Shown in pieces: positions 1 to 64,000 of a stretch of DNA of 64,000 nt. The position numbers and the translations under genes are program-made. The DNA comes from Methanococcoides methylutens (GTDB lineage: Archaea > Halobacteriota > Methanosarcinia > Methanosarcinales > Methanosarcinaceae): contig NZ_JRHO01000014.1 of the NCBI RefSeq assembly GCF_000765475.1, positions 575,687-639,686 of the forward strand, read 5' to 3'. Under the pieces are notes generated by a model that was not told the DNA's origin, searched no databases, and was given only the letters and a program-made list of their open reading frames with translations. Each line of letters opens with the position of its first letter. Within the stretch, counting starts at the first letter, position 1.

Positions 1-1113
1 CATTTTTTGTTTAGATCCTAACTTGACCTCATCGCACAGAAGGTGAAGTTTGTTAGATCTGTTCACAACGATCCGGCTGTCGATATTACGATATTCAAGT
101 GCCTTTGTCAGAGGGCGTGGGGTGTAGCGGGAGATGTTCACCTTATCCGGCCTGATCTCTTTCACCCATTCAAGTGTCCTGTCAAAGTCCTCATCAGTCT
201 CTCCGGGAAAACCGACGATAATATCGGTAAATATTGTAAGCTCCGGGAAGACTTCCTTGAAGCGTGCAATGATAACGTTGGTTTCCTCGATACTATGGAA
301 ACGGTTCATTCTTTTCAGGACATCATCCGATGCAGACTGTATTGGAAGGTGAAGTATCTTGTAGATCTTATCAGACCTGAATACCTCGATAAGGTCATCG
401 ATTATAGGCGTCACTGAAAAAGGATTCATCATGCCTACACGCACCTTAAAATTGCCTGGTATCGCCACGATACGCCTCAAAAGTTCTGGCAGCAGTACAT
501 CCCTGTCAGTACCATACTGACCGTTATCCTGCGAGGTCAGCCAGATCTCACGGCATCCTTCCGAAACTGCCATGCGAACATCCTCTACTATTGAATCCGC
601 ATCAAAGGATCTGAGCTTGCCTCTTGCAATCGTCACAATGCAGTAAGCACAGCTGTAATCGCAACCCTGCGAGATCTGGCAGATATGAATATTTGGATTA
701 AACCTTGAATGAGCAGTCTTAAGGAACCCTTCCGGTTCGGTACTTAATAACTGCACCCTTTCACGTGAACCGCCATTACGGGAATCATCAATGACATTCA
801 GGACCTTGCCGATCTTTGCAATGGAATTAACGCCAAGGATATGTGCATCAGGGTTCTTCTCAAGTATTGCTTCCAGTTGCACCTGTGGCATGCATCCGGT
901 AACCACCACATCTACACCTTTGTGTCCAAGATCCTCGATCTTGAAGAGGATCTTCTGTTCGGTGGCATACTTAACAGTACATGTGTTGATCACAACCACA
1001 TCGGCATCCTTTTCATCAACAAGCTCATGCCCAAGACCTCTGACCGAAGCGATCATGATCTCGGACGATGCCTGGTTTGCCGAGCATCCGTATGTTAGGA
1101 CATGTACTTTCAT
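1..1113 (-). CDS. tRNA (N6-L-threonylcarbamoyladenosine(37)-C2)-methylthiotransferase, 3' end cut by window
   Basis: Radical-SAM enzyme of the MiaB/MtaB family that adds a methylthio group to t6A37 of ANN-decoding tRNAs. The visible 371 codons begin at ATG 1113 and run off the window. The N-terminal UPF0004 domain is seen (MKVHVLTYGCSANQASSE, then NTCTVK and TGCMPQ giving three cluster cysteines). The radical SAM motif CDYSCAYC (CX3CX2C) follows near residue 150, and the strand LTSQDNGQYG is typical of the family. The C-terminal TRAM domain would lie outside the window. The archaeal/eukaryotic CDKAL1-like branch is the likely assignment because of the lineage; the substrate is inferred from family. 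Confidence 0.9.
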   Translation of the reverse strand, partial: MKVHVLTYGCSANQASSEIMIASVRGLGHELVDEKDADVVVINTCTVKYATEQKILFKIEDLGHKGVDVVVTGCMPQVQLEAILEKNPDAHILGVNSIAKIGKVLNVIDDSRNGGSRERVQLLSTEPEGFLKTAHSRFNPNIHICQISQGCDYSCAYCIVTIARGKLRSFDADSIVEDVRMAVSEGCREIWLTSQDNGQYGTDRDVLLPELLRRIVAIPGNFKVRVGMMNPFSVTPIIDDLIEVFRSDKIYKILHLPIQSASDDVLKRMNRFHSIEETNVIIARFKEVFPELTIFTDIIVGFPGETDEDFDRTLEWVKEIRPDKVNISRYTPRPLTKALEYRNIDSRIVVNRSNKLHLLCDEVKLGSKQKM

Positions 1114-1124
1114 TTTTAAAAAAA

Positions 1125-2213
1125 TTACAGACGCAACGGAGTATCCTCTTTGTCCCCGATATAGATAGAATCGGTGAACTTTACAACACCGGAACTTCCC
1201 ATGGAAATACTGTTCACTCTTGCATCACCGCCACCAAAGAGGTTGACCTGATGCAGGAACTGACCTGGAGTGATACCTGATGCTGCAAAGATAACATCCT
1301 TGCCAGGCACAAGTTTGTCTGTGTCAAGTATATCATTTATGTTCTCTTCGGTAATACCCATGGTCTTGAGCCTTGGCATTTTCTCTGCCTTTTCCTTTTC
1401 GATCTCTTCATCAGACATTCCATTAGCAACTGATGGAAGGACAAGCCTTGCAAGGACCTTGCCGCCGAGTATCTTTATAGCAGAGGCCGTAAGGACTGCC
1501 TCACCTGAACCGCCTGAACCCATGACAACATGCACACCTGAACCCCTGATAGCCGTTGAAACACCAGGCATCAGGTCACCGTCAGTAACAAGGCTCACAC
1601 GTGCACCGGTTGCACGGATCTCCTTGATCTTGCTCTCGTGGCGTTCCCTGTCAAGGATGACTACGACCAATTCCTCGATGTCCCTGTTAAGTGCCTTTGC
1701 AACGATCTCTAGATTCTGCTTAACAGGAGCATCAAGATCGATCTTCTCATCAGGGTGTTCCTTCTCGTACTTTACGACCTGAGAACCTACCACGATCTTG
1801 TCCATATAGACATCCGGACCGTGGAACAATCCACCTGGTTCTGCCATTGTCATGACCGAGATAGAACCGGGAGTTCCGTCAGCAGTAAGGTTCGTTCCCT
1901 CAAGAGGGTCCACTGCAATATCCACTGCAATGTCACCTTCACCGGTACCGACTTCCTCACCTATGTACAGCATAGGAGCCTCATCGCGCTCACCCTCACC
2001 GATCTTGATAACACCTTTGAAATCAAGACAGTTCAGCATCCTGCGCATGGCTTCCACAGAAACGTGATCGGCATAGTTCTTGTTTCCTCTTCCCATTTGA
2101 TAGGAAGCGGCAATCGCTGCAGCCTCTGTAACGTGAACGAGGCTGGGTAACAAGGCAGTCTCAATAGGACCTGCACTTTTCATCATGTTCTCTGCTGTCT
2201 TTGGGTGAGGCAA
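1125..2213 (-). CDS. glpX: Fructose-1,6-bisphosphatase class II (GlpX-type)
   Basis: Hydrolyses fructose 1,6-bisphosphate to fructose 6-phosphate, the gluconeogenic step. The 362-residue protein has the class II signature: metal-site DPLEGTN near residue 103, the upstream IGEGERDEAPM segment, and the VMGSGGSGEAV loop. Length is normal for GlpX. The gene ends 11 bases before the start of the tRNA methylthiotransferase on the same strand, so the two may be cotranscribed. Many methanogens use a bifunctional FBP aldolase/phosphatase instead, so this copy may be partly redundant; that is inference. Confidence 0.93.
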   Translation of the reverse strand: MPHPKTAENMMKSAGPIETALLPSLVHVTEAAAIAASYQMGRGNKNYADHVSVEAMRRMLNCLDFKGVIKIGEGERDEAPMLYIGEEVGTGEGDIAVDIAVDPLEGTNLTADGTPGSISVMTMAEPGGLFHGPDVYMDKIVVGSQVVKYEKEHPDEKIDLDAPVKQNLEIVAKALNRDIEELVVVILDRERHESKIKEIRATGARVSLVTDGDLMPGVSTAIRGSGVHVVMGSGGSGEAVLTASAIKILGGKVLARLVLPSVANGMSDEEIEKEKAEKMPRLKTMGITEENINDILDTDKLVPGKDVIFAASGITPGQFLHQVNLFGGGDARVNSISMGSSGVVKFTDSIYIGDKEDTPLRL

Positions 2214-2302
2214 AATATCATCTCCAATAAATGTATGTAGCTGACTAATGTTCCAAAACTATTAATATTTTCCACCGGTTCCACTTTTCTGCCGGAGTAC
2301 AC

Positions 2303-2836
2303 TTATTTCAGGACATCCACAAGAGCAACGCGCTCCAGCACAAGCTCAGGGATCTTTTCATCCCCCACTGCATCAAGTTCATCCCCAGTAATGCAGAACT
2401 GTGAAACGATAGCATCCTTTTTGGAATCGGAATAATCCAGTACCGATGCGGGTTCTATTGATCCGGAGAGACCTTCAACAGCACTTTCTGCTGAAACAGT
2501 ATCCCCGATGACGATGAATAACACATTCATCCGACCTTCCGTAAGACCAATTGAAAAGGCTTCACCGATCTGTCGCTTTCCGGAAGCATAGCGCATAATC
2601 TCAACACCAATGTCCTTGGCGACATTTGTACCGTTGTCCATAGAACGCATGGCTTTTTTGATGGCACTATCCACATGTTCCTTGCCTGCGATCCTGTCTG
2701 CATTGATCCCCTGTATGACAACATCATGTTCTGATGCCATTGCGGAGAGTCTTCCCAGATATGAACGCAGATCATCAATGAAAAGTGAACCTTCTACAAG
2801 CCGGATATCCATAGATTTACAGGATGATATTTTCAT
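2303..2836 (-). CDS. cgi121: KEOPS complex subunit Cgi121
   Basis: Small KEOPS subunit (177 residues) that binds Bud32 and helps dock tRNA for t6A synthesis. Recognisable conserved parts are the NADRIAGKEHVDSAIKKAM helix and the stretch GVEIMRYASGKRQIGEAF, which match the archaeal Cgi121/TPRKB fold family. It sits 89 bases upstream of glpX on the same strand. The tRNA methylthiotransferase two genes downstream acts on the t6A made by KEOPS, so the neighbourhood has a functional link. An internal ATG (residue 9) is a possible alternative start. Confidence 0.85.
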   Translation of the reverse strand: MKISSCKSMDIRLVEGSLFIDDLRSYLGRLSAMASEHDVVIQGINADRIAGKEHVDSAIKKAMRSMDNGTNVAKDIGVEIMRYASGKRQIGEAFSIGLTEGRMNVLFIVIGDTVSAESAVEGLSGSIEPASVLDYSDSKKDAIVSQFCITGDELDAVGDEKIPELVLERVALVDVLK

Positions 2837-2993
2837 TCAATAAGTATAACGGTCGGGACCACGAAATGAAAAGAGCAGATATTAAAGCAAAACGTTTATT
2901 CCGCTTCTTTTATTTAGGTTGTCATTTATTAAGCACATTATAATTAGACACTATAATGAGACCATTGATGCTCTTATTTTGAGGAGACCTTTG

Positions 2994-4202
2994 ATGTACC
3001 ATCTGGAATGCATAGAATGCGGTCAAAAGTATACAAAATCAGAAATCATCTATACCTGCAAATGTGGCGGGTTGCTCGATGTTATCTATGACTATTCTGC
3101 TATTAAGATCGATATGCAAAAGCTCCGGACTGAATCACCATCTGTATGGAAATACAGGGCATTATTGCCGATCGAGACAAAACCTGTAAGCATCCAGGAA
3201 GGTGGCACACCACTCTACCGTTGTGATCGGCTTGCTGAAAAGATCGGGATCAAAGAGCTGTACGTCAAACATGAAGGGTTGAATCCAAGCGGTTCTTTCA
3301 AGGACAGGGGAATGACTGTCGGAGTCTCAAAGGGAATAGAGCTTGGGATGAAGACGCTGGCATGTGCATCCACAGGGAACACATCTGCATCCCTTTCCAC
3401 CTACGGTGCTAAAGCAGGACTGCCTGTTATCGTATTGCTTCCGGAAGGGAAGGTAGCCCTTGGAAAAGTAGCACAGGCATTGATACACGGCGCGAAGGTC
3501 TTGAGCATCAGGGGAAATTTCGACGAGGCAGTTGTCCTTGTGCGTCAGCTTTGTGATGAAGAGAAGATCTACCTGCTCAATTCCATCAATCCATACAGAC
3601 TTGAAGGCCAGAAAACCATTGGTCATGAGATCGTTGACCAGCTTGGTTTCAATGTTCCTGACAGGGTCGTTGTTCCGGTAGGTAATGCAGGAAATGTTGC
3701 TGCTATCTACAAAGGCTTCAAAGAGTTCATGACACTTGGGATCACAGACCGTGTCCCGAAAATGACGGGCATCCAGACCGAAGGGGCCTGCCCAGTCACA
3801 AAAGCATTCAAAAAAGGTACTGAAGATATTGTTCCTGAAAAGAACCCCGAGACCATTGCAACGGCAATACGCATAGGCAACCCGGTCAATGCAAAAAAGG
3901 CATTAAGGGCGATCTATGAGTCAGGTGGAAATTCAGAAGCAGTGTCAGACGAAGAGCTTGTAGAGGCACAAAAAGACCTTGCGCAACTTGAAGGGATCGG
4001 TGTCGAACCTGCAAGTGCAACTTCCGTGGCAGGACTTAAAAAACTTGTAGATGCAGGCGTCATTGGTCATGATGAAACGGTCGTATGTGTTACAACGGGT
4101 CACCTGCTAAAGGACCCTGAAGAAGTCATTAATATATCTGCAGAACCAATTACAGTAGATGCTAATATTGAAGCTGTCCGCAAGGCGGTTTTCTCCAAAT
4201 AA
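2994..4202 (+). CDS. thrC: Threonine synthase
   Basis: PLP enzyme converting O-phosphohomoserine to threonine. I place the start at ATG 2994, not the longer in-frame ATG at 2919, because GAGGAG lies 7 bases upstream and the protein then begins with the usual MYHLECIECG zinc-ribbon segment (Cys pairs CIECG and CKCGG). The PLP lysine is in NPSGSFKDRGM, and STGNTSASLS and the glycine-rich PVGNAGN loop bind the phosphate. The 402-residue length is normal. The promoter lies in the 157-base gap to the divergent cgi121. Confidence 0.93.
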   Translation: MYHLECIECGQKYTKSEIIYTCKCGGLLDVIYDYSAIKIDMQKLRTESPSVWKYRALLPIETKPVSIQEGGTPLYRCDRLAEKIGIKELYVKHEGLNPSGSFKDRGMTVGVSKGIELGMKTLACASTGNTSASLSTYGAKAGLPVIVLLPEGKVALGKVAQALIHGAKVLSIRGNFDEAVVLVRQLCDEEKIYLLNSINPYRLEGQKTIGHEIVDQLGFNVPDRVVVPVGNAGNVAAIYKGFKEFMTLGITDRVPKMTGIQTEGACPVTKAFKKGTEDIVPEKNPETIATAIRIGNPVNAKKALRAIYESGGNSEAVSDEELVEAQKDLAQLEGIGVEPASATSVAGLKKLVDAGVIGHDETVVCVTTGHLLKDPEEVINISAEPITVDANIEAVRKAVFSK

Positions 4203-4244
4203 CAAAATCTCCGGATTACAAAAATTGTTGGAACGGTGTTATTC

Positions 4245-7127
4245 ATGCAACAAGATTATATTTCACGTGATATCGAACAGAAATGGCAGCAAAAATGGAA
4301 TGAAAGCGGCGTATTTGAAGCTGAACCTGATGAACGCGAAAAGTTCTTCATTACAATTCCATACCCCTATCTGAACGGGAACCTGCATGCCGGACACACA
4401 AGGACATTCACCATTGGTGATGTTGTTGCAAGGCACAAGAGGATGCATGGATATAATGTCCTGTACCCAATGGGATTCCACGTAACAGGAACACCTATAG
4501 TCGGACTTGCCGAACTTATCCAGAACAAGGATCCTGAGACCATGAAGGTCTATTCCCAGTTCCACGGCATACCAATGGAAACATTGACGGGACTTGACAC
4601 ACCTGAGAAGATCGTGGAATACTTCAGTGTGGAAGCTGAGAGGTCCATGCGTTCCATAGGTTATTCTGTTGACTGGAGACGCAAGTTCACGACAACCGAT
4701 CCAACTTACAAGAAGTTCATTGAATGGCAATTCAACCTCTTATATGAAAAAGACCTCATTGTAAAGGGTTCCCACCCTGTAAAATGGTGTCCTAATGACA
4801 ACAACCCTGTGGAAGACCATGACATTCTCCACGGTGAAGAGGCAACTATTGTCGATTATACCCTTATAAAGTTCAAGTTCGATGATATTGTACTGCCCTG
4901 TGCCACCCTCAGGCCTGAAACTACCTTCGGTGTAACGAACCTCTGGATAAATCCGGACCTGGAACACGTTAAGATCAAGGTCACATTCGAAGGCAGGGAA
5001 GAGTTCTGGGTCGTCAGCAAGGAAGCATACCACAAGCTCACTTTTACTGACAGGGAAGTAGAGTTCATCGAAGACGTGGATGCAAAGTCACTTATCGGTA
5101 TCAAAGTGAAGAACCCGCTTACAGGAGCAGAGGTCATCACCCTTCCGGCATCCTTTGTAAAAGGCGAGAACGGAAGCGGTATCGTCATGAGCGTACCATC
5201 ACATGCACCTTATGATTATCTCGCTGTACGTGACCTTTACGACAAGGACCTCAGCGAATATGGTATTACAGAAGACCTTCGAGACATTAAGTTCATCTCC
5301 CTCATCAAGGTCCCGGAGTTCGGGGAGCTTCCGGCTATAGAAGCTGTGGAACAGTTCAACGTTAAGGATCAGAAAGACCCTAAGGCAGAGGAAGCAACAA
5401 AGATGGTCTATCGCCGTGAGTTCCACGGCGGTGTGCTTAAAGAGAACACCGGAAAGTATGCAGGAATGCCAGTCTCCAAGATCAAGGATGTGCTAACTAG
5501 AGACCTCATCGAGCAGGGGCTTGGAGAAGTTTTCTATGAGTTCAGTGAACCTGTTGTCTGCCGCTGCGGAACTCCATGTGTTGTCAATATGGTCAAGGGA
5601 CAGTGGTTCCTGAACTACTCCAGCCCGGAGTGGAAGGATAAGGTCTACCGTTGCATCGAGAATATGGACATCATACCTGAGGAACTAAGGGTCGAGTTCA
5701 ATAATAAGGTAGACTGGCTCAAGGACAAAGCATGCGCCAGGAAGAAAGGGCTTGGTACACTTTTGCCATTTGACAAGGACTGGCTTATCGAATCCCTCGG
5801 AGATTCCACCATCTATATGTCCTACTATATCGTTGCCAAGTTCATAGCACAAGGCATTGGAACGGAACAGTTGGTTCCTGAACTATTCGACTATGTCCTT
5901 CTTGGAAAAGGAACTATTGAGGATGCCGAGGCAAAGAGTGGGGTCAGTTCAGATATTCTTGAGCAGATCCGCAGTGATTTCGAATACTGGTATCCTGTTG
6001 ACCTGAGATCATCAGGCAAGGACCTGATACCAAACCACCTTCTCTTCTTCCTGTTCCACCATGTTGCGATCTTCGAGGAGGAAAAATGGCCTCGTGCGAT
6101 AGCCATCAACGGCTTTGTATCGCTGGAAGGAAAGAAGATGAGCAAGTCCAAGGGACCATTGCTTACCCTCAATGACGCGATTGCCAATTATGGTGCGGAC
6201 ATATCCAGGATGTACATTCTGTCCAGTGCTGAACAGATGCAGGATGCGGACTGGAAGAACAGCGGCATCGAATCTGCAAGAAAGCAGATAGACAGGTATT
6301 ACAAGCTTGCAAAGGACATCATAGAATCCGGTGCCGCATCAGGCATTGGTAGTGATATGAAAGGTATCGACAGGTGGATGCAGAGCAGACTGCAACAGCG
6401 TATCCATGAGACGAATGAAGCCCTGGATACCATAAAGACAAGAAATGCGTTGCAGAATTCTTTCTTCCTGCTGCTCAATGATCTGAAGTGGTATCAGAAG
6501 CGTGGCGGAAGCATACTTCTCTACGATGTACTTGAGACATGGGTACGCCTTATGGCACCGTTCACCCCTCACGTCTGTGAAGAGATATGGGAAGCAATGG
6601 GCAAAGAATCCATGGTTTCTCTTGAAGCATATCCAGTATACGATGAAACACTTGTAGACAACCGTGCTGAGTTTGCAGAAGAGCTGATCAGCAGCACACT
6701 ATCAGATGTTGATGAGATCATAAGGGTTACAAAGCTCACACCTCAGAGAGCGATCCTTTACACAGCACCAGAATGGAAAACAACAGCCTTCAAGACAGCA
6801 CTCTCAATGCAGAAAGAAGGCTCCCTTAACCCCGGCGTACTGATAAAGGGATTAATGAGCGATCCGGAGATGAGACGCTATGGAAAAGAAGTGTCCAAGT
6901 TTGCACAGAAACTTGTCACAGACATCACATCCATGAGCGAGGATACGTTCAACACACTGGCAAACTTTGATCTTGATGAGAAGGTCGCCCTTGAAGAGAA
7001 CATAGAGTTCTTTGAAAAGGAGATAGGATGCCCGGTAGACGTATATTCAGCTGACAATGCAGAATATGATCCCGAGAACAAAGCAAGATTTGCTTTCCCA
7101 TTAAGGCCGGCGATCTATCTGGAATAA
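4245..7127 (+). CDS. leuS: Leucyl-tRNA synthetase, archaeal type
   Basis: Class I synthetase charging tRNA-Leu (960 residues). The HIGH motif appears as LNGNLHAGH near residue 45 and the KMSKS motif as GKKMSKSKG near residue 633. A CP1 editing insertion lies between them (residues about 170-440, with the TLRPETTFG editing motif). The archaeal C-terminal domain is present. ATG 4245 is chosen because GGTG sits 6 bases before it; an upstream GTG at 4236 is in frame but overlaps that site. It follows thrC by about 42 bases and may be cotranscribed. Confidence 0.95.
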   Translation: MQQDYISRDIEQKWQQKWNESGVFEAEPDEREKFFITIPYPYLNGNLHAGHTRTFTIGDVVARHKRMHGYNVLYPMGFHVTGTPIVGLAELIQNKDPETMKVYSQFHGIPMETLTGLDTPEKIVEYFSVEAERSMRSIGYSVDWRRKFTTTDPTYKKFIEWQFNLLYEKDLIVKGSHPVKWCPNDNNPVEDHDILHGEEATIVDYTLIKFKFDDIVLPCATLRPETTFGVTNLWINPDLEHVKIKVTFEGREEFWVVSKEAYHKLTFTDREVEFIEDVDAKSLIGIKVKNPLTGAEVITLPASFVKGENGSGIVMSVPSHAPYDYLAVRDLYDKDLSEYGITEDLRDIKFISLIKVPEFGELPAIEAVEQFNVKDQKDPKAEEATKMVYRREFHGGVLKENTGKYAGMPVSKIKDVLTRDLIEQGLGEVFYEFSEPVVCRCGTPCVVNMVKGQWFLNYSSPEWKDKVYRCIENMDIIPEELRVEFNNKVDWLKDKACARKKGLGTLLPFDKDWLIESLGDSTIYMSYYIVAKFIAQGIGTEQLVPELFDYVLLGKGTIEDAEAKSGVSSDILEQIRSDFEYWYPVDLRSSGKDLIPNHLLFFLFHHVAIFEEEKWPRAIAINGFVSLEGKKMSKSKGPLLTLNDAIANYGADISRMYILSSAEQMQDADWKNSGIESARKQIDRYYKLAKDIIESGAASGIGSDMKGIDRWMQSRLQQRIHETNEALDTIKTRNALQNSFFLLLNDLKWYQKRGGSILLYDVLETWVRLMAPFTPHVCEEIWEAMGKESMVSLEAYPVYDETLVDNRAEFAEELISSTLSDVDEIIRVTKLTPQRAILYTAPEWKTTAFKTALSMQKEGSLNPGVLIKGLMSDPEMRRYGKEVSKFAQKLVTDITSMSEDTFNTLANFDLDEKVALEENIEFFEKEIGCPVDVYSADNAEYDPENKARFAFPLRPAIYLE

Positions 7128-7128
7128 G

Positions 7129-7166
7129 GTGAAAGGGGCATCCCTTCACCACTATTTATTTTTGCA
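7129..7166 (+). terminator. Terminator of leuS
   Basis: A hairpin (GGTGAAAGGG / CCCTTCACC with one bulged A, loop GCAT) starts directly after the leuS stop codon and is followed by the T-rich stretch ACTATTTATTTTTG. A second imperfect structure follows at about 7220-7259 (arms CTTGCCAA and TTGGCAAG), with GATCGACTT repeated inside it. Confidence 0.6.
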
Positions 7167-7295
7167 GAACGTATTCTTACAGAAGGTATTTTTACCGGAT
7201 AAACTACAGAGAAGATCGACTTGCCAATTCGATCGACTTAGAGAAGTTATTTTGGCAAGCCCTATTTAGATAATAGTTGCTTAAATAAAAAATAT

Positions 7296-7904
7296 TTAAA
7301 TGAGAGTTACCTGTTTGGTCTTAGGTATGAGACCACTCAGATCGGACATGTCCTTTGTCAGTGCAATGAGAACAGAACCTTTCAGCGCAATGAACTCTTC
7401 TTTGGCTGAATATTTGTCCGCTTCATATGCAGGATCATGATCAGGGACCGTCATCCGTGTAATAGACCTTCGAAGATCGCGAATGTCCTTCCCGGTTGTT
7501 TCTTTGACAGTTAACAGAGAACGGCGATAATTCCTTATATGCGAATCATTGATCCCCATCATCTTTAGCTCTTCCTTGAAGACAGGTCTCTCAAATATGG
7601 AAGATAAGATGCAAACGGCTGCCGGAAAACGAACATCCGGCTCAAGTGTATGAAGATGTTTAGTCATCAGGGAATAAATATCATTATTCAACGATTCAGA
7701 ACCTTCTACACACACATAGATCTTTGATGGAGGTATTTCCACCTCATTGAGCTTGTGCATATCCCTCAGTGCACGAAGATAACCTGTCAGGATAAGGCGA
7801 TGCTCATCAAACCCCTCTGCTTTCAGCTCCCTGCTGATCCCACTGATGGACAATTGCTTCTTTTCAAGTATCCTGCATATCTTCGTGTAGAGGTCTTCAG
7901 ACAT
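7296..7904 (-). CDS. Hypothetical protein, possible winged-helix regulator
   Basis: Unrecognised 202-residue protein. The N-terminal 60 residues (SEDLYTKICRILEKKQLSIS, then a basic helix) resemble a winged helix-turn-helix with a wing ending in KIYVCVEG. The remainder is helical with an arginine-rich segment SHIRNYRRSLL. ATG 7904 is preferred to the ATG-like start at 7952 because the 16 extra codons overlap a perfect palindrome that looks regulatory. There is no Shine-Dalgarno sequence. It is transcribed divergently from the regulator gene at 8141. A DNA-binding role is inferred from the fold only. Confidence 0.6.
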   Translation of the reverse strand: MSEDLYTKICRILEKKQLSISGISRELKAEGFDEHRLILTGYLRALRDMHKLNEVEIPPSKIYVCVEGSESLNNDIYSLMTKHLHTLEPDVRFPAAVCILSSIFERPVFKEELKMMGINDSHIRNYRRSLLTVKETTGKDIRDLRRSITRMTVPDHDPAYEADKYSAKEEFIALKGSVLIALTKDMSDLSGLIPKTKQVTLI

Positions 7905-7912
7905 AATATCTA

Positions 7913-7924
7913 ACCAATATTGGT
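7913..7924. promoter_or_regulatory. Palindrome upstream of the 202-residue gene, possible operator
   Basis: ACCAATATTGGT is a perfect 12-base palindrome 8 bases upstream of the start codon at 7904. A related half-site CCAATTTT (minus strand) and a TATA-like ACATTTATCC lie further upstream, so the palindrome would fall near the transcription start. Autoregulation is inference. Confidence 0.35.
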
Positions 7925-8140
7925 AACAAAATTGGATAAATGTATCGGTCAATTAAAATGATGTAGAATTTCTAACAAAACCACTCCACAACAACAAAAG
8001 ATCCGGCCTGTAAACACCCTTGCCACAACACATTTATTTAGTTAGAGTTGCATATGTACCAAAGCTAAGTTAACAATCGAACTGGATTCATATCTATCAT
8101 ATTGTATTATCCCCCCTAAGTACCCTAATAAGAGGTATTA

Positions 8141-8653
8141 ATGATGCCCAAAAGGACTCGAATTATAAATGATCCCTCAGAACTAGTTCCCCTTCTCCAA
8201 ACCTTTCAGTCAGGACAACATAAACAGGTCTTCAATCTTCTTTTGGTTGAATGGATGACAAAAGGAGACCTGGAAGAAAAAATGGGTTGTGATGTTTCTG
8301 AAAGTATCACAATATTGAAAGAATGTGGCTTGCTCGAAAGCCAGTGGCATATGCCAGAACCAGGTAAAAAACCTGAAAAAGAGTACCATTCATCCTATTC
8401 TAAAGTGCAAACAAATTTCCAGTGTTCTTTTGAAGATCTAAGTGAAATTATTATGCTCACATTCCACCCTTATGAAGAAATAAAAGACATGATCGAAGAA
8501 CTGGAAGAACTTGTGGAAAAGGGCAATCACTCAATGAGCAGCTTGACACGTGCAATGAACAAGAGTCCAATATATGTTCGTTCTCTGGCAAGAAGGTCAC
8601 CCAAACTCACTGTTATGGGACAAAGACTCAAGATCAATGAGGAAACTGAATGA
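8141..8653 (+). CDS. ArsR-like winged-helix transcriptional regulator
   Basis: A 170-residue protein whose central part (HKQVFNLLLVEWMTKGDLEE, then KMGCDVSESITILKECGLLE) reads as a winged helix-turn-helix, followed by a wing with EKEYHSSYSKVQ. The C-terminal half (EEIKDMIEELEELVEKGN, then SLTRAMNKSPIYVRSLARRS) looks like a second small helical DNA-binding unit. GAGGT lies 4 bases upstream of the ATG. Its stop overlaps the next gene by 4 bases (ATGA), so the two form an operon of regulators. Target genes are unknown. Confidence 0.65.
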   Translation: MMPKRTRIINDPSELVPLLQTFQSGQHKQVFNLLLVEWMTKGDLEEKMGCDVSESITILKECGLLESQWHMPEPGKKPEKEYHSSYSKVQTNFQCSFEDLSEIIMLTFHPYEEIKDMIEELEELVEKGNHSMSSLTRAMNKSPIYVRSLARRSPKLTVMGQRLKINEETE

Positions 8654-9438
8654 TAGATATTCTCCAAAGCAAAAGCGGCATAACTAAATTTCAAATCCTG
8701 ACAGAAGTTGCTGCTCATCAGCCTAACGTTCGTCAAAAAGAAATTGCTGAAAAGATCGGTGTGACACCACAAGCAGTATCCGAATACATCAAGGAACTTA
8801 CAGCAGAAGGTTTCATTTATTCAGATGGAAGGGTGAGATATCGGATCACGAAAAAGGGCGTGGAATGGGTACTGGAAAATGCTGCTGATATGAAACGCTA
8901 TGCTAATTTTGTCATGAGTGACATCATCAGCCATGTTTCTACGTGGACGGCTATCGCAGATGAAGATATTGAAAAGGGGGAAAATGTATATCTTCAGATG
9001 AGAAACGGATTGCTTTATGTGAGCAAAAGTATTGAGACCGGTGCAACTGGAATGACCATATCTGCTGCTGAGAAAGGCGATGATGTAGGTGTTACCAACC
9101 TTTTAGGCATGATAGATCTTGAAAATGCCAGTATTACTGTCTGCAAGGTACCACGCAGTGAACGTGGTGGATCACGCAATGTCGACCTGGAGAGGTTACA
9201 AAAACTTGCCAGTTCAAAATCTTATATAGCAGCCATAGGTGTCGAATCCCTCGTTGCGTTGAAGAAGATCGACATTACCCCGGATGTCATGTACGGAGCA
9301 AAAGAATCCGTTGTAGAAGCAGCTTTCCACGGATTATCTTCCCTTGTGCTTGCTATTGATGAAGAAGTGCCCCAGATCATGAGCAGATTGGAAATGGAAA
9401 ATCTGGATTACGAACTAGTTGACCTTAACCTGCAATGA
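8650..9438 (+). CDS. MarR-type helix-turn-helix regulator with C-terminal ligand-like domain
   Basis: A 262-residue protein. Residues 20-75 form a clear winged helix (QKEIAEKIGVTPQAVSEYIK, then AEGFIYSDGRVRYRITKKG). The remaining 180 residues are an alpha/beta domain of a type found after such HTH domains in methanogens, with SIETGATGMTISAAEKGDDV and a VPRSERGGSRN segment, possibly sensing a small molecule. Translationally coupled to the upstream regulator (ATGA overlap). Function beyond DNA binding is not visible. Confidence 0.7.
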   Translation: MIDILQSKSGITKFQILTEVAAHQPNVRQKEIAEKIGVTPQAVSEYIKELTAEGFIYSDGRVRYRITKKGVEWVLENAADMKRYANFVMSDIISHVSTWTAIADEDIEKGENVYLQMRNGLLYVSKSIETGATGMTISAAEKGDDVGVTNLLGMIDLENASITVCKVPRSERGGSRNVDLERLQKLASSKSYIAAIGVESLVALKKIDITPDVMYGAKESVVEAAFHGLSSLVLAIDEEVPQIMSRLEMENLDYELVDLNLQ

Positions 9439-9476
9439 AATAGCAACAGCATGTTATGAATAGATAAGGGATCGAT

Positions 9477-10007
9477 ATGAAGATAATTGCTCTTTCTGAT
9501 ACCCACCTTACAAGAGGGGGCATCCCCCCTGCATTCAAACACCTTCTTGATGACTGTGATATAATCGCCCACGCCGGCGATTTTACAACCATGGAATGTT
9601 ATCAGGCCTTTGCCGATACTGGCAAGCTCAAAGCGGTCCATGGGAATTCTGATGATAGTGAGCTAAAAGAACTATTGCCCGAAAGATTGATCTTTAATGC
9701 CGATGGTGTCAAAATAGGTCTCGTACATGAAGGAGCCTTATCGATTATGGATACCACCGCATTACGCTATCTTGCACTTGAGATGGGAGTGGATGTTTTG
9801 ATCTTTGGTCATATCCACAGACCACTGGTGGAAACTAGCGATGTGATACTTATCTGCCCGGGATCCCCTACAAGCCCCCGTATGTCAGACCCTTCCATAG
9901 TAAAGATAAATATTGATAATGGAAAGGTCTCTGCAGAGATAGTAGAAATCGAAGGACATGCGTGCGGTTTTATTGATTTTTCCCGTAAGCTCGAAAGCAC
10001 GAACTAA
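9477..10007 (+). CDS. Metallophosphoesterase, YfcE/MJ0936 family
   Basis: A 176-residue phosphodiesterase of the calcineurin-like fold. The dinuclear metal site motifs are all visible: DTHL near residue 8, HAGDF, HGNSDD, and GHIHRP near residue 117. Length fits the compact MJ0936/YfcE family, which cleaves model phosphodiesters; the physiological substrate is unknown. AGGG lies about 6 bases before the ATG. It follows the two regulators on the same strand after 38 bases. Confidence 0.85.
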   Translation: MKIIALSDTHLTRGGIPPAFKHLLDDCDIIAHAGDFTTMECYQAFADTGKLKAVHGNSDDSELKELLPERLIFNADGVKIGLVHEGALSIMDTTALRYLALEMGVDVLIFGHIHRPLVETSDVILICPGSPTSPRMSDPSIVKINIDNGKVSAEIVEIEGHACGFIDFSRKLESTN

Positions 10008-10030
10008 AAAGAAGAAGGCATATTTTATTT

Positions 10031-10267
10031 TTATTCATTCGCCCCGTTGATAGTCTCGATCTTGAACATTGTGCCGGTATCATGAAGACTTAAGTGAACC
10101 TTGTCACCAAACCTCAAGATCTCATCAAGATCGACATTGTTACCCCAATCATAGACATAATCATATGCCCCCTGAATTGGTTTGAAACCCATTGACATCA
10201 AGCTTCTATTGACATCTGAAGGACTGGCACCATTGCTGCTGAACCATATCAATAGGTATGTCTTCAT
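10031..10267 (-). CDS. Hypothetical protein, 78 residues
   Basis: Small protein not recognised. The start is set at ATG 10267 because GGGTGG precedes it by about 4 bases; a TTG codon upstream overlaps that site. The sequence (KTYLLIWFSSNGASPSDVNR, then MGFKPIQGAYDYVYDWGNN) has a hydrophobic first strand and a helix, compatible with a small alpha/beta fold like a ferredoxin-like or acylphosphatase-like domain. It converges with the phosphoesterase gene, with 23 bases between stops. Confidence 0.6.
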   Translation of the reverse strand: MKTYLLIWFSSNGASPSDVNRSLMSMGFKPIQGAYDYVYDWGNNVDLDEILRFGDKVHLSLHDTGTMFKIETINGANE

Positions 10268-10371
10268 GTTACCACCCAATTAATAACAAAGAGAGACCAC
10301 CTTATTATTTTTGTGGTTAAAAAAAGATAGCTACTGCACATAATGTGCAGTATTAAATATCAGAACACAGA

Positions 10372-10938
10372 TCAAATATCTTCTTTTAATGACTTTAGTG
10401 CTTCCTTTACCATTGAAGCATATTGAGTGTTGTCAGCGCCATAGTGTTCTTTTGCCTTGATGACATTTGGATCCATATTATCAAGATCTTTAATGCGTTC
10501 GAGTGTTCTTTTTGCAGTGTCTGCAACCCATAGATCACGTGTAGCACCATCCACCAGAGAAATGGATTCCGGCCTGACAGATGTCAGGACAGTGCCTTCT
10601 GCTGTCGTGTAGGTACTTGGTTTCCCTACAATGGCTACAAAGGCAGGTGTTTCACATTCTGCAAGGAACTGTGCTGCTTCGGGTTGATACTGTCCGGCAT
10701 ATATCATGAAGGAACCGGTAGGATCAGACACCCGCCCTCTCCAATATTCGGAATCTGTGCCAATATCTTCCTTTTCAATAAGTGTTCCCACAATAAAGAG
10801 ACGATTTACTTTTGCACCTGTAGGCGTTAACAGGTACTGTGGAGAATATTGGTCATCCCCGTCCTTAAATGTCAAATTGGATTCCCTGAACTCCTGTGCA
10901 AAAATACGGCGTGAAACTTCTCTTACATATCCGGCCAT
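10372..10938 (-). CDS. RPA-associated protein (COG3390 family), partner of RPA
   Basis: Single-OB-fold partner of archaeal RPA with two OB folds and a zinc finger. The 188-residue protein has the family segments FAQEFRESN, YLLTPTGAKVNRLFIVGTL, RGRVSDPTGSFMIYAGQYQP, and TPAFVAIVGK. The start codon directly abuts the stop codon of the RPA gene (10939), and GGAGGTG lies at the end of that gene. The pairing is the rule for haloarchaeal and methanosarcinal RPA genes. A paralogous pair is at 24356-26526. Confidence 0.85.
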   Translation of the reverse strand: MAGYVREVSRRIFAQEFRESNLTFKDGDDQYSPQYLLTPTGAKVNRLFIVGTLIEKEDIGTDSEYWRGRVSDPTGSFMIYAGQYQPEAAQFLAECETPAFVAIVGKPSTYTTAEGTVLTSVRPESISLVDGATRDLWVADTAKRTLERIKDLDNMDPNVIKAKEHYGADNTQYASMVKEALKSLKEDI

Positions 10939-12201
10939 TTACAACACCTCCGCCTCTGAAATAAGTTCATCAATTGTTTCCGGGCTCAACTCCGCCTGCG
11001 GTTCAATAGAATCAACCAGGATATAACGATCCATCTTGGAACCTGTTACTGCGAAATATTTTCCGAGAAGTTTGAGTTTCATTTGATCAAGAACAACACC
11101 CTGATCAAGAGCATCTGCTGCCATGGAAATCGCATCATCAAGGGTCATATCAGAGATCTGCTCCGCAAGCTCTCTTTTTAGAAGGGCTTCCTGCGCAATA
11201 TTTCCGTCATCAAGAACGGCTTTGATACGAAGGTCATAAACACCATCTACTTTTCCATGTTCCATACATGCCCCTTTGGTCAATGCCCTGTTGCATGTAG
11301 GACAGCGTTTTATCAAACCTGATCCGGACTGAACATCCACCATTACACCACTAAAAGTAACAGAAGATGTGCCGATATCCACTTCCTCATCAAGCTCTTC
11401 TATTGTACTGTTCTTGTTAAGAGTAACTTCAAATCGGTCATTCCATTCCTGAGCAACCACATTGTTGAAAAGATAGCTTTTCTCTTCTTCGATATCCGGA
11501 AGACCGGCACTTGTCCACTTTATGAATTTGATGGTTCCTGTTCCGTCTCCTATCAGACCGACCTGAGATATGGATTCATGAGTATTGTCCCAGAGCTGTG
11601 ATACCCTTACTTTAAGAGAGATCCACTTACCATCCTCGGTAATATCAGCAACACTTACCATAGGTGCAGGCTGACCATCTGTCGGAGAAGATAGTGCAGT
11701 GGATACTACATCGATATCCTCAGAGATCTCTTCGATAATAGTGTTCTTGTTAAGTGTTATCTCGAACCTTCCGTTCCACTCATTGATGACAACATTGTTG
11801 AACTGGTAGCTTTTACCTTCCTGGACATCAGGGATATCATCGCGTGCCCACTTAATGAATTTGGTCGTTCCAGTATCATCCCCTAAAAGACCTACCTGAG
11901 ACACGGATTCATGAGTGCTGTCCCAGAGTTGCACGACCTTTCCCCTGATGTTTACCCATTTACCACCCTCGTTGACCTCATTGATCTTTACAAGAGGAGT
12001 TGATCCCTGACCTGTGAAAAAATCATTCCTGTCAATATTGTATTCTTTCAGGAAATATGCTATAACACTCCTGCGGGCTTCATCCAGGGGAACCTTGAAC
12101 TTTGTGACAAGTTTGTCAAGTCTTTCGGCAATGTTCTCAATGGGTATATCCACACCAAGTTCTAAAAATCTGTTCTTGATATTCTCTGCTGTCTTATCCA
12201 T
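10939..12201 (-). CDS. Replication protein A, two OB folds plus zinc finger
   Basis: Single-strand DNA-binding protein for replication and repair (420 residues). After a helical N-terminal region, two consecutive OB folds are closely related to each other (each contains LWD-THES-SQVGLLGD or a near copy and a TKFIKW/IKFIKW segment), near residues 70-160 and 175-260. A zinc finger follows (CPTCNR, then CMEHG) near residue 300. GAGG lies 7 bases before the ATG. The architecture matches Methanosarcina acetivorans RPA2/RPA3; which of the two it corresponds to cannot be told here. Confidence 0.88.
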   Translation of the reverse strand: MDKTAENIKNRFLELGVDIPIENIAERLDKLVTKFKVPLDEARRSVIAYFLKEYNIDRNDFFTGQGSTPLVKINEVNEGGKWVNIRGKVVQLWDSTHESVSQVGLLGDDTGTTKFIKWARDDIPDVQEGKSYQFNNVVINEWNGRFEITLNKNTIIEEISEDIDVVSTALSSPTDGQPAPMVSVADITEDGKWISLKVRVSQLWDNTHESISQVGLIGDGTGTIKFIKWTSAGLPDIEEEKSYLFNNVVAQEWNDRFEVTLNKNSTIEELDEEVDIGTSSVTFSGVMVDVQSGSGLIKRCPTCNRALTKGACMEHGKVDGVYDLRIKAVLDDGNIAQEALLKRELAEQISDMTLDDAISMAADALDQGVVLDQMKLKLLGKYFAVTGSKMDRYILVDSIEPQAELSPETIDELISEAEVL

Positions 12202-12307
12202 ATTAATTCCTCAAGCCTCTTGTTTGTATCTGATTTGAGAGGCAAATCAAGTTATACATCATAACTATATAAAAGTAAAGTTAGCAAGGTGAAAGTATTC
12301 ACCTTAC

Positions 12308-14146
12308 TTATCTGCCTAAAAGGTCCGCAACGATCTTTGCAGCATCCCCTTCGCCTATGACCGTTACCATATCATCGAACTCAAGCACAAGGTTTCCATT
12401 TGCAATGAACGACTCATCGCCCCTTCTTACCATCAGCAACAGGCTATCCTCAGGAAGTGATAGCTCTTTGATGGCCTTGCCGGAAACCTTTGGGTTTGTG
12501 ACCTTGACCTCAAGGATGTCACCGCCTTCGCCTACCTCGCACATAGAGAACATATGAGGCCTTCCCACCATATTGTCAAGGAAAAGTGCAGTACTCATGG
12601 CCGGACTCATGGCACGGATCTCAAGATCCCAGAACGCATGAAGGTTCTCCATGTTGTTTACCCTTGCAATTATCTGGTCTTCCTTGAAGCCGAACTTGGT
12701 CTTGGCTATCTGGCAGACCAGCAAGTTGGTATTATCCTGATCGGTACTTGCAATGAAATACTTTGCATTTTCGATGCCTGCTTTCTTAAGCACATTGACA
12801 TCTTCGGCATCACCATGAACAACGCGTATTCCGGATTTCATCAAACGCTGGCAGTTCTCTTCAGAGGATTCAATAACAACAACATTTTCACCCCTTTTTT
12901 CAAACCTTTCAGAGAGGATCCTTCCGACTTCCCCTCCGCCTACTATAAGAATTTCCATAGGTATCACTCCTAAAAATCTAGCTACAGGTTTTGACAGGAA
13001 ACCTGTCATGAACACAGTAATAATTACAGTTAAGAATACCAGACCAACAAGCTCCTGACCACCGGTTATATTCAGGCCATTGAGCTTAATTGCGAAATAT
13101 GTTGCAATTGATGCAGGAACAACACCACGTGGGCCTACAAATGAGATGAACAACTTTTCTTTTGTCCTGAAAGTTGTCCTTGCAGTGCTGGCGAACACGG
13201 AAAGCGGTCTGACAAAGAATATCAGCAGCAATACAACAATGATACCGACAGCTCCGATCCTGAATATATCCTCGAACTTTAGCATTGCCGCCAGTAGAAT
13301 GAAGATCAATGATAGCATCATGACCACAAGGTCTGATTTGAATTCCTTCAGCGCGGCTTTGTAAGGAACATTAGAAGTTCCTACAATAATACCGAAAAGC
13401 GCTACTGCAAGAATTCCTGATTCTGCACCCAATGACTCAGATATGACAAAAGTTGCTATCACGGAGGTAAATGTCACAAAACGAACTACCTGCTCAGAAT
13501 GGACTGAGCGTGACAAAAATCGAGTTAGCAAAAAACCACTCGCTAAACCCATAACAAGACCGATCATCGCTCTGTAGAGCAAAAATCCCACAACTTCAAA
13601 TCCGGAAAGTTCGGAAATAATTACCTCGAACACAAGTGCAGCCAGGATAACACTCACGGCATCATTGAGCACTCCTTCAAGTTCAAGCGCTTTGCTTACC
13701 CTGTGATTTACGCGCACCTGCCTTACAACAGGAGTGATCACCGTTGGTCCTGTTGCAGTAACCAATGCTCCGAATACGGCAGAGATATCAAGCGGAAGAC
13801 CAACTATGTAGTAAGTGAAAAATGTTGCACAGATGAATGTGATCATCACACCCACCGTAACAAGACTGAGCACACCCTGCTGGATAGACCTAATAGACTT
13901 TACATCAATGTGAAGACCACCATCAAATACGATCACTGCCACAGATAATGAAACGATCGCCGTCAGGCCTTCCCCAAGAAGTGTCGGGTCCAGTATACCA
14001 AGAACTTCAGGTCCTATGATGATACCTTCAACCAGGAGGAAGATAAGAACAGGCATCTTGAACAATTTGCTCAGACTTTGAGCCAGCAGACTCATTATTA
14101 GAACAGCAAGTGCGATCTGCAACAAATATATTGATTCCACGATCAT
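12308..14146 (-). CDS. Cation/proton antiporter with C-terminal TrkA domains
   Basis: Integral membrane antiporter of the CPA family, probably exchanging Na+ or K+ for H+ (612 residues). About 12 hydrophobic segments fill residues 1-400; the core has VLNDAVSVILAALVFE, with the acidic residues of a transport site, and FVGPRGVVPASIA. A TrkA-N Rossmann domain follows (IVGGGEVGRILSERFE) and a TrkA-C domain at the end (ITNPKVSGKAIKEL-like). The start is uncertain: ATG 14146 lies almost on top of a GGAG, and the in-frame GTG at 14140 would have a better spacing of 7. Ion specificity is not visible. Confidence 0.88.
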   Translation of the reverse strand: MIVESIYLLQIALAVLIMSLLAQSLSKLFKMPVLIFLLVEGIIIGPEVLGILDPTLLGEGLTAIVSLSVAVIVFDGGLHIDVKSIRSIQQGVLSLVTVGVMITFICATFFTYYIVGLPLDISAVFGALVTATGPTVITPVVRQVRVNHRVSKALELEGVLNDAVSVILAALVFEVIISELSGFEVVGFLLYRAMIGLVMGLASGFLLTRFLSRSVHSEQVVRFVTFTSVIATFVISESLGAESGILAVALFGIIVGTSNVPYKAALKEFKSDLVVMMLSLIFILLAAMLKFEDIFRIGAVGIIVVLLLIFFVRPLSVFASTARTTFRTKEKLFISFVGPRGVVPASIATYFAIKLNGLNITGGQELVGLVFLTVIITVFMTGFLSKPVARFLGVIPMEILIVGGGEVGRILSERFEKRGENVVVIESSEENCQRLMKSGIRVVHGDAEDVNVLKKAGIENAKYFIASTDQDNTNLLVCQIAKTKFGFKEDQIIARVNNMENLHAFWDLEIRAMSPAMSTALFLDNMVGRPHMFSMCEVGEGGDILEVKVTNPKVSGKAIKELSLPEDSLLLMVRRGDESFIANGNLVLEFDDMVTVIGEGDAAKIVADLLGR

Positions 14147-14290
14147 TCTCCAGAGTGTATGTAATTTAAGGATTACCAAATAACATCATGAAGATAACGC
14201 AATTAAAATATAAATTGTTTTTGAAAAACTGACCCTGATTGAGGTCATATTATAAAATTGACAGACCTTTGAAATAGTCTTAATAGACTT

Positions 14291-14331
14291 ATAAAAAAAG
14301 AAAAGGTACAGACCGGGTAAACCCGGGTCTG
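14291..14331 (-). terminator. Terminator of the mtbB transcript
   Basis: Just after the mtbB stop, an imperfect hairpin (CAGACC-GGGT / ACCCGGGTCTG, one bulged base) at 14309-14331 is followed on the minus strand by CTTTTCTTTTTTTAT. It would end the methylamine operon. Confidence 0.65.
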
Positions 14332-14341
14332 TTTATTGAAA

Positions 14342-15745
14342 TTATGCGATGGTTTCCCTGAACTTGTCACAGCAGTTGATGTTGATACCGAGGAGTTTCT
14401 CGATGTTCATCTTAGCTGCAATACCCTTTGCACAGCCAGGAACTGATGTGATTACGCCAATGTCGAGCTCTTCTCTGATCTCCCTCATGACGTACTCGTC
14501 GGAAAGGTCTGCGTTCTCGACACCGAGTTTCTTTGATACGAAGTCCTTTGCTTCGTTGATCCTCATGTTCTTTGTGAACTGCATCCTTGCAACAAGGTCA
14601 CCAGCTGCTCTCATTCCGGTCATACCTGATGCCATGATGTGTGCAATTGGCATACCGAGTGGGTCGCCCACACCGATCTATATACCGTCGACGCCTGCGA
14701 TCTCGACCATTGCCTTGCTTGCCCTGGTTACTGCATCTATTGGTGGTGTCTCAAGCATTGGGATACCGCCGACACCCATACCCATATCTACGTGACATGG
14801 TATTGGAGATGCCTCAACAGCTGCCTTCATGAAGGTAACTGAGCGACCAAGGTTCCATGCGGAGGTCTTGCTGGTGTTGGTGTTACATACAGGACCGAAG
14901 GTGTTTGCTCCTGCCTTTGCTGCAAGTAAAACCTGCTCGTGTGGCCAGAGACCTGCAAGTACTGTACCATCGTACTCAAGCTCTCCGTGCATACCGAGAA
15001 CGAGTTCTCCTGCCATACCTGCATTGATGTACATGTTAGGGAATTCTTTCCTGAGTGCTTCAATAGCATTGAAGGATGCATATGCATCACCATCACCAGC
15101 TGCACCGATGGTATCGAAGTTGACACCGTCGCAACCGACGTGCTGAAGTCTCTGCATGATCCAGACCATGTCACGGATTCCGTGGTCACCAGCTTTCTGG
15201 ATGGATTCCTGAGCTTCAGAGATCTTGAATGCTTTCATGAGGTCACCAGGGTTCTCGAATGGACCATCAGGAGTGTAGTACAGACCCATGTTTGGCATTG
15301 CACCGTAGAGCATAGGGATGACCATGTTCTGCTGGCAAACTTCCATTGTCTGCTGTTCCTGGGAGATAACTGGCTTGACAGGCTTGTAACTGTAGTCGAT
15401 GTGACCGAGTTCCATTGTGTCTGCACCGAATGCGCGCTCGTGGATCATGGAACCGACGAGTCTGCTTGCAGGAATACCTACACCACTGTTACCCTGGTCA
15501 CCATCGATCCTGATTGCACCGATGTCGTGTGTTACCGGAACTTCCATTCCTGGCTCTACACCGACAATTCTGCCAGGTGATGTGATGATATCGAGCATTT
15601 TCTCCATTTCATCTTCTGAGAGGGATGGGATGGTACCGAGGTCTGCTGCGTCAGCACAACCTGCTTCGATGTCAGCCATGATGTCTTCCTTGCTCATGAA
15701 GATCTTTGCGCCGTCACCCATTCTTAAGAAATATTCTGTTGCCAT
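14342..15745 (-). CDS. mtbB: Dimethylamine methyltransferase with in-frame UAG (pyrrolysine)
   Basis: Transfers a methyl group from dimethylamine to the corrinoid protein MtbC. The reading frame is 467 residues if UAG at 14678-14680 is read as pyrrolysine (residue 356); the context is EIAGVDGI[15 protein letters not shown], as in known MtbB. A normal annotation would split the gene into 355- and about 110-residue pieces. The frame ends in TAA. A ribosome-binding site lies in the gap to mtbC, 26 bases upstream, so the pair is cotranscribed. Decoding requires the pyl genes, which are not in this window. Confidence 0.95.
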
Positions 15746-15771
15746 GTATTACACCTTAGTATTAGATGAAC

Positions 15772-16416
15772 TTATAAGAGGAGTTCTTTTGCTTTTACTA
15801 CAGCTTCACTTGCGTTTTCTGCATAGCAGTCTGCGCCGATCTTCTTTGCCCATGCGTCTGTTGCTGGAGCGCCGCCGACCATTACCTTGATACCATCTCT
15901 CATGCCGTTCTCCTTGAGAAGCTCAATGACTTCTTTCTGGCCCTGGAGGGTGGTTGTCATAAGTGCGGAGAGACCGACCATGTCAGCGTTGGTTTCCTTG
16001 ATCTTGTCGATGAAGTTCTGGAGTGGAACGTCCCTGCCAATATCGTGGACTTCAAAGCCTGCTGCCTGGAGCATGGTTGATACGATTGCCTTACCGATGT
16101 CGTGAACGTCACCCTCGACGGTACCGTTTACAATTACACCGAGCTTGCTGCCTGCGCCTTCACCGGATGCAAGTTCGTCCTGAAGTAACTCTACACCAGC
16201 GGACATTGCATCTGCTGCCATCATAACGTGTGGAAGGAAGAGTTTTCCTCTCTCGAAGAGTACACCGACTTCGTTCATACCTGCTGCGAGACCGTTGTCG
16301 ATAAGTTCTACTGCTGGTGCCTGGCCCTTTGCCTTGCCTACTGCAGCGATTACATCATCTTTCTTGCAACTTACTACCGCATCGGATAGTTCTTTGAATA
16401 ATTCTTCTGTTGTCGT
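15772..16416 (-). CDS. mtbC: Dimethylamine corrinoid protein MtbC, with apparent ACG start
   Basis: Carries the cobamide that accepts the methyl group from MtbB. The cobalamin-binding motif EGDVHDIGK (DxHxxG) is near residue 95, followed by GLSALMTTT and VMVGGAPAT. The first ATG in frame (16278) would remove about 46 residues of the N-terminal helical cap. Extending the frame upstream gives TTEELFKELSDAVVSCKKDD, the expected MtbC beginning, and the codon at the expected start is ACG (16416-16414), 7 bases after a perfect GGAGG. There is no ATG, GTG or TTG between. The full-length product would be 214 residues. See findings. Confidence 0.88.
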   Translation of the reverse strand, partial: TTTEELFKELSDAVVSCKKDDVIAAVGKAKGQAPAVELIDNGLAAGMNEVGVLFERGKLFLPHVMMAADAMSAGVELLQDELASGEGAGSKLGVIVNGTVEGDVHDIGKAIVSTMLQAAGFEVHDIGRDVPLQNFIDKIKETNADMVGLSALMTTTLQGQKEVIELLKENGMRDGIKVMVGGAPATDAWAKKIGADCYAENASEAVVKAKELLL

Positions 16417-16439
16417 TTTAAAACCTCCTTTGAAAACAA

Positions 16440-16471
16440 TTCTATGACGATCCCACAGGGATCTTATAGAA
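16440..16471 (-). promoter_or_regulatory. Stem-loop in the mtbC leader
   Basis: Nested inverted repeat: outer arms TTCTAT/ATAGAA and inner arms GATCCC/GGGATC with a 3-base loop. It lies 24 bases upstream of the apparent mtbC start and just before its GGAGG. It could modulate translation, processing or mRNA stability; the role is inference. Confidence 0.45.
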
Positions 16472-16478
16472 AATGTAA

Positions 16479-16539
16479 ATGTAGTTGGCGGATATGCCCG
16501 GGGATATTACCCGGTGCTTACCCAAAAGCCCAACTACAT
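16479..16539 (-). promoter_or_regulatory. Structured RNA element between orf52 and mtbC
   Basis: Perfect 10-base arms ATGTAGTTGG (16479-16488) and CCAACTACAT (16530-16539) enclose a second stem CCGGG/CCCGG (16498-16502 with 16510-16514). The long outer stem and GC-rich inner stem, inside an operon gap of about 150 bases, suggest a processing site or regulatory leader. There is no good T-run on the minus strand after it, so it is not an obvious terminator. Confidence 0.5.
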
Positions 16540-16563
16540 ATATATATTTTGTGTTTCGCGTCC

Positions 16564-16722
16564 TTAGAATTGGGACACAAATGTCCTTGCCTGCCACAAT
16601 GCGATCAAACCGATCACAATGACTGCAATCATCCAGGTGTATTCTGCTGCTGGCATAGGGGCGGTGGTCATATCAAAACCAGGGCCATAGTAAGCAACTG
16701 TTAAATCGTTCATTACTCCCAT
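16564..16722 (-). CDS. Small single-pass membrane protein in the methylamine operon
   Basis: A 52-residue reading frame (MGVMNDLTVAYYGPGFDMTT at the N-terminus) with one strong membrane span, TWMIAVIVIGLIALWQA, and a short polar tail RTFVSQF. It has AAGGAG 8 bases before the ATG, among the best ribosome-binding sites in this operon, and that site overlaps the stop codon of the upstream gene (16735). The position immediately after mttP suggests a role with the permease or another membrane step, but that is inference. I do not recognise the family. Confidence 0.72.
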   Translation of the reverse strand: MGVMNDLTVAYYGPGFDMTTAPMPAAEYTWMIAVIVIGLIALWQARTFVSQF

Positions 16723-16734
16723 AATCAAACCTCC

Positions 16735-17031
16735 TTATACATACTCCAGACATGCATCTGATGAACGAACCTTTCCGAAGTCAGTGATCACATACTTGTG
16801 CAAGAGGAAGCCTTTCTTGTATACGCCATCCTCATCTACCTTTGACTCCACAGATTTAAGCATACCACCTGAAGCGAGCTCGAGGATATCGAAGTTGATT
16901 GAATCCCTGCCGAAATTGCTGTTCATGTTGTATTCTTTCTGCATCTGTGTGACGATCTCGTTGTTCCAGTGTTCCTTCTCATCAGTGAAAAGCTCAAGCA
17001 ACCTAAATTTTATCGGGCGTAATCCTGCCAT
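16735..17031 (-). CDS. Small winged-helix-like protein in the methylamine operon
   Basis: A 98-residue protein starting at ATG 17031 (GAGGTGA upstream, overlapping the mttP stop). The order helix-helix-recognition helix, then FDILELASGGMLKSVES and the hairpin LLHKYVITDFGKVR, looks like a PadR/ArsR-type winged helix. A regulator of the methylamine genes encoded inside the operon is plausible but unproven. The upstream GTG at 17040 is in frame but lies on the ribosome-binding site. Confidence 0.65.
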   Translation of the reverse strand: MAGLRPIKFRLLELFTDEKEHWNNEIVTQMQKEYNMNSNFGRDSINFDILELASGGMLKSVESKVDEDGVYKKGFLLHKYVITDFGKVRSSDACLEYV

Positions 17032-17032
17032 T

Positions 17033-18079
17033 TTACTCACCTCTCAGAGATTCTGCATCACCTGTTTCTTCGGAAATCATTACAAAGCTACCGAGGACAC
17101 AAAGTGCACCACCGACAAGTACAGTCCATGCTGGCACCTGTGCCATGAACAGGTACATGAAAATTACAGCACAAAGACCGTAAAGGTTTCCGATACCCTG
17201 ACCTCTTCCAACACCGATGAGTGGGAATGACTTATACCAGGAAACGTAGCAGTAACCGAATGTGATACCTGCGAATCCAAGGACTATGATTGAAAGTGGG
17301 TTGAATGCAGCGAGTGCATACTCGAACATTGGATAGCCAACGAGTGCGAAAATTGGTATTAGAATGATCCAGTAGATAGAAGCCTCTCCGATGAACCTGA
17401 TAGTGATACCAACATCAGGCTCTGCGATGTCAAGACCTTTACCAGCGATTGCACCTTCAATACCCCATCCGAGTGCTGCCATCAGACCACCAATGTATCC
17501 AATGTAATTGATACTACCGGATGTGATCTCAGTGATTGCTCCACCAACGAAGATAGTAAGACCACCAACAATGATGACAAGGATACCCATCCATGCTCTC
17601 TTGGAGATCTGTTCACCATACCATTGCCTTGCAAGAACGGAACCGATCACAGGGTACAACAAAGCTGCGACTGCTGCGAATCCTGCTCCAATGAATCCAA
17701 TTGCGATGAATGAACCAAGTATAGCAATAGGTCCACCAAAGATAGATGCAAGGAAGAACCATTTACTGCATGGGTGGAACTCTTTCAGTGTCCTCTTCAT
17801 CTCACCGAATTTACCAAGATATCCATTCCATATCAACAATGCAGCTATAACAGTTAATGCATTGAATGCAGATATCAAAAGAGCTACAGCAATGGTTGCC
17901 ATTGAACCACCGTGTGTTGCATCAATAGCTACCCACATTGAATCAAATGGAGGTACTGCCCAGATAATAGTACCTGGAATATACCATATACCCCATAAGA
18001 TTGCACAGAATAGGGCCCACATATAACCCTTGTTCATTTTCCTTTTATTTTCTAACTTCTTCAATTCTCTTATATCCAA
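17033..18079 (-). CDS. mttP: Methylamine permease MttP-like, DMT-type transporter
   Basis: Integral membrane protein of 348 residues with about ten hydrophobic segments, organised as two EamA-like halves (WALFCAILWGIWYIPG at the start; IVVGGLTIFVGGA mid-protein; VLVGGALCVLGSFVMI at the end). In Methanosarcina the mtt cluster carries mttP, the presumed trimethylamine importer, next to mttC, as here. The start is TTG 18079, 5 bases after a run of GGAGGAG; an ATG 14 codons downstream has a weaker site. Substrate is inferred from context. Confidence 0.82.
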   Translation of the reverse strand: MDIRELKKLENKRKMNKGYMWALFCAILWGIWYIPGTIIWAVPPFDSMWVAIDATHGGSMATIAVALLISAFNALTVIAALLIWNGYLGKFGEMKRTLKEFHPCSKWFFLASIFGGPIAILGSFIAIGFIGAGFAAVAALLYPVIGSVLARQWYGEQISKRAWMGILVIIVGGLTIFVGGAITEITSGSINYIGYIGGLMAALGWGIEGAIAGKGLDIAEPDVGITIRFIGEASIYWIILIPIFALVGYPMFEYALAAFNPLSIIVLGFAGITFGYCYVSWYKSFPLIGVGRGQGIGNLYGLCAVIFMYLFMAQVPAWTVLVGGALCVLGSFVMISEETGDAESLRGE

Positions 18080-18209
18080 AAGGACTCCTCCTCCAACTCT
18101 TTTTATAATGATAATAATTGATACAAGTTATAATATATACAGATAAATCAGCTTAAAGAATTACAGTGAAGAGTTCTTACGAACACTCCACTGCTCTTCC
18201 AAAGCAGAT

Positions 18210-18860
18210 TTACTCAGCTGCTGCGTTACATTTAACGACTGCGTCTGTTGCGTTCTCTGCGTAGATGTCTGAGCCGATCTTGTCTGCCCAGTCCTGTGTG
18301 ACAGGTGCGCCACCGACCATGGTCTTGACTGTGTCACGGATTCCAGCTTCCTTGAGCTGCTCTTCGATCTGCATCTGAAGGACCATTGTTGTGGTCATGA
18401 GTGCGGAAGAACCGATTACAAGTGGCTTGTGTTCCTTGACTGCATCGACGTATGTAGCGATTGCGACATCTCTACCGAGGTCAACTACCTTGAATCCAGC
18501 GATCTTGAGCATTGTTGCGACAATGTCCTTACCGATGGAGTGGATGTCACCCTCGATTGTACCGATGACGATTGTTCCCTTAGATGCTGCTGCGCCACCC
18601 TGTGCCTCAAGGACAGGTGTGAGGACTGCTACACCAGCGCTCATTGCTTCGGATGCTGCAATGACGTGTGGAAGGAAAAGGGTACCCTGTTCGAACTGGT
18701 CTCCTATTTCGTTCATACCTGCGGTAAGACCATCCTCAATAAGGGATACTATATCGACTTTTGCTTCGATTGCTTCTTCACATATCTCTTCAACAAGCTC
18801 GTCATCGAATTCCATGACTGCAGCTTTTGCTTTTGCGTTAATTTCATCCTGTGATACCAT
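18210..18860 (-). CDS. mttC: Trimethylamine corrinoid protein MttC
   Basis: Cobamide-binding methyl carrier (216 residues) between MttB and the methyltransferase MtbA. The N-terminal four-helix cap is complete; the cobalamin motif is EGDIHSIGKD (DxHxxG) near residue 104, followed by GSSALMTTTM and MVGGAPVTQDWADKIGSD. GGAG lies 8 bases before the ATG. mttB ends 41 bases upstream and mttP begins 130 bases downstream, all on the minus strand. It is a paralogue of MtbC in this operon. Confidence 0.95.
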   Translation of the reverse strand: MVSQDEINAKAKAAVMEFDDELVEEICEEAIEAKVDIVSLIEDGLTAGMNEIGDQFEQGTLFLPHVIAASEAMSAGVAVLTPVLEAQGGAAASKGTIVIGTIEGDIHSIGKDIVATMLKIAGFKVVDLGRDVAIATYVDAVKEHKPLVIGSSALMTTTMVLQMQIEEQLKEAGIRDTVKTMVGGAPVTQDWADKIGSDIYAENATDAVVKCNAAAE

Positions 18861-18901
18861 TTTTAAAACTCCTTTATTTATTTAGATAATTATGGGCCAA
18901 T

Positions 18902-20392
18902 TTACATGCTGGCTCTGAAGGCAGTATCTGCCTTGTCCACTACAGCCTGCATGTCTGCAAAGAGGTCAGCGTCGATAGCCTTTACCTCGTGGTTCTTCAT
19001 GATGTCAACAACCTTCTCGTGTGCGACGGTTGCAATATCCTTGGAACCTGCTGCTTCCCAGTCTCCGAACATGTCCCTGTCAAAGAGCTCTGGAGCAGAT
19101 ACGAGATTGAGGTTGTTCCTGGTTTCCTTGTGTGCAAGGAAGTTGTTACCGATTCCTACCTTCTGGATGGATGGTACAGCGAGTGTCTCGTCTGATACTG
19201 GGATACCGCGCATTGCAGACCTTGTCATCTTAATGATGTCAGCATCGATTACAAACTGCTCAAGGGAGAATGTCATACCGAGCTCGAGCATACCTCCACC
19301 GTAAATGGTGTTACATCCGGCGAATGCTGGGAGCAGGGTGGTCATTGTCTTCTCGTGGCCTGACTGTGTGTCTGGGACCTTGGCATCTGCCTAGGTACCT
19401 GCAACATAGGATGGGAGGCCATAGTACTGACCCATCTTACCGACTGCAGCGCTGATAAGACCGAGTTCTGGTGCACCGACTGGAGCTGTTCCTTTCCTCA
19501 GGTCGAAGGTTGTGGTTGAGCTACCGTAGAATACTGATGCACCTGGCTGGACGAGCTGTGCAAGTACGATACCTGCGAGGATCTCTGCGTTGTGTGTAAC
19601 GAGTGTACCTGCTCTGAATACAGGAGAAGATCCACCGGACATTGCCATACTCAGTACATTCACTGGCATACCGAAGCGTGCACCTTTGATGATGACCTGA
19701 CATGCGTTGACACTGAGCTCGAGTGGGCTGGTTGGGCAGAGAAGCATGGACATGATTGGCTTCTTGCGAGCTTCCTCAGAGTCGCCACCATAGTATGCGT
19801 CGACAATTCCCTTGTAGTACTCGACATTCTCACCGACAGGGTCGATGTGGTGGAAGTGTTTGCTAGTGCCTGCGAGAGGTGTGAGGGTCTCGTGGACATC
19901 CTGTGCTCCCTTTCCTGCCCAGTCCCTTGCGGAAACGGTAAGAGACATGTAGCTGAACTCATCGAGGTAGTCACAGACCTTTGCGGTATCTGCAATGTCC
20001 TGATCAACAGAGTCGACTGTCTCGTACTTGCCTGGTGAGATGTAATTGCACATCTTGACACCGGTACCGAAAGGTATGTAGTGGACCTTACCTTTGTGCT
20101 CCATATCGACGGTCTTCTTCTTGTCACGACCATAAAGCAGGAACCTGGATGGTGCGTCCATAAGTGACCTGTTTACAAGGAACTCTGGGATCTTTACTAC
20201 CTGGGTCTTCTCATCGACTTCACAACCAGCTTCCTTGAAGATTGCCCTTGCTTCTGGGTCAGATACCTGGATACCAGGGTTAAGGAATACTTCCATTGAA
20301 GCGTAGTGGATAGCTCTCATGTCATCATCGGAAAACAACTCTAACTGGATACCATCAAGAGGGAATCTTGCTGGGTACATACCTTCTACCAT
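18902..20392 (-). CDS. mttB: Trimethylamine methyltransferase with in-frame UAG (pyrrolysine)
   Basis: Transfers a methyl group from trimethylamine to MttC. Reading UAG at 19391-19393 as pyrrolysine gives 496 residues with Pyl at position 334; the flanks are LPSYVAGT[17 protein letters not shown], the expected MttB context. Without readthrough the gene would end after 333 residues. Conserved glycine-rich TIM-barrel segments such as [20 protein letters not shown] are present. GGAG lies 9 bases upstream of the ATG. First gene of the operon, behind a long leader. Confidence 0.95.
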
Positions 20393-21135
20393 TTTCTTTA
20401 CAACTCCTTTATTTATTTTTTTAGTAAGGCCAGGTCACATCCTGATCGAATGTTACTGACCATAATACTGACAGATCGCATCCAAAAGCGATGAATGCAG
20501 TCGTGCCAACATTAAATGTTTCGAAATGAAACCCTGCAAAATGTTTCATGCATGCAGTGCATAAATGCCAATCCCGAAGGAACACATGCAGATCCATAAT
20601 ACAGCATTTCATATGTGCATTGCAACATCCAATGGAAACACAATATTTCAACCCAGGCAAACATCTACAGGAGATCAATGCCAAAGGGATCTAATTGAGT
20701 CGCTCCATCATCCGTTGTCAGACACACTTTCGATTTAACTGATACTACCCTGTTTTCAACACGAATATATATATTTGCTGGTTAAGTTATCGAAAAATAT
20801 ATGATATAAAATGTCCTCATGCGGACATATTTTAGGGTTTTGGACCTGATCTTTTTTTTACAATAATGACAAATCAAGAAGAGTTGCTCATCAAATATAT
20901 AACATACAAATAACCCGATCGAATCAAAAAACAAGGTCAGTCGAACCATATGGAGAATATATGATGAATATAAGCAAAATAACACAAGAAAAGTTGCTCC
21001 TATATATCGAATATACACATGTGCCAATTGACAGTTATGTTTTATTTATAAAGAGAGAGTGAGTGAAACATCATACTTTCAAAAGACATATAATAAGCAA
21101 AAATGAAACACAATTTTGCAAAAGGCTTAAATAGC
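20393..21135. promoter_or_regulatory. Long intergenic region and mttB operon leader
   Basis: About 740 bases with no convincing gene. On the minus strand a TATA box (ATATATATAT, 20765-20774) would place the mttB transcription start near 20740 and give a leader of about 350 bases. Within the leader, arms ATGAAAC/GTTTCAT (20526-20549) form a stem. Upstream of the TATA box an inverted repeat ATGTCC-N6-GGACAT (20811-20828) and the segment CCAAAACCCTAAAATAT (20843-20827) may be regulator or alternative promoter elements. Short reading frames here lack ribosome-binding sites. Confidence 0.55.
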
Positions 21136-21166
21136 AAAAAGAAACGTCGCCCTGACTCAGGGCGAC
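21136..21166 (-). terminator. Terminator of ramA
   Basis: A near-perfect hairpin with 10-base arms (GTCGCCCTGA/TCAGGGCGAC) lies about 36 bases after the ramA stop, followed on the minus strand by GTTTCTTTTTGC. Confidence 0.7.
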
Positions 21167-21201
21167 AGAAAACAATGCCATAACATATGGCAAAATGCCG
21201 A

Positions 21202-22824
21202 TCATTCCTTAATAGAAATGGTCTTATAATGAATCGCAGACACCGGACAGATCGAAACACACCGCCTGCAGCTGGTACCAAGGCACCTTTCACTGTTATA
21301 ATTTGCAAACAATTCTCCATCACGTTCGATCATGGTGATAGCATCTTCAGGGCATTCTTCCTCACACTTATGGCAAAGGATACACTCCGGAGCTTCCTCT
21401 TCAATGATGATCCCAAGATCACTGACGATCTTCAACCCTTCCTTTCCGACCTCGTCAATGTCCTTTGCAACCCTCTTCTCAATACCCGGATTCTCGAATG
21501 TCTCTGGAAGGGGTGGAAGCTTGTACATACCGAGCATCTGATTGTACATATCTATAGGCATACCCTGGGTCCAGTAGGAAAGCTCACACACATAAATGTT
21601 AGAGAATGTGTCGCTTGTTGCCATCATCAGGTGATCTGCCTTGATCTTCTTTGCGACCTCAATAACTTCATCCAGTTTGGACTCATCCATTACAAGGTCC
21701 CTTGCAAGAGCAACTGAGGTATTACCAAATTGTACAATATTGTGTGCGAAGTTAGGACATGAACCCAGTTTTCTTGCCTTGTCTGCATTCACATACGCAC
21801 CGGTAGCACCAGCCATATACATATTCTCAAGGTCCTTGTACTCAACACCGGATGCCAACAGAAGGGTCATCTGTGCAGCCCTGATAGCACCAATTGCTTT
21901 TCCTGCCTCTTCAATATCCTTCTCGGTAATTTCAATCCTATCCCCAAGTACAAGTTTACCATTTGGGATCTCCGGGATCTTTGTAATAATACCAGTCTCA
22001 ATAGCCAAAGAAAGTGCAGCGATAGCACCTGTACCGGTCACACCTTTTGCAACGATTTCTGAAGGCTCCTTGATCACACCGGTAACCGGATCTATCAAGT
22101 GCCCTTTACGTTCGGTCATAAGCCCATCGAGGATCGTGACCCTCCAGTAGTCACCTTCTACATTCACATCAGAGATAGCACCGGGGCTTGCCAGCATACC
22201 ACAACTCATACCCTGACCTTCTATTGCAGGCCCTGCTGCAGCACTTCCGGTTATGATCTTGTCACCTACTTTAATGGCCATTTCTGCATTTGTACCATAA
22301 TCAGTTACCATCGAAGGGACTTTCATGTCCATGAAATCAGTCTTGATCATCATAGCCAGCGCATCTGCACCGATCTCGTGTTTGATAGCAGGAGGAACGA
22401 TCAATGTACAATTGGGAAGGTCCACGATACCCTCGAACAATTCGCTTGCAGGAAATACCCTTGCATCACGAGAAACATTCTCAACACCAAGTTTCTTTTG
22501 TTTGTTCTCACCAGCATAGGCAAGGTCCCTGATCTCTATATTCTGGAATAAGGATAACTGTATAGGATTACCACACACAGCGAGCCTCTTGATAAGAGTA
22601 GTATCAACATCCAGTTCTTCAAATATCCTGCTAACAGTGTCCAGTATGATCTCGTGTGCAAGATCAGCACCCACCTGAATAGCAAAGTCCAGATGATCCA
22701 TTACATTCCCACCAGGAAGCGGGTGCCTCATGGTAATAGCAGTCTTTAAGACTTCCTTAGCTTCCAGATCGATCAATTGAGCACGAAAACCACTTGTTCC
22801 CAGATCCAATGCAATACCATACAT
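21202..22824 (-). CDS. ramA: RamA, ATP-dependent activase of methylamine corrinoid proteins
   Basis: Reduces Co(II) corrinoid proteins to the active Co(I) state during methylamine metabolism (540 residues). The N-terminal part is an ASKHA-like ATPase domain (MYGIALDLGTSGFRAQLID; later TDYGTNAEMAI and MAGATGAYVN), and the C-terminus has two [4Fe-4S] motifs, CILCHKCEEECPED and CLGTSCRRCVSICP, as in RamA of Methanosarcina barkeri. GAGGT lies about 8 bases before the ATG. The next operon on the same strand is mttB, 800 bases away, with its own promoter. Confidence 0.94.
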   Translation of the reverse strand: MYGIALDLGTSGFRAQLIDLEAKEVLKTAITMRHPLPGGNVMDHLDFAIQVGADLAHEIILDTVSRIFEELDVDTTLIKRLAVCGNPIQLSLFQNIEIRDLAYAGENKQKKLGVENVSRDARVFPASELFEGIVDLPNCTLIVPPAIKHEIGADALAMMIKTDFMDMKVPSMVTDYGTNAEMAIKVGDKIITGSAAAGPAIEGQGMSCGMLASPGAISDVNVEGDYWRVTILDGLMTERKGHLIDPVTGVIKEPSEIVAKGVTGTGAIAALSLAIETGIITKIPEIPNGKLVLGDRIEITEKDIEEAGKAIGAIRAAQMTLLLASGVEYKDLENMYMAGATGAYVNADKARKLGSCPNFAHNIVQFGNTSVALARDLVMDESKLDEVIEVAKKIKADHLMMATSDTFSNIYVCELSYWTQGMPIDMYNQMLGMYKLPPLPETFENPGIEKRVAKDIDEVGKEGLKIVSDLGIIIEEEAPECILCHKCEEECPEDAITMIERDGELFANYNSERCLGTSCRRCVSICPVSAIHYKTISIKE

Positions 22825-22899
22825 TTTGATTACCTCTGACTTGTAATATTTAATTTCAGTAATAGATAGACATATGCATTAAAAAAAACAAGTTAATGA

Positions 22900-22915
22900 T
22901 ATATAAGGGCTTTGT
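22900..22915 (-). promoter_or_regulatory. ramA promoter with inverted repeat
   Basis: On the minus strand ACAAAGCCCTTATATA contains the TATA box, about 76 bases before the ramA ATG. An inverted repeat TTTGTA-N7-TACAAA (22911-22929) overlaps its upstream edge. The 16-base core differs by one base from the promoter of the gene at 23987. Confidence 0.5.
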
Positions 22916-23046
22916 ATAAACCATACAAAACCCCTTGGAATGCGTTAACATGTGTTAACATTCGATAGCAAGAGAGAAAGAATATTGCACTAAATAAAAT
23001 AAAAAAGTTAAAAGTCAGAAAACTTTTAAAAATCCGAGAAATTCAA

Positions 23047-23652
23047 TCACTCACAATTACAGTTACAATTGCAACCACACTCAAAGTCAAAGCCCAGAAG
23101 GAAACTTCCGGTACCATGTTCACTTTCAAGACCCATCCTTTCCTTCAGATACTCATCTGTTGGCGGAGAAGGTGATGCAAGGGTCGCATTACAAATATGA
23201 GGCAGTTCCTCGATCTCATCACAGGGCTTTGGCGGCAATACCACAACAAGAGGCTCGGATTTACAGTTCAGAGATGTCAGTACAGATTTATCATATATTA
23301 CAATGTTACCGATCACAAGGGAATCACTACTTTGTTCAAGTGATTTTATTTTGTCCTCATCAGCAATGTCCTCACCAACAACCTTGTCATCATGCATAAG
23401 GATAACATTCGGACCACATGGCCACTTATACTCCATTGTTGTCTGGAAAGGTATAATGACATCACGCTGAAGAACGGCCTTTACACCTTTATTGTCACCC
23501 CTGCCAAGTCCCATCAAGGTCATTTGGTCTGCTTTTTCCTCAAGTTGAGCTATGGTCTTACGGTCCTCCTCATTAAGTACCAGTGTTTTACCAACACCGA
23601 CCATACATTCTAATCCTTCCCGTACCGTTTTGATAATCTCATCTTTTTCCAT
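23047..23652 (-). CDS. Hypothetical protein with Cys-rich tail, next to ramA
   Basis: A 201-residue protein from ATG 23652 (an ATG 10 codons upstream is in frame but lacks a ribosome-binding site). Not recognised. An N-terminal helix region (VREGLECMVGVGKTLVLNEE) is followed by a beta-rich domain, and the last residues read CGCNCNCNCE, an alternating cysteine tail that could hold a metal or iron-sulfur cluster. It is upstream of ramA on the same strand with 222 bases between and a separate ramA promoter. Role in methylamine metabolism is possible from position only. Confidence 0.6.
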   Translation of the reverse strand: MEKDEIIKTVREGLECMVGVGKTLVLNEEDRKTIAQLEEKADQMTLMGLGRGDNKGVKAVLQRDVIIPFQTTMEYKWPCGPNVILMHDDKVVGEDIADEDKIKSLEQSSDSLVIGNIVIYDKSVLTSLNCKSEPLVVVLPPKPCDEIEELPHICNATLASPSPPTDEYLKERMGLESEHGTGSFLLGFDFECGCNCNCNCE

Positions 23653-23682
23653 GACAATCCCTATACCTGCTTGTAGGTTCAA

Positions 23683-23986
23683 ATTAACATGATCACAGAG
23701 GCAATTTGAAGAGATACAATAGCGAATTACCTATTCCACTTTGCTTATATAAGCATATCGAATATACTTCAAAAAATCAAAGTAATTGATTAGTAACGAT
23801 CAAGTGGAAAAAAGAAACAAAGAACAGGCCTTAAATATACTTCAAATTGATCAGGATGTGACGGTTTTGCATCTGATTCACAAAACCCTTATATACAAAG
23901 TTTACTATAATAAATAGTACAGGATTATCAGAATAACGATAAGTATTGCTTCTAATTGACTTTCATTACCCATATAGAGGATCAAC
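23683..23986. promoter_or_regulatory. Divergent promoter region
   Basis: No gene seen. For the minus-strand Cys-tail gene, a perfect 14-base palindrome TGCTTATATAAGCA (23742-23755) contains a TATA box. For the plus-strand gene at 23987, ACAAAACCCTTATATA (23880-23895) carries the TATA box and predicts a leader of about 70 bases. Confidence 0.5.
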
Positions 23987-24301
23987 ATGACAGACATCAC
24001 AGTGAATTCAAGAATTTGCGGTTTTACACACAAGATACACGGAACCAAGGACGGAAAGAACGTTAAGATAAAGATCGAAACCCAATGTCCAAAGGTCAAG
24101 AATATTTCCGAGCTTGAAGTGCCAATGATGCAGCTCTTTGGGATCAAAGAGAATATTGTCACCGCTAAAGCACAAGAAGGAAACTGTTGCGCAACATGCC
24201 TGGTACCATGCGGAGTCCTTCATGCATGCAATCTTGAACTGGGACTTATCTCCCAAAAACTTGCAAAGGATGTAGGCGACCTTAGTATCGAGTTCGAGTG
24301 A
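23987..24301 (+). CDS. Conserved hypothetical protein with clustered cysteines
   Basis: A 104-residue protein beginning MTDITVNSRICGFTHKIHGT. Six cysteines include the cluster GNCCATCLVPCGVLHAC near residues 65-80, suggesting a metal or iron-sulfur site. I know similar small proteins in methanogens only as uncharacterised. The promoter resembles that of ramA (15 of 16 bases in the core), so it may be expressed with the methylamine genes. Confidence 0.65.
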   Translation: MTDITVNSRICGFTHKIHGTKDGKNVKIKIETQCPKVKNISELEVPMMQLFGIKENIVTAKAQEGNCCATCLVPCGVLHACNLELGLISQKLAKDVGDLSIEFE

Positions 24302-24355
24302 ACCGGAACAGATAGAAATAACATTATCTGATTACATGATCAGATCAAAAATGAT

Positions 24356-25219
24356 TTATGAGATCGGCCTAATGATGCCGATCTTTGGTTCATAACATTG
24401 CCCCTTTGCAAGCAAAGACCTGACTGCTGAATCCACTGCCTTTTCATTTATGTTGCGGGAATTCGCAACTGAAAGAAGATCCATATACCCCACACCTTTC
24501 CCATCATCAAGCTCTTCCAGCAATTCCATTACGACAACATCTATGTCTTTATCGCCATCTGCAGAAGATACAAGATCAATAGAAATAATACACCTTTTAA
24601 CTACGGACCTCAGTTCATTCAGATAATCAGCGCCAGTACCATAATTATCAATGGCCAGACAGATGCCCTCTGATAAATTCGAGGGAATTACCATATTTTC
24701 CGGGCAATTGCACGAATCAGGATCATTTTCGCATAAGGACAACATTTTTGAAAAAGCATCGATCCTGTCAAGAGTCAGTTCTGCAGTATCAATTACCCAG
24801 CAATTGCGCATAGCTTCATCGGCCAGATGGATCTCTTCAGGCCTCAGGGATATTATCGGGCTTCCAGCATCCGGCTTATATACACGCACCTTCCCAACTA
24901 CGGAAACGAATGCAGGGGTTTCAACGGATGACAGGAATATAGCTGCTTGTGGTTGATACTGACCGGCATATACTGTAAAGGCACCTGAAGGATCAACCAC
25001 ACGGGCTTTCCATGTGTCCGTTTCAGTGCCTACATTATCAACCTCCGTGATAACACCAACAATGAAAACACGATTTACCATTGTTCCCACCGGAGTAAGA
25101 AGGTAATTTGGAGTATGACCCTCTGAATTTATCGCTTCTTCGATAGTAGAATGTATTGTAGAGCTTGAATCGTTCAACTCTTTTGCAAATATCCTGTGTG
25201 CAATTTCACGCTCAACCAT
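24356..25219 (-). CDS. RPA-associated protein (COG3390 family), second copy
   Basis: Partner protein of the adjacent RPA (287 residues). It shares with the copy at 10372 the segments FAKELNDSS, YLLTPVGTMVNRVFIVGVI, ARVVDPSGAFTVYAGQYQP and TPAFVSVVGK. It is about 100 residues longer: the extension (residues 190-287) contains a linker with CENDPDSCNC and a C-terminal winged-helix-like domain (MDLLSVANSRNINEKAVDSA). ATG 25219 is chosen because GGAG lies 8 bases upstream; it starts 5 bases after the RPA stop. Confidence 0.82.
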   Translation of the reverse strand: MVEREIAHRIFAKELNDSSSTIHSTIEEAINSEGHTPNYLLTPVGTMVNRVFIVGVITEVDNVGTETDTWKARVVDPSGAFTVYAGQYQPQAAIFLSSVETPAFVSVVGKVRVYKPDAGSPIISLRPEEIHLADEAMRNCWVIDTAELTLDRIDAFSKMLSLCENDPDSCNCPENMVIPSNLSEGICLAIDNYGTGADYLNELRSVVKRCIISIDLVSSADGDKDIDVVVMELLEELDDGKGVGYMDLLSVANSRNINEKAVDSAVRSLLAKGQCYEPKIGIIRPIS

Positions 25220-25224
25220 AAAGA

Positions 25225-26526
25225 TCACTCCACCCCTTCAAGTCGCTCCAGAAGAACTGATACCCGCATATCAAGGTCTTCAGATGGAACCCATACTGAT
25301 TTTGCTACGAATGTAACACCATACTCGACCTTAGAAGTATTCCCTCGCACACCGAGATAATGCCCTGTAAGAATACTTTTCATATCATCATAAACAACAT
25401 TTGCAGACATTTCCTTACCCATAAGAGACTCAGACTCCTGAAGTGTCTTACCATAAACGATCTCGGAAAGTTCCCGATTCAGCATAACAAGAAGAGAGCC
25501 TGTTCCATCATCGAGGATTAGCTTGATACGCATATCCCGGATCCCCTCCACCACACCATGTGAGCGGCACGTGTTCTTCATAATAACACGATTACATTCA
25601 GGACAGCGGGCGATCACGCCGGAACCCGGACGTACGGAAACAATGTTCCCTTCCACTGACACATCGAACATACCCTCATTTTGTAAAACATCGCCTAAAG
25701 GCAATGGTTTTGGCGGCAGGTTCACTGATGCGAAAGTGAAAGACAGGTGTTCTTCAGGCCCGACAATATGAACCGAGGTTGATTCATTCAGGTGTATGGA
25801 AGGAACACCCCGATACATGCTAACCGATGCATCCTCAAAGCGCACTATGGTACCGATGTCCACACCATCAAGAAGAGACCATGAAACAAAAGGCAATCTA
25901 CTGGTCTCATCAGCCATAACACCTTCTATAATTGTAAGGTCCTTTCCTTTTACATTAACATCCCTGTGATATAGCTCAATGACTGCTGCCACTGAACTTA
26001 TGAACATGTCCGAATAGCCAACCTCACCCAGCTTTTTAACAGGAGTTACTGAAAGTTCTGAGATATCAGGAAGATATGTTTCCTCAAGAAGTTCTACTTC
26101 CGATCGATCCCCTATACTAACTTCTGCCCTGTTATGCCAGGCCCTTACGCTGGCATTCCGGACCCTTACAGCATCCCCGGGATTTAGTGAGAGGGCCTTC
26201 CACGATGTGAAAGAGCACAATCCGGACTCATCAGCAAGTGCCCCGGAAAAGATAGTTACACTATTACCGCGTAAATTGACATTCTTTTCATTGATATTGA
26301 GAATACGAACCTCAAGCGCTATTCCTTTGTCACCGATGGCAAGATCGTTTACCTTTTTTAGTACAGGAGAATCATTTTGGAATTTCTTAAGAATTGATCT
26401 CTTTGCTTCATCTATAGGTACACGGTACTTTAACAACAGCTCCAGTTCATCTTCTATAGTTGATCTGCTTATATTTCCTAGCGCCTTTGTTAGCTCTTCA
26501 ATATGAGGCGCAAATTTCTTGTCCAT
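25225..26526 (-). CDS. Replication protein A, two OB folds plus zinc finger, second copy
   Basis: Second RPA of this type (433 residues) from ATG 26526; a longer in-frame start at 26649 adds 41 hydrophobic residues without support. The N-terminal helical region (HIEELTKALGNISRSTIEDE) is followed by two OB folds, each with a VNLRGNSVTIFSGALADESG-like or NVKGKDLTIIEGVMADETS segment, and a zinc finger CPECNR with a later CRSHG. Divergent from the OB-fold sequences of the copy at 10939, so this is an old duplication and not a recent one. Confidence 0.85.
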   Translation of the reverse strand: MDKKFAPHIEELTKALGNISRSTIEDELELLLKYRVPIDEAKRSILKKFQNDSPVLKKVNDLAIGDKGIALEVRILNINEKNVNLRGNSVTIFSGALADESGLCSFTSWKALSLNPGDAVRVRNASVRAWHNRAEVSIGDRSEVELLEETYLPDISELSVTPVKKLGEVGYSDMFISSVAAVIELYHRDVNVKGKDLTIIEGVMADETSRLPFVSWSLLDGVDIGTIVRFEDASVSMYRGVPSIHLNESTSVHIVGPEEHLSFTFASVNLPPKPLPLGDVLQNEGMFDVSVEGNIVSVRPGSGVIARCPECNRVIMKNTCRSHGVVEGIRDMRIKLILDDGTGSLLVMLNRELSEIVYGKTLQESESLMGKEMSANVVYDDMKSILTGHYLGVRGNTSKVEYGVTFVAKSVWVPSEDLDMRVSVLLERLEGVE

Positions 26527-26746
26527 ACTGTCTTCCCTCACGTGTGAGATGTTTACATAATCTAAGCCATACACACATAAATAAGGCATACCTAAATTAT
26601 TAAAAGGAAAATAAAGGACTAAATTCCAAAATACATATTTATATGGCATTTTAAGATAATCGAAACATATTTATAGATTTTTAACTAAATTAAGGATACA
26701 AATCTAGTCAATTAGAAATAATATATATAAAACGAGGTTATAAAAA

Positions 26747-26968
26747 ATGCCCATACTACCATTGGCTTCTGTAGAACGTTTAATTCGCAGTGCAGACTCA
26801 GAAAGGGTCAGTGAATCTGCAGCATCTGCCCTTTTAGACATACTGGAAGATTACGGTGTGAAAATATCAAAGGAAGCCATAATCTATGCAAACCATGCCG
26901 GAAGAAAAACTGTAAAAGCTGAAGATATAAAGCTGGCATATGACATGCTCACAAAGCCTCGTGATTAA
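26747..26968 (+). CDS. Archaeal histone
   Basis: Histone-fold protein of 73 residues that wraps DNA as dimers and longer oligomers. The fold is complete: LASVERLIRSADSERVSESA, then the long central helix ALLDILEDYGVKISKEAIIY and the signature HAGRKTVKAEDIKLA. GAGGT lies about 10 bases before the ATG and a TATA-like ATATATATAA before that. It stands alone between two minus-strand genes. Confidence 0.93.
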   Translation: MPILPLASVERLIRSADSERVSESAASALLDILEDYGVKISKEAIIYANHAGRKTVKAEDIKLAYDMLTKPRD

Positions 26969-26984
26969 TGCCCTATTCCTTTTT

Positions 26985-27491
26985 TTAATTTAACAGATCG
27001 ATAGCACCCATTCCTGCAAGGGTCACCAATGTTACTACAATACCTGAGATCATAACACCTGCTGCTATCGCCATCATTGCATGCCTGAACTTAATGCCAA
27101 ACACAAAAGCAGCTGCACAGCCAGTCCATGCACCTGTAACTGGCAATGGAACTGCCACGAACAGAGTAAGTGCGAGTGTGCCATAACGTTCCATATTCCG
27201 AGAATGTTTTTGACGGGTCCTTGTAAAAAGCCAGTTGAAGAAAGAGTCACCTATCCGGAACTTTCTGAGAAAAGAAGACACGGGATCCAAAAAAAGCAAA
27301 AGAGGGATCACAGGTAGCATATTTCCCACAATTGCAAGCAAATAGGCATCTATTGGATCAATTCCATAGACCCCGATAGCAATAGGGATCGCACCACGAA
27401 GCTCTGAGATCGGCAATGCACTGAGAACTACCGTTGCCAGCCACGAGGGAACACTTGCGAGTGCATCCAGCAATTGCTCTTCGAAAGGCAT
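26985..27491 (-). CDS. Small membrane protein, putative small multidrug export family (COG2426)
   Basis: A 168-residue membrane protein with four to five hydrophobic spans. The features typical of this family are LPISELRGAIPIAIGVYGI near residue 25, IVGNMLPVIPLL, and a C-terminal glycine-rich span (IAAGVMISGIVVTLVTLAGM). The export role is only a family name; substrates are unknown. It starts 8 bases after the rfcS stop and is probably cotranscribed with it. Confidence 0.8.
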   Translation of the reverse strand: MPFEEQLLDALASVPSWLATVVLSALPISELRGAIPIAIGVYGIDPIDAYLLAIVGNMLPVIPLLLFLDPVSSFLRKFRIGDSFFNWLFTRTRQKHSRNMERYGTLALTLFVAVPLPVTGAWTGCAAAFVFGIKFRHAMMAIAAGVMISGIVVTLVTLAGMGAIDLLN

Positions 27492-27498
27492 TACCTTA

Positions 27499-28470
27499 TT
27501 ACTCCTTTGTCAAAGCAAAATGTGCCAGCAAAGCATCAAGCTGTATTCTTTCGTTGGCACCTTCAGTAAGCCTGAAATCAACTTCTCCGATCATATCCAT
27601 AAGATCAACCATACGCTGACCGGATACTTCCATATCAAAGATAGCGCGATATATCTGCCCGACGACATCTTCTCCTGAAAGACCTTTTTCCAGCATCAAA
27701 ACATCAAGTTTTTTGCGTGCCAGTACAAAATTACCGGATAGTGCAGTCTTGAGCAGTTCCATGATCTCTTCCGGATGAGCTGTTGCAGTTATCCTGTATA
27801 TAGCATCCTTGTGGATCGTCTTATCAAAAAGAGCTGCTGCCTGAAGAGCATTTATTGCTTTTCTCATGTCACCCTGAGCAACATACTTCAATGCATCCAT
27901 ACCATCTTCAGCAATTGAGAGACCTTCCTTTTCTGCAATATGCCTGCACCTTTCAGCTACAGAATCTTCAGTAAGGTGACGGAATCGGTAAACAGCACAT
28001 CTTGACTGGATAGGTTCGATTATCTTTGAAGAATAATTGCAGGACAGGATAAAACGACAGTTACTGGTATAGCGCTCCATCGTACGACGCAGTGCAGACT
28101 GTGCATCAGATGTTAAAGCATCTGCTTCATCAAGGAAAATGATCTTGAAGTCGGCACCACCAATCGGAGAGGTCTTCGCGAAGTTCTTTATCTTCGTCCT
28201 TACGACATCGATACCGCGCTCATCTGAAGCATTGAGTTCCGTGAAGTTCTCACGCCAGCCATCTCCGAACAGTTCCCTTGCAATGGACACAGCCGTTGCG
28301 GTCTTTCCAACCCCGGGAGGACCTGAGAACAACAGGTGAGGAAGATTACCGCTCTTTACATATGATATCAGCCTTTCCGTAGTTTCCTTTTGACCCACAA
28401 TGTCTTCAAGCTTAAAAGGCCTGTATTTCTCGATCCATATCTCTTCTTTTATTTCGAACCCTCCAGTCAT
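27499..28470 (-). CDS. rfcS: Replication factor C small subunit
   Basis: AAA+ subunit of the clamp loader that places PCNA on DNA (323 residues). Walker A FSGPPGVGKT near residue 48, Walker B LDEADAL near residue 111, sensor 1 SCNYSSKIIEPIQSRC containing the SRC arginine finger, and the C-terminal collar helices are all present. Length and order are those of archaeal RfcS. The large subunit gene is not in the window. Confidence 0.95.
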   Translation of the reverse strand: MTGGFEIKEEIWIEKYRPFKLEDIVGQKETTERLISYVKSGNLPHLLFSGPPGVGKTATAVSIARELFGDGWRENFTELNASDERGIDVVRTKIKNFAKTSPIGGADFKIIFLDEADALTSDAQSALRRTMERYTSNCRFILSCNYSSKIIEPIQSRCAVYRFRHLTEDSVAERCRHIAEKEGLSIAEDGMDALKYVAQGDMRKAINALQAAALFDKTIHKDAIYRITATAHPEEIMELLKTALSGNFVLARKKLDVLMLEKGLSGEDVVGQIYRAIFDMEVSGQRMVDLMDMIGEVDFRLTEGANERIQLDALLAHFALTKE

Positions 28471-28619
28471 AACTGATAATCTATGATATCGATGCAGGAA
28501 GAATAAGGTTGATGTTACTTTTTAATCTTTCGTGACGTGACAGGAAAAAGAAAATAGAATATAAGGACCATGCTTCCCGAATACATGACCCTTAACGATG
28601 AGAACGGAATGAACCGTAC

Positions 28620-28952
28620 TCACTTATATACATAGTTGTAAGCGATCTTGCCGATAACCGGAACCTTGACCTTTGAACCTCTCCAGGCAATGAACATGAG
28701 AGAAAGCCAGACGAAGAGGGAAAAGAATCCTCCGAAATCAGCAAGCAGCCAACCGACGTATGGGATCCATGCGACCAGGAAGACGGTTGCTGTCAGGATC
28801 ATAAAGACCATTGCTGACTGGATCGCGTGGAAACGGACAAACTTGTTCTCCTTCTCAATGAAGAGGAAAAGCACACCAGTCATCCAGAATCCCAGATAGC
28901 ACAGTATACCTACAATGTTCTCATTAAGTCCGATGGAAGTCTTGTATGTCAT
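28620..28952 (-). CDS. DUF4870-type small membrane protein, end of Rnf operon
   Basis: A 110-residue protein with three to four spans: LCYLGFWMTGVLFLFI, AMVFMILTATVFLVAWI and a third in FFSLFVWLSLMFIAW; FVRFHAIQSA is the motif of the DUF4870/Tic20-like family. It is 16 bases downstream of rnfB with a GGAG site, so it is the last gene of the Rnf operon. Methanosarcina acetivorans has a similar small membrane gene (MA0665) in the same place. A role in Rnf assembly is possible but unproven. Confidence 0.85.
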   Translation of the reverse strand: MTYKTSIGLNENIVGILCYLGFWMTGVLFLFIEKENKFVRFHAIQSAMVFMILTATVFLVAWIPYVGWLLADFGGFFSLFVWLSLMFIAWRGSKVKVPVIGKIAYNYVYK

Positions 28953-28968
28953 ATAATCACTCCACTCC

Positions 28969-29766
28969 TTATCTCATTTCAATACATTTTTGCGGGCATT
29001 TCTCAACACAGATGCCGCAGGCTGTACATTTGTCCTGATCGATCTCTGCAAGGAACTTCGTTACTGTAATAGCATCTTCCGGACAGTTCTTTTCGCAGAT
29101 CTTACAGCCGATACATCCAACTTCACAGACTGCCTTTACAGTCTTACCTTTGTCATGTGAATTACACTCCACGTGGACCTTCTCGGAATCCTTTGCAAAC
29201 ATGAGCACATCGTTAGGGCATGCCTCGATACAAAGACCACAGCTCTTACAGAGGTTCTTGTTCACAATAGGAAGACGGTCCTCGCCGATCGTAATAGCAT
29301 CGAATGGGCATGAACGCACACATGTTCCGCGACCCATACATCCGTAATTACAGCCCTTCTCACCGTCAGAAAGCATGATCACAGCAGTACAATCCTGGAT
29401 ACCTACGTAATCGAACCTGTCAACGCATTTGCTACCACCATTACACCTGAGGAATGGGTACTCCTTCTCTGCTTCTGAAACATCCTGACCGAGAATTCCA
29501 CCGATCTCCCTTGCAGTCTCAAAACCACCCACAGGACAGCCATCAAGAGGAGCATTCTCCTCCACGACACGCTCTGCAAAGTCTGCACATCCTGCAAACC
29601 CGCAGGCACCACAATTAGCACCTGGAAGGACCTCTACGACCTCTTCAACAAGAGGATTGGTTTCTACCTTGAACAGCCTTGAAGCTGCGATCAGCATGAT
29701 ACCGATCACAAGACCAAGACCACCGAGGGTTGCCATTGCCTGGATAAGTAAAGTAGTGAGGCTCAT
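28969..29766 (-). CDS. rnfB: Rnf complex subunit RnfB
   Basis: Iron-sulfur entry subunit that takes electrons from ferredoxin (265 residues). It has an N-terminal membrane anchor, the four-cysteine domain CGACGFAGCADFA with a downstream GCPVGG, and then ferredoxin motifs: CMGRGTCVRSCP, CKSCGLCIEACP, CIGCKICEKNCP and CTACGICVEKCP. It starts in a 4-base overlap with rnfA. Confidence 0.95.
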   Translation of the reverse strand: MSLTTLLIQAMATLGGLGLVIGIMLIAASRLFKVETNPLVEEVVEVLPGANCGACGFAGCADFAERVVEENAPLDGCPVGGFETAREIGGILGQDVSEAEKEYPFLRCNGGSKCVDRFDYVGIQDCTAVIMLSDGEKGCNYGCMGRGTCVRSCPFDAITIGEDRLPIVNKNLCKSCGLCIEACPNDVLMFAKDSEKVHVECNSHDKGKTVKAVCEVGCIGCKICEKNCPEDAITVTKFLAEIDQDKCTACGICVEKCPQKCIEMR

Positions 29767-30353
29767 ATTGGGATCACTCCGAAATAGTTAACAAATGCCA
29801 TTGAGAGCATTGTTGCGATGAAGAAAGCCTGAGGGAGACCGCGAATAGAAGACGGAACACTAACAAGAGTGCTACGTTCCCTGATACCGGACATCATCAA
29901 CATGACAATAGTGTAACCAAGACCTGCTGCAACCCCGAACACAACACTCTGTATGAAAGAGTATTCGTTCAATACATTGAGCAACACAACACCAAGAACC
30001 GCACAGTTAGTTGTGATAAGCGGGAGGTAGATACCAAGTGAACGATATAGTGAAGGAATGTTCTTCCTTACAACGAACTCCACAAGCTGTACAAGAGCTG
30101 CGATCACCACAATGAAACTGATCAAACTAAGGAACTCAAGCTTTAACGGTATCAATACGTAAGAGAATATAAGATACGACACCGTTGCCGCCATTGCCAT
30201 TACAAAAATAACAGCACCTGACATTCCTGCAGCACTCTTTGTATCCTTGGTAACACCCACGAATGAACACAGGCCAAGGAACTGGATAACCAGGAAGTTC
30301 TTTATGAACACACCATCCATGAATATCTGGAAAAGACTTGCGTCAGCTGCCAT
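29763..30353 (-). CDS. rnfA: Rnf complex subunit RnfA
   Basis: Integral membrane subunit of 196 residues with six spans, homologous to RnfE and to NqrE. The segment IQFLGLCSFVGVTKDT near the N-terminus and TTNCAVLGVVLL mid-protein contain the conserved cysteines that bind the intramembrane [2Fe-2S] cluster with RnfE. ATG 30353 is preferred to GTG 30362 because GAGGTG lies 7 bases before it. Confidence 0.93.
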   Translation of the reverse strand: MAADASLFQIFMDGVFIKNFLVIQFLGLCSFVGVTKDTKSAAGMSGAVIFVMAMAATVSYLIFSYVLIPLKLEFLSLISFIVVIAALVQLVEFVVRKNIPSLYRSLGIYLPLITTNCAVLGVVLLNVLNEYSFIQSVVFGVAAGLGYTIVMLMMSGIRERSTLVSVPSSIRGLPQAFFIATMLSMAFVNYFGVIPI

Positions 30354-30354
30354 T

Positions 30355-30966
30355 TTAGCCACCTCTTGCGAGCTTTTTTGCTCTTCTATAATTGACTATT
30401 GCCATCAAAACACCTATTGTAAGGAAAGCTCCTGGTGAAAGGATCATGTAAGTGATAGGGTTAATTGGGATCTGGATGACTTCCAGACCAAAGATCACTA
30501 TCTGACCGGTTCCGAGAAGTTCCCTGATACCTCCGATGAGCACAAGGACAAGAAGGAAACCAGTTGATATTCCCAGTGCATCAATGAACGAATAGAACAT
30601 GTTGTTCTTATTAGCATATGCCTCCGCACGCCCGATGATGATACAGTTGACAACAATAAGGGGAATAAAAACACCCAGTGCCGCATACATCGGTGGGAAA
30701 TAAGCCTTCATTACCATCTCTACGATCGAAACGAACGTTGCTATTATCAAAATAAATATTGGTAACCTCACAGAAGCAGGGATCTGCTTCCTCAGGCCGG
30801 AGACCAGCAGGTTGGAACAGATCAGTACGAAAGCCGTTCCGGCTGACATACCAATTGCATTTTCAATAGACGTGGTAACCGCCAATGTAGGACAAAGACC
30901 CAATACCAAAGCAAATATAGGGTTATCTTTTGTAATTCCACGAATAAATTCACTTAAAGCATTCAT
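30355..30966 (-). CDS. rnfE: Rnf complex subunit RnfE
   Basis: Integral membrane subunit of 203 residues, paralogue of RnfA. ALVLGLCPTLAVTTSIENA near residue 17 and IPLIVVNCIIIGRAEAYA contain the cysteines of the membrane cluster. About six spans. The start is one of two adjacent ATGs; the second (30966) has better spacing from AGGTG. Confidence 0.93.
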   Translation of the reverse strand: MNALSEFIRGITKDNPIFALVLGLCPTLAVTTSIENAIGMSAGTAFVLICSNLLVSGLRKQIPASVRLPIFILIIATFVSIVEMVMKAYFPPMYAALGVFIPLIVVNCIIIGRAEAYANKNNMFYSFIDALGISTGFLLVLVLIGGIRELLGTGQIVIFGLEVIQIPINPITYMILSPGAFLTIGVLMAIVNYRRAKKLARGG

Positions 30967-30977
30967 CATATCACCTA

Positions 30978-31550
30978 TTAAGCCTCTGCTCCCTGTATAA
31001 CTTCAACCTGGGCATTCAGGGCATCTACTACTGCCTGAGATGATATCGTGGCACCGGTAATTGAATCAATTGCACCACCAGACTTTGACAAACTCAGGTC
31101 TGCTACTTTTACGTTTTTGAACTGATCCTTAAAAGCGGGTTCAGTTATCTTTGAACCTAATCCAGGAGTTTCTGTGTGGGACATGACACTCATACCACTC
31201 ATCTCATTGAATGAAGCATCAACACCACCGGCAATTTCCAATAGACCTTGTGCACCGGGATGTTGTCTGAAGAAAGCATACCCGATAAGATTTCCGGAAC
31301 CGTCTTTAGCACGATAGTAAAGTATTTCCCGGTCGCCCTCATCATTAATGATCTCATCACCGTATACTGCCTCAAATTCTGCTGCCTGGGGCATTAGCTC
31401 AGCAAGTGTTGCAGTCCTTGCTTCTTCATAGTTCTTCTTTAATTGTTCACTTGTAGGCACATATGTTACAGCCAGAAGTGCTGAAGCGATCACAGAGATC
31501 AGAACCAGCTTACCTATGATAACTACTACATCCTTGTTTGAATCAGTCAT
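30978..31550 (-). CDS. rnfG: Rnf complex subunit RnfG
   Basis: Extracytoplasmic flavoprotein subunit of 190 residues with one N-terminal membrane anchor (KLVLISVIASALLAVTYV). The FMN-binding domain carries SITGATISS, with Thr168 as the expected site of covalent FMN attachment. ApbE, encoded divergently at 35860, is the likely flavin transferase. Overlaps rnfD by 8 bases. Confidence 0.94.
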   Translation of the reverse strand: MTDSNKDVVVIIGKLVLISVIASALLAVTYVPTSEQLKKNYEEARTATLAELMPQAAEFEAVYGDEIINDEGDREILYYRAKDGSGNLIGYAFFRQHPGAQGLLEIAGGVDASFNEMSGMSVMSHTETPGLGSKITEPAFKDQFKNVKVADLSLSKSGGAIDSITGATISSQAVVDALNAQVEVIQGAEA

Positions 31551-32472
31551 CTAATAACACCTCCAGACGGTCCTTGAAAGGAACCTTTGAAAGAATACTC
31601 TTGTACTTGCGCTGCAAGAAAGTCTCAGAACCATAAGATCCCGGAAGTGTGTTGTTATCGATCAATGCTGAAACACAATTTGCAAGGAACAGACCATAGA
31701 AGGTCGCATCGACATAATTTGCAAAGTGACCATATATTACTACCAGAACACCACAAACGACCCCATAGATCACACGCCCGTTCTTTGTAACAGGTGAACT
31801 TGAAGTGTCCGTTGCCAGGAACAATACCCCAAACAGAACAACACCAAGAACAACGTATGACAAACTGTCACCCAGAAGAACTGCGAGCAATACAGTGGTC
31901 ACGAAGAAAGAAACTGGAATCCTCCATTCAACATAACGAAGTAATATTAGTATGCCACCTGCAAGCAACAATGCAAGCGGAGATACACCTGCCATTACAC
32001 CTGCACCATGCTCAAGTACAAGATCTGATAAAGCCGTTGTCTGCGGATAAGATGCAGGGTTCATTAGTGACCACCATGCAAGGCTCAGGAATACCCATGC
32101 AGCGAGTACAGGGTTGAACACATATGATCCGATACCACCAAACGCATGCTTGCCTATTCCGACCGCAAAGACAGAACCTATCATCGGGATCCACAATGGA
32201 ACTTCCGGCGGTACCACCATGGCGATCATTAGACCAATAAGAATGGCATGCCCATCTGCAATCGTTATCTTCTGGCCAAATGCTTTCTGTATTGCAACCT
32301 CTGTCACAACTGCTGCCAGAATACCTGCAATGACCAATCCTATTGCAGGAAGGCCAAATAGATATACAGATAGCAGGACAACAGGTACAAGAGCAATTAT
32401 CTTGGCCCACATTATCTTATTAAAAGTAATATCCTCTTTTTTATGAGGAGGAGCTGAAATCGTAAATGTCAT
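31543..32472 (-). CDS. rnfD: Rnf complex subunit RnfD
   Basis: Integral membrane flavoprotein subunit (309 residues) related to NqrB. Many hydrophobic spans, with the conserved FGGIGSYVFNPVLAAWVF and the loop TDTSSSPVTKNGRVIYG typical of this family. ATG 32472 is chosen because GGAGG lies 8 bases upstream at the end of rnfC; the longer start at 32496 overlaps that site. Confidence 0.93.
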   Translation of the reverse strand: MTFTISAPPHKKEDITFNKIMWAKIIALVPVVLLSVYLFGLPAIGLVIAGILAAVVTEVAIQKAFGQKITIADGHAILIGLMIAMVVPPEVPLWIPMIGSVFAVGIGKHAFGGIGSYVFNPVLAAWVFLSLAWWSLMNPASYPQTTALSDLVLEHGAGVMAGVSPLALLLAGGILILLRYVEWRIPVSFFVTTVLLAVLLGDSLSYVVLGVVLFGVLFLATDTSSSPVTKNGRVIYGVVCGVLVVIYGHFANYVDATFYGLFLANCVSALIDNNTLPGSYGSETFLQRKYKSILSKVPFKDRLEVLLDD

Positions 32473-32473
32473 C

Positions 32474-33832
32474 TTATTCGCCTCCACCGCAGCCACATCC
32501 TAACTTAAGGTTAGTAGATGATTCTTTTGGAGCAAAGTCTTCATACGCCTTTTCGATAGAATTCTTTGCATATTTTATAAGCTGAAGAACATGTATCTTT
32601 GAAGGGCATACGGCTGCACATCTGCCACATTCAACACAATTCATAATATGCATCTGACGACATTCATCAAAACGTCCCTGGTCAGATAGTGCTGCGATCC
32701 TGCTAGGTACGAGGTTTACAGGACATACATCAACACATCTTGCGCAGTGAGTACAATCGACGAATTCACCCCTCACAACATCATCTGCTGACTGGACGAA
32801 TATGGATGTCGTTGTCTTGCTAACAGGCACTTCATCAGTATACTGTGCTACACCTGTGATCGAACCATTTGCGATCAGTTTACCAGGTTCACCGACATAG
32901 CCACCACATGCATCAATTACATCTTTGAAAGTAGTTCCGATCCTTACAAGGATCTTCTGTGGATTCTTCACCTTTCCGGAAACTGAAACCACGGTTTCGA
33001 TATATGGTTTTCCGGTATTCACTGCATCATAAAGTGCTTTTGCAGATTTCACACTGCATATAGCAATACCGACATCAGTAGGATCACAGCCAAAAGAAAC
33101 TTTTCTACCCGTTACATTATAAGTAAAAAGATCAAGGATCTTCTTTCCATATATGTGGTCCTGTGATGCGACCACAATATCCGAAGACATCTCTTTAAAG
33201 TAATATTTGATCTTCCTCTTGCCGATCAGCGGAGCAACAGTAATGTTCTTTCCATCGAAGTTCAATCCGTTAAAAGCACTGATGGATTCAAGATCATCAT
33301 TCCTGAGGACGATAGCACCTTTTGAAGCTCCTGCAGCCTTCATCAGCAATTTCAATGCATCAAGCATCTGTGATGAATACTGAGAAGGAGTATCGTAGTG
33401 CCCGCCGATCCATTCTGAAGACGTAGCATTTACCAGGACGAGATCTATCTTCTTACCTTCAGGTTTCAGGACCATATGTGTCGGGCATCCATAATGCTCA
33501 ACAATACCAGCATCCTTTATCAGATCTGCAAGTTCAGAAGCCTGAACATCCTTTGACTTAAGATCAGCACACTCTGCTTCTTCAGATGGCTGGATCACAA
33601 CACTGTTCACCTTGTTACCGTTGGGGTGGGGAGCTTCCTCGATGGAAATAACTTCCCCGGATACACTTGAATGAACAGATGCGGAATTATATGCTCCGCA
33701 TTCACCTATCTTCTGCCCTTCACACACCATATCCCCTTTCTTCACAAGTGGTTCACATGCTGTACCATCATGCTGCTTTAAAGGAATAATGACCTTCTCA
33801 GGCATATTTTTCATAATATTGACCTTTGTCAC
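32474..33832 (-). CDS. rnfC: Rnf complex subunit RnfC
   Basis: Peripheral subunit with two [4Fe-4S] clusters, CTHCARCVDVCP and CVECGRCAAVCP, near the C-terminus, preceded by a SLBB domain and the N-terminal barrel (MPEKVIIPLKQHDGTACEP). In bacteria RnfC binds NAD; in methanogens with MmcA that function is not needed, and the Gly-rich nucleotide loop is not evident. Start: GTG 33832 lies 9 bases after AAGGAG; ATG 33814 is an alternative. The C-terminus ends in GCGCGGGE. Confidence 0.92.
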   Translation of the reverse strand: MTKVNIMKNMPEKVIIPLKQHDGTACEPLVKKGDMVCEGQKIGECGAYNSASVHSSVSGEVISIEEAPHPNGNKVNSVVIQPSEEAECADLKSKDVQASELADLIKDAGIVEHYGCPTHMVLKPEGKKIDLVLVNATSSEWIGGHYDTPSQYSSQMLDALKLLMKAAGASKGAIVLRNDDLESISAFNGLNFDGKNITVAPLIGKRKIKYYFKEMSSDIVVASQDHIYGKKILDLFTYNVTGRKVSFGCDPTDVGIAICSVKSAKALYDAVNTGKPYIETVVSVSGKVKNPQKILVRIGTTFKDVIDACGGYVGEPGKLIANGSITGVAQYTDEVPVSKTTTSIFVQSADDVVRGEFVDCTHCARCVDVCPVNLVPSRIAALSDQGRFDECRQMHIMNCVECGRCAAVCPSKIHVLQLIKYAKNSIEKAYEDFAPKESSTNLKLGCGCGGGE

Positions 33833-33845
33833 AAACACCAACTCC

Positions 33846-35321
33846 TTAGAACGCAGGCTCCCTTTCAACTTCAGGAGGTTTTGCCCCTGGTATGGTCGCA
33901 TCGATCGTCTTTAATGTGAAATCTGTTGGAGGATCCGTCTGTGCAGGATCGGAATCATAGCCAATCAGCTCCCAGTCAATTGCTGTAGCAGTTGAACCAT
34001 GGCAATCAGCACATTCTAATGGATCTGCCATTCCTACCTCTGAGCCTGCGATGTTGTGGCTCAACCTGTAATGAAGATCAACGGTCCTGAGCACAGCATA
34101 CGGATAATCAGCTTCACCATCAGCATCACCGTCATAGCCCCTCATCTCATCGACTGTCACCATACCATCCCGGTCTGCATCAGCAGCTTCCACATATGCT
34201 ACAGCTATCGGGTCACCAATCTCCTTGCTTGTGTCAGGTGACTCTGCAACCTCAGGGTTCACACCCTCATCCCACCAGATACCGGTTACGATATTGAAAG
34301 GTGCAAGTTTCACATCAGCATCATCCTTCCCATCAGGAATGTTCAGTTCATCCTCACCGAAGCCATTGGACCATGCAAGCACAGGAATTATTGTTTCCGT
34401 CTTGAAGGAATCAACACGTTCACCGTTCGACCAGTCAAATGACTCAAGTGTCGTTCCACCTGGAAGTTCTCCTCCCGGAAGTGCAGGAATATGACAGGAC
34501 TCGCACTCTACGGTCTCAAGGTGAGCATCAGCGATAGGTCCGTGTGAGATGCCTGCATGACAATCTGCATCATCACAGCTGCGAGTCTCAGCTTCCAATT
34601 CATGAATATTTTCAACATCCGCCTTTACCAGAAGACTTGAATGTGAGATCTCATGACATTCAGCACATTCTACCTCAGCATGTACATCAAATTCCTCATA
34701 ATCAGGTGCAGACCACATTACTGCTGTAGTAGGGATATTTGCCTCATGGCAATTCTCCGCACATGATTCTTTTGCAGGAGCACCATTGACAGTGTCGTGG
34801 AACAACAATAACAGTGGAAGTGGAGTAACAGCATTTGAGAAATAGGTGAACTTTCTGATATTATCTTTCTGCACTGCGGCATTTGCATCCACCATAGCTG
34901 CTGCATTTGCATTTTCAAAGTCTCCTTCAGCAAACTTCATAGCACGTGCATCAAAATCATACATACCATACTGCTCATGGCAGACCATGCAGTCCACATC
35001 TACGCCATACTCTTCCAATGCCCCACCGCCAGGATGATAAGCACCATAGCGTTCGACCCATTCGTCTTCGCCCTCTACCTCAATATCAAAGTTTGTCAGT
35101 GGATCCCATTCATCGATATCTCTTTGAATATGGGTGTTGGTCTCCACATGATCCGATACCGTGAAGTGACAACCTCCACAACTTGAGTCCGACCATTCTC
35201 CTTCAGTCATATAGTGATGAGCGATCGCTTCATTGCCACTATAACCCATGCTTGCGAAAACGCCTGCAAATGCGAAGATGAAAATGGCGGCTGCCAATAG
35301 TATTACCTCTAATTTTGCCAT
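33846..35321 (-). CDS. mmcA: Multiheme c-type cytochrome MmcA of the Rnf operon
   Basis: Exported electron carrier (491 residues) that in Methanosarcina acetivorans takes electrons from Rnf to methanophenazine or extracellular acceptors. A signal anchor MAKLEVILLAAAIFIFAFAG is followed by seven heme-binding motifs: CGGCH, CMVCH, CAENCH (CX3CH), CAECH, CDDADCH (CX4CH), CESCH and CADCH. An insertion with an EF-hand-like loop (DADRDGMVTVDE) lies between hemes 6 and 7. GAGGGG precedes the ATG. rnfC starts inside a ribosome-binding site that overlaps this stop codon. Confidence 0.94.
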   Translation of the reverse strand: MAKLEVILLAAAIFIFAFAGVFASMGYSGNEAIAHHYMTEGEWSDSSCGGCHFTVSDHVETNTHIQRDIDEWDPLTNFDIEVEGEDEWVERYGAYHPGGGALEEYGVDVDCMVCHEQYGMYDFDARAMKFAEGDFENANAAAMVDANAAVQKDNIRKFTYFSNAVTPLPLLLLFHDTVNGAPAKESCAENCHEANIPTTAVMWSAPDYEEFDVHAEVECAECHEISHSSLLVKADVENIHELEAETRSCDDADCHAGISHGPIADAHLETVECESCHIPALPGGELPGGTTLESFDWSNGERVDSFKTETIIPVLAWSNGFGEDELNIPDGKDDADVKLAPFNIVTGIWWDEGVNPEVAESPDTSKEIGDPIAVAYVEAADADRDGMVTVDEMRGYDGDADGEADYPYAVLRTVDLHYRLSHNIAGSEVGMADPLECADCHGSTATAIDWELIGYDSDPAQTDPPTDFTLKTIDATIPGAKPPEVEREPAF

Positions 35322-35332
35322 ATGATCCCCTC

Positions 35333-35734
35333 TTAATCCTCTGCCACGTCCTCCAATTCCTTGAGGACAACACCGATAATCGTAGTCAGATGCTGCTCTT
35401 CCAGAACAGTCATATCATCAGAAACGTATTTGTGCAGCTCAAAGCTCTTGGGGATCTCTCTTACATTAAAATCAAAGACCTTATCCAAAATGCCTTTCTT
35501 TGGCGTTATGCCTAAAAAGTTTACATCAAGACGATTTCCAACCTTGTGTGCCTTCACTTCTACCTTGTCCAATGGAGAACCGGACTTCACGTAGATCATG
35601 TGATGATCGCCACCAAAGTGTTTTTCGATCCCCTTCCAACCATATTCTTCTATGATCTGATGAATTGCAACAGCGAGATACTTGTCTTTACCAGTATTCC
35701 CACCCGATGCAACTCCTGCACTAGAATTACTCAT
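35333..35734 (-). CDS. Hypothetical protein heading the Rnf operon
   Basis: A 133-residue protein from ATG 35734, 11 bases upstream of mmcA, so very likely the first gene of the Rnf transcript. It contains LAVAIHQIIEEYGWKGIEKH, a GGDHHMIYVKSGSP loop with two adjacent histidines, and KVEVKAHKVGNRLDVNF. No signal peptide or cysteines, so it is cytoplasmic. I do not recognise the family. It could regulate or assemble the complex; this is inferred only from position. Confidence 0.65.
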   Translation of the reverse strand: MSNSSAGVASGGNTGKDKYLAVAIHQIIEEYGWKGIEKHFGGDHHMIYVKSGSPLDKVEVKAHKVGNRLDVNFLGITPKKGILDKVFDFNVREIPKSFELHKYVSDDMTVLEEQHLTTIIGVVLKELEDVAED

Positions 35735-35859
35735 ACAAACACATCCTATCATGAATAATAATTAACATCTGTCGATTAATATAATTGCCAGAATCATTGA
35801 TTGCGAATATTTATAGGTTTCGAAATAAGCTTAATATTAAGCATATCTATCCCTACAGC

Positions 35860-36888
35860 ATGGACAAAAAAACAGTTCTATTGCTAGTATTAATCGTTAT
35901 AGTTTCCATTTCATTCACAGTATTATATGAGGAGCAGGAGAACAGTTTACCCATTGAAAGTAAAATGTTTTATACTGATTCCCGCAGTATAATGGACACA
36001 ACCGTTACAATCGCCATCTACGATCTTAATGAAGAACATGCGGTACAGACTATTGACAAAGCTTTTGTAAGAGTTGGCGATGTCGATGACGTAATGAGCA
36101 GTTACAAAAACGATAGCCAGGCAAGTATCCTGAATGAAAGATCAAGACTTGAAGGCGCCTCATCAGACCTAATTTACGTTATTGAACGGTCCATGTATTA
36201 TTCTACCATAAGCAACGGTGCATTTGACATCACAATAATGCCAGTACTTGACCTCTGGGCAAGCAAGTTCAGTCCCGGTGGAACATACCAGCCACCTACC
36301 CAGGAAGAAATTAATACCACTCTCGAACTTGTTGATTACAGAATGATAACCATCGAGGATGGAAATATCTCCATGGAACCAGGTATGAAGATCGCCCTTG
36401 GAGGAATAGCAAAAGGATATGCTGTTGACCAGGCCATAGAAACGTTGACATCACAAGGCATAACAAGCTGTTTTGTTGATGCAGGTGGAGACGGACGATA
36501 CATTGGCACAAAGCCCGATGGAACCATGTGGACAGTAGGACTCCAGAACCCCGACAAACAGGGAGATTTCATCACAGTAATGCAGCTTGAAGATCTGGCT
36601 GTTGCAACAAGTGGTAACTACGAGCGTTACTTCAGTGATGCTGCAAAGGTATCCCATATATCCGATCCAAGAACCGGATACTCAGTTAACGAATTGATCA
36701 GCGCAACCGTCATTACAGAAACAGCCATGGATGCTGATGCCCTGGCAACCACTGTGTTCGTACTTGGAAAAGATGAAGGAATGGAGCTCATCGAAACCCT
36801 TGAAGGAGTCGAATGCCTGATAATCACGTCAGATAAAAGGATACTTCGATCGACTGGCTTTGCAGAATATGAAACAACACTGGAATAA
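35860..36888 (+). CDS. apbE: FAD:protein FMN transferase ApbE
   Basis: Attaches FMN covalently to threonine in Rnf/Nqr flavoproteins. The 342-residue protein has an N-terminal anchor (KKTVLLLVLIVIVSISFTVL), then MDTTVTIAIYD, GGIAKGYAVDQAIETL and DAGGDGRYIG and the C-terminal ATTVFVLGKDEGM, all typical of ApbE. ATG 35860 is the start; 25 upstream codons in frame overlap a TATA box near 35810. It is divergent from the Rnf operon, whose RnfG and RnfD are the expected substrates. Confidence 0.93.
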   Translation: MDKKTVLLLVLIVIVSISFTVLYEEQENSLPIESKMFYTDSRSIMDTTVTIAIYDLNEEHAVQTIDKAFVRVGDVDDVMSSYKNDSQASILNERSRLEGASSDLIYVIERSMYYSTISNGAFDITIMPVLDLWASKFSPGGTYQPPTQEEINTTLELVDYRMITIEDGNISMEPGMKIALGGIAKGYAVDQAIETLTSQGITSCFVDAGGDGRYIGTKPDGTMWTVGLQNPDKQGDFITVMQLEDLAVATSGNYERYFSDAAKVSHISDPRTGYSVNELISATVITETAMDADALATTVFVLGKDEGMELIETLEGVECLIITSDKRILRSTGFAEYETTLE

Positions 36889-36986
36889 TTGAAAAATCAG
36901 GAAGTAACAGGAACAATGGCCAAGCGCCACATTCCTGTTATCATTATAATATCAGATCACATTCGATCAAATTAAGCATATTTTGT

Positions 36987-37054
36987 CATAGCTATATTAT
37001 TACTATAGCTATATTATTACTATAGCCATATTATTACTATAGCCATATTATTAC
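36987..37054. repeat. Four tandem 17-bp repeats
   Basis: Unit TATAGC(T/C)ATATTATTAC repeated four times head to tail in the gap between the convergent apbE and thpR genes. Copies 1-2 have T and copies 3-4 have C at the variable position; the first base of copy 1 differs. Confidence 0.9.
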
Positions 37055-37059
37055 TAGTA

Positions 37060-37605
37060 TTACCCTAACATGACCTCATGAAGTGTCTCATATATAGGAC
37101 CCTGTGGCGTCAGAGTACTTTTCTTTAGACATATCCTGTCAACTACCATCTTGCCAACTTCGACACCATCAAGCTCATCAAGTAATCCCAGAAACTCATC
37201 CATCTGCCCTGCAGGCATAAATTTCACCCTTGCAAGAGTGGCATGTGTGGTGAACTTCTTCTTATCCTTCTTGAACCTGAACTTTGAAAGCTTTGATTCC
37301 ACCTCATCATGGAGAAGCTCAAAGTTCCCCTCTGCACCCAACCAAACAACCCTTGGAGCTTTAGGCTTTGGGAAAACCCCAATACCACCGACAAGGGCAT
37401 CAAAAGGTTTGCATTCAATGGACTCCAGAGCTTCTGCAACCTCCGGGATCATTGATTCCTTTACCTCACCAATGAACTTCATGGTAATATGTACAAGATC
37501 AGGGTCGACCAATTTCAACTTAAGCCCGGAAAAACGTGTTTGTATGACCCGGACCTCATCACGGAACTCCTCTGGCAGATCAACTGCAACAAATATTCTG
37601 GCCAT
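37060..37605 (-). CDS. thpR: RNA 2',3'-cyclic phosphodiesterase ThpR (LigT family)
   Basis: Opens 2',3'-cyclic phosphates at RNA ends (181 residues). The two HxTx motifs are HITMKFIGEV near residue 40 and HATLARV near residue 125. The true start is ATG 37605 (MARIFVAVDLPEEFRDEV); the long upstream frame overlaps the divergent gene. There is no Shine-Dalgarno site, and TATTTAA lies about 33 bases upstream, so the mRNA may have little or no leader. Archaeal LigT may act in tRNA splicing, which is family knowledge. Confidence 0.9.
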   Translation of the reverse strand: MARIFVAVDLPEEFRDEVRVIQTRFSGLKLKLVDPDLVHITMKFIGEVKESMIPEVAEALESIECKPFDALVGGIGVFPKPKAPRVVWLGAEGNFELLHDEVESKLSKFRFKKDKKKFTTHATLARVKFMPAGQMDEFLGLLDELDGVEVGKMVVDRICLKKSTLTPQGPIYETLHEVMLG

Positions 37606-37728
37606 ATAAATAAAATAGACGATATGCCTGTTAAATAGTGCCGTTGAACACAGGTGGAAATGTTTTATAGATAATATATATAATCGATAATTGCCATAAT
37701 TAATAATACAGAATATCTGAGGGAATGG

Positions 37729-38622
37729 ATGGATACTATCAACACACCAAACATACTGGCAGGACATGCAGTTCAGATCGCTAAAGAACTGGGAGCTCCA
37801 GCCATAATAGTATCCGGAGATATTGATCTTGAGAATATTGAAACAGACATCCCCATTTATTATGTTACCCGACGCCAGAAAAGCATAATTGATAACCTGA
37901 TCTCGGACACCACTGATGAAAGCGAAAAACTGAAAAAGATCATTGAACCCATTAACAGGGAAACTTCCGGAAATGTCCGTTATATCGAAGAGGCGGCGGC
38001 TATCGAACATATAATCGGCGAACTAAAGGAAGGTACTATCGTCGGAGTTATCCAGACAAAGGAATCCAGCGCAATAGTCATCCACGAGATATCACAAAGC
38101 CCCCTTATCAGAACACTTCAGGAATGTGAAGAAAGAATAGAACCCGAGGTCATGCGTGCAGCACTCACCATAGCATTTGATATTGCTGCAAGCGGAAGAG
38201 AAGGACACAAAATAGGAACCGCTTTTATCCTGGGCGATACTGAAGAGGTCATGCAGCGTTCCCATCAAATGATACTAAACCCTTATGCAGGCCATAAGGA
38301 CGAACATCGGAACATACTGGACAGGATGAACTGGGAATCGGTCAAGGAATTTGCCCTTCTTGACGGCATTTTTGTGATATCAGAGGAAGGTATAGTCAAT
38401 GCTGCAGGCAGATATCTCGATGTTGATGCAAAGGACATCGGTATTGAAAAGGGCCTTGGAGGAAGACATGTATCAGCAGCCGCTATCACAAGGGACACTT
38501 TTGCAATAGCTGTGACAATATCCGAATCCGGAGGAACTGTCAGGGTATATATGGATGGAAAGGAGCTGCTTTGCCTTGATTACATCGAAAGACCTGCATT
38601 ACGCGACAAATCACAGTATTGA
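37729..38622 (+). CDS. dacZ: Diadenylate cyclase DacZ-like protein
   Basis: Makes c-di-AMP from two ATP. The 297-residue protein has an N-terminal alpha/beta domain (pyruvate-kinase-like, ILAGHAVQIAKELGAPAIIV) and a C-terminal DisA_N domain. Catalytic segments are LLDGIFVISEEG (DGA motif, here DGI) and GGRHVSAAAIT (RHR motif, here RHV). GAGGG lies 4 bases before the ATG. It is divergent from thpR. Confidence 0.8.
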   Translation: MDTINTPNILAGHAVQIAKELGAPAIIVSGDIDLENIETDIPIYYVTRRQKSIIDNLISDTTDESEKLKKIIEPINRETSGNVRYIEEAAAIEHIIGELKEGTIVGVIQTKESSAIVIHEISQSPLIRTLQECEERIEPEVMRAALTIAFDIAASGREGHKIGTAFILGDTEEVMQRSHQMILNPYAGHKDEHRNILDRMNWESVKEFALLDGIFVISEEGIVNAAGRYLDVDAKDIGIEKGLGGRHVSAAAITRDTFAIAVTISESGGTVRVYMDGKELLCLDYIERPALRDKSQY

Positions 38623-38642
38623 GGACCTACCTTGATCGCATC

Positions 38643-39686
38643 TTAAATCTTAAATCTCAACAAGGCTGCTATACCACCGAGAGAGTGTAATTTCTGCCCG
38701 GGCTCGAACTCTGTACTGAATACAACCATAGAACCCTGCGCATGCTCTACTTCCTGTATCATAGCATCAATATTACCCTCTTCCCGCTCCAGGCGAAGCA
38801 ATTCATCGGCCACCAGAAGTTTTTCGACAGCACCATAATCTATTGCTGTTTTCACCTCATCCATACCATATGCGACCTTGCCACCAAGAGCCATTTCCTT
38901 CAGGAACTCATCCATAAGTGAAGATTCCCTGGCGATCCTGGACTCTTCCATGATCCTGTCAACAGCACCTCTTCTGAGCACTTCCTGAAAACCGGACATG
39001 CCTATGGAAGATGTATCCTCAACAAGGATACCTGCTGCCAGCTCGGAATTGTTTGAAGAGATGTACTTCATAAGATCATCCTTGGTAAACCCCGGGCCTG
39101 CAACAACAACCGACTCGGTTCCGCACATGGCATGATTTAACTGCTCCAGGATGGTGCTGAAGAAAACCTCACGAAGCGTTCCTTCGCCTTTCCCGGATGA
39201 CTGCCTGATATGGGAATAAACCTCGATGCCATAGTGACGCACAAAACCAATATCTGCATCCCCTTCTTCAATGGTGACGATAATGACCTTGGGTCTTTTG
39301 GATGTAGCTTCCGCTTCGTTCACACGCTCGACCTGATCTTTTTTCCAGTGCTTAATAATAGAGAGGGCAGTTCCCTCCTCAAGATTGAGAGTATGGTGAT
39401 AACCGGCATCCATCCCATGCTCAATAAGACCGTGGACCCTGAGACGATTGGAGAACTTATGGAACTCAAGGTCATCTACCCGAATACCAAGCCTCACGTT
39501 CTTTTTCTCGACCTTCTCCGGCCTGAGCTTATCACTGGAAGCCTCAGCTTTCCTTTTAGTAAGAGCAAATACAAGGTCGCCTTTCTCGATGATGTATTTC
39601 AAATGCCACAGATCATCCAGCGTCTCCGGAGTAAGGGCTATCTCACCTTCCTTATTTCCCCTCAGGTCTCTTTTTGTTACTCTCAT
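38643..39686 (-). CDS. pelA: Pelota (aPelota), ribosome rescue factor
   Basis: Relative of eRF1 that, with aABCE1/aEF1A, frees stalled ribosomes (347 residues). The N-terminal SH3-like domain MRVTKRDLRGNKEGEIALTP, central VVAGPGFTKDDLMKYI and the C-terminal domain VAYGMDEVKTAIDYGAVEKL are diagnostic; the GGQ loop of eRF1 is absent, as expected. ATG 39686 follows GGGT at about 6 bases. The upstream neighbour on the same strand is the Rqc2 homologue, another stalled-ribosome factor. Confidence 0.95.
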   Translation of the reverse strand: MRVTKRDLRGNKEGEIALTPETLDDLWHLKYIIEKGDLVFALTKRKAEASSDKLRPEKVEKKNVRLGIRVDDLEFHKFSNRLRVHGLIEHGMDAGYHHTLNLEEGTALSIIKHWKKDQVERVNEAEATSKRPKVIIVTIEEGDADIGFVRHYGIEVYSHIRQSSGKGEGTLREVFFSTILEQLNHAMCGTESVVVAGPGFTKDDLMKYISSNNSELAAGILVEDTSSIGMSGFQEVLRRGAVDRIMEESRIARESSLMDEFLKEMALGGKVAYGMDEVKTAIDYGAVEKLLVADELLRLEREEGNIDAMIQEVEHAQGSMVVFSTEFEPGQKLHSLGGIAALLRFKI

Positions 39687-39735
39687 GATAATACCCAGCA
39701 ATTTAGACAGTCATATACCCATACTCATCAAAAGT

Positions 39736-41733
39736 TCACTTTTTGATATCAGATTCCCCTGGCGGAAGCATCCTTGCAATGCTATCAGGAGACGCCACCT
39801 GTTTGACAAAGGAAGGGTCCTTTAGTTCATCCACATAAATGCGATAGACCTTCTTTGCAATATCGTTCTGGTTGAACTTACCTGGAAGTAGCTCGACCAC
39901 ATATTTACCGGAGCGTGCGATAGCCGACACCGGTCCTCCTATGACACGGGTTTCCGCACCAAGTTCCAAACCAACAGCAACACCCACAGGAACATCCTTG
40001 TAGTAATTGCGTTCACCACGGATAACGAAGGAACCTTTCTTCAGGTATTCACCGGATTCCGGGGTCTTGGAGACCTGTTCAGGTTTTATCCAGTAACAAT
40101 CACCGCTGAACTGGCCTGCTTTCCAGATACTGGAATAGGAAACCACGAACCTTGCAGCTTCCTCAAGGGTCGTTTCCGGAACATCCTTACCCTCGGTCTT
40201 GATAATTGTGATAGGAGCGCCGGGCACCTGTGTATGGAACACGATGTCTCGCTTTTCCATATATTTTTTCACAAGCTCCTCATTGGTATCGGCATCCCTT
40301 CCACCAACAACAAGGAAACCATCGGATGAGAAGAACCACCTGAACCGGTCGTACCAGTGCTTCTTGAAGAAAGCCTTCCTTCTTTTGGATACTTTCTTCT
40401 CCCTTTTCTGCATCGCGACCTTTGTATCCTCGATCGCACGCAAAGCACCATCACGTTTTTTGCTTAACTTTTTAGCTTTATCATAATAGATCTGAGCATT
40501 TTGTGGAACGGTCTTACGAATGTTGATACTCGCATTGACACCGTCAAGATCAACCACGACAAATCCTTCCGCTGAATCGATACTTACGATAGAACGTGCT
40601 GCAGGCAGGTCATCTTTTGCCTTTTTGAGTATGGAACGGATCTCTGCCCATGAATAACCTTTATCTCTTGCATTCTCCAGAACCGCAAGCACCTGCTCGA
40701 TGTTCTGATAGTGCTCATAGATCTTTTCTGCAATGGTGGTGTATTTTTCGGAGTCCTTCTCGAACTTTTTGATAGCTTCCTGCTGTTTGCGAAGCCTTCT
40801 TTCAAATACATCGACCTTTTCCTTCTTTTTAGCAACTACTTCCTCGATAACTTCCTCAGATGCTTTTTTGCCGAAGAATTCATCAAGGGCCTGATTGAAG
40901 GAGGGGAAATACTCCTTCTCCGCTTCAGAATACTGATCAAGCTCCAGAGGGACGACATCAATTGCCCCTAGTTCGCCTTTAATTTCCTTTTTGACTATAC
41001 ATGGTTTCAGCTTATGTTCCACAATTGGTGAGAACACGGCCTTTACAGATTCACAAAGTGCCTTTATATCATCTAGTGTGGCATCCTTTGCTGCTGTTTT
41101 CTTATCAACGCCTGCTCTCAGACAGACCTCTTCTGCAAGAACACCGCCGAGATTGTAACTGGTTGCTATGGTCCTGACAACATCCGCAGTTGAAGCTGCA
41201 AACAGATCTGCCATCCCGGCCTCTTCAACATCAAGCGGACTTAGCTGTGCTTCAGGATATTCATATATCTCACCACTGCGAACCCTGCGCCCCCTGAAGG
41301 TCACGGGATTCATTGGTAGAATGATCTTACGATCACTGTCAAGAAGAACTATATTACCTCTTGAGAACAGTTCACATACAAGTATTGTCTCAATACCACC
41401 ACGGATCACACCGATCTCAATGATCCTGTCAAAGTCATACTGATTAACAGAAGTTATCCTGCCACCTGTTATATGCTTCCTCAATAACATCGGGAATGCA
41501 TGGGGTAGTTTTGGGCTTGGACGCAAATACTTGCTCATGTGCGCTCTCTTGCCTGCCTGTATCACCAGATTGTCACGTCCTTTTCCGAATATGAAAAGAT
41601 TAATCCTGATCTCACCCGGAACTGGCTGGTACACCTTGGCGATCTTTGCATCGATGAGAGAGCCTTCAACATCGACGTTACCAAGTTCGGATACAAGAGC
41701 AGCAACATCTGCACTCGTCATCTCCTGCTTCAT
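39736..41733 (-). CDS. rqcH: Rqc2/NEMF (RqcH) homologue, ribosome quality control protein
   Basis: Binds the 50S subunit with stuck peptidyl-tRNA and, in bacteria, elongates C-terminal tails (665 residues). Order of domains: NFACT-N (residues 1-200, FIFGKGRDNLVIQAGKRAHM), HhH region (LGGVLAEEVCLRAGVDKKTA), coiled coils around residues 290-350 and 400-450, and NFACT-R (WYDRFRWFFSSDGFLVVGGR). The C-terminus contains the RVIGGPVSAIARSGKYVVEL segment. It is encoded just upstream of pelota. Confidence 0.93.
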   Translation of the reverse strand: MKQEMTSADVAALVSELGNVDVEGSLIDAKIAKVYQPVPGEIRINLFIFGKGRDNLVIQAGKRAHMSKYLRPSPKLPHAFPMLLRKHITGGRITSVNQYDFDRIIEIGVIRGGIETILVCELFSRGNIVLLDSDRKIILPMNPVTFRGRRVRSGEIYEYPEAQLSPLDVEEAGMADLFAASTADVVRTIATSYNLGGVLAEEVCLRAGVDKKTAAKDATLDDIKALCESVKAVFSPIVEHKLKPCIVKKEIKGELGAIDVVPLELDQYSEAEKEYFPSFNQALDEFFGKKASEEVIEEVVAKKKEKVDVFERRLRKQQEAIKKFEKDSEKYTTIAEKIYEHYQNIEQVLAVLENARDKGYSWAEIRSILKKAKDDLPAARSIVSIDSAEGFVVVDLDGVNASINIRKTVPQNAQIYYDKAKKLSKKRDGALRAIEDTKVAMQKREKKVSKRRKAFFKKHWYDRFRWFFSSDGFLVVGGRDADTNEELVKKYMEKRDIVFHTQVPGAPITIIKTEGKDVPETTLEEAARFVVSYSSIWKAGQFSGDCYWIKPEQVSKTPESGEYLKKGSFVIRGERNYYKDVPVGVAVGLELGAETRVIGGPVSAIARSGKYVVELLPGKFNQNDIAKKVYRIYVDELKDPSFVKQVASPDSIARMLPPGESDIKK

Positions 41734-41875
41734 AGATGCTTATAGAGTTCGACCGGACTTAAGGTTTATCCATATTGACAGCACCTGACAACAACAGGTT
41801 GAAGTAATAAAGAAATAGGATTAACACATCAATTGGTTGGAGTCTTAAGCAGACAATATTATCAGGAAACAAGCA

Positions 41876-43048
41876 ATGAACTTTAAGACAAAGTATTTCC
41901 TCAAGTCGAAATTCCAGGAATACTACAAGACAGCGCAGATACATATCCCATCCAGACTGGAAGCTCGCGAATGGGGATTCATCTCTTTTGACGAGATGCC
42001 GGAAACCGTGATGAGAAGACATAAGTCATTTGGATCACGCGGAGAGGTTGAGGAATACCTTGCAGGCATGGCACCTGCACATGCATACCATTCTGTTGCA
42101 TACTATACGTACCCCAGTGCACCTACCATGAAAGAGAAGCAATGGCAGGAAGCAGACCTCATCTTTGACCTTGATGCGGACCACATACCCGGTGCACCCA
42201 ACTCATATTCAGAAATGCTTGATCACGTCAAAAAGGAGACATTAAAGCTATATGACCTTCTGATAAATGATTTCGGATTCAATGAAGATGATATCAGGGC
42301 GGTATTTTCGGGCGGAAGAGGTTACCATTTCCACATAAGTGACCCGCGTGTTCGCTCCCTTGGAAGCGCAGAAAGAAGGGAGATCGTGGATTATATCAGT
42401 GGAAGGGGACTCAATATTGAGAAGATATTCTACAAGAAAGCGGTCAGCGGTGATGCAGGCAGTGAAAATGCCAGGATGAACATGCTTTCCCCGGAAAGCG
42501 AGGGAGGCTGGGGAGGAAGGATCAACAGATATCTTGTATCCTACCTCACCGATCTTGCGAGTAAGGAAGATGCAGAAGAGCTCTTCAGCGGTTTCAAGGG
42601 TATCGGCAAAAAGACCGCACAAAAGATGATAGATATATTAAGGGATGAAGCACAGGTCGAGTTGCTACGCAGAGGGAACATGGAAGCCCTTTCAAAAGTC
42701 AATAAGGATATTATACAGACCCTCGCATTGCAAGCAGTGAATGACATGTCTGCAAGTGTGGATGAACCTGTGACCGGTGACATAAAAAGATTGATACGCC
42801 TGGGCGGTTCCCTTCATGGAAAATCAGGAATGCGTGTTACGACACTGTCTATATCAGAGCTTGAGAAGTTCGAACCATTGACCGATGCTGTCGTGTTCTC
42901 GGACAAGCCGGTAAAATTAAAAGTGATAAGACCTTTTGCAGTACAAATGAAGGGTAATGACCTCTACATAGAGGAAGGTACACAGGAATTACCTGAATAC
43001 GCAGCCGTGTATCTTATGTGCAGAGGTGCAGCAGAATATGGATCGTAA
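41876..43048 (+). CDS. priS: DNA primase small subunit
   Basis: Catalytic subunit of archaeo-eukaryotic primase (390 residues). The metal-binding DxD is in IFDLDADHIPG near residue 97; SGGRGYHFHISDPRVRSLGS is the next catalytic block, and the C-terminal GSLHGKSGMRVTTLS is typical. It overlaps the next gene by 11 bases, forming the usual archaeal priS-gins51 pair. Confidence 0.95.
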   Translation: MNFKTKYFLKSKFQEYYKTAQIHIPSRLEAREWGFISFDEMPETVMRRHKSFGSRGEVEEYLAGMAPAHAYHSVAYYTYPSAPTMKEKQWQEADLIFDLDADHIPGAPNSYSEMLDHVKKETLKLYDLLINDFGFNEDDIRAVFSGGRGYHFHISDPRVRSLGSAERREIVDYISGRGLNIEKIFYKKAVSGDAGSENARMNMLSPESEGGWGGRINRYLVSYLTDLASKEDAEELFSGFKGIGKKTAQKMIDILRDEAQVELLRRGNMEALSKVNKDIIQTLALQAVNDMSASVDEPVTGDIKRLIRLGGSLHGKSGMRVTTLSISELEKFEPLTDAVVFSDKPVKLKVIRPFAVQMKGNDLYIEEGTQELPEYAAVYLMCRGAAEYGS

Positions 43049-43748
43049 TGAGCTCAAAAGCATACTCCGGGAAGAGAACAGTTCGGCTTTAAGGTCGTTG
43101 CCGAACGGGTTCTACCGTCTTGTGGATGATTATATCCATGAGCTTGAGGAAGAGATCCGAAAGATCAACAATCCACGCTCTGCTGAATCGAAGATACTGG
43201 AGGATGAGCTCCAGAGTGCCATCAATGATGTGGAGACCATATTCATCCGCAGGGTTCGAAAGGTCACTTCAAGGGCCACTTCCAATGCGTTCTCAAGCAG
43301 CTCACCAAGACAGGACCTTGACAAGCTTCTTCCTGCAGAACAGGCAGTCTATGAAGCAACGCTTTCGGCAATACAGGTAGCAAGGAACGGATTGCTCGAA
43401 CCGATACTTGATCCTTCCTCTTCAATGCCCCCTGCAGAGGAGCGGGAAGCTACAGAACAGGAAGTATCCTCACAAGAAGTCACAGGTGAACCAGCTGCCA
43501 TGGGAACAGCACAAGAAGCATCAGCATCAGCAATTGACACCGGTAACGATGTCAGGGACAAGACAGAGATAGCCAAAAGGAATATAAATGAAGAATACTT
43601 TGTTGTCCGAATATTGAAAGACCTACCGACATTCAATGCCGTAGATAAGCGAAATTATACTACTCATGCAGAAGATGTCGTTGTTTTACCCGCAATGAAC
43701 GCAAATGTTCTGGTAAAACGAGGTGCTGCTCATCTTATCACAAAATAA
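43038..43748 (+). CDS. gins51: GINS complex subunit Gins51
   Basis: Subunit of the GINS complex that binds MCM and GAN/Cdc45 at the fork (236 residues). The helical A-domain (DRNELKSILREENSSALRSL, later YRLVDDYIHELEEEIRKI) is at the N-terminus and the small beta B-domain (VVRILKDLPTFNAVDKRNYT, then LVKRGAAHLI) at the C-terminus, the Gins51 order. An Ala/Glu/Ser-rich linker of about 60 residues joins them. ATG 43038 is preferred to GTG 43026 by spacing from GAGGTG. Confidence 0.9.
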   Translation: MDRNELKSILREENSSALRSLPNGFYRLVDDYIHELEEEIRKINNPRSAESKILEDELQSAINDVETIFIRRVRKVTSRATSNAFSSSSPRQDLDKLLPAEQAVYEATLSAIQVARNGLLEPILDPSSSMPPAEEREATEQEVSSQEVTGEPAAMGTAQEASASAIDTGNDVRDKTEIAKRNINEEYFVVRILKDLPTFNAVDKRNYTTHAEDVVVLPAMNANVLVKRGAAHLITK

Positions 43749-43777
43749 AACATTCAACTTGATAAAAGGTGTAAATA

Positions 43778-44056
43778 ATGAAAATTCCAAAGAGGTTCAG
43801 AACATATTGCCCATCCTGCAAAAAACATACTGAACACATTGCAGAGAGAGTAAAGAAAGGCAAGGCATCAGCTATGACACACATTGCCAGACAAAAGAAG
43901 AGGCAATCAGGCATCGGAAACAGTGGTAAATTCTCAAAGGTTCCTGGAGGAGACAAACCAACCAAGAGAGTACAGCTCAAATACCGCTGCGCCGAGTGCA
44001 ACAAGTCACACCAGAGGCCATGCTTCAGAGCAAAGAAATTCGAGTTTAAGGAATGA
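43778..44056 (+). CDS. rpl44e: Ribosomal protein L44e
   Basis: 50S ribosomal protein of 92 residues with the C4 zinc finger CPSCKKH ... [13 protein letters not shown] lies before the ATG. First gene of a short translation operon (L44e, S27e, aIF2alpha, Nop10, PAC2) common in archaea. Confidence 0.96.
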
Positions 44057-44061
44057 TAACA

Positions 44062-44238
44062 ATGACACAACCAAAAAGCAGATTCTTACGCGTAAAATGC
44101 AACGACTGCTCCAACGAGCAGGTTATCTTCGGCAGTGCAAGCCGCAAGGTCACATGCCTCGTATGCGGAAGAACACTCGCAGAATCCACCGGCGGAAAGT
44201 CAACAATTACAACACATATCCTGGAAGTCCTTGAATAA
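44062..44238 (+). CDS. rps27e: Ribosomal protein S27e
   Basis: 30S ribosomal protein (58 residues) with zinc finger CNDCSNEQ ... CLVCGRTL. The start at ATG 44062 has AAGGA 9 bases upstream; the earlier ATG 44053 sits directly on that site. It begins 5 bases after the L44e stop. Confidence 0.95.
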
Positions 44239-44249
44239 AGTGGTGTAGA

Positions 44250-45050
44250 ATGGATAATAATAACTGGCCAGAAAGCGGCGACTTTGTAGTTTGTACTGTA
44301 AAGAACGTAGTCGACTTTGGGGCCTATACCACCCTTGAGGAATACGGGGGTAAAGAAGGGTTTATCCATATCTCCGAGATCAAGGCCGGATGGGTCAAGT
44401 ATGTCCGTGATTACGTAAGGGAAGGTCAGAAGATCGTCTGCAAAGTGCTGGACGTAGACCCTAACCGACGTCATATCGACCTTTCCTTAAAGGATGTCAA
44501 CGAACACCAGAAACGTGCGAAGATCCAGGACTGGAAGAACGAACAGAAAGCCGAGAAGTGGCTCCAGTTCGTTGCTGAGGACACCAAGACAAGCGCGGAA
44601 AAGATGGGCGAAATAAGGTCCATTTTCATGGAAGAGTTCGGAAGCTGCTACACTGGCTTTGAAGAAGCTGCCATCAACGGCAAAGAAGCTTTTGAAGGCA
44701 TGGCCATCAGCAAGAAGCTGGCCGCAAAGATAGCAGACATCGCTCAGGAAAATATTAAACTTCCATTCGTAGACATCGCAGGATACGTGGACCTTACCTC
44801 CTATAGCCCTGACGGGATCGATATTATCAAGAAATCCCTCAAATCAGCTACCAAGATCAAGAAAGATGATGATGTCAGGATAGACGTCACATATACAGGC
44901 GCACCAAGATACCGAATAAAGGTTATCGCACCTGATTACAAGACCGCGGAAGCTGTTTTGAAGAAAGCTGCTGAGAAAGCTATTGACTATATCGAAAAGA
45001 AGGAAGGAAAAGGAATTTTCCACCGACATATCGAATCAACAAAGGCGTGA
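44250..45050 (+). CDS. Translation initiation factor aIF2 alpha subunit
   Basis: Subunit of the heterotrimer that delivers initiator Met-tRNA (266 residues). The N-terminal S1 domain is clear (GDFVVCTVKNVVDFGAYTTL, HISEIKAGWVKYVRDYVREG), followed by the helical domain and a C-terminal alpha/beta domain that binds the gamma subunit (YRIKVIAPDYKTAEAVLKKA). GGTG lies 4 bases before the ATG. Confidence 0.96.
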   Translation: MDNNNWPESGDFVVCTVKNVVDFGAYTTLEEYGGKEGFIHISEIKAGWVKYVRDYVREGQKIVCKVLDVDPNRRHIDLSLKDVNEHQKRAKIQDWKNEQKAEKWLQFVAEDTKTSAEKMGEIRSIFMEEFGSCYTGFEEAAINGKEAFEGMAISKKLAAKIADIAQENIKLPFVDIAGYVDLTSYSPDGIDIIKKSLKSATKIKKDDDVRIDVTYTGAPRYRIKVIAPDYKTAEAVLKKAAEKAIDYIEKKEGKGIFHRHIESTKA

Positions 45051-45057
45051 TGTTCCA

Positions 45058-45228
45058 TTGGGAAACAAGATCCGAAGATGTACTCAATGCAATGTTTACA
45101 CATTGAAAGAGAACTGTCCGGAGTGTGGAGAACCTTCCGGGAATCCACTCCCGGCACGATTTTCCCCGCTTGATCCCTATGGCAAATACCGCCGAATCTC
45201 CAAAAGGAGGGAAACGGAACATGCGTGA
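45058..45228 (+). CDS. nop10: Nop10, H/ACA RNP protein
   Basis: Small core protein (56 residues) of H/ACA pseudouridylation particles. It reads MGNKIRRCTQCNVYTLKENC, then CGEPSGNPLPARFSPLDPYG, with the C4 zinc ribbon. The start is TTG 45058: no ATG or GTG fits, and the family begins at this residue. It starts 7 bases after the aIF2alpha stop and overlaps the following gene by 8 bases. Confidence 0.93.
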   Translation: MGNKIRRCTQCNVYTLKENCPECGEPSGNPLPARFSPLDPYGKYRRISKRRETEHA

Positions 45229-45994
45229 AACAACTGTGATCCGCCTTAAAGATGAGATCCAGCTAAACGACCCCATACTACTTGTTGGCCTTCCGGGAGT
45301 CGGGCATGTTGGAAAGCTTGTTGTCGATCACCTGATCGAGAAACTGGAAGCAGAAAAAATAGTTGAGATTTATTCCCCTCATTTTCCACCACAGGTAATG
45401 GTAAGCGAGGAAAGTACAGTCAAACTTGTCAATAACGAAGTGTACATTTGTAAGACTGACGAAAGGGACCTCGTACTTCTGGGTGGAGACCATCAAAGCA
45501 CAACTACAGATGGTCATTATGAACTTGGAGGCATCTATATCGACCTTGCCGCCGAACTTGGCGTATCCAAGATATTCACTCTTGGAGGATACCCAACAGG
45601 CAAGCTGGAGCACACCGACGAGGTAATGGGTGCTGCCAATGATCTAGAGCTTATCGAGGAACTGAAGGAATTAGGCGTTACTTTCAAACCTAACGAACCC
45701 GGAGGAGGTATCGTAGGTGCATCAGGTCTTTTACTTGGACTCAGTAAGTTCAAGGACATGAAAGCTGCATGTTTGATGGGATTGACATCAGGATACCTGG
45801 TTGACCCGAAAAGTGCACAATCACTCCTGGCTATCTTAAGCAAGCTCCTGAACATAGAGGTCGAGGTAGATGAACTCGAAGAGCGTGCAAAGGACATGGA
45901 GAAGATCGTTGCTAACCTCATGGAAGCAAAGCAACAGCAACAGGGCGTATTGAGAGATACGGCTATTGAAGAAGACCTAAGATACATCGGCTAA
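45221..45994 (+). CDS. Proteasome assembly chaperone family (PAC2) protein
   Basis: A 257-residue ATP-independent chaperone-type protein of the PAC2/PbaB family. Typical segments are DPILLVGLPGVGHVGKLVVD, YSPHFPPQVMVSEE, FTLGGYPTGK, and GGGIVGASGLLLGLSK. A C-terminal helix rich in Glu and Gln follows. ATG 45221 has GGAGG 10 bases upstream inside nop10. Confidence 0.88.
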   Translation: MRETTVIRLKDEIQLNDPILLVGLPGVGHVGKLVVDHLIEKLEAEKIVEIYSPHFPPQVMVSEESTVKLVNNEVYICKTDERDLVLLGGDHQSTTTDGHYELGGIYIDLAAELGVSKIFTLGGYPTGKLEHTDEVMGAANDLELIEELKELGVTFKPNEPGGGIVGASGLLLGLSKFKDMKAACLMGLTSGYLVDPKSAQSLLAILSKLLNIEVEVDELEERAKDMEKIVANLMEAKQQQQGVLRDTAIEEDLRYIG

Positions 45995-46003
45995 GGTGGG
46001 AAC

Positions 46004-47227
46004 ATGCAGATCAATGCTGATCTCCACCTCCATTCTAAATATTCCATGGCTTGCTCCAATAAGATGGAGCTGCCAACCATTGCCGTAGAGGCTAAGAAAA
46101 AAGGCATCGACCTTGTGGCAACAGGCGACTGTATCCACCCGAAATGGCTCGATGACATTAAAACAGCAGCTATGGATGATGAGACAATTCTCATCAATGG
46201 TACTTATTTTATTCCAACTACAGAGATCGAGGACAAGAACCGCGTCCACCATCTCCTTATCCTGCCATCCATCTCAAAAGCCGAAGAGCTGGCAGAGACC
46301 ATGTCAAAATATGCCGACCTTGCAGTCGATGGCAGACCCACGGTAAAACTCGACGGCAGTGAGATAGCACAGATTGCAAAGGACATCGGTGCAATGATCG
46401 GACCCTGCCACGCATTCACCCCATGGACAGCCCTGTATGCATACCACGATTCCCTCGAAAGCTGCTACGGTGACCTCACAGACTACATATCCTTTGTGGA
46501 GCTGGGCTTAAGCGCTGATACCGATTACGCAGACCGCATCAGCGAGCTCCACAGGCTGACCTTCCTGAGCAACTCGGATGCACATTCCCCCTGGTCCAAC
46601 AAGCTCGCACGCGAGTTCACCAGATTCGAGGTACCATCCATCGATTTTGAAGGACTGGAAAAGGCAATCCTCCGCAAGGAAGGCTACAAGGCCACCCTGA
46701 ACGTAGGATTCTTCCCGGAAGAGGGAAAGTACAACGAATCCGCATGCATCAAGTGCTTCACCCACTACAACCTTGAGGAAGCTATTCAGAATAACTGGCG
46801 ATGCCCCCAGTGCAGGGGACAGGTCAAGAAAGGCGTATCTGACAGGATCAACGAACTTGCGGATCTGGAAAAACCGGTACACCCGGACCATCGCCCTGAC
46901 TACCTCCACCTGGCACCCCTTGCAGAGGTCATCATGATGGCACTGGGACATGCCAGCATCACCACCAAAGGTGTAAGAACAGCATGGGAATCACTCGTGG
47001 AAAAGTTCGACAACGAAGTTACAGTCCTCCTCGATACCGACCCCGACCAGCTCGAGATCGTGGACCGGAGGATAGTGGATGCCATACTTGCATTCCGCAA
47101 CGGCGAGGTAATCATCCACCCCGGAGGTGGAGGTCAGTACGGATGGATAGAGCTACCGGACTCAGAACACAAGCCAAAGGAAACGCCCAAAAGTAGCAAG
47201 AACCAGAGTTCCCTTTTCGACTTCTGA
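46004..47227 (+). CDS. Endonuclease Q (EndoQ)
   Basis: PHP-domain endonuclease that cuts 5' of deaminated or abasic bases in DNA (407 residues, TIGR00375 family). Metal ligands of the PHP domain are visible in NADLHLHSKYSMA, TGDCIHPKW, GPCHAFTPW and SNSDAHSPW. A zinc finger CIKCF ... CPQCRG (near residues 250-270) and a helical domain follow. The C-terminal tail ends in SSLFDF, a fair PIP-box-like PCNA motif (Q-S-S-L-F-D-F). Starts 9 bases after the PAC2 gene. Confidence 0.88.
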   Translation: MQINADLHLHSKYSMACSNKMELPTIAVEAKKKGIDLVATGDCIHPKWLDDIKTAAMDDETILINGTYFIPTTEIEDKNRVHHLLILPSISKAEELAETMSKYADLAVDGRPTVKLDGSEIAQIAKDIGAMIGPCHAFTPWTALYAYHDSLESCYGDLTDYISFVELGLSADTDYADRISELHRLTFLSNSDAHSPWSNKLAREFTRFEVPSIDFEGLEKAILRKEGYKATLNVGFFPEEGKYNESACIKCFTHYNLEEAIQNNWRCPQCRGQVKKGVSDRINELADLEKPVHPDHRPDYLHLAPLAEVIMMALGHASITTKGVRTAWESLVEKFDNEVTVLLDTDPDQLEIVDRRIVDAILAFRNGEVIIHPGGGGQYGWIELPDSEHKPKETPKSSKNQSSLFDF

Positions 47228-47278
47228 TACACTTTTTCGACACATATATAACCCATAAACGCTTTCAGAAACAACAAT

Positions 47279-47397
47279 GCCGGGGTGGCAGAGCGGACTA
47301 ATCCAACGGTGAATTAACAGCCGCGGAGTCTATACGCGGCAGGCTCGAGACCTGTTTCTCCTAACGGAGTGCTTGGGTTCAAATCCCAACCCCGGCG
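47279..47397 (+). tRNA. tRNA-Ser (CGA) with 33-nt insertion in the D-arm
   Basis: Acceptor stem GCCGGGG/CCCCGGC with G73, a long variable arm (CTCC/GGAG), T-arm TTGGG-TTCAAAT-CCCAA and anticodon stem GCAGG/CCTGT with loop CTCGAGA give anticodon CGA at 47346-47348, so tRNA-Ser. The gene is 119 nt; removing 47303-47335 restores a normal D-stem (GCA/TGC) and an 86-nt tRNA. The insertion folds into a structure like a bulge-helix-bulge, so it may be a noncanonical intron. CCA is not encoded. Confidence 0.85.
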
Positions 47398-47444
47398 TCT
47401 TATTTTAATGTACTTTTTTTGAGAGGACAAACTTCCACTGAGAT

Positions 47445-47786
47445 TCAATCAAGCTTCCCATAATGGTTCTTCCACTTGTCAGCCCTTTTGAGGAACTCCT
47501 CATAGCCCTCTTTCCGGATGAACTCGATGGATTGCCTGCATTTCCCGCGGGAATAGCCCTTCGTGTACCATTCCTGAACGATCTCACAGGACTCCCATTC
47601 CGAGCAATCGGCACATGTCTCATACTTCTTATCCCTGAAACAGCACAGCTTGATCTTGCACTTCGCCCTGTTGATGTCACGTCCCCCATCTTCATAGCCC
47701 AGCTTACATCCGTGGCAGTTCTTGTTCTTTAATTCGCGACAGGTCCTGCAATAAGCTCCACAGCAACCGATCTCAATTTTAGACAT
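47445..47786 (-). CDS. DUF3795 Cys-rich protein
   Basis: A 113-residue protein with the pattern of the DUF3795 family: CCGAYCRTCRELKNKNCHGC at the start, then CKIKLCCF, TCADCSEW and C near residue 88. About twelve cysteines suggest two metal sites. ATG 47786 gives the usual beginning MSKIEIGCCGAYC. Function unknown. Confidence 0.8.
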   Translation of the reverse strand: MSKIEIGCCGAYCRTCRELKNKNCHGCKLGYEDGGRDINRAKCKIKLCCFRDKKYETCADCSEWESCEIVQEWYTKGYSRGKCRQSIEFIRKEGYEEFLKRADKWKNHYGKLD

Positions 47787-47923
47787 TGACCTTAACTTCC
47801 CAGATCCCGAATTAATATCACAAATCATTAAGAAACACGATTATTAATAGATAACCAACCACGATCCAGCCAAATTCCTTATATCCACAAAAGCTATTCC
47901 CGCATGAAAACGAGGGAAAAAGC

Positions 47924-48841
47924 GTGAAAGGATGGATCTTATACAAACATTCCGAATTGGAATTAAAACCTGAAACATACGAGATCAATCGTCTTCTTGA
48001 AGTTGCTGAAAAGAACAATATTGAAATGAAGGTGTTAACACCGGAACAGTTCGAACTCATTGTCACAAGAGATGATCGCAAAGGCGTTCTTTTAGACGGG
48101 GAAACGGTCTCATTGCCTGATTTCATTCTTCCCCGAATGGGAGCAGAAACATCATATTTTGCACTGGCTATCATAAGACATCTGGAAAGACTTGGAGTAC
48201 ATACCTTCAATTCATCCAACAGTATTGAAACAGTAAAGGACAAGCTATACTCCCAGCAGATACTTGCAGAGGCGGATATCGCATTCCCAAAGACCATGCT
48301 TGCAAAGCATCCCATTGATGTGAACCTTGTTGAAGAACAATTTGGATTCCCGTTAATTGTAAAAACACTTTCAGGGTCAATGGGAAGTGGCGTATTCCTT
48401 TCCGAGAACAAGTCCAACTTCATAGACCTGATGGAGCTCATACGTTCAACAAGGAGCAACGTTAATTTCATCATTCAGGAATTTGTCAAATCCAGTATGG
48501 GACGTGATCTTCGTGTGATCATCATTGGAGGACGTGCCGTTGCCTGTATGGAAAGAGTCGCCCAGAAAGGAGATTTCAAAGCTAACTTCTCAAGAGGAGG
48601 AATGGTCAGATCCTTTGAGATGACACCGGAAATTGAATGGTTAGCTACCGAAACTGCAAAGGTCTTTGGTCTTGAGATCTCAGGGATAGACCTTCTCTTT
48701 GACGGAGAACACTTCAAGGTCTGTGAAGCGAACTCATCACCAGGCTTCGAAGGAGTGGAAAGCTGCTGTGATAAGGACATAGCACAGGAAATGTACGACT
48801 TTATCAGGGTAAGGCTCGGAATGTTCCCGGAAGAAGAATAA
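47924..48841 (+). CDS. RimK-type alpha-L-glutamate ligase, ATP-grasp
   Basis: A 305-residue ATP-grasp ligase: N-terminal preATP domain, then FPLIVKTLSGSMGSGVFLSE (ATP-binding glycine loop), FVKSSMGRDLRVIIIGGRAV, and the metal site CEANSSPGFEGVE. In methanogens relatives add glutamate to tetrahydromethanopterin (MptN, giving tetrahydrosarcinapterin) or to coenzyme F420 (CofF); I cannot choose between these from sequence alone. Start is GTG with GAGGG upstream. Confidence 0.82.
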   Translation: MKGWILYKHSELELKPETYEINRLLEVAEKNNIEMKVLTPEQFELIVTRDDRKGVLLDGETVSLPDFILPRMGAETSYFALAIIRHLERLGVHTFNSSNSIETVKDKLYSQQILAEADIAFPKTMLAKHPIDVNLVEEQFGFPLIVKTLSGSMGSGVFLSENKSNFIDLMELIRSTRSNVNFIIQEFVKSSMGRDLRVIIIGGRAVACMERVAQKGDFKANFSRGGMVRSFEMTPEIEWLATETAKVFGLEISGIDLLFDGEHFKVCEANSSPGFEGVESCCDKDIAQEMYDFIRVRLGMFPEEE

Positions 48842-48878
48842 GAACTCAAAAGAAAGAAGAAGAGGCTCTGAAAAAGAA

Positions 48879-48899
48879 TGAGGTTTCCTTAAAACCTCA
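48879..48899 (-). terminator. Terminator of the chagasin-like gene
   Basis: Hairpin TGAGGTTT/AAACCTCA overlapping the stop codon, followed on the minus strand by ATTCTTTTTC. It lies between two convergent genes. Confidence 0.5.
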
Positions 48900-49742
48900 C
48901 CCCATCACGTTGTCCATAGTGAACTCAAAGGTATCCGTCACACCGTTCACATCCACCGTATAGACACCTGCTTCAAGACCATACACGTCCAGAGGGATGT
49001 TCACCTCAAAGGGTACAAGTGCCTGTGTGCACATGGCATCTGCCGGCCTCTTGGTCTTCAGGGCCACATTAAAGGTGTTCCCATCCCTTGTGACCTCGAT
49101 GTTTTCTTCATCGATTACAGTGCATCCGTCAGGAAGGTATCCTGTTGCACCCACACTAACCTGCAGCGGGAATGACTCCATCATGAAGATCTCGATGTCA
49201 TCGACCATTGCATCACGAATGATGTATTCGGTGTCATCAACGTCGGTGATTGGATCATCCCCATCAGCGTCATCCTCGCTGTCATGTTCACCTGAAGCAA
49301 GGACAGTTACGATCATGCTGAATGTATCCTCATCGCCGGTTGTATTTTCCCAGGGCCTCTTGTAGATCGCAGAGATCTCGTAGGTTCCTTCGGTTTCTGC
49401 CTGAAGCTTCCATTCATGGATGCCACCTGCTCCCACCAGACCTTCATCTTCCGGAGCAATAAAATCGTCTCCGATCAGTTTCAGACCTTCAGGGACCGTG
49501 AGGTTCCAGGAATAACCTGTTGTCGGGTTTTCTTTAAGTTTCAGCACAATGAGATCATTTTGTTCCATTGTGACCTCACTTGCATTTGCATCCTCAGTTA
49601 ACACTGTCCCCGATTCAACGACCTCTACATCATCAGTAAGATCAATATTTCCATTTTCTGTGCAGCCCATTGAAAAAGCAGCCATTGTAACTGCCACGAT
49701 GGTTATCAGGACCAGAATGCCCATACCTATATATTTTGACAT
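48897..49742 (-). CDS. Chagasin-family (I42) protease inhibitor lipoprotein
   Basis: A 281-residue exported protein. A signal sequence ends in the lipobox-like SMGC (Cys27). The chagasin domain (residues about 55-150) has all three inhibitory loops: NPTTGYSW, GAGGIHEWKL and YKRPWE. An acidic linker (EHDSEDDADGDDPITDVDD) leads to a second domain with VSVGATGYLPDGCTVIDEEN, probably a separate beta fold. Chagasin blocks papain-like cysteine proteases in parasites; the target here is unknown. Confidence 0.85.
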   Translation of the reverse strand: MSKYIGMGILVLITIVAVTMAAFSMGCTENGNIDLTDDVEVVESGTVLTEDANASEVTMEQNDLIVLKLKENPTTGYSWNLTVPEGLKLIGDDFIAPEDEGLVGAGGIHEWKLQAETEGTYEISAIYKRPWENTTGDEDTFSMIVTVLASGEHDSEDDADGDDPITDVDDTEYIIRDAMVDDIEIFMMESFPLQVSVGATGYLPDGCTVIDEENIEVTRDGNTFNVALKTKRPADAMCTQALVPFEVNIPLDVYGLEAGVYTVDVNGVTDTFEFTMDNVMG

Positions 49743-49862
49743 GATAATTTATCTCCTGTATCTATGCAAATGAATAACTCGTAGCTATATATCCATTACT
49801 TAAGCTACGAATTGACCCGAAGTCATCCAATAACGATTATACAGTAAGGAGAATACAAAACC

Positions 49863-50570
49863 TCATTTATGGAGGCGCTTCTGGACAGCTTCACTGGTAA
49901 GCTCTTTTAGTGCATCAGTCCCTATCCATCTGGCACTGGCAAGATTCGAACCGGTAAGTCTTTGTGACACTTCAATAGCTTTTTTGTTCAGCTCGATATT
50001 ACGTTTGCCGATCTGCCTTAAAGCCCAGTTAACTGCCTTCTTCACAAAGTTCCGGGCATCCTTAGATTCCCTTTCAATTATCGGTAAGAAATCCTCGAAA
50101 ACGGAATCATTCGCCTTTTTGTCCGCCACAGCCATCCTTGCCATGAGGACAAAACCCGAGCGTTTCACGAACTCCTCTTTCCGGGAGCTCCACTCGATGG
50201 CTTTCCTGTAAGAGTGAGGGGTTTTCTGGAAGAGGTTCATACAGCACTGGTCGCATAGCTCCCAGTAGTCAAAGTCACTGACCCAACCCTCCATCTGTTT
50301 TTCCGTAACCTGCTTAGGATCATCCACCATGGAAGCGAGGATCATGGTCTCCCTGTACCCCTTATCCCATAGCATGAGAGCCAGTTTGTGATCCTTACCG
50401 GTCTCTTTTGCAAGATGTCTGAGCTCCGGAATTGATACACCATAGCACTTTTCAGGCGTGATCCAGAAATGTGCCATGCCCCCTATGGCCTCGGGATCGC
50501 TCATACCTTCCAGTTTGGATATGATATCATCAAAGATCTCTTCTGTTGTACCCACACGAACATTCCCCAT
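49863..50570 (-). CDS. DNA alkylation repair (AlkD-like HEAT repeat) protein
   Basis: A 235-residue all-helical protein. WITPEKCYGVSIPELRHLAK, GYRETMILASMVDDPKQVTE, WELCDQCC and FVKKAVNWALRQIGKRN match the AlkD family of DNA alkylation repair glycosylases. No ribosome-binding site is visible; TATAT lies about 20 bases before the ATG, so a short or absent leader is possible. Confidence 0.85.
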   Translation of the reverse strand: MGNVRVGTTEEIFDDIISKLEGMSDPEAIGGMAHFWITPEKCYGVSIPELRHLAKETGKDHKLALMLWDKGYRETMILASMVDDPKQVTEKQMEGWVSDFDYWELCDQCCMNLFQKTPHSYRKAIEWSSRKEEFVKRSGFVLMARMAVADKKANDSVFEDFLPIIERESKDARNFVKKAVNWALRQIGKRNIELNKKAIEVSQRLTGSNLASARWIGTDALKELTSEAVQKRLHK

Positions 50571-50657
50571 GTTTTCAAATATTCATATAGTACATTGCAG
50601 GTATGCTTCTTAAATATTATTAGAGGATACTTTTTTATTAAGTAAAAAGGGGAAAAT

Positions 50658-51767
50658 ATGAAAGGCGAAATAAGTAAACTGGTTACATTCATCCTGATAA
50701 TACTGTTCGCAACAACAGCCCTTGCATCAGAGAACGCCGGGAATGATGCGAATACGATCGTCAACATAGATGAGATATACAGCACCATTGATTCCTGTGA
50801 CATCACACTTTCATCTTCTTCAACAGTAGAAGACCTCACCCTTGAAGTACAGCTTATGCGTGAAGGCAGTATCATCGACAGTGCCACCATCTCCATAGAT
50901 AGTATCAACATGAATTCCAGGGTCATAAAGATCATCCAGTGGGATACAAAGACAGCAGAGGATGGTGCCTATGATATACATGCGCAGGTCCTTAACGATG
51001 AGAAGGAGCTCATTTCCACAGAATATGAGTTCGTTCACGGCAGGCAGGTGATTCCCGAGGTGGTGATCGAAGGCACCATTGCCAATTCTGAAGGCGTGAC
51101 AGCGGTCATCAGGCCTGTTGACGCAACTCTTGTAGATATAGAGTACATGCTCGTGGACGGTTTTGATGTCATCTACCTTGCAAAGGACGAAAAAGTATCC
51201 GTACATACGACCCCCCTTACGGTCCATAAGAGATGGAACACCCTTCTTTTGAACAATAAGGAATACACCGGACTTGTAAAGGTCAGGCCATCCAGTGAAA
51301 AGACCGCCATTGTGGTAACAGACATTTTCACTTCAATGGATGATGCAAAGATCACCGATGTGTACAAGGATGAGATCGGTGCAAGTGCTACCATTGAAGG
51401 AAGTTCACAGGTGCCCTTTGACGGGTATGTGCAATTCACAGCCTATGATGAGAACGGGGAGAATGTTGTCGAATCCGCCATCATGCGATCACCCATACTC
51501 CTCACAGAAGATGACGAGACCGTAGAAGCCATCTGGGATAGCAGGCTCACGGAAGGCAAATACAAACTTGTTATCGAGATCATAGGCAATGACGGGAACG
51601 GGCTCGACATCCGGGAAACCATTATCGATGTGGAAGAAAGTGCAACAATATCGAACAATGTTCCTGAAGAAGCAGAAGATGACAGCAGCATACCATCATT
51701 CCTGATCACACAGGCTGCATTTGTTCTTGCCACTGTGGTATTTGTGCTCCGCAGAAGAAACGCATGA
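50658..51767 (+). CDS. Exported protein with C-terminal membrane anchor
   Basis: A 369-residue protein with a signal peptide (LVTFILIILFATTALAS), repeated immunoglobulin-like beta regions (TLEVQLMREGSIIDSATISI; VHGRQVIPEVVIEGTIANSE) and a C-terminal hydrophobic segment (FLITQAAFVLATVVFVLRRR), so it is surface-exposed with an anchor. The function is not recognised. It precedes an FtsX-type permease by 15 bases, suggesting the two act together at the cell surface. AGGGG lies about 5 bases before the ATG. Confidence 0.7.
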   Translation: MKGEISKLVTFILIILFATTALASENAGNDANTIVNIDEIYSTIDSCDITLSSSSTVEDLTLEVQLMREGSIIDSATISIDSINMNSRVIKIIQWDTKTAEDGAYDIHAQVLNDEKELISTEYEFVHGRQVIPEVVIEGTIANSEGVTAVIRPVDATLVDIEYMLVDGFDVIYLAKDEKVSVHTTPLTVHKRWNTLLLNNKEYTGLVKVRPSSEKTAIVVTDIFTSMDDAKITDVYKDEIGASATIEGSSQVPFDGYVQFTAYDENGENVVESAIMRSPILLTEDDETVEAIWDSRLTEGKYKLVIEIIGNDGNGLDIRETIIDVEESATISNNVPEEAEDDSSIPSFLITQAAFVLATVVFVLRRRNA

Positions 51768-51782
51768 TGGAAAGTGATCCCA

Positions 51783-52940
51783 ATGCCATATGAGCTGTTC
51801 ATTGCCCTCAGACATCTCAAAAGCAGGCGTCGTCAGTCACTCATATCCATAAGTGCCATTGGGATCGCGGTCACAATACTCGTGATCTCGAACGCTTTTA
51901 TGGCAGGATTCACAGAAGAGATCTATGATGTGACCGTCGAGAACCTCCCACATGTGGTAGTTACCCCTGCTGAGGAAGAGGAATACATCCATTTTTACAA
52001 TAGCATCATCCCCCGTATAGAAGGGATCGAGGGGGTGGTGGGAACCTCGCCCGCCCTGGATGGGGAAGCTACCCTTCAATACAAGGAGCAGACACTCAAC
52101 GTCTTAATGAGAGGAATAGAACCCGAAAAGGAAGATTCTGTATCCCACATCTCAGAGGACATGATAGAAGGGGACCTCTACAAGCTTATCCACTCCAAGA
52201 ATACAATTGTGATCGGTGACAGCCTTGCAGAGGAACTTGATGTGAAGATAGGCGATAAACTGTCCGTAAACTTCCCCACAGCAAACCCGGCATCCTATGA
52301 GATAGTAGGAATCTTTGACACAGGAACACCTGCAGACGATATCCTTACATACACATCCCTGAAGACCGCACAGGCATTCTATGATAGCGGCGATGCCATC
52401 AATGTTATCAACATCCGCCTTGCAGACTACAACGAAGACAAGAAGGTCGCAAAAGAGATCGAAGCTCTCGGTTACGAAGCATCTGGCTGGACAGAGACAA
52501 ATCCGGAGATCCTCCAGACCATCACCATTGAAACAACATCCAACAACATAATACTCGCACTCATACTCCTGATAGCATCGTTCGGAGTGGTCAGCACACT
52601 GAACATGGTGGTAATGGAAAAGGTAAAAGAGATAGGCGTTCTGATGGCCATGGGAGCACCTGCTTCCGTCATACGCAGGATCTTCATTTTGGAAAGCGGA
52701 ATCCTGGGGTTGATCGGTGCTGTCACAGGCTGCCTGCTTGGAACTGCCATTGCCCTGGCGATAGGAAGTTATCCGGTCCCTGCTGAATTTTATGGTATTG
52801 AGAAGATACCGGTGATCATCAACATTTCAGACATAATTATAACTGTTGTAGTCGTTTTTTTCCTCAACCTGATCGCAGGCGTTTACCCTGCCCAGCGCGC
52901 AGCCGGGCTGGATCCATTAGAGGCAATTTCAACACATTGA
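51783..52940 (+). CDS. FtsX/MacB-type ABC transporter permease
   Basis: A 385-residue permease of the LolC/MacB superfamily: one span near the N-terminus (LISISAIGIAVTILVISNAF), a large extracytoplasmic domain (residues about 40-240), and three C-terminal spans (SIASFGVVSTLNMVV-like, GLIGAVTGCLLGTAIALAIG, IIITVVVVFFLNLIAGVYPA). The ending PAQRAAGLDPLEAI is typical. The usual partner ATPase is not adjacent. ATG 51783 is chosen over GTG 51774 for spacing from GGA. Confidence 0.85.
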   Translation: MPYELFIALRHLKSRRRQSLISISAIGIAVTILVISNAFMAGFTEEIYDVTVENLPHVVVTPAEEEEYIHFYNSIIPRIEGIEGVVGTSPALDGEATLQYKEQTLNVLMRGIEPEKEDSVSHISEDMIEGDLYKLIHSKNTIVIGDSLAEELDVKIGDKLSVNFPTANPASYEIVGIFDTGTPADDILTYTSLKTAQAFYDSGDAINVINIRLADYNEDKKVAKEIEALGYEASGWTETNPEILQTITIETTSNNIILALILLIASFGVVSTLNMVVMEKVKEIGVLMAMGAPASVIRRIFILESGILGLIGAVTGCLLGTAIALAIGSYPVPAEFYGIEKIPVIINISDIIITVVVVFFLNLIAGVYPAQRAAGLDPLEAISTH

Positions 52941-53041
52941 AAATAAATAGATTTGTTTCAGTGGTAACGCCGTTACGCCATTATAATATAGTAGATGTGA
53001 TAGTTTAAATCGATCCAAAGAAGCTTTCCTGCCGTTAAGTG

Positions 53042-53047
53042 TATATA
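53042..53047 (+). promoter_or_regulatory. TATA box of candidate small RNA copy 1
   Basis: TATATA in the context AAGTGTATATACAATTA, 33 bases before the first arm of the stem; the expected start is near 53070. Confidence 0.5.
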
Positions 53048-53069
53048 CAATTAGGAAATAGTCCAAATT

Positions 53070-53167
53070 GTGTAATGAGCGGGACCCTAATTTCTTTTCA
53101 AGTACCCCCACTCCCCAACCCGCTCATGTCACTTTACATCAGTATTTTGCTTAATGAACTGTTTTTT
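53070..53167 (+). ncRNA. Candidate small RNA, copy 1
   Basis: A TATA box 25-28 bases upstream, a perfect 9-base stem ATGAGCGGG (53075-53083) with CCCGCTCAT (53119-53127), a 35-base pyrimidine-rich loop ending in ACCCCCACTCCCCAA, and a T6 run at 53162-53167 define a possible transcript of about 98 nt. The C-rich loop could pair with G-rich ribosome-binding sites. Expression is not shown by sequence alone. Confidence 0.5.
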
Positions 53168-53236
53168 GTAGATGTTGACGAAGAGATTGTAATACATTAT
53201 TGTATATTAGACAAAGGTATAATTTGCCGTAAAGTG

Positions 53237-53242
53237 TATATA
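53237..53242 (+). promoter_or_regulatory. TATA box of candidate small RNA copy 2
   Basis: TATATA in the same context (AAGTGTATATACAATTA) and at the same 33-base distance from the stem as in copy 1. Confidence 0.5.
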
Positions 53243-53264
53243 CAATTACGAGGTAGTATTCGTT

Positions 53265-53362
53265 GTGTAATGAGCGGGGCCCTAATTTCTTTTCAAGTAC
53301 CCCCACTCCCCAACCCGCTCATGCCACATTTCATCAGCATCTCATTTAATGAACTGTTTTTT
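53265..53362 (+). ncRNA. Candidate small RNA, copy 2
   Basis: Same arrangement as copy 1: stem ATGAGCGGG (53270-53278) with CCCGCTCAT (53314-53322), identical C-rich loop apart from one base (G for A next to the stem) and a T6 run at 53357-53362. The 3' part diverges from copy 1 more than the stem and loop do. Confidence 0.5.
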
Positions 53363-53420
53363 AGACATGTCAATGACAATACAGTAATGCTGTATTGTAT
53401 ATTGCACAATCGTATAATTA

Positions 53421-54341
53421 TTAGATATTATTAAAAATATCAATCATGTGTTTTGCAAGATCTTTGCTTATATCCACAGAGCTCATCAGAGTATCCGTAA
53501 AGAAGACATCAATCCCCATGTCCATCACAGGATCTCCTGCAGACCCATCCCTTACATCAAGGATCATTGCATCAAGGAGTCCATTGTAGCACTCTGCAAC
53601 CCCAACTGAAGAAACATCGAAGCCACAGGCACTCATCAATTTTCCTGCAGGCCCGCTTATTGGCTCCCTTCCTATGATAGGACTTACTGCAACCACTTTC
53701 TTCCCTTTGAGGATGTCACGCATACCAGGCAAGTTAATGATCGGACCAATACTTGTGATGGGATTGCTGGGACCTATCAGGACATTATCCTCCTTTTCAA
53801 GAGCTTCAATTACACCCGGAGATATGGATGCATCATCGATGCCATCCTGTGAAACCTCTAAGACCTCAGGCCCACCATGTTGTTTTACCCAGAAATCCTG
53901 AAAATGTATCCTTCCGGATGGCGTTGTTATCATTGTGGACACAGGATCATCCGACATTGGCAATATATGAGATCTGATCCCGAATAAAGAAGCCATTTTC
54001 TGCATAGCTTCTGTAAGAGAAAGGCCCTGCCTTAACATTTCAGACCGCATTATGTGCGTGGCCCTGTCAAGATCGCCTATCATCATCCCCTCGTCATGAC
54101 CGGCAAGCTTCATTGCATCATGAGTACTGAACGTATCATCCCTGACACCCCACCATTTCCCCTTGTCGATCCTATCAGAGAGTAAATAGAGCACAGTATC
54201 AATATCAGGAGTTATCAGATTTCCGGAGACCCACAGGTCTTCAGCTGTGTTCACGACCACAGTGATATCCTCCTCAGGAAGGACATTTCTTAAACCATCG
54301 ATCAATTTGGGAGTTCCCGTTCCGCCGGACAATACGATCAT
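53421..54341 (-). CDS. cofD: 2-phospho-L-lactate transferase CofD
   Basis: Makes F420-0 from Fo and lactyl-(2)-diphospho-5'-guanosine (306 residues). The N-terminal MIVLSGGTGTPKLIDGLRNV, the metal motif VVNTAEDLWVSGNLITPDID, and IGPSNPITSIGPIINLPGMR are diagnostic. It converges on the tandem small-RNA-like repeat. Confidence 0.94.
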   Translation of the reverse strand: MIVLSGGTGTPKLIDGLRNVLPEEDITVVVNTAEDLWVSGNLITPDIDTVLYLLSDRIDKGKWWGVRDDTFSTHDAMKLAGHDEGMMIGDLDRATHIMRSEMLRQGLSLTEAMQKMASLFGIRSHILPMSDDPVSTMITTPSGRIHFQDFWVKQHGGPEVLEVSQDGIDDASISPGVIEALEKEDNVLIGPSNPITSIGPIINLPGMRDILKGKKVVAVSPIIGREPISGPAGKLMSACGFDVSSVGVAECYNGLLDAMILDVRDGSAGDPVMDMGIDVFFTDTLMSSVDISKDLAKHMIDIFNNI

Positions 54342-54405
54342 AAAACAACCTCTGTTTCCATCAAATAACGGAACATCATTATACCATGAAGACTATTTAA
54401 ACCAT

Positions 54406-55602
54406 ATGAAAGTCATTCGGGATCCGGTACATGGGTACATAGAACTGGACCAACTTGTATTGTCATTGATAGATACACCCCAAATGCAGCGTTTAAGAAG
54501 AATTCAGCAGTTGGGCCTGTCAAATCTTGTATATCCCGGAGCAAACCATACTCGTTTTGAACATTCCCTTGGAGTAATGCACCTTGCAACTACCCTGACA
54601 TCACAGCTAAACTCTATCGAGAAAGATGAAAAGGATGAGATCCGTGCAGCTGCACTTCTCCATGACGTCGGCCACGGACCGCTCTCACATGTTACAGAGA
54701 GTATCATAAAACAGTATACACGCCAGAGACATGAAGATGTGAAACCTATCCTCAAAAAAGGCGAGATCGCAGAGATACTGAACGAACACGGACTTGATCC
54801 TGTGACCATTGCAGATCACATAAAGGGCGAAACATCACTGGGAAAGATAGTTAATAGCGAGATCGATGTGGACCGTATGGACTATCTGGTGAGAGATGCA
54901 CATTATACAGGTGTTGCGTTCGGACTTGTGGACCATGCACGCCTGATACATGAGATGCAGTTCTACGAGGATAATCTGGTTGTCGGCCTGGGAGGTCTGA
55001 AAGCCGCAGAATCACTTCTTGTTTCACGTTTCCTTATGCACCCCTCGGTCTATTACCACCACGTATCCAGGATAGCCGAAACGATGTTTACAAGGGCGGT
55101 CCAGGACCTTATCAACAAGAAGACGCTCGACCCGTTCAAACTGCGCCAGATGGAAGATGCAAGGTTGTTCGAGATGATCAGGGCAGACGATGGGTATGCA
55201 GGCGAGCTTGGAAAACGACTCGATGAAAGAAGGCTTTACAAACGTGCCCTTCATGTTGGCATTGAGGTTGTTGGTGAGAACGTCCTGCGTTACAGGGGAA
55301 AGGTAGACCGGGTAGAAAATGAGATCGCAGATATGGTTGGCATCGACAGCAGCGAGATCCTGATCGACATCCCAAAGCGACCGGAGATCGCTGAAATGAA
55401 GGCATTGATCAAGGTCGACGGGAAGATGCTGAGGCTTGATGAAGCCTCCAATATCGTGGCCACCATAGAGAATGCCCACCAAGATAACTGGAGAATGGGC
55501 GTGTACACTATTAAGGAACACAGAGAATCTGTCAGGAAGGCTGCACAGGAATTCTTTGACACAAAGAAAGGAACAAAGCAGTTCAGACTTACAGACCTAT
55601 GA
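54406..55602 (+). CDS. HD-domain phosphohydrolase (SAMHD1/dGTPase-like)
   Basis: A 398-residue protein beginning MKVIRDPVHGYIELDQL. HD metal motif: ARFEHSLGVMHL-like TRFEHSLGV (H), then AALLHDVGHGPLSH (HD) and DVDRMDYLVRDA (D). This is the archaeal HD superfamily related to SAMHD1, which acts on dNTPs or nucleotides; the substrate here is unknown. ATG 54406 has no Shine-Dalgarno but a TATA-like TTATACC about 27 bases upstream, so a leaderless mRNA is likely. The longer frame from 54247 overlaps cofD. Confidence 0.85.
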   Translation: MKVIRDPVHGYIELDQLVLSLIDTPQMQRLRRIQQLGLSNLVYPGANHTRFEHSLGVMHLATTLTSQLNSIEKDEKDEIRAAALLHDVGHGPLSHVTESIIKQYTRQRHEDVKPILKKGEIAEILNEHGLDPVTIADHIKGETSLGKIVNSEIDVDRMDYLVRDAHYTGVAFGLVDHARLIHEMQFYEDNLVVGLGGLKAAESLLVSRFLMHPSVYYHHVSRIAETMFTRAVQDLINKKTLDPFKLRQMEDARLFEMIRADDGYAGELGKRLDERRLYKRALHVGIEVVGENVLRYRGKVDRVENEIADMVGIDSSEILIDIPKRPEIAEMKALIKVDGKMLRLDEASNIVATIENAHQDNWRMGVYTIKEHRESVRKAAQEFFDTKKGTKQFRLTDL

Positions 55603-55611
55603 GGTGATACT

Positions 55612-55971
55612 TTGCAGGAAATGAGAACACAGACAAGCAGAGGAGAACTTTTACTTGAACACCGACTCATCGGCGAAGACCTTGTGATAACACTTACAGG
55701 TGGCAGAGGACACATTGGAGCTGTAGCCGTGGGCTACTATGACAGAATACCCGGACATGCATCCTCATCGGTAATAACCCTGCCATCCCACAGGGATGAC
55801 GCCATAGCTCTTGATGCTGCAAGGCGTATAAGTTCGGCCACACATAGCACAACAGTTGTTACCGTAGGAATAAATTTTGAGAATATTACACTTGAAGAGA
55901 TCGAAGAAGTGCTGTCCGCTTCGAACGAACTGATCAATGAATTCATAGGATCAATGAAGGAGAAACAATAA
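55612..55971 (+). CDS. Prenylated-FMN chaperone LpdD-like protein
   Basis: A 119-residue protein with GELLLEHRLIGEDLVITLTG, RGHIGAVAVGYYDR, and a VITLPSHRDDAIALDAARRI segment. The LpdD-like family is found next to UbiX and UbiD genes, and here the gene overlaps ubiX by one base, which supports the assignment. The start is TTG 55612 with GAGGTG 5 bases upstream; ATG 55621 is an alternative. Confidence 0.7.
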   Translation: MQEMRTQTSRGELLLEHRLIGEDLVITLTGGRGHIGAVAVGYYDRIPGHASSSVITLPSHRDDAIALDAARRISSATHSTTVVTVGINFENITLEEIEEVLSASNELINEFIGSMKEKQ

Positions 55972-56546
55972 TGGAGAGGGAGACGGAGAGGAAGAAGGAG
56001 ATAGTTATCGGGATAAGCGGAGCCTCCGGTGCACAGTATGGCGTCCGGTTGCTTGAGATCCTGGCAGATATGAATATAGATACCCACCTGATACTCACAA
56101 AGGCTGCAGAGAAGATCATCGAAGTAGAGACCGACCTGACAGTGGAAGGCATAAAAGAATTGGCAACATCGGTCCATGATGAGAATGACTTCACCGCACC
56201 TATAGCAAGCGGATCCCACCCCTTTGTAGGTATGATAGTGGCACCCTGCAGCATGAAAACACTCGCATCAGTGGCAAACGGGACCTCCGATAACCTCATT
56301 GCACGTACAGCTGATGTGTGCCTTAAGGAAAGGAGAAAGCTCATTCTGATGGCCAGGGAAACCCCACTCAGCGGCATCCATATTGAGAATATGCTAAAAG
56401 CACATAATGCCGGAGCGATCCTGCTTCCCGCCTGCCCTGCATATTACAACCGGCCGGAATCAATCGATGACCTTATCAATTTCATGGCAGGAAGAGCACT
56501 CGACCTTATAGGTGTCGACAATAATGCCTACAAGCGCTGGCAGTGA
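55971..56546 (+). CDS. ubiX: Flavin prenyltransferase UbiX
   Basis: Makes prenylated FMN for UbiD-type decarboxylases (191 residues). The flavin site IGISGASGAQYGVRLLEIL is near residue 12, the MIVAPCSMKTLASVANGTSD loop near residue 85 and the end reads GRALDLIGVDN. In archaea prFMN supports the UbiD-like decarboxylase of the mevalonate pathway (anhydromevalonate phosphate decarboxylase); no ubiD is in this window. Confidence 0.95.
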   Translation: MERETERKKEIVIGISGASGAQYGVRLLEILADMNIDTHLILTKAAEKIIEVETDLTVEGIKELATSVHDENDFTAPIASGSHPFVGMIVAPCSMKTLASVANGTSDNLIARTADVCLKERRKLILMARETPLSGIHIENMLKAHNAGAILLPACPAYYNRPESIDDLINFMAGRALDLIGVDNNAYKRWQ

Positions 56547-56713
56547 AATGCCAGAGATACCGCCGCATCAGGAATATTGAGCGAACATTATGGCCATTAA
56601 ACTGGCAAAATGAAGATCATTCATGCAAAATTACCGCAAATTAAGCAATAATTCATCAAAAAAGCATTCCCGAATGGTTAAATATATATACTACGACTTC
56701 TATTTAGAGGAAC

Positions 56714-56753
56714 GTGCCTCCAAAGGCACTGCATGCGAGGTCTTTTGCATGCA
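56714..56753 (+). other. Two adjacent hairpins upstream of tRNA-Pro
   Basis: GTGCCT/AGGCAC (56714-56729) is directly followed by TGCATGC/GCATGCA (56730-56753), 11 bases before the tRNA. A TATA box (AATATATATA) near 56682 would start transcription close to 56710, so both hairpins lie in the tRNA precursor leader or form a separate small RNA. Confidence 0.45.
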
Positions 56754-56764
56754 ATGAACACGAT

Positions 56765-56842
56765 GGGATAGTAGGGTAGCCTGGTCGATCCTCGAGCGTT
56801 TGGGACGCTTGGACTGCGGTTCAAATCCGCGCTATCCCACCA
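56765..56842 (+). tRNA. tRNA-Pro (UGG), CCA encoded
   Basis: Acceptor GGGATAG/CTATCCC with A73 and encoded CCA, anticodon stem GAGCG/CGCTT with loop TTTGGGA (anticodon TGG), and T-arm GCGG-TTCAAAT-CCGC. D-arm GGGTAGCCTGGTCGATCCT is normal. 78 nt including CCA, no intron. Confidence 0.92.
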
Positions 56843-56968
56843 AAATTCAACTTTTTTAATTAACTTATCATTGACAACTTGCTATTGACATTTACAATAT
56901 ACTACTGAAAAGTAATTTTCGACGTATTTGGATTAGTTTTATTTAATATGCAGTAGTCAGAAATTCTC

Positions 56969-57253
56969 ATGGTTATGGCAAAAATAAAGTTATTTGCAAA
57001 TCTCAGGGAATCAGCAGGAGAGTCTGAAATGAAGATGCAAGGAGAGAACATACAGGAGATCCTTGACGGTCTGCTCACAAGATACCCACAGCTTCAGGAA
57101 CTGATATTCAATGATGTCGAAGGGAAAAGAGAACTTCGAAGTTACATCAACATACTCATAAATGGGAACAATATCCTGCACCTTGAAGGACTGGATACCA
57201 TTGTCAATGATGACGACGAGATCGCAATATTCCCACCTGTATCGGGTGGCTGA
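56969..57253 (+). CDS. MoaD/ThiS-like ubiquitin-fold protein (SAMP-like)
   Basis: A 94-residue beta-grasp protein ending in the required diglycine (FPPVSGG). VMAKIKLFANLRESAGESEM and INILINGNNI are MoaD-like. It could be the sulfur carrier for molybdopterin (MoaB is encoded nearby at 59681) or an archaeal protein modifier. No Shine-Dalgarno; TTTATTTAAT about 27 bases before the ATG suggests a leaderless mRNA. Confidence 0.87.
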   Translation: MVMAKIKLFANLRESAGESEMKMQGENIQEILDGLLTRYPQLQELIFNDVEGKRELRSYINILINGNNILHLEGLDTIVNDDDEIAIFPPVSGG

Positions 57254-57294
57254 TCTTCTTAAGACGCATCCCGCATTGAACTTCAATTTCATAA

Positions 57295-57687
57295 ATGACA
57301 TTCCCGGAAAGAACACAGGACCTGGCAAGTATAGCATTCGGAGGATTTTTAGGTGCTATATCCAGATATGCAGTTTCATCCAGCACCATTTCACCCAATG
57401 GAACACTGATTGTGAATGTGGTTGGAAGCCTTCTTCTGGGAATGATGATGTATGATTATGATTACCTTTGCCACATCAGTCAGAGGACACGACTGACATT
57501 TGGAACAGGGTTTATGGGAGCCTTTACGACCTTTTCTACTTTCGCCGTTGAAACCTACGATCTTGGAGGAAACTCTGCGATATTTAATATCGGAATCAAT
57601 CTCGCACTGACCCTTTTGGCAGTTTTCCTCGGAAGAGGCATTATTATCTACCTGTTCAGGAGGAAAGGAAGTGCCCATGGGAATTGA
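57295..57687 (+). CDS. crcB: Fluoride channel Fluc/CrcB, subunit 1
   Basis: A 130-residue membrane protein with four spans exporting fluoride. AFGGFLGAISRYAVSS, LIVNVVGSLLLGMM, and GTGFMGAFTTFSTFAVETY are the Fluc signatures (Asn, and the TTFSTF phenylalanine track). Overlaps the next crcB by 11 bases. I see no fluoride riboswitch in the short upstream gap. Confidence 0.93.
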   Translation: MTFPERTQDLASIAFGGFLGAISRYAVSSSTISPNGTLIVNVVGSLLLGMMMYDYDYLCHISQRTRLTFGTGFMGAFTTFSTFAVETYDLGGNSAIFNIGINLALTLLAVFLGRGIIIYLFRRKGSAHGN

Positions 57688-58036
57688 AGCAGTACTGCTG
57701 GTGGGTCTTGGAGGTTCCATAGGAGCCTGCCTAAGGTATCTTGTTTCGGGGACAGTACCGGTTATGAAAGGACTTCCCACAGGAACCCTCCTTGTAAATG
57801 TTATCGGAAGCACCATACTATCCACGCTGACATTTCTCTCAGTACCATACGCCAGCTTTCACCTTATCAACATAGGCATCCTCGGCTCCTTCACGACGTT
57901 CTCAACCTTTGCATATGAAAGCTTCAAGCTGTTAGAAGAGGGTCGCACAGAGCTATTTGTATCCAATATAACACTTAACCTGTTGCTTTGTCTTTCAGGC
58001 GTTTACATCGGGCAGCACATAGCAAGTTTAATCTAA
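57677..58036 (+). CDS. crcB: Fluoride channel Fluc/CrcB, subunit 2
   Basis: A 119-residue partner of the upstream crcB, with GLGGSIGACLRYLVSG, LLVNVIGSTILS, and GILGSFTTFSTFAYESF. Paired homologues usually form an antiparallel heterodimer. ATG 57677 (MGIEAVLL) is preferred to the ATG at 57671. Confidence 0.92.
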   Translation: MGIEAVLLVGLGGSIGACLRYLVSGTVPVMKGLPTGTLLVNVIGSTILSTLTFLSVPYASFHLINIGILGSFTTFSTFAYESFKLLEEGRTELFVSNITLNLLLCLSGVYIGQHIASLI

Positions 58037-58058
58037 TTTGAAAAATAGAGATTAACAT

Positions 58059-58379
58059 ATGACATCAGCTATTCTCAGGATATACCTTAATGAGAACGAT
58101 TACTGCGATGGAAAACCTGCACATGAGAAGATACTTGAGTTTATGAGAGATTCAAATATCTCCGGTGCAACCGTTCTTCATGGCATCGAAGGATATGGAG
58201 TTCATAGCAAGATACATACAACAAGCATTCTGAGACTCGGCACAGACCTGCCAATTGTTGTAGAAGCAGTCGATTCCGAAGAAAAGATAAGAAAGATTCT
58301 CCCTGAACTTTGCAGGATGATCCCAAAAGAACTTATCACCTTGCAAAAAGTTGAGATCATTTCAGGAGAGAATGTCTGA
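58059..58379 (+). CDS. DUF190 family protein
   Basis: A 106-residue protein with RIYLNENDYCDGKPAHEKIL and SGATVLHGIEGYGVHSKIHT, a fold of the PII-like/DUF190 family that is often encoded next to crcB. It probably forms a trimer or hexamer and may sense a ligand that controls the channel; this is inference from context. It begins 22 bases after crcB. Confidence 0.87.
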   Translation: MTSAILRIYLNENDYCDGKPAHEKILEFMRDSNISGATVLHGIEGYGVHSKIHTTSILRLGTDLPIVVEAVDSEEKIRKILPELCRMIPKELITLQKVEIISGENV

Positions 58380-58393
58380 AGAAACTCTGAACT

Positions 58394-58660
58394 TTAACGG
58401 TAAAGTACTACTGAATGCCCCCTTACATCAATGATCGTTGATCTTGTAGCATCTGCAAGCTTTTCAGCAATGCCATCGATCCCATCCTCTTCTTCGTAAG
58501 AAGCACTCTTTAAGACCTTAACTTTGACAAGATGCCGATCTTTAATGACCTTTTTCAGTTCAGTTATCAGCTGGTCAGAAACCCCGCCTTTGCCCACATT
58601 TAGAATAGGCTTTATGTGGGTTGCTTCAGACCTTAGTTTGTACAGCTTTTCTTTATCCAT
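58394..58660 (-). CDS. YhbY/CRM-domain RNA-binding protein
   Basis: An 88-residue CRM domain protein with LRSEATHIKPILNVGKGGVS (the GxxG loop region), KDRHLVKVKVLKSA and a C-terminal strand. YhbY binds pre-50S particles in bacteria; a role in ribosome assembly is likely. It converges with the DUF190 gene, 14 bases between. Confidence 0.9.
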   Translation of the reverse strand: MDKEKLYKLRSEATHIKPILNVGKGGVSDQLITELKKVIKDRHLVKVKVLKSASYEEEDGIDGIAEKLADATRSTIIDVRGHSVVLYR

Positions 58661-58749
58661 ATGAACCTACACAAAATTTATGCCAATTATACCTTACGGC
58701 AGTATTTGCATATGATAATGCAAAATAACCATTTAATTGAAGAAAAGAA

Positions 58750-59451
58750 TTATTCAGGCTTCTCAATAGATACATTACTGCCGTCAATCTCAAACTCATA
58801 CCAGGGAGTAGGTTTTGGAGTAATACCCAATATCCTGATAGAATAACCGGAATCATTTTCCTTTATTTCTATCATACCATCAAAAAGCTGCTTCAGGGTA
58901 GCCACGGTCTGTGCATCATGCATTTCATCTTCCACTATGAAGATACCAAAGGAATTTGATGCTTTAATGCGACCTGTGAAAACATGTAAGAACCTGAACA
59001 ATGTCTGAAGATTGGAATACATCAGGATAGTAGAAAGGGAATTGATACAGAATCTCAAGCCAGGGGCCTTTTTCTGAACAAGGAACTCCTCGAAATACTG
59101 ACCGATCCTTACCCCGATACCTGTGAGATCCACAGGACTGGCTGCCCTTTTTATATGCTCTTTATCCAATGCAGGGATACCAAGTGTTTTTGTGACACAA
59201 TCCACAATACCGAGATTCTCATTGTCAGTATCCAGACCGTTATTTGAGAACCAGTCCAGTACACGCTCCCCGGTCTCACGGGTAGAGACAATTATGGAAG
59301 AATCACCCTGTTTAAGCCCATTGCAGATAATAGTATTAACGAGATCATCCTTTCCACTCATAGGAGGGCCGATAAGCATCAGGTTGGTGCCCTCTTTAAC
59401 ACCACCGATCAGATCGTCAAGTTCTTTGATACCAAACAAATATTCAGCCAT
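58750..59451 (-). CDS. RAD55/KaiC-like ATPase
   Basis: A 233-residue RecA-fold ATPase beginning MAEYLFGIKELDDLIGGVKE. Walker A is LIGPPMSGKDDLVN, with Asp in place of the usual Ser/Thr after GK; SIIVSTRETGERVLDWF and RFCINSLSTILMYSNLQTL fit the KaiC/RAD55 family of methanogens. The Lys-Asp substitution may weaken ATP binding or hydrolysis. Expression may be controlled by a palindrome next to its TATA box. Confidence 0.83.
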   Translation of the reverse strand: MAEYLFGIKELDDLIGGVKEGTNLMLIGPPMSGKDDLVNTIICNGLKQGDSSIIVSTRETGERVLDWFSNNGLDTDNENLGIVDCVTKTLGIPALDKEHIKRAASPVDLTGIGVRIGQYFEEFLVQKKAPGLRFCINSLSTILMYSNLQTLFRFLHVFTGRIKASNSFGIFIVEDEMHDAQTVATLKQLFDGMIEIKENDSGYSIRILGITPKPTPWYEFEIDGSNVSIEKPE

Positions 59452-59578
59452 GTAAACATTCCTACAACGGACTTGTCAATGCGAATGCATGAGATCACCG
59501 GATTTGACCTGACGTTGCATTACTTCAGAGTAAATTAAGTGGGATTTGATCCACATTCAAATCGTACCTGTTATATTA

Positions 59579-59607
59579 TATCCCTTATGGATACGTCATA
59601 AGGGATA
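59579..59607. promoter_or_regulatory. 11-base inverted repeat beside the RAD55-like promoter
   Basis: TATCCCTTATG and CATAAGGGATA flank a 7-base spacer, next to a TATA-like TATAATATAA on the minus strand. It may be an operator for the RAD55-like gene or a terminator of moaB, whose stop is about 75 bases away; the lack of a T-run favours the operator. Confidence 0.45.
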
Positions 59608-59680
59608 ATCATATTAATAATATATCTTTGCAGGGACTATATAAATATAGATATTAGGTGAACTCGCATACTCAAAATAT

Positions 59681-60214
59681 TCACCTTATGTGTTTTACAA
59701 CATGACCTGCTTCCGGAATGATGATCTCTGAGAGTGCAAGTTCAACTGCACCAGGTGATCCGGGAAGACAGAAGATCGCTTTATCCCTTATGATCCCGGC
59801 AGCAGCGCGGGTCAGTATAACTGCAGAACCTATCTGTTCAATGCTCTTGTATCTGAAAAGTTCCCCGAATCCGGGCATCTGCTTCTCGAACATCGGCACC
59901 AGGGACTCGACGGTAACATCAGTGGGAGTCAGACCGGTGCCACCAGTAGTGACAATAATGTCGGCTTCTTTTTGCAGGGCATCCAGAACAGCTTTCTTTA
60001 TATCCGAGCTTTCATCGGAAACAAGCTCATAACCCAGTACATGATGACCATTCTTTTTCACAAGTTCCACCATCAATTCGCCGGATATATCCTCAGCATC
60101 TTCGGGAGACCGTGCTGATCCATATTTGGCAAACCTTGAGGTAGATATTGAGATCAAATAAAAACCAAGACTTTTTCGGGCATCTTTCCTGTGCTCATGA
60201 GTAACAGAGTCCAT
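59681..60214 (-). CDS. moaB: Molybdenum cofactor protein MoaB
   Basis: A 177-residue MogA/MoaB-family protein that adenylylates molybdopterin. ISTSRFAKYG, VTTGGTGLTPTDVTVESLVP near residue 90 and FCLPGSPGAVELAL are diagnostic. ATG 60214 is placed about 28 bases after a TATATATT box, consistent with a leaderless mRNA; a 6-codon longer start at 60232 is possible. Confidence 0.92.
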   Translation of the reverse strand: MDSVTHEHRKDARKSLGFYLISISTSRFAKYGSARSPEDAEDISGELMVELVKKNGHHVLGYELVSDESSDIKKAVLDALQKEADIIVTTGGTGLTPTDVTVESLVPMFEKQMPGFGELFRYKSIEQIGSAVILTRAAAGIIRDKAIFCLPGSPGAVELALSEIIIPEAGHVVKHIR

Positions 60215-60232
60215 ATGACAAATTATAGGCAT

Positions 60233-60535
60233 GCAATATATATTGATTTCCAGAAGATACCTTTTTCAATATAAATACTAAAGATACTCCAAAACCTGGA
60301 TATATAAGATGTAATTTAGTATAGCACGGGAAAAAAGGAAAATACATTTTCTATTGATAAGACTTATAAACCCCTAAGTAGTAGGGGGATGCATCATTGA
60401 CACATTTACAACTTAAAGATTTTCAAGACGCGTTGCCAACATATCCAGAACAACGATCTGGCGACCAGATCAAAAAAGCAGGAAACCCAATGCGTTCTTA
60501 AGATCACACTGATCATATTAAGGAGGTTCAATCTC
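60233..60535. promoter_or_regulatory. rpl10e promoter and leader
   Basis: No gene seen. GACTTATAAAC near 60360 provides the TATA box, followed by a hairpin CCCCTA/TAGGGG (60373-60389) and about 145 bases of leader before GGAGG at 60521. The leader contains AAGATCACACTGATC (60500-60514), identical to 15 bases inside the rpl10e coding region (60670-60684). Confidence 0.5.
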
Positions 60536-61054
60536 ATGGTAAGAAAACCAGCAAGTATGTACAGAAACGTAAAATCACGCTCAAACACAAGACGAAAATA
60601 TATGGGCGGTGTTCCAGGCAGTCACGTAATCCACTACGATGATGGAAACAAGACAGCAGAGTTCCCTGTGAAGATCACACTGATCTCAGAAGAAAGATGC
60701 CAGATCCAGCACAAAGCTCTCGAAGCTGCACGTATCACTGCAAACAGAACAATGACAACAGCAGCAGGTCGTAGCGCATACCACATGAAGCTCAGGGTAT
60801 ACCCTCACGAAGTTCTCAGAGAGAACAAGCAGGCTACCGGAGCAGGAGCGGACCGTGTATCCAGTGGAATGAGAGCAGCATGGGGAAAGAATGTAGGAAC
60901 AGCAGCAAGAGTTGCTGCAGGACAGAAAGTATTCACAATATCTGTTAACAAAGAGCATTTCCCAATGGCAAAAGATGCTCTCCGAAAAGCTGGCCAGAAA
61001 CTGCCAACCCCTGTAAGGATCGTTGTCGATCAGGGTATGGAACTGGTACAGTAA
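60536..61054 (+). CDS. rpl10e: Ribosomal protein L10e (L16 family)
   Basis: 50S protein of 172 residues at the tRNA-binding centre. ARKPASMYR-like [20 protein letters not shown] opens it; [20 protein letters not shown] and [20 protein letters not shown] are the conserved blocks. GGAGG lies 10 bases before the ATG. Confidence 0.96.
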
Positions 61055-61086
61055 ACAGAACACTTATCAAAAAAGAGGGTATCAAA

Positions 61087-61698
61087 ATGGATGATTACGA
61101 AGCGCTATTGGAAAGGGCAATAGAAAACCTGCCAGATGTGGAAACTACGGATGTTCGTTTCGTAATTCCCGAACCCAGGATATTTGTGGAAGGTAAGACC
61201 ACCGTCCTTGAGAACTTTGGGAACATTGCAGACGTACTGAACAGAGATCCGGACCATATTATGAAATACCTCACAAGGGAAATGGGAACTGCCGGAAAGC
61301 TTGATGGAAACCGTGCAATATTCCAGGGAAAATTCCCAAGAGAGAATATCAAATCAAATATCGACGCCTACGTTGAAGAGTATGTTATATGCTCCGAATG
61401 TAATCGCCCGGATACCCAGCTTGTCAAATCTGACAGGATAATGATATTGAAATGCTCAGCTTGTGGTGCACACCGTCCTGTTAAAAAGAGGAGGACCACA
61501 ATTGCAACACCCCGCGATGCAGTCGAAGAAGGCGAGGAGTATGAGGTCAGGATCGATGCCGTTGGTTCAAAAGGAGACGGAATCGCTAAACTTGCCAAAT
61601 TCACCATATTCGTCCCAGGCGCTGCAAAAGGCGATGTCGTAAAGATCAAGATCAAGAGGATCAGCGGGAACCTTGCATTTGCAGAACGCGCTTCTTAA
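61087..61698 (+). CDS. Translation initiation factor aIF2 beta with C-terminal TRAM domain
   Basis: A 203-residue beta subunit of aIF2. The N-terminal helix and alpha/beta domain ([40 protein letters not shown]) are followed by the zinc finger [10 protein letters not shown] ... [10 protein letters not shown]. An extra TRAM domain (residues 145-203: [20 protein letters not shown], then [14 protein letters not shown]) is fused at the end. GAGGG precedes the ATG. Confidence 0.94.
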
Positions 61699-61811
61699 GC
61701 AGCGTTCTTTGATCATAAACACTATTGATCTAGCCCTTTCCGAATTGTCTGCCCGGGACAAAACTGTCCAGGGGCAGATAATAAAGGAAACAGGATATAA
61801 AGAGGGTTTAG

Positions 61812-62018
61812 ATGGACCGGAAACCAATTTCAATACCAGAGTTCGATGGACTTGTTGAAAGCGGTTTTCCAAACAATGATGTTGTATTCTTTACAGAACA
61901 GAACGAAACTGGCAAAACCGGTTTCGGAGTTCATTTTTTTGCAAATAACAAATACCAACAATGCCTAACCGGTGGTCTATACAAATATAAAAGAAATCCC
62001 TTAGAGACCATTAATTAA
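61812..62018 (+). CDS. Hypothetical protein, 68 residues
   Basis: Small reading frame with GAGGG about 5 bases before the ATG. Sequence such as FDGLVESGFPNNDVVFFTEQ and GKTGFGVHFFANNKYQQCLT looks protein-like (balanced composition, alternating hydrophobics), but no family is recognised. It follows aIF2beta by 113 bases. Confidence 0.45.
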   Translation: MDRKPISIPEFDGLVESGFPNNDVVFFTEQNETGKTGFGVHFFANNKYQQCLTGGLYKYKRNPLETIN

Positions 62019-62089
62019 TACATATCCAAAAGGCATCCATAGATCATGATGCAAAAGGTTGTAAGACCTGACATAGAGAGGATTTTGAA

Positions 62090-63301
62090 ATGGCTAACAC
62101 TGAAAGAAAAACAGACATGGACCAAAGTGAAGAAGACATTACAGTACTTTCACTCCCGGGCCTTACCATTGACCTGAAGCATCAGAACGGATTCCTACAA
62201 CTGGAAGCAAAAGGCCATTTGCGTGGTGTTTGTTCCCCTTTCCTGAAAAAATTCAATTCTACCCTTGAAGCGGAAAAACCAGCCCTTGTTGAAAAAGACA
62301 GGGTTATAGCATCAACATGGTTACCACCAATACCGGGCAAGGTCTTCAATAGGCTCCTCTATGCCGAAACACAGATAGCGCTTGGAAAGTATATTCCAGA
62401 AACGGTGTCCTTTGAAATAACAAGACAGTGCAGATGTAAATGTGACCATTGTGTGATCAGCGGCGGTGAAGGCGACCTTGATGTCGATACTGTAAAACGG
62501 ACAATCGATGAAGCCCTTGACATGGGAGCCGTTGTCATCACCTTTACCGAAGGAGACCCTCTTCTTCGAGAAGATATATTCGAACTTATTGATTACGTCG
62601 ACAAGGACCGTGCCATTGTCAACATGTATACACCTGGCACAGATATGACACAGGAAGTTGCTGAGAGACTAAAGGAGGTCGGACTTCACAACCTTCTGGT
62701 AAGCATATATTCCACTGTTCCCGAAGAACATGATGATGTGCGAAAGCTGGAAGGCGCTTTTGAAAAAGCGACCAATGCCATCAGATATGGACTTGACGCA
62801 GGGCTTCTTGTTACAATGTGCACCCATGTTTCCCCGAAGAACATTGAAAAACTGACATCCATGTACCAGTTCGCAAAAGAACTCGGAGTGCATGAGTTCT
62901 CATTATGGGAATCCGTACCAAAGAAACCTGAAGACCCCATCATAACAGACGAGGACCGGGAAGTCATAATGGAAATGTACCGCAGGATAAATGCTACCGA
63001 GGACGGACCCAGAATATTCGCAAACACATACTTTGAAGGCGAGATGTTGGGATGTATGGCCGGCCAGCGCTGGTTACATGTGTGCGTTGAAGGATCAGTA
63101 AAACCCTGCCCCTACATACCATTCAGTTTCGGGAATATCAAAACAGATAACCTCAGGACGATCTGGAGCAGGATACGCAAGGTCAGTGACTTTAAAGGAG
63201 AGCGACACTCCTGCCTGATGCAGGAGAAGGACTACCTGAAACTTGTATCGAAGATACCTGAAGATGCCGGAACACCATACGACTTCGATCTTATCAGGTA
63301 A
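62090..63301 (+). CDS. Radical SAM protein with SPASM-like C-terminus
   Basis: A 403-residue radical SAM enzyme. The cluster motif is CRCKCDHC (CX3CX2C) within TRQCRCKCDHCVISGGEGDL near residue 113. The C-terminal GCMAGQRWLHVCVEGSVKPC with a later HSC supplies cysteines for at least one auxiliary cluster. An N-terminal stretch of about 100 residues lacks known motifs. The substrate cannot be told; relatives modify peptides or cofactors. It is 68 bases upstream of trpS. Confidence 0.8.
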   Translation: MANTERKTDMDQSEEDITVLSLPGLTIDLKHQNGFLQLEAKGHLRGVCSPFLKKFNSTLEAEKPALVEKDRVIASTWLPPIPGKVFNRLLYAETQIALGKYIPETVSFEITRQCRCKCDHCVISGGEGDLDVDTVKRTIDEALDMGAVVITFTEGDPLLREDIFELIDYVDKDRAIVNMYTPGTDMTQEVAERLKEVGLHNLLVSIYSTVPEEHDDVRKLEGAFEKATNAIRYGLDAGLLVTMCTHVSPKNIEKLTSMYQFAKELGVHEFSLWESVPKKPEDPIITDEDREVIMEMYRRINATEDGPRIFANTYFEGEMLGCMAGQRWLHVCVEGSVKPCPYIPFSFGNIKTDNLRTIWSRIRKVSDFKGERHSCLMQEKDYLKLVSKIPEDAGTPYDFDLIR

Positions 63302-63369
63302 CCGATATATACGTTCAGCTATTCAAGGATAATAACAAAATCTTAAGCGGAATTTGACAGAGGCAGCAC

Positions 63370-64000
63370 ATGAATATGAAACTTGATCCATGGGGTTCAG
63401 TCAATATTGACGATTACTCAAAATTGTTCGATGAATTCGGAATCCTTCCATTTGAGGACATTTGCTCTGAACTCCCTGACCCACACAGGTACATGCGCAG
63501 GAAGATAATCTTCGGCCACAGGAGCTATGACCTGATAACAGATGCAATGAAGAACAAGGACCCTTTTTCGGTCATGAGCGGTTTCATGCCCACCGGAGGC
63601 GGCCATCTCGGACACAAAATGGTCATGGAAGAGATCATCTGGCACCAGAAAATGGGAGGTGATGCTTTTGTAGGCATCGCAGACAGGGAAGCCTATTCAG
63701 TAAGAGGTGTTTCATGGGAAAAATGCCGTCAGATCGGAATTGAAGATTACATCGTAAGCCTGATAGCCCTTGGTTTTGAGCCAAACGGTCACATTTACTT
63801 CCAGTCAGAATCCGAAAATGTCAAGGAACTTACCTTCGAACTCGGTTCAAAAACGAACTTCTCCGAGCTAAGTGCCATCTATGGATTTAGCGGAGAGACA
63901 AGCGTGTCGCACATGACAAGCACCCTTTCCCAGAGTGCGGATATACTCCAGCCACAACTTTCAGAGTATGGCGGGCCAAAACCTACGGTAATCCCAGTAG
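63370..64000 (+). CDS. trpS: Tryptophanyl-tRNA synthetase, archaeal type, 3' end cut by window
   Basis: Class I synthetase for tRNA-Trp; 210 codons visible. The archaeal/eukaryotic N-terminus is followed by the HIGH-type motif [12 protein letters not shown] near residue 78. The frame runs to the window end without a stop, and the KMSKS region lies outside. GAGG is 6 bases before ATG 63370; a second ATG at 63376 is possible. Confidence 0.92.

Follow-up and report, generated by a model that had tools for sequence, protein, structure and literature searches.

The window, the whole stretch of 64,000 nucleotides of Methanococcoides methylutens DNA analysed here, holds between a permease gene and cofD a direct repeat of two 195-nt units, each of which carries a TATA box, a hairpin with a large loop and a run of six Ts. 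The features are listed below in window coordinates.

51774-52940, + strand: upstream neighbour (context only), FtsX/MacB-like permease; Pfam FtsX and MacB_PCD; neighbour cluster c8, 5 members among the loci
53030-53224, + strand: predicted small-RNA gene, unit 1 of the tandem repeat (promoter, hairpin, T-run); covariance model R1 matches 53073-53129 with 62.9 bits
53042-53047, + strand: TATA box of unit 1 (TATATA), read from the letters, at the family-wide TATA-like position
53075-53083, + strand: 5' arm of the unit 1 stem (ATGAGCGGG), from the fold; covarying
53091-53098, + strand: U-rich part of the unit 1 loop (TTTCTTTT)
53104-53118, + strand: C-rich putative antisense motif at the end of the unit 1 loop (ACCCCCACTCCCCAA), complementary to a conserved G-rich mRNA leader
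53119-53127, + strand: 3' arm of the unit 1 stem (CCCGCTCAT), from the fold; covarying
53162-53167, + strand: T6 run of unit 1, probable terminator, read from the letters
53225-53419, + strand: predicted small-RNA gene, unit 2 (tandem copy); R1 matches 53268-53324 with 60.9 bits
53237-53242, + strand: TATA box of unit 2 (TATATA), at the same fixed distance as in unit 1
53270-53278, + strand: 5' arm of the unit 2 stem (ATGAGCGGG), from the fold
53299-53313, + strand: C-rich putative antisense motif at the end of the unit 2 loop (ACCCCCACTCCCCAA), from loop comparison and the letters
53314-53322, + strand: 3' arm of the unit 2 stem (CCCGCTCAT), from the fold
53357-53362, + strand: T6 run of unit 2, probable terminator, read from the letters
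53421-54341, - strand: downstream neighbour (context only), CofD, 2-phospho-L-lactate transferase; Pfam CofD; neighbour cluster c2, 9 members in two genera

Each unit is predicted to fold into a single hairpin whose loop is unpaired. Compared with dinucleotide shuffles, the fold of unit 1 has a z-score of -2.9 (0 of 200 shuffles as good) and that of unit 2 a z-score of -2.65 (4 of 200). A single base distinguishes the units within a core of about 61 bases (A at 53084, G at 53279) and the flanks are divergent, with an overall identity of 82%. A third, diverged copy of the family lies in the same genome at C14:985976-986037, on the minus strand. Elsewhere in the window, the Rfam elements PYLIS_2 and PYLIS_3 (pyrrolysine; mtbB and mttB) occupy 14581-14680 and 19294-19393, minus strand.

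A class-wide family of genes for a structured RNA

Relatives were first gathered by a DNA search with the 15-base loop motif. At all but one (L066) of the 28 labelled or apparent archaeal motif loci that we inspected, complementary arms of changing sequence flank the motif, and upstream of them is an AT-rich stretch that is often TATA-like. From 30 relatives chosen by the loop motif alone (alignment A2) we built the covariance model R1. It detects the element in 225 of the 238 genomes that represent the window's class, including 150 of the 151 of high quality, and in 175 of the 186 from its order. Within a phylum-wide sample of 393 genomes, all 84 matches fell inside the class, and R1 found no element in any sampled genome outside it. 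Matches occur in every genome of family f6 among those listed; no copy was detected by R1 in genera g6 and g7 (G084-G089, G100 and G101), whose genomes measure 1.3-1.8 Mb. Genomes carry 1-20 copies, most of them 1-6 and those of Methanolobus 2-6, and the maximum of up to 20 is reached in Methanoperedenaceae (family f5). Some of the copies in Methanoperedens genomes (G068 and others of f5) stand in tandem.

Compensatory change in the stem is strong. Because the A2 seeds were picked by the loop motif, the invariance of their loop is by construction; their stem is independent of that choice. In A2, 91.5% of the stem cells are paired, both sides change in 8 of the 11 pairs, and cells with a double change number 62 against 24.5 in shuffles, while slid controls reach at most 51% paired. 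The 91 copies found by the model (alignment A3) give 94.6% of cells paired against 85.2% when shuffled and 108 double-change cells against 36, with A2 being the cleaner test of covariation because A3 was fitted to the model. Across these 91 copies the C-rich loop motif is nearly invariant, and in 90 of them a run of T4 or longer precedes it within the loop. Of 90 copies, 77 have a TATA-like motif whose start lies some 28 nt before the element, against 22 and 11 for two control windows, and 46 have a run of T5 or longer in the 80 nt that follow, compared with 28 and 15 at greater distances. The fixed distance of the TATA box is the mark, in sequence terms only, of an autonomous gene with its own promoter, as a trans-acting antisense small RNA would require.

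Covariation, TATA position, loop lengths, the U-run and the distribution therefore point to a family of autonomous small-RNA genes, and on the strength of covariation, distribution and promoter position we regard it as nearly certain that these are structured RNA genes. Conservation across the class together with covariation is the decisive evidence that the pattern did not arise by chance. The original prediction, made from the window alone, had placed in two 195-bp units a TATA box, a 9-bp stem, a pyrimidine-rich loop with C-rich sequence, and a T6 run, and had described a near-identical core between diverged flanks; all of these were found where it had put them. Its proposal of a small RNA selected for structure is strongly supported by the compensatory changes, the fixed promoter position and the autonomous copies, and the covariance search it had suggested carries the element well past a local duplication. 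Codon-like conservation without compensation in the stem, named there as grounds for abandoning the idea, is the opposite of what relatives show, with compensatory stem changes and lengths that do not keep to a reading frame.

Copies occupy several syntenic sites. They adjoin cofD in two genera and in some others lie close to rfcL or to a gene for a pyrophosphatase, and an FAD-dependent oxidoreductase stands downstream of copies in several genera, including those of family f3 (the names of these last three genes were assigned by eye from sequence). The third copy in the window's genome (L129) and its orthologues L164, L168, L175, L176, L214, L218 and L222 lie 62-213 nt upstream of the FAD-dependent oxidoreductase on the same strand, a site that spans several genera and two families, and copies of this type possibly have a cis role there.

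A G-rich leader as candidate target

Perfect 10-mer complements of the loop, located in the scanned sequence outside the gene starts, point to a leader present in tandem duplicate (C14:507758 and 508385), which precedes two small CxxC proteins without a Pfam match. The first of these, a zinc-ribbon protein, was detected in 113 of the 186 genomes, and its leader carries GGGGAGTGGG, a perfect loop complement, in every one of the 11 genomes from the window's genus. The genus thus keeps a site complementary to the loop on an mRNA that comes from another locus. Over these 11 genomes, the predicted duplex between loop and leader has an energy of -24.2 to -25.4 kcal/mol, which none of 60 shuffled motifs matched; some of the shuffled-leader controls reach the real full-length duplexes. 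Among 13 aligned leaders, which share 54% identity between two subgroups, only GGGGAGTGGGA forms an invariant run of at least five bases. By eye, the sequences of the window's own genome (G000) and of G092, G093 and G098 would let the pairing reach into the stem's 3' arm. The position of the site, 79-96 nt ahead of the ATG, is not that of the ribosome-binding site.

Zinc-ribbon homologues in Methanolobus and probable Methanosarcina lack a perfect site that is conserved; what they share is a slight bias, which is not independent. One Methanolobus zinc-ribbon gene has a complementary site 217 nt upstream. Since conservation of the leader site does not extend to the homologues of other genera, a class-wide target is missing despite the near-invariant loop.

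At 1163 predicted gene starts in 1.26 Mb, about half of the genome, loop complementarity was not enriched over shuffled motifs, which, together with the distance of the conserved site from the ATG, speaks against a general masking of ribosome-binding sites. The original prediction had proposed that the C-rich loop could pair with G-rich ribosome-binding sites and had suggested target prediction against leaders: pairing is supported for one conserved G-rich leader in the genus, and pairing at ribosome-binding sites in particular is not supported. Most of the GGGGAGTGGG-N-ATG sites that we inspected stand in front of short frames judged spurious or fall on the antisense strand of the small RNA. 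The one conspicuous start-codon region is that of a PAS-domain gene in the window's genome, which reads GGGGAGTGGGAATG, is loop-complementary (C14:15668-15681, minus strand) and recurs in G094 (L350). Across the order (186 genomes), occurrences of the exact complement TTGGGGAGTGGGH exceed those of a reversed control pattern several-fold, an excess that includes some small-RNA variants and coding sites. The 16S and 23S rRNAs were set aside as partners, their best duplexes of about -18 kcal/mol being unremarkable as judged by eye, without a shuffle control.

G-rich hairpins also occur away from the zinc-ribbon leaders. In Methanolobus, stand-alone hairpins of the form TTGGGGAGTGGGA(A)TTCTC are present in five copies in G128 (L449-L453) and at L444 in G115, the latter with a T6 run, all without a clear gene downstream; they may act as sponges for the C-loop RNAs or as their partners. 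Loci L455 and L456 (in G147 and G146) hold two G-rich hairpins (CGGGTTGGGGAGTGGGCCTGACCCG and GGGTTGGGGAGTGGGACCTGATCT) about 650-670 nt apart, one of which is upstream of a small membrane protein.

Probable antisense action and competing explanations

Because of the conservation of the leader site at the level of the genus, we consider it probable, from sequence comparison, that each unit encodes a small antisense RNA which acts in trans by pairing with target leaders. Judging by the TATA position, transcription would start at or just before the stem and would yield an RNA of roughly 60-100 nt, consisting of the large-loop hairpin and a tail that reaches the T-run. The U-run of the loop is a candidate binding site for an Lsm-type protein, and the C-rich seed (CCCACUCCCC and its neighbours) would anneal to the G-rich complement GGGGAGUGGG of target leaders, the best candidate target in the window's genus being the middle of the 5' UTR of the mRNA for the small CxxC..CxxC zinc-ribbon protein. 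The effect would most likely be a change in the stability or translation of the target, not direct masking of its ribosome-binding site.

The strongest competing explanation, which we think improbable, is that the RNA serves as a decoy or scaffold, offering its U-run and C-rich loop to a conserved RNA-binding protein, with mRNA pairing being secondary. A loop motif that is nearly invariant over the class, yet has no class-wide RNA target, would suit this role, and so would the repetition of the C motif (CCCACTCCC occurs two or more times per loop in 15 of 91 copies), but a pure decoy does not predict that the exact loop complement should be the sole invariant run in the zinc-ribbon leaders. 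It is less probable still that control runs in the reverse direction, with the G-rich hairpins of leaders and stand-alone loci acting as sponges that control the C-loop RNA; the five stand-alone copies of G128 and the T6-bearing one of G115 fit this idea, whereas the presence of the site within the leader of a conserved protein gene throughout the genus argues against it. We hold a role at the DNA level, as a palindrome bound by a regulator or as a mobile repeat, to be very unlikely: copies are multiple and intergenic, with two in 9 of the 82 sources examined, but the stem arms change sequence and yet stay paired, total length ranges from 51 to 82 nt, and the TATA box keeps its distance on one strand. 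An overlapping 131-aa frame (53039-53434), which runs uninterrupted through both units since their length is a multiple of 3, has a negligible chance of being a real small protein gene and is ruled out by length variation and stem covariation, since the element lengths of relatives fall in all three residues modulo 3, as is not expected of coding sequence, and conservation tracks the stem, not codons.

Beyond antisense action at single leaders, we tentatively suggest, as a picture that is plausible rather than probable, a class-wide RNA-RNA network of C-loop small RNAs, G-rich leader hairpins and sponges, with lineage-specific targets such as zinc-ribbon microproteins, for which the loop would be held fixed. 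Near-universal in its class of methane oxidisers and methanogens, present in up to 20 copies, and combining a nearly fixed seed with an evolutionarily supported candidate target, the C-loop family would count among the more widely distributed regulatory RNAs of archaea. To our knowledge, few archaeal small RNAs have known targets. Model R1 makes the family annotatable in genomes, and its action can be tested in Methanosarcina, which is genetically tractable.

Comparison with known small RNAs

A scan of the region against Rfam 15 gave no family at the gathering threshold, with weak chance matches only, and we found no description of the family in the open papers that were searched, where a literal search for the loop motif gave three unrelated matches. 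The initial remark that no description was known thus holds for these two sources; RNA-seq lists of M. mazei or Methanolobus may contain numbered members.

Among the small RNAs of M. mazei, sRNA162 and sRNA171 are duplicated and use a single-stranded region to base-pair with mRNA; sRNA162, which is restricted to Methanosarcina, is 191 nt long and combines three stem-loops with a linker of 39 nt, the region that varies most (PMC3510493). The C-loop family resembles them as a duplicated archaeal small RNA with a single-stranded pairing region, but has one covarying hairpin, a nearly invariant loop and a range that covers the whole class, and both this structure and this range exclude membership of the sRNA162 family. 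Identity with sRNA154 was also rejected: its published qRT-PCR primers (PMC11549558) are absent from all family loci collected, with best ungapped identities near the probable Methanosarcina copies of 13/21 and 15/22. According to reviews (PMC5867862, PMC6560208), sRNA41 (Buddeweg et al. 2018, doi 10.1111/mmi.13900) is reported to mask the ribosome-binding sites of several mRNAs. The cdhA genes of the ACDS complex, its reported target, were located. By description, sRNA41 is likewise intergenic and comes from an archaeon of the same order, and the passages on it mention no class-wide C-loop family (PMC5867862, PMC6560208). For Methanolobus psychrophilus R15, nine highly conserved cold-induced small RNAs are described that have their own promoters and a 'cold box' upstream of the promoter (PMC5378194). 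As far as that description allows a comparison, they resemble the C-loop family in being conserved, in having their own promoters and in coming from a genus that carries it, and they differ in number, being nine against the 2-6 copies in each Methanolobus genome.

In bacteria, small RNAs with C-rich loops, such as the staphylococcal RsaE type and the alphaproteobacterial 'cuckoo'/CcsR RNAs, use the loop as a seed that pairs with G-rich mRNA sites, and they are often multi-copy. The likeness to the C-loop family lies in the mode of action, a hairpin loop presenting a C-rich seed. The archaeal family is set apart by its domain of life, by the union of a U-run and a C-motif in one large loop, and by a candidate target site that lies mid-leader and not at the ribosome-binding site.
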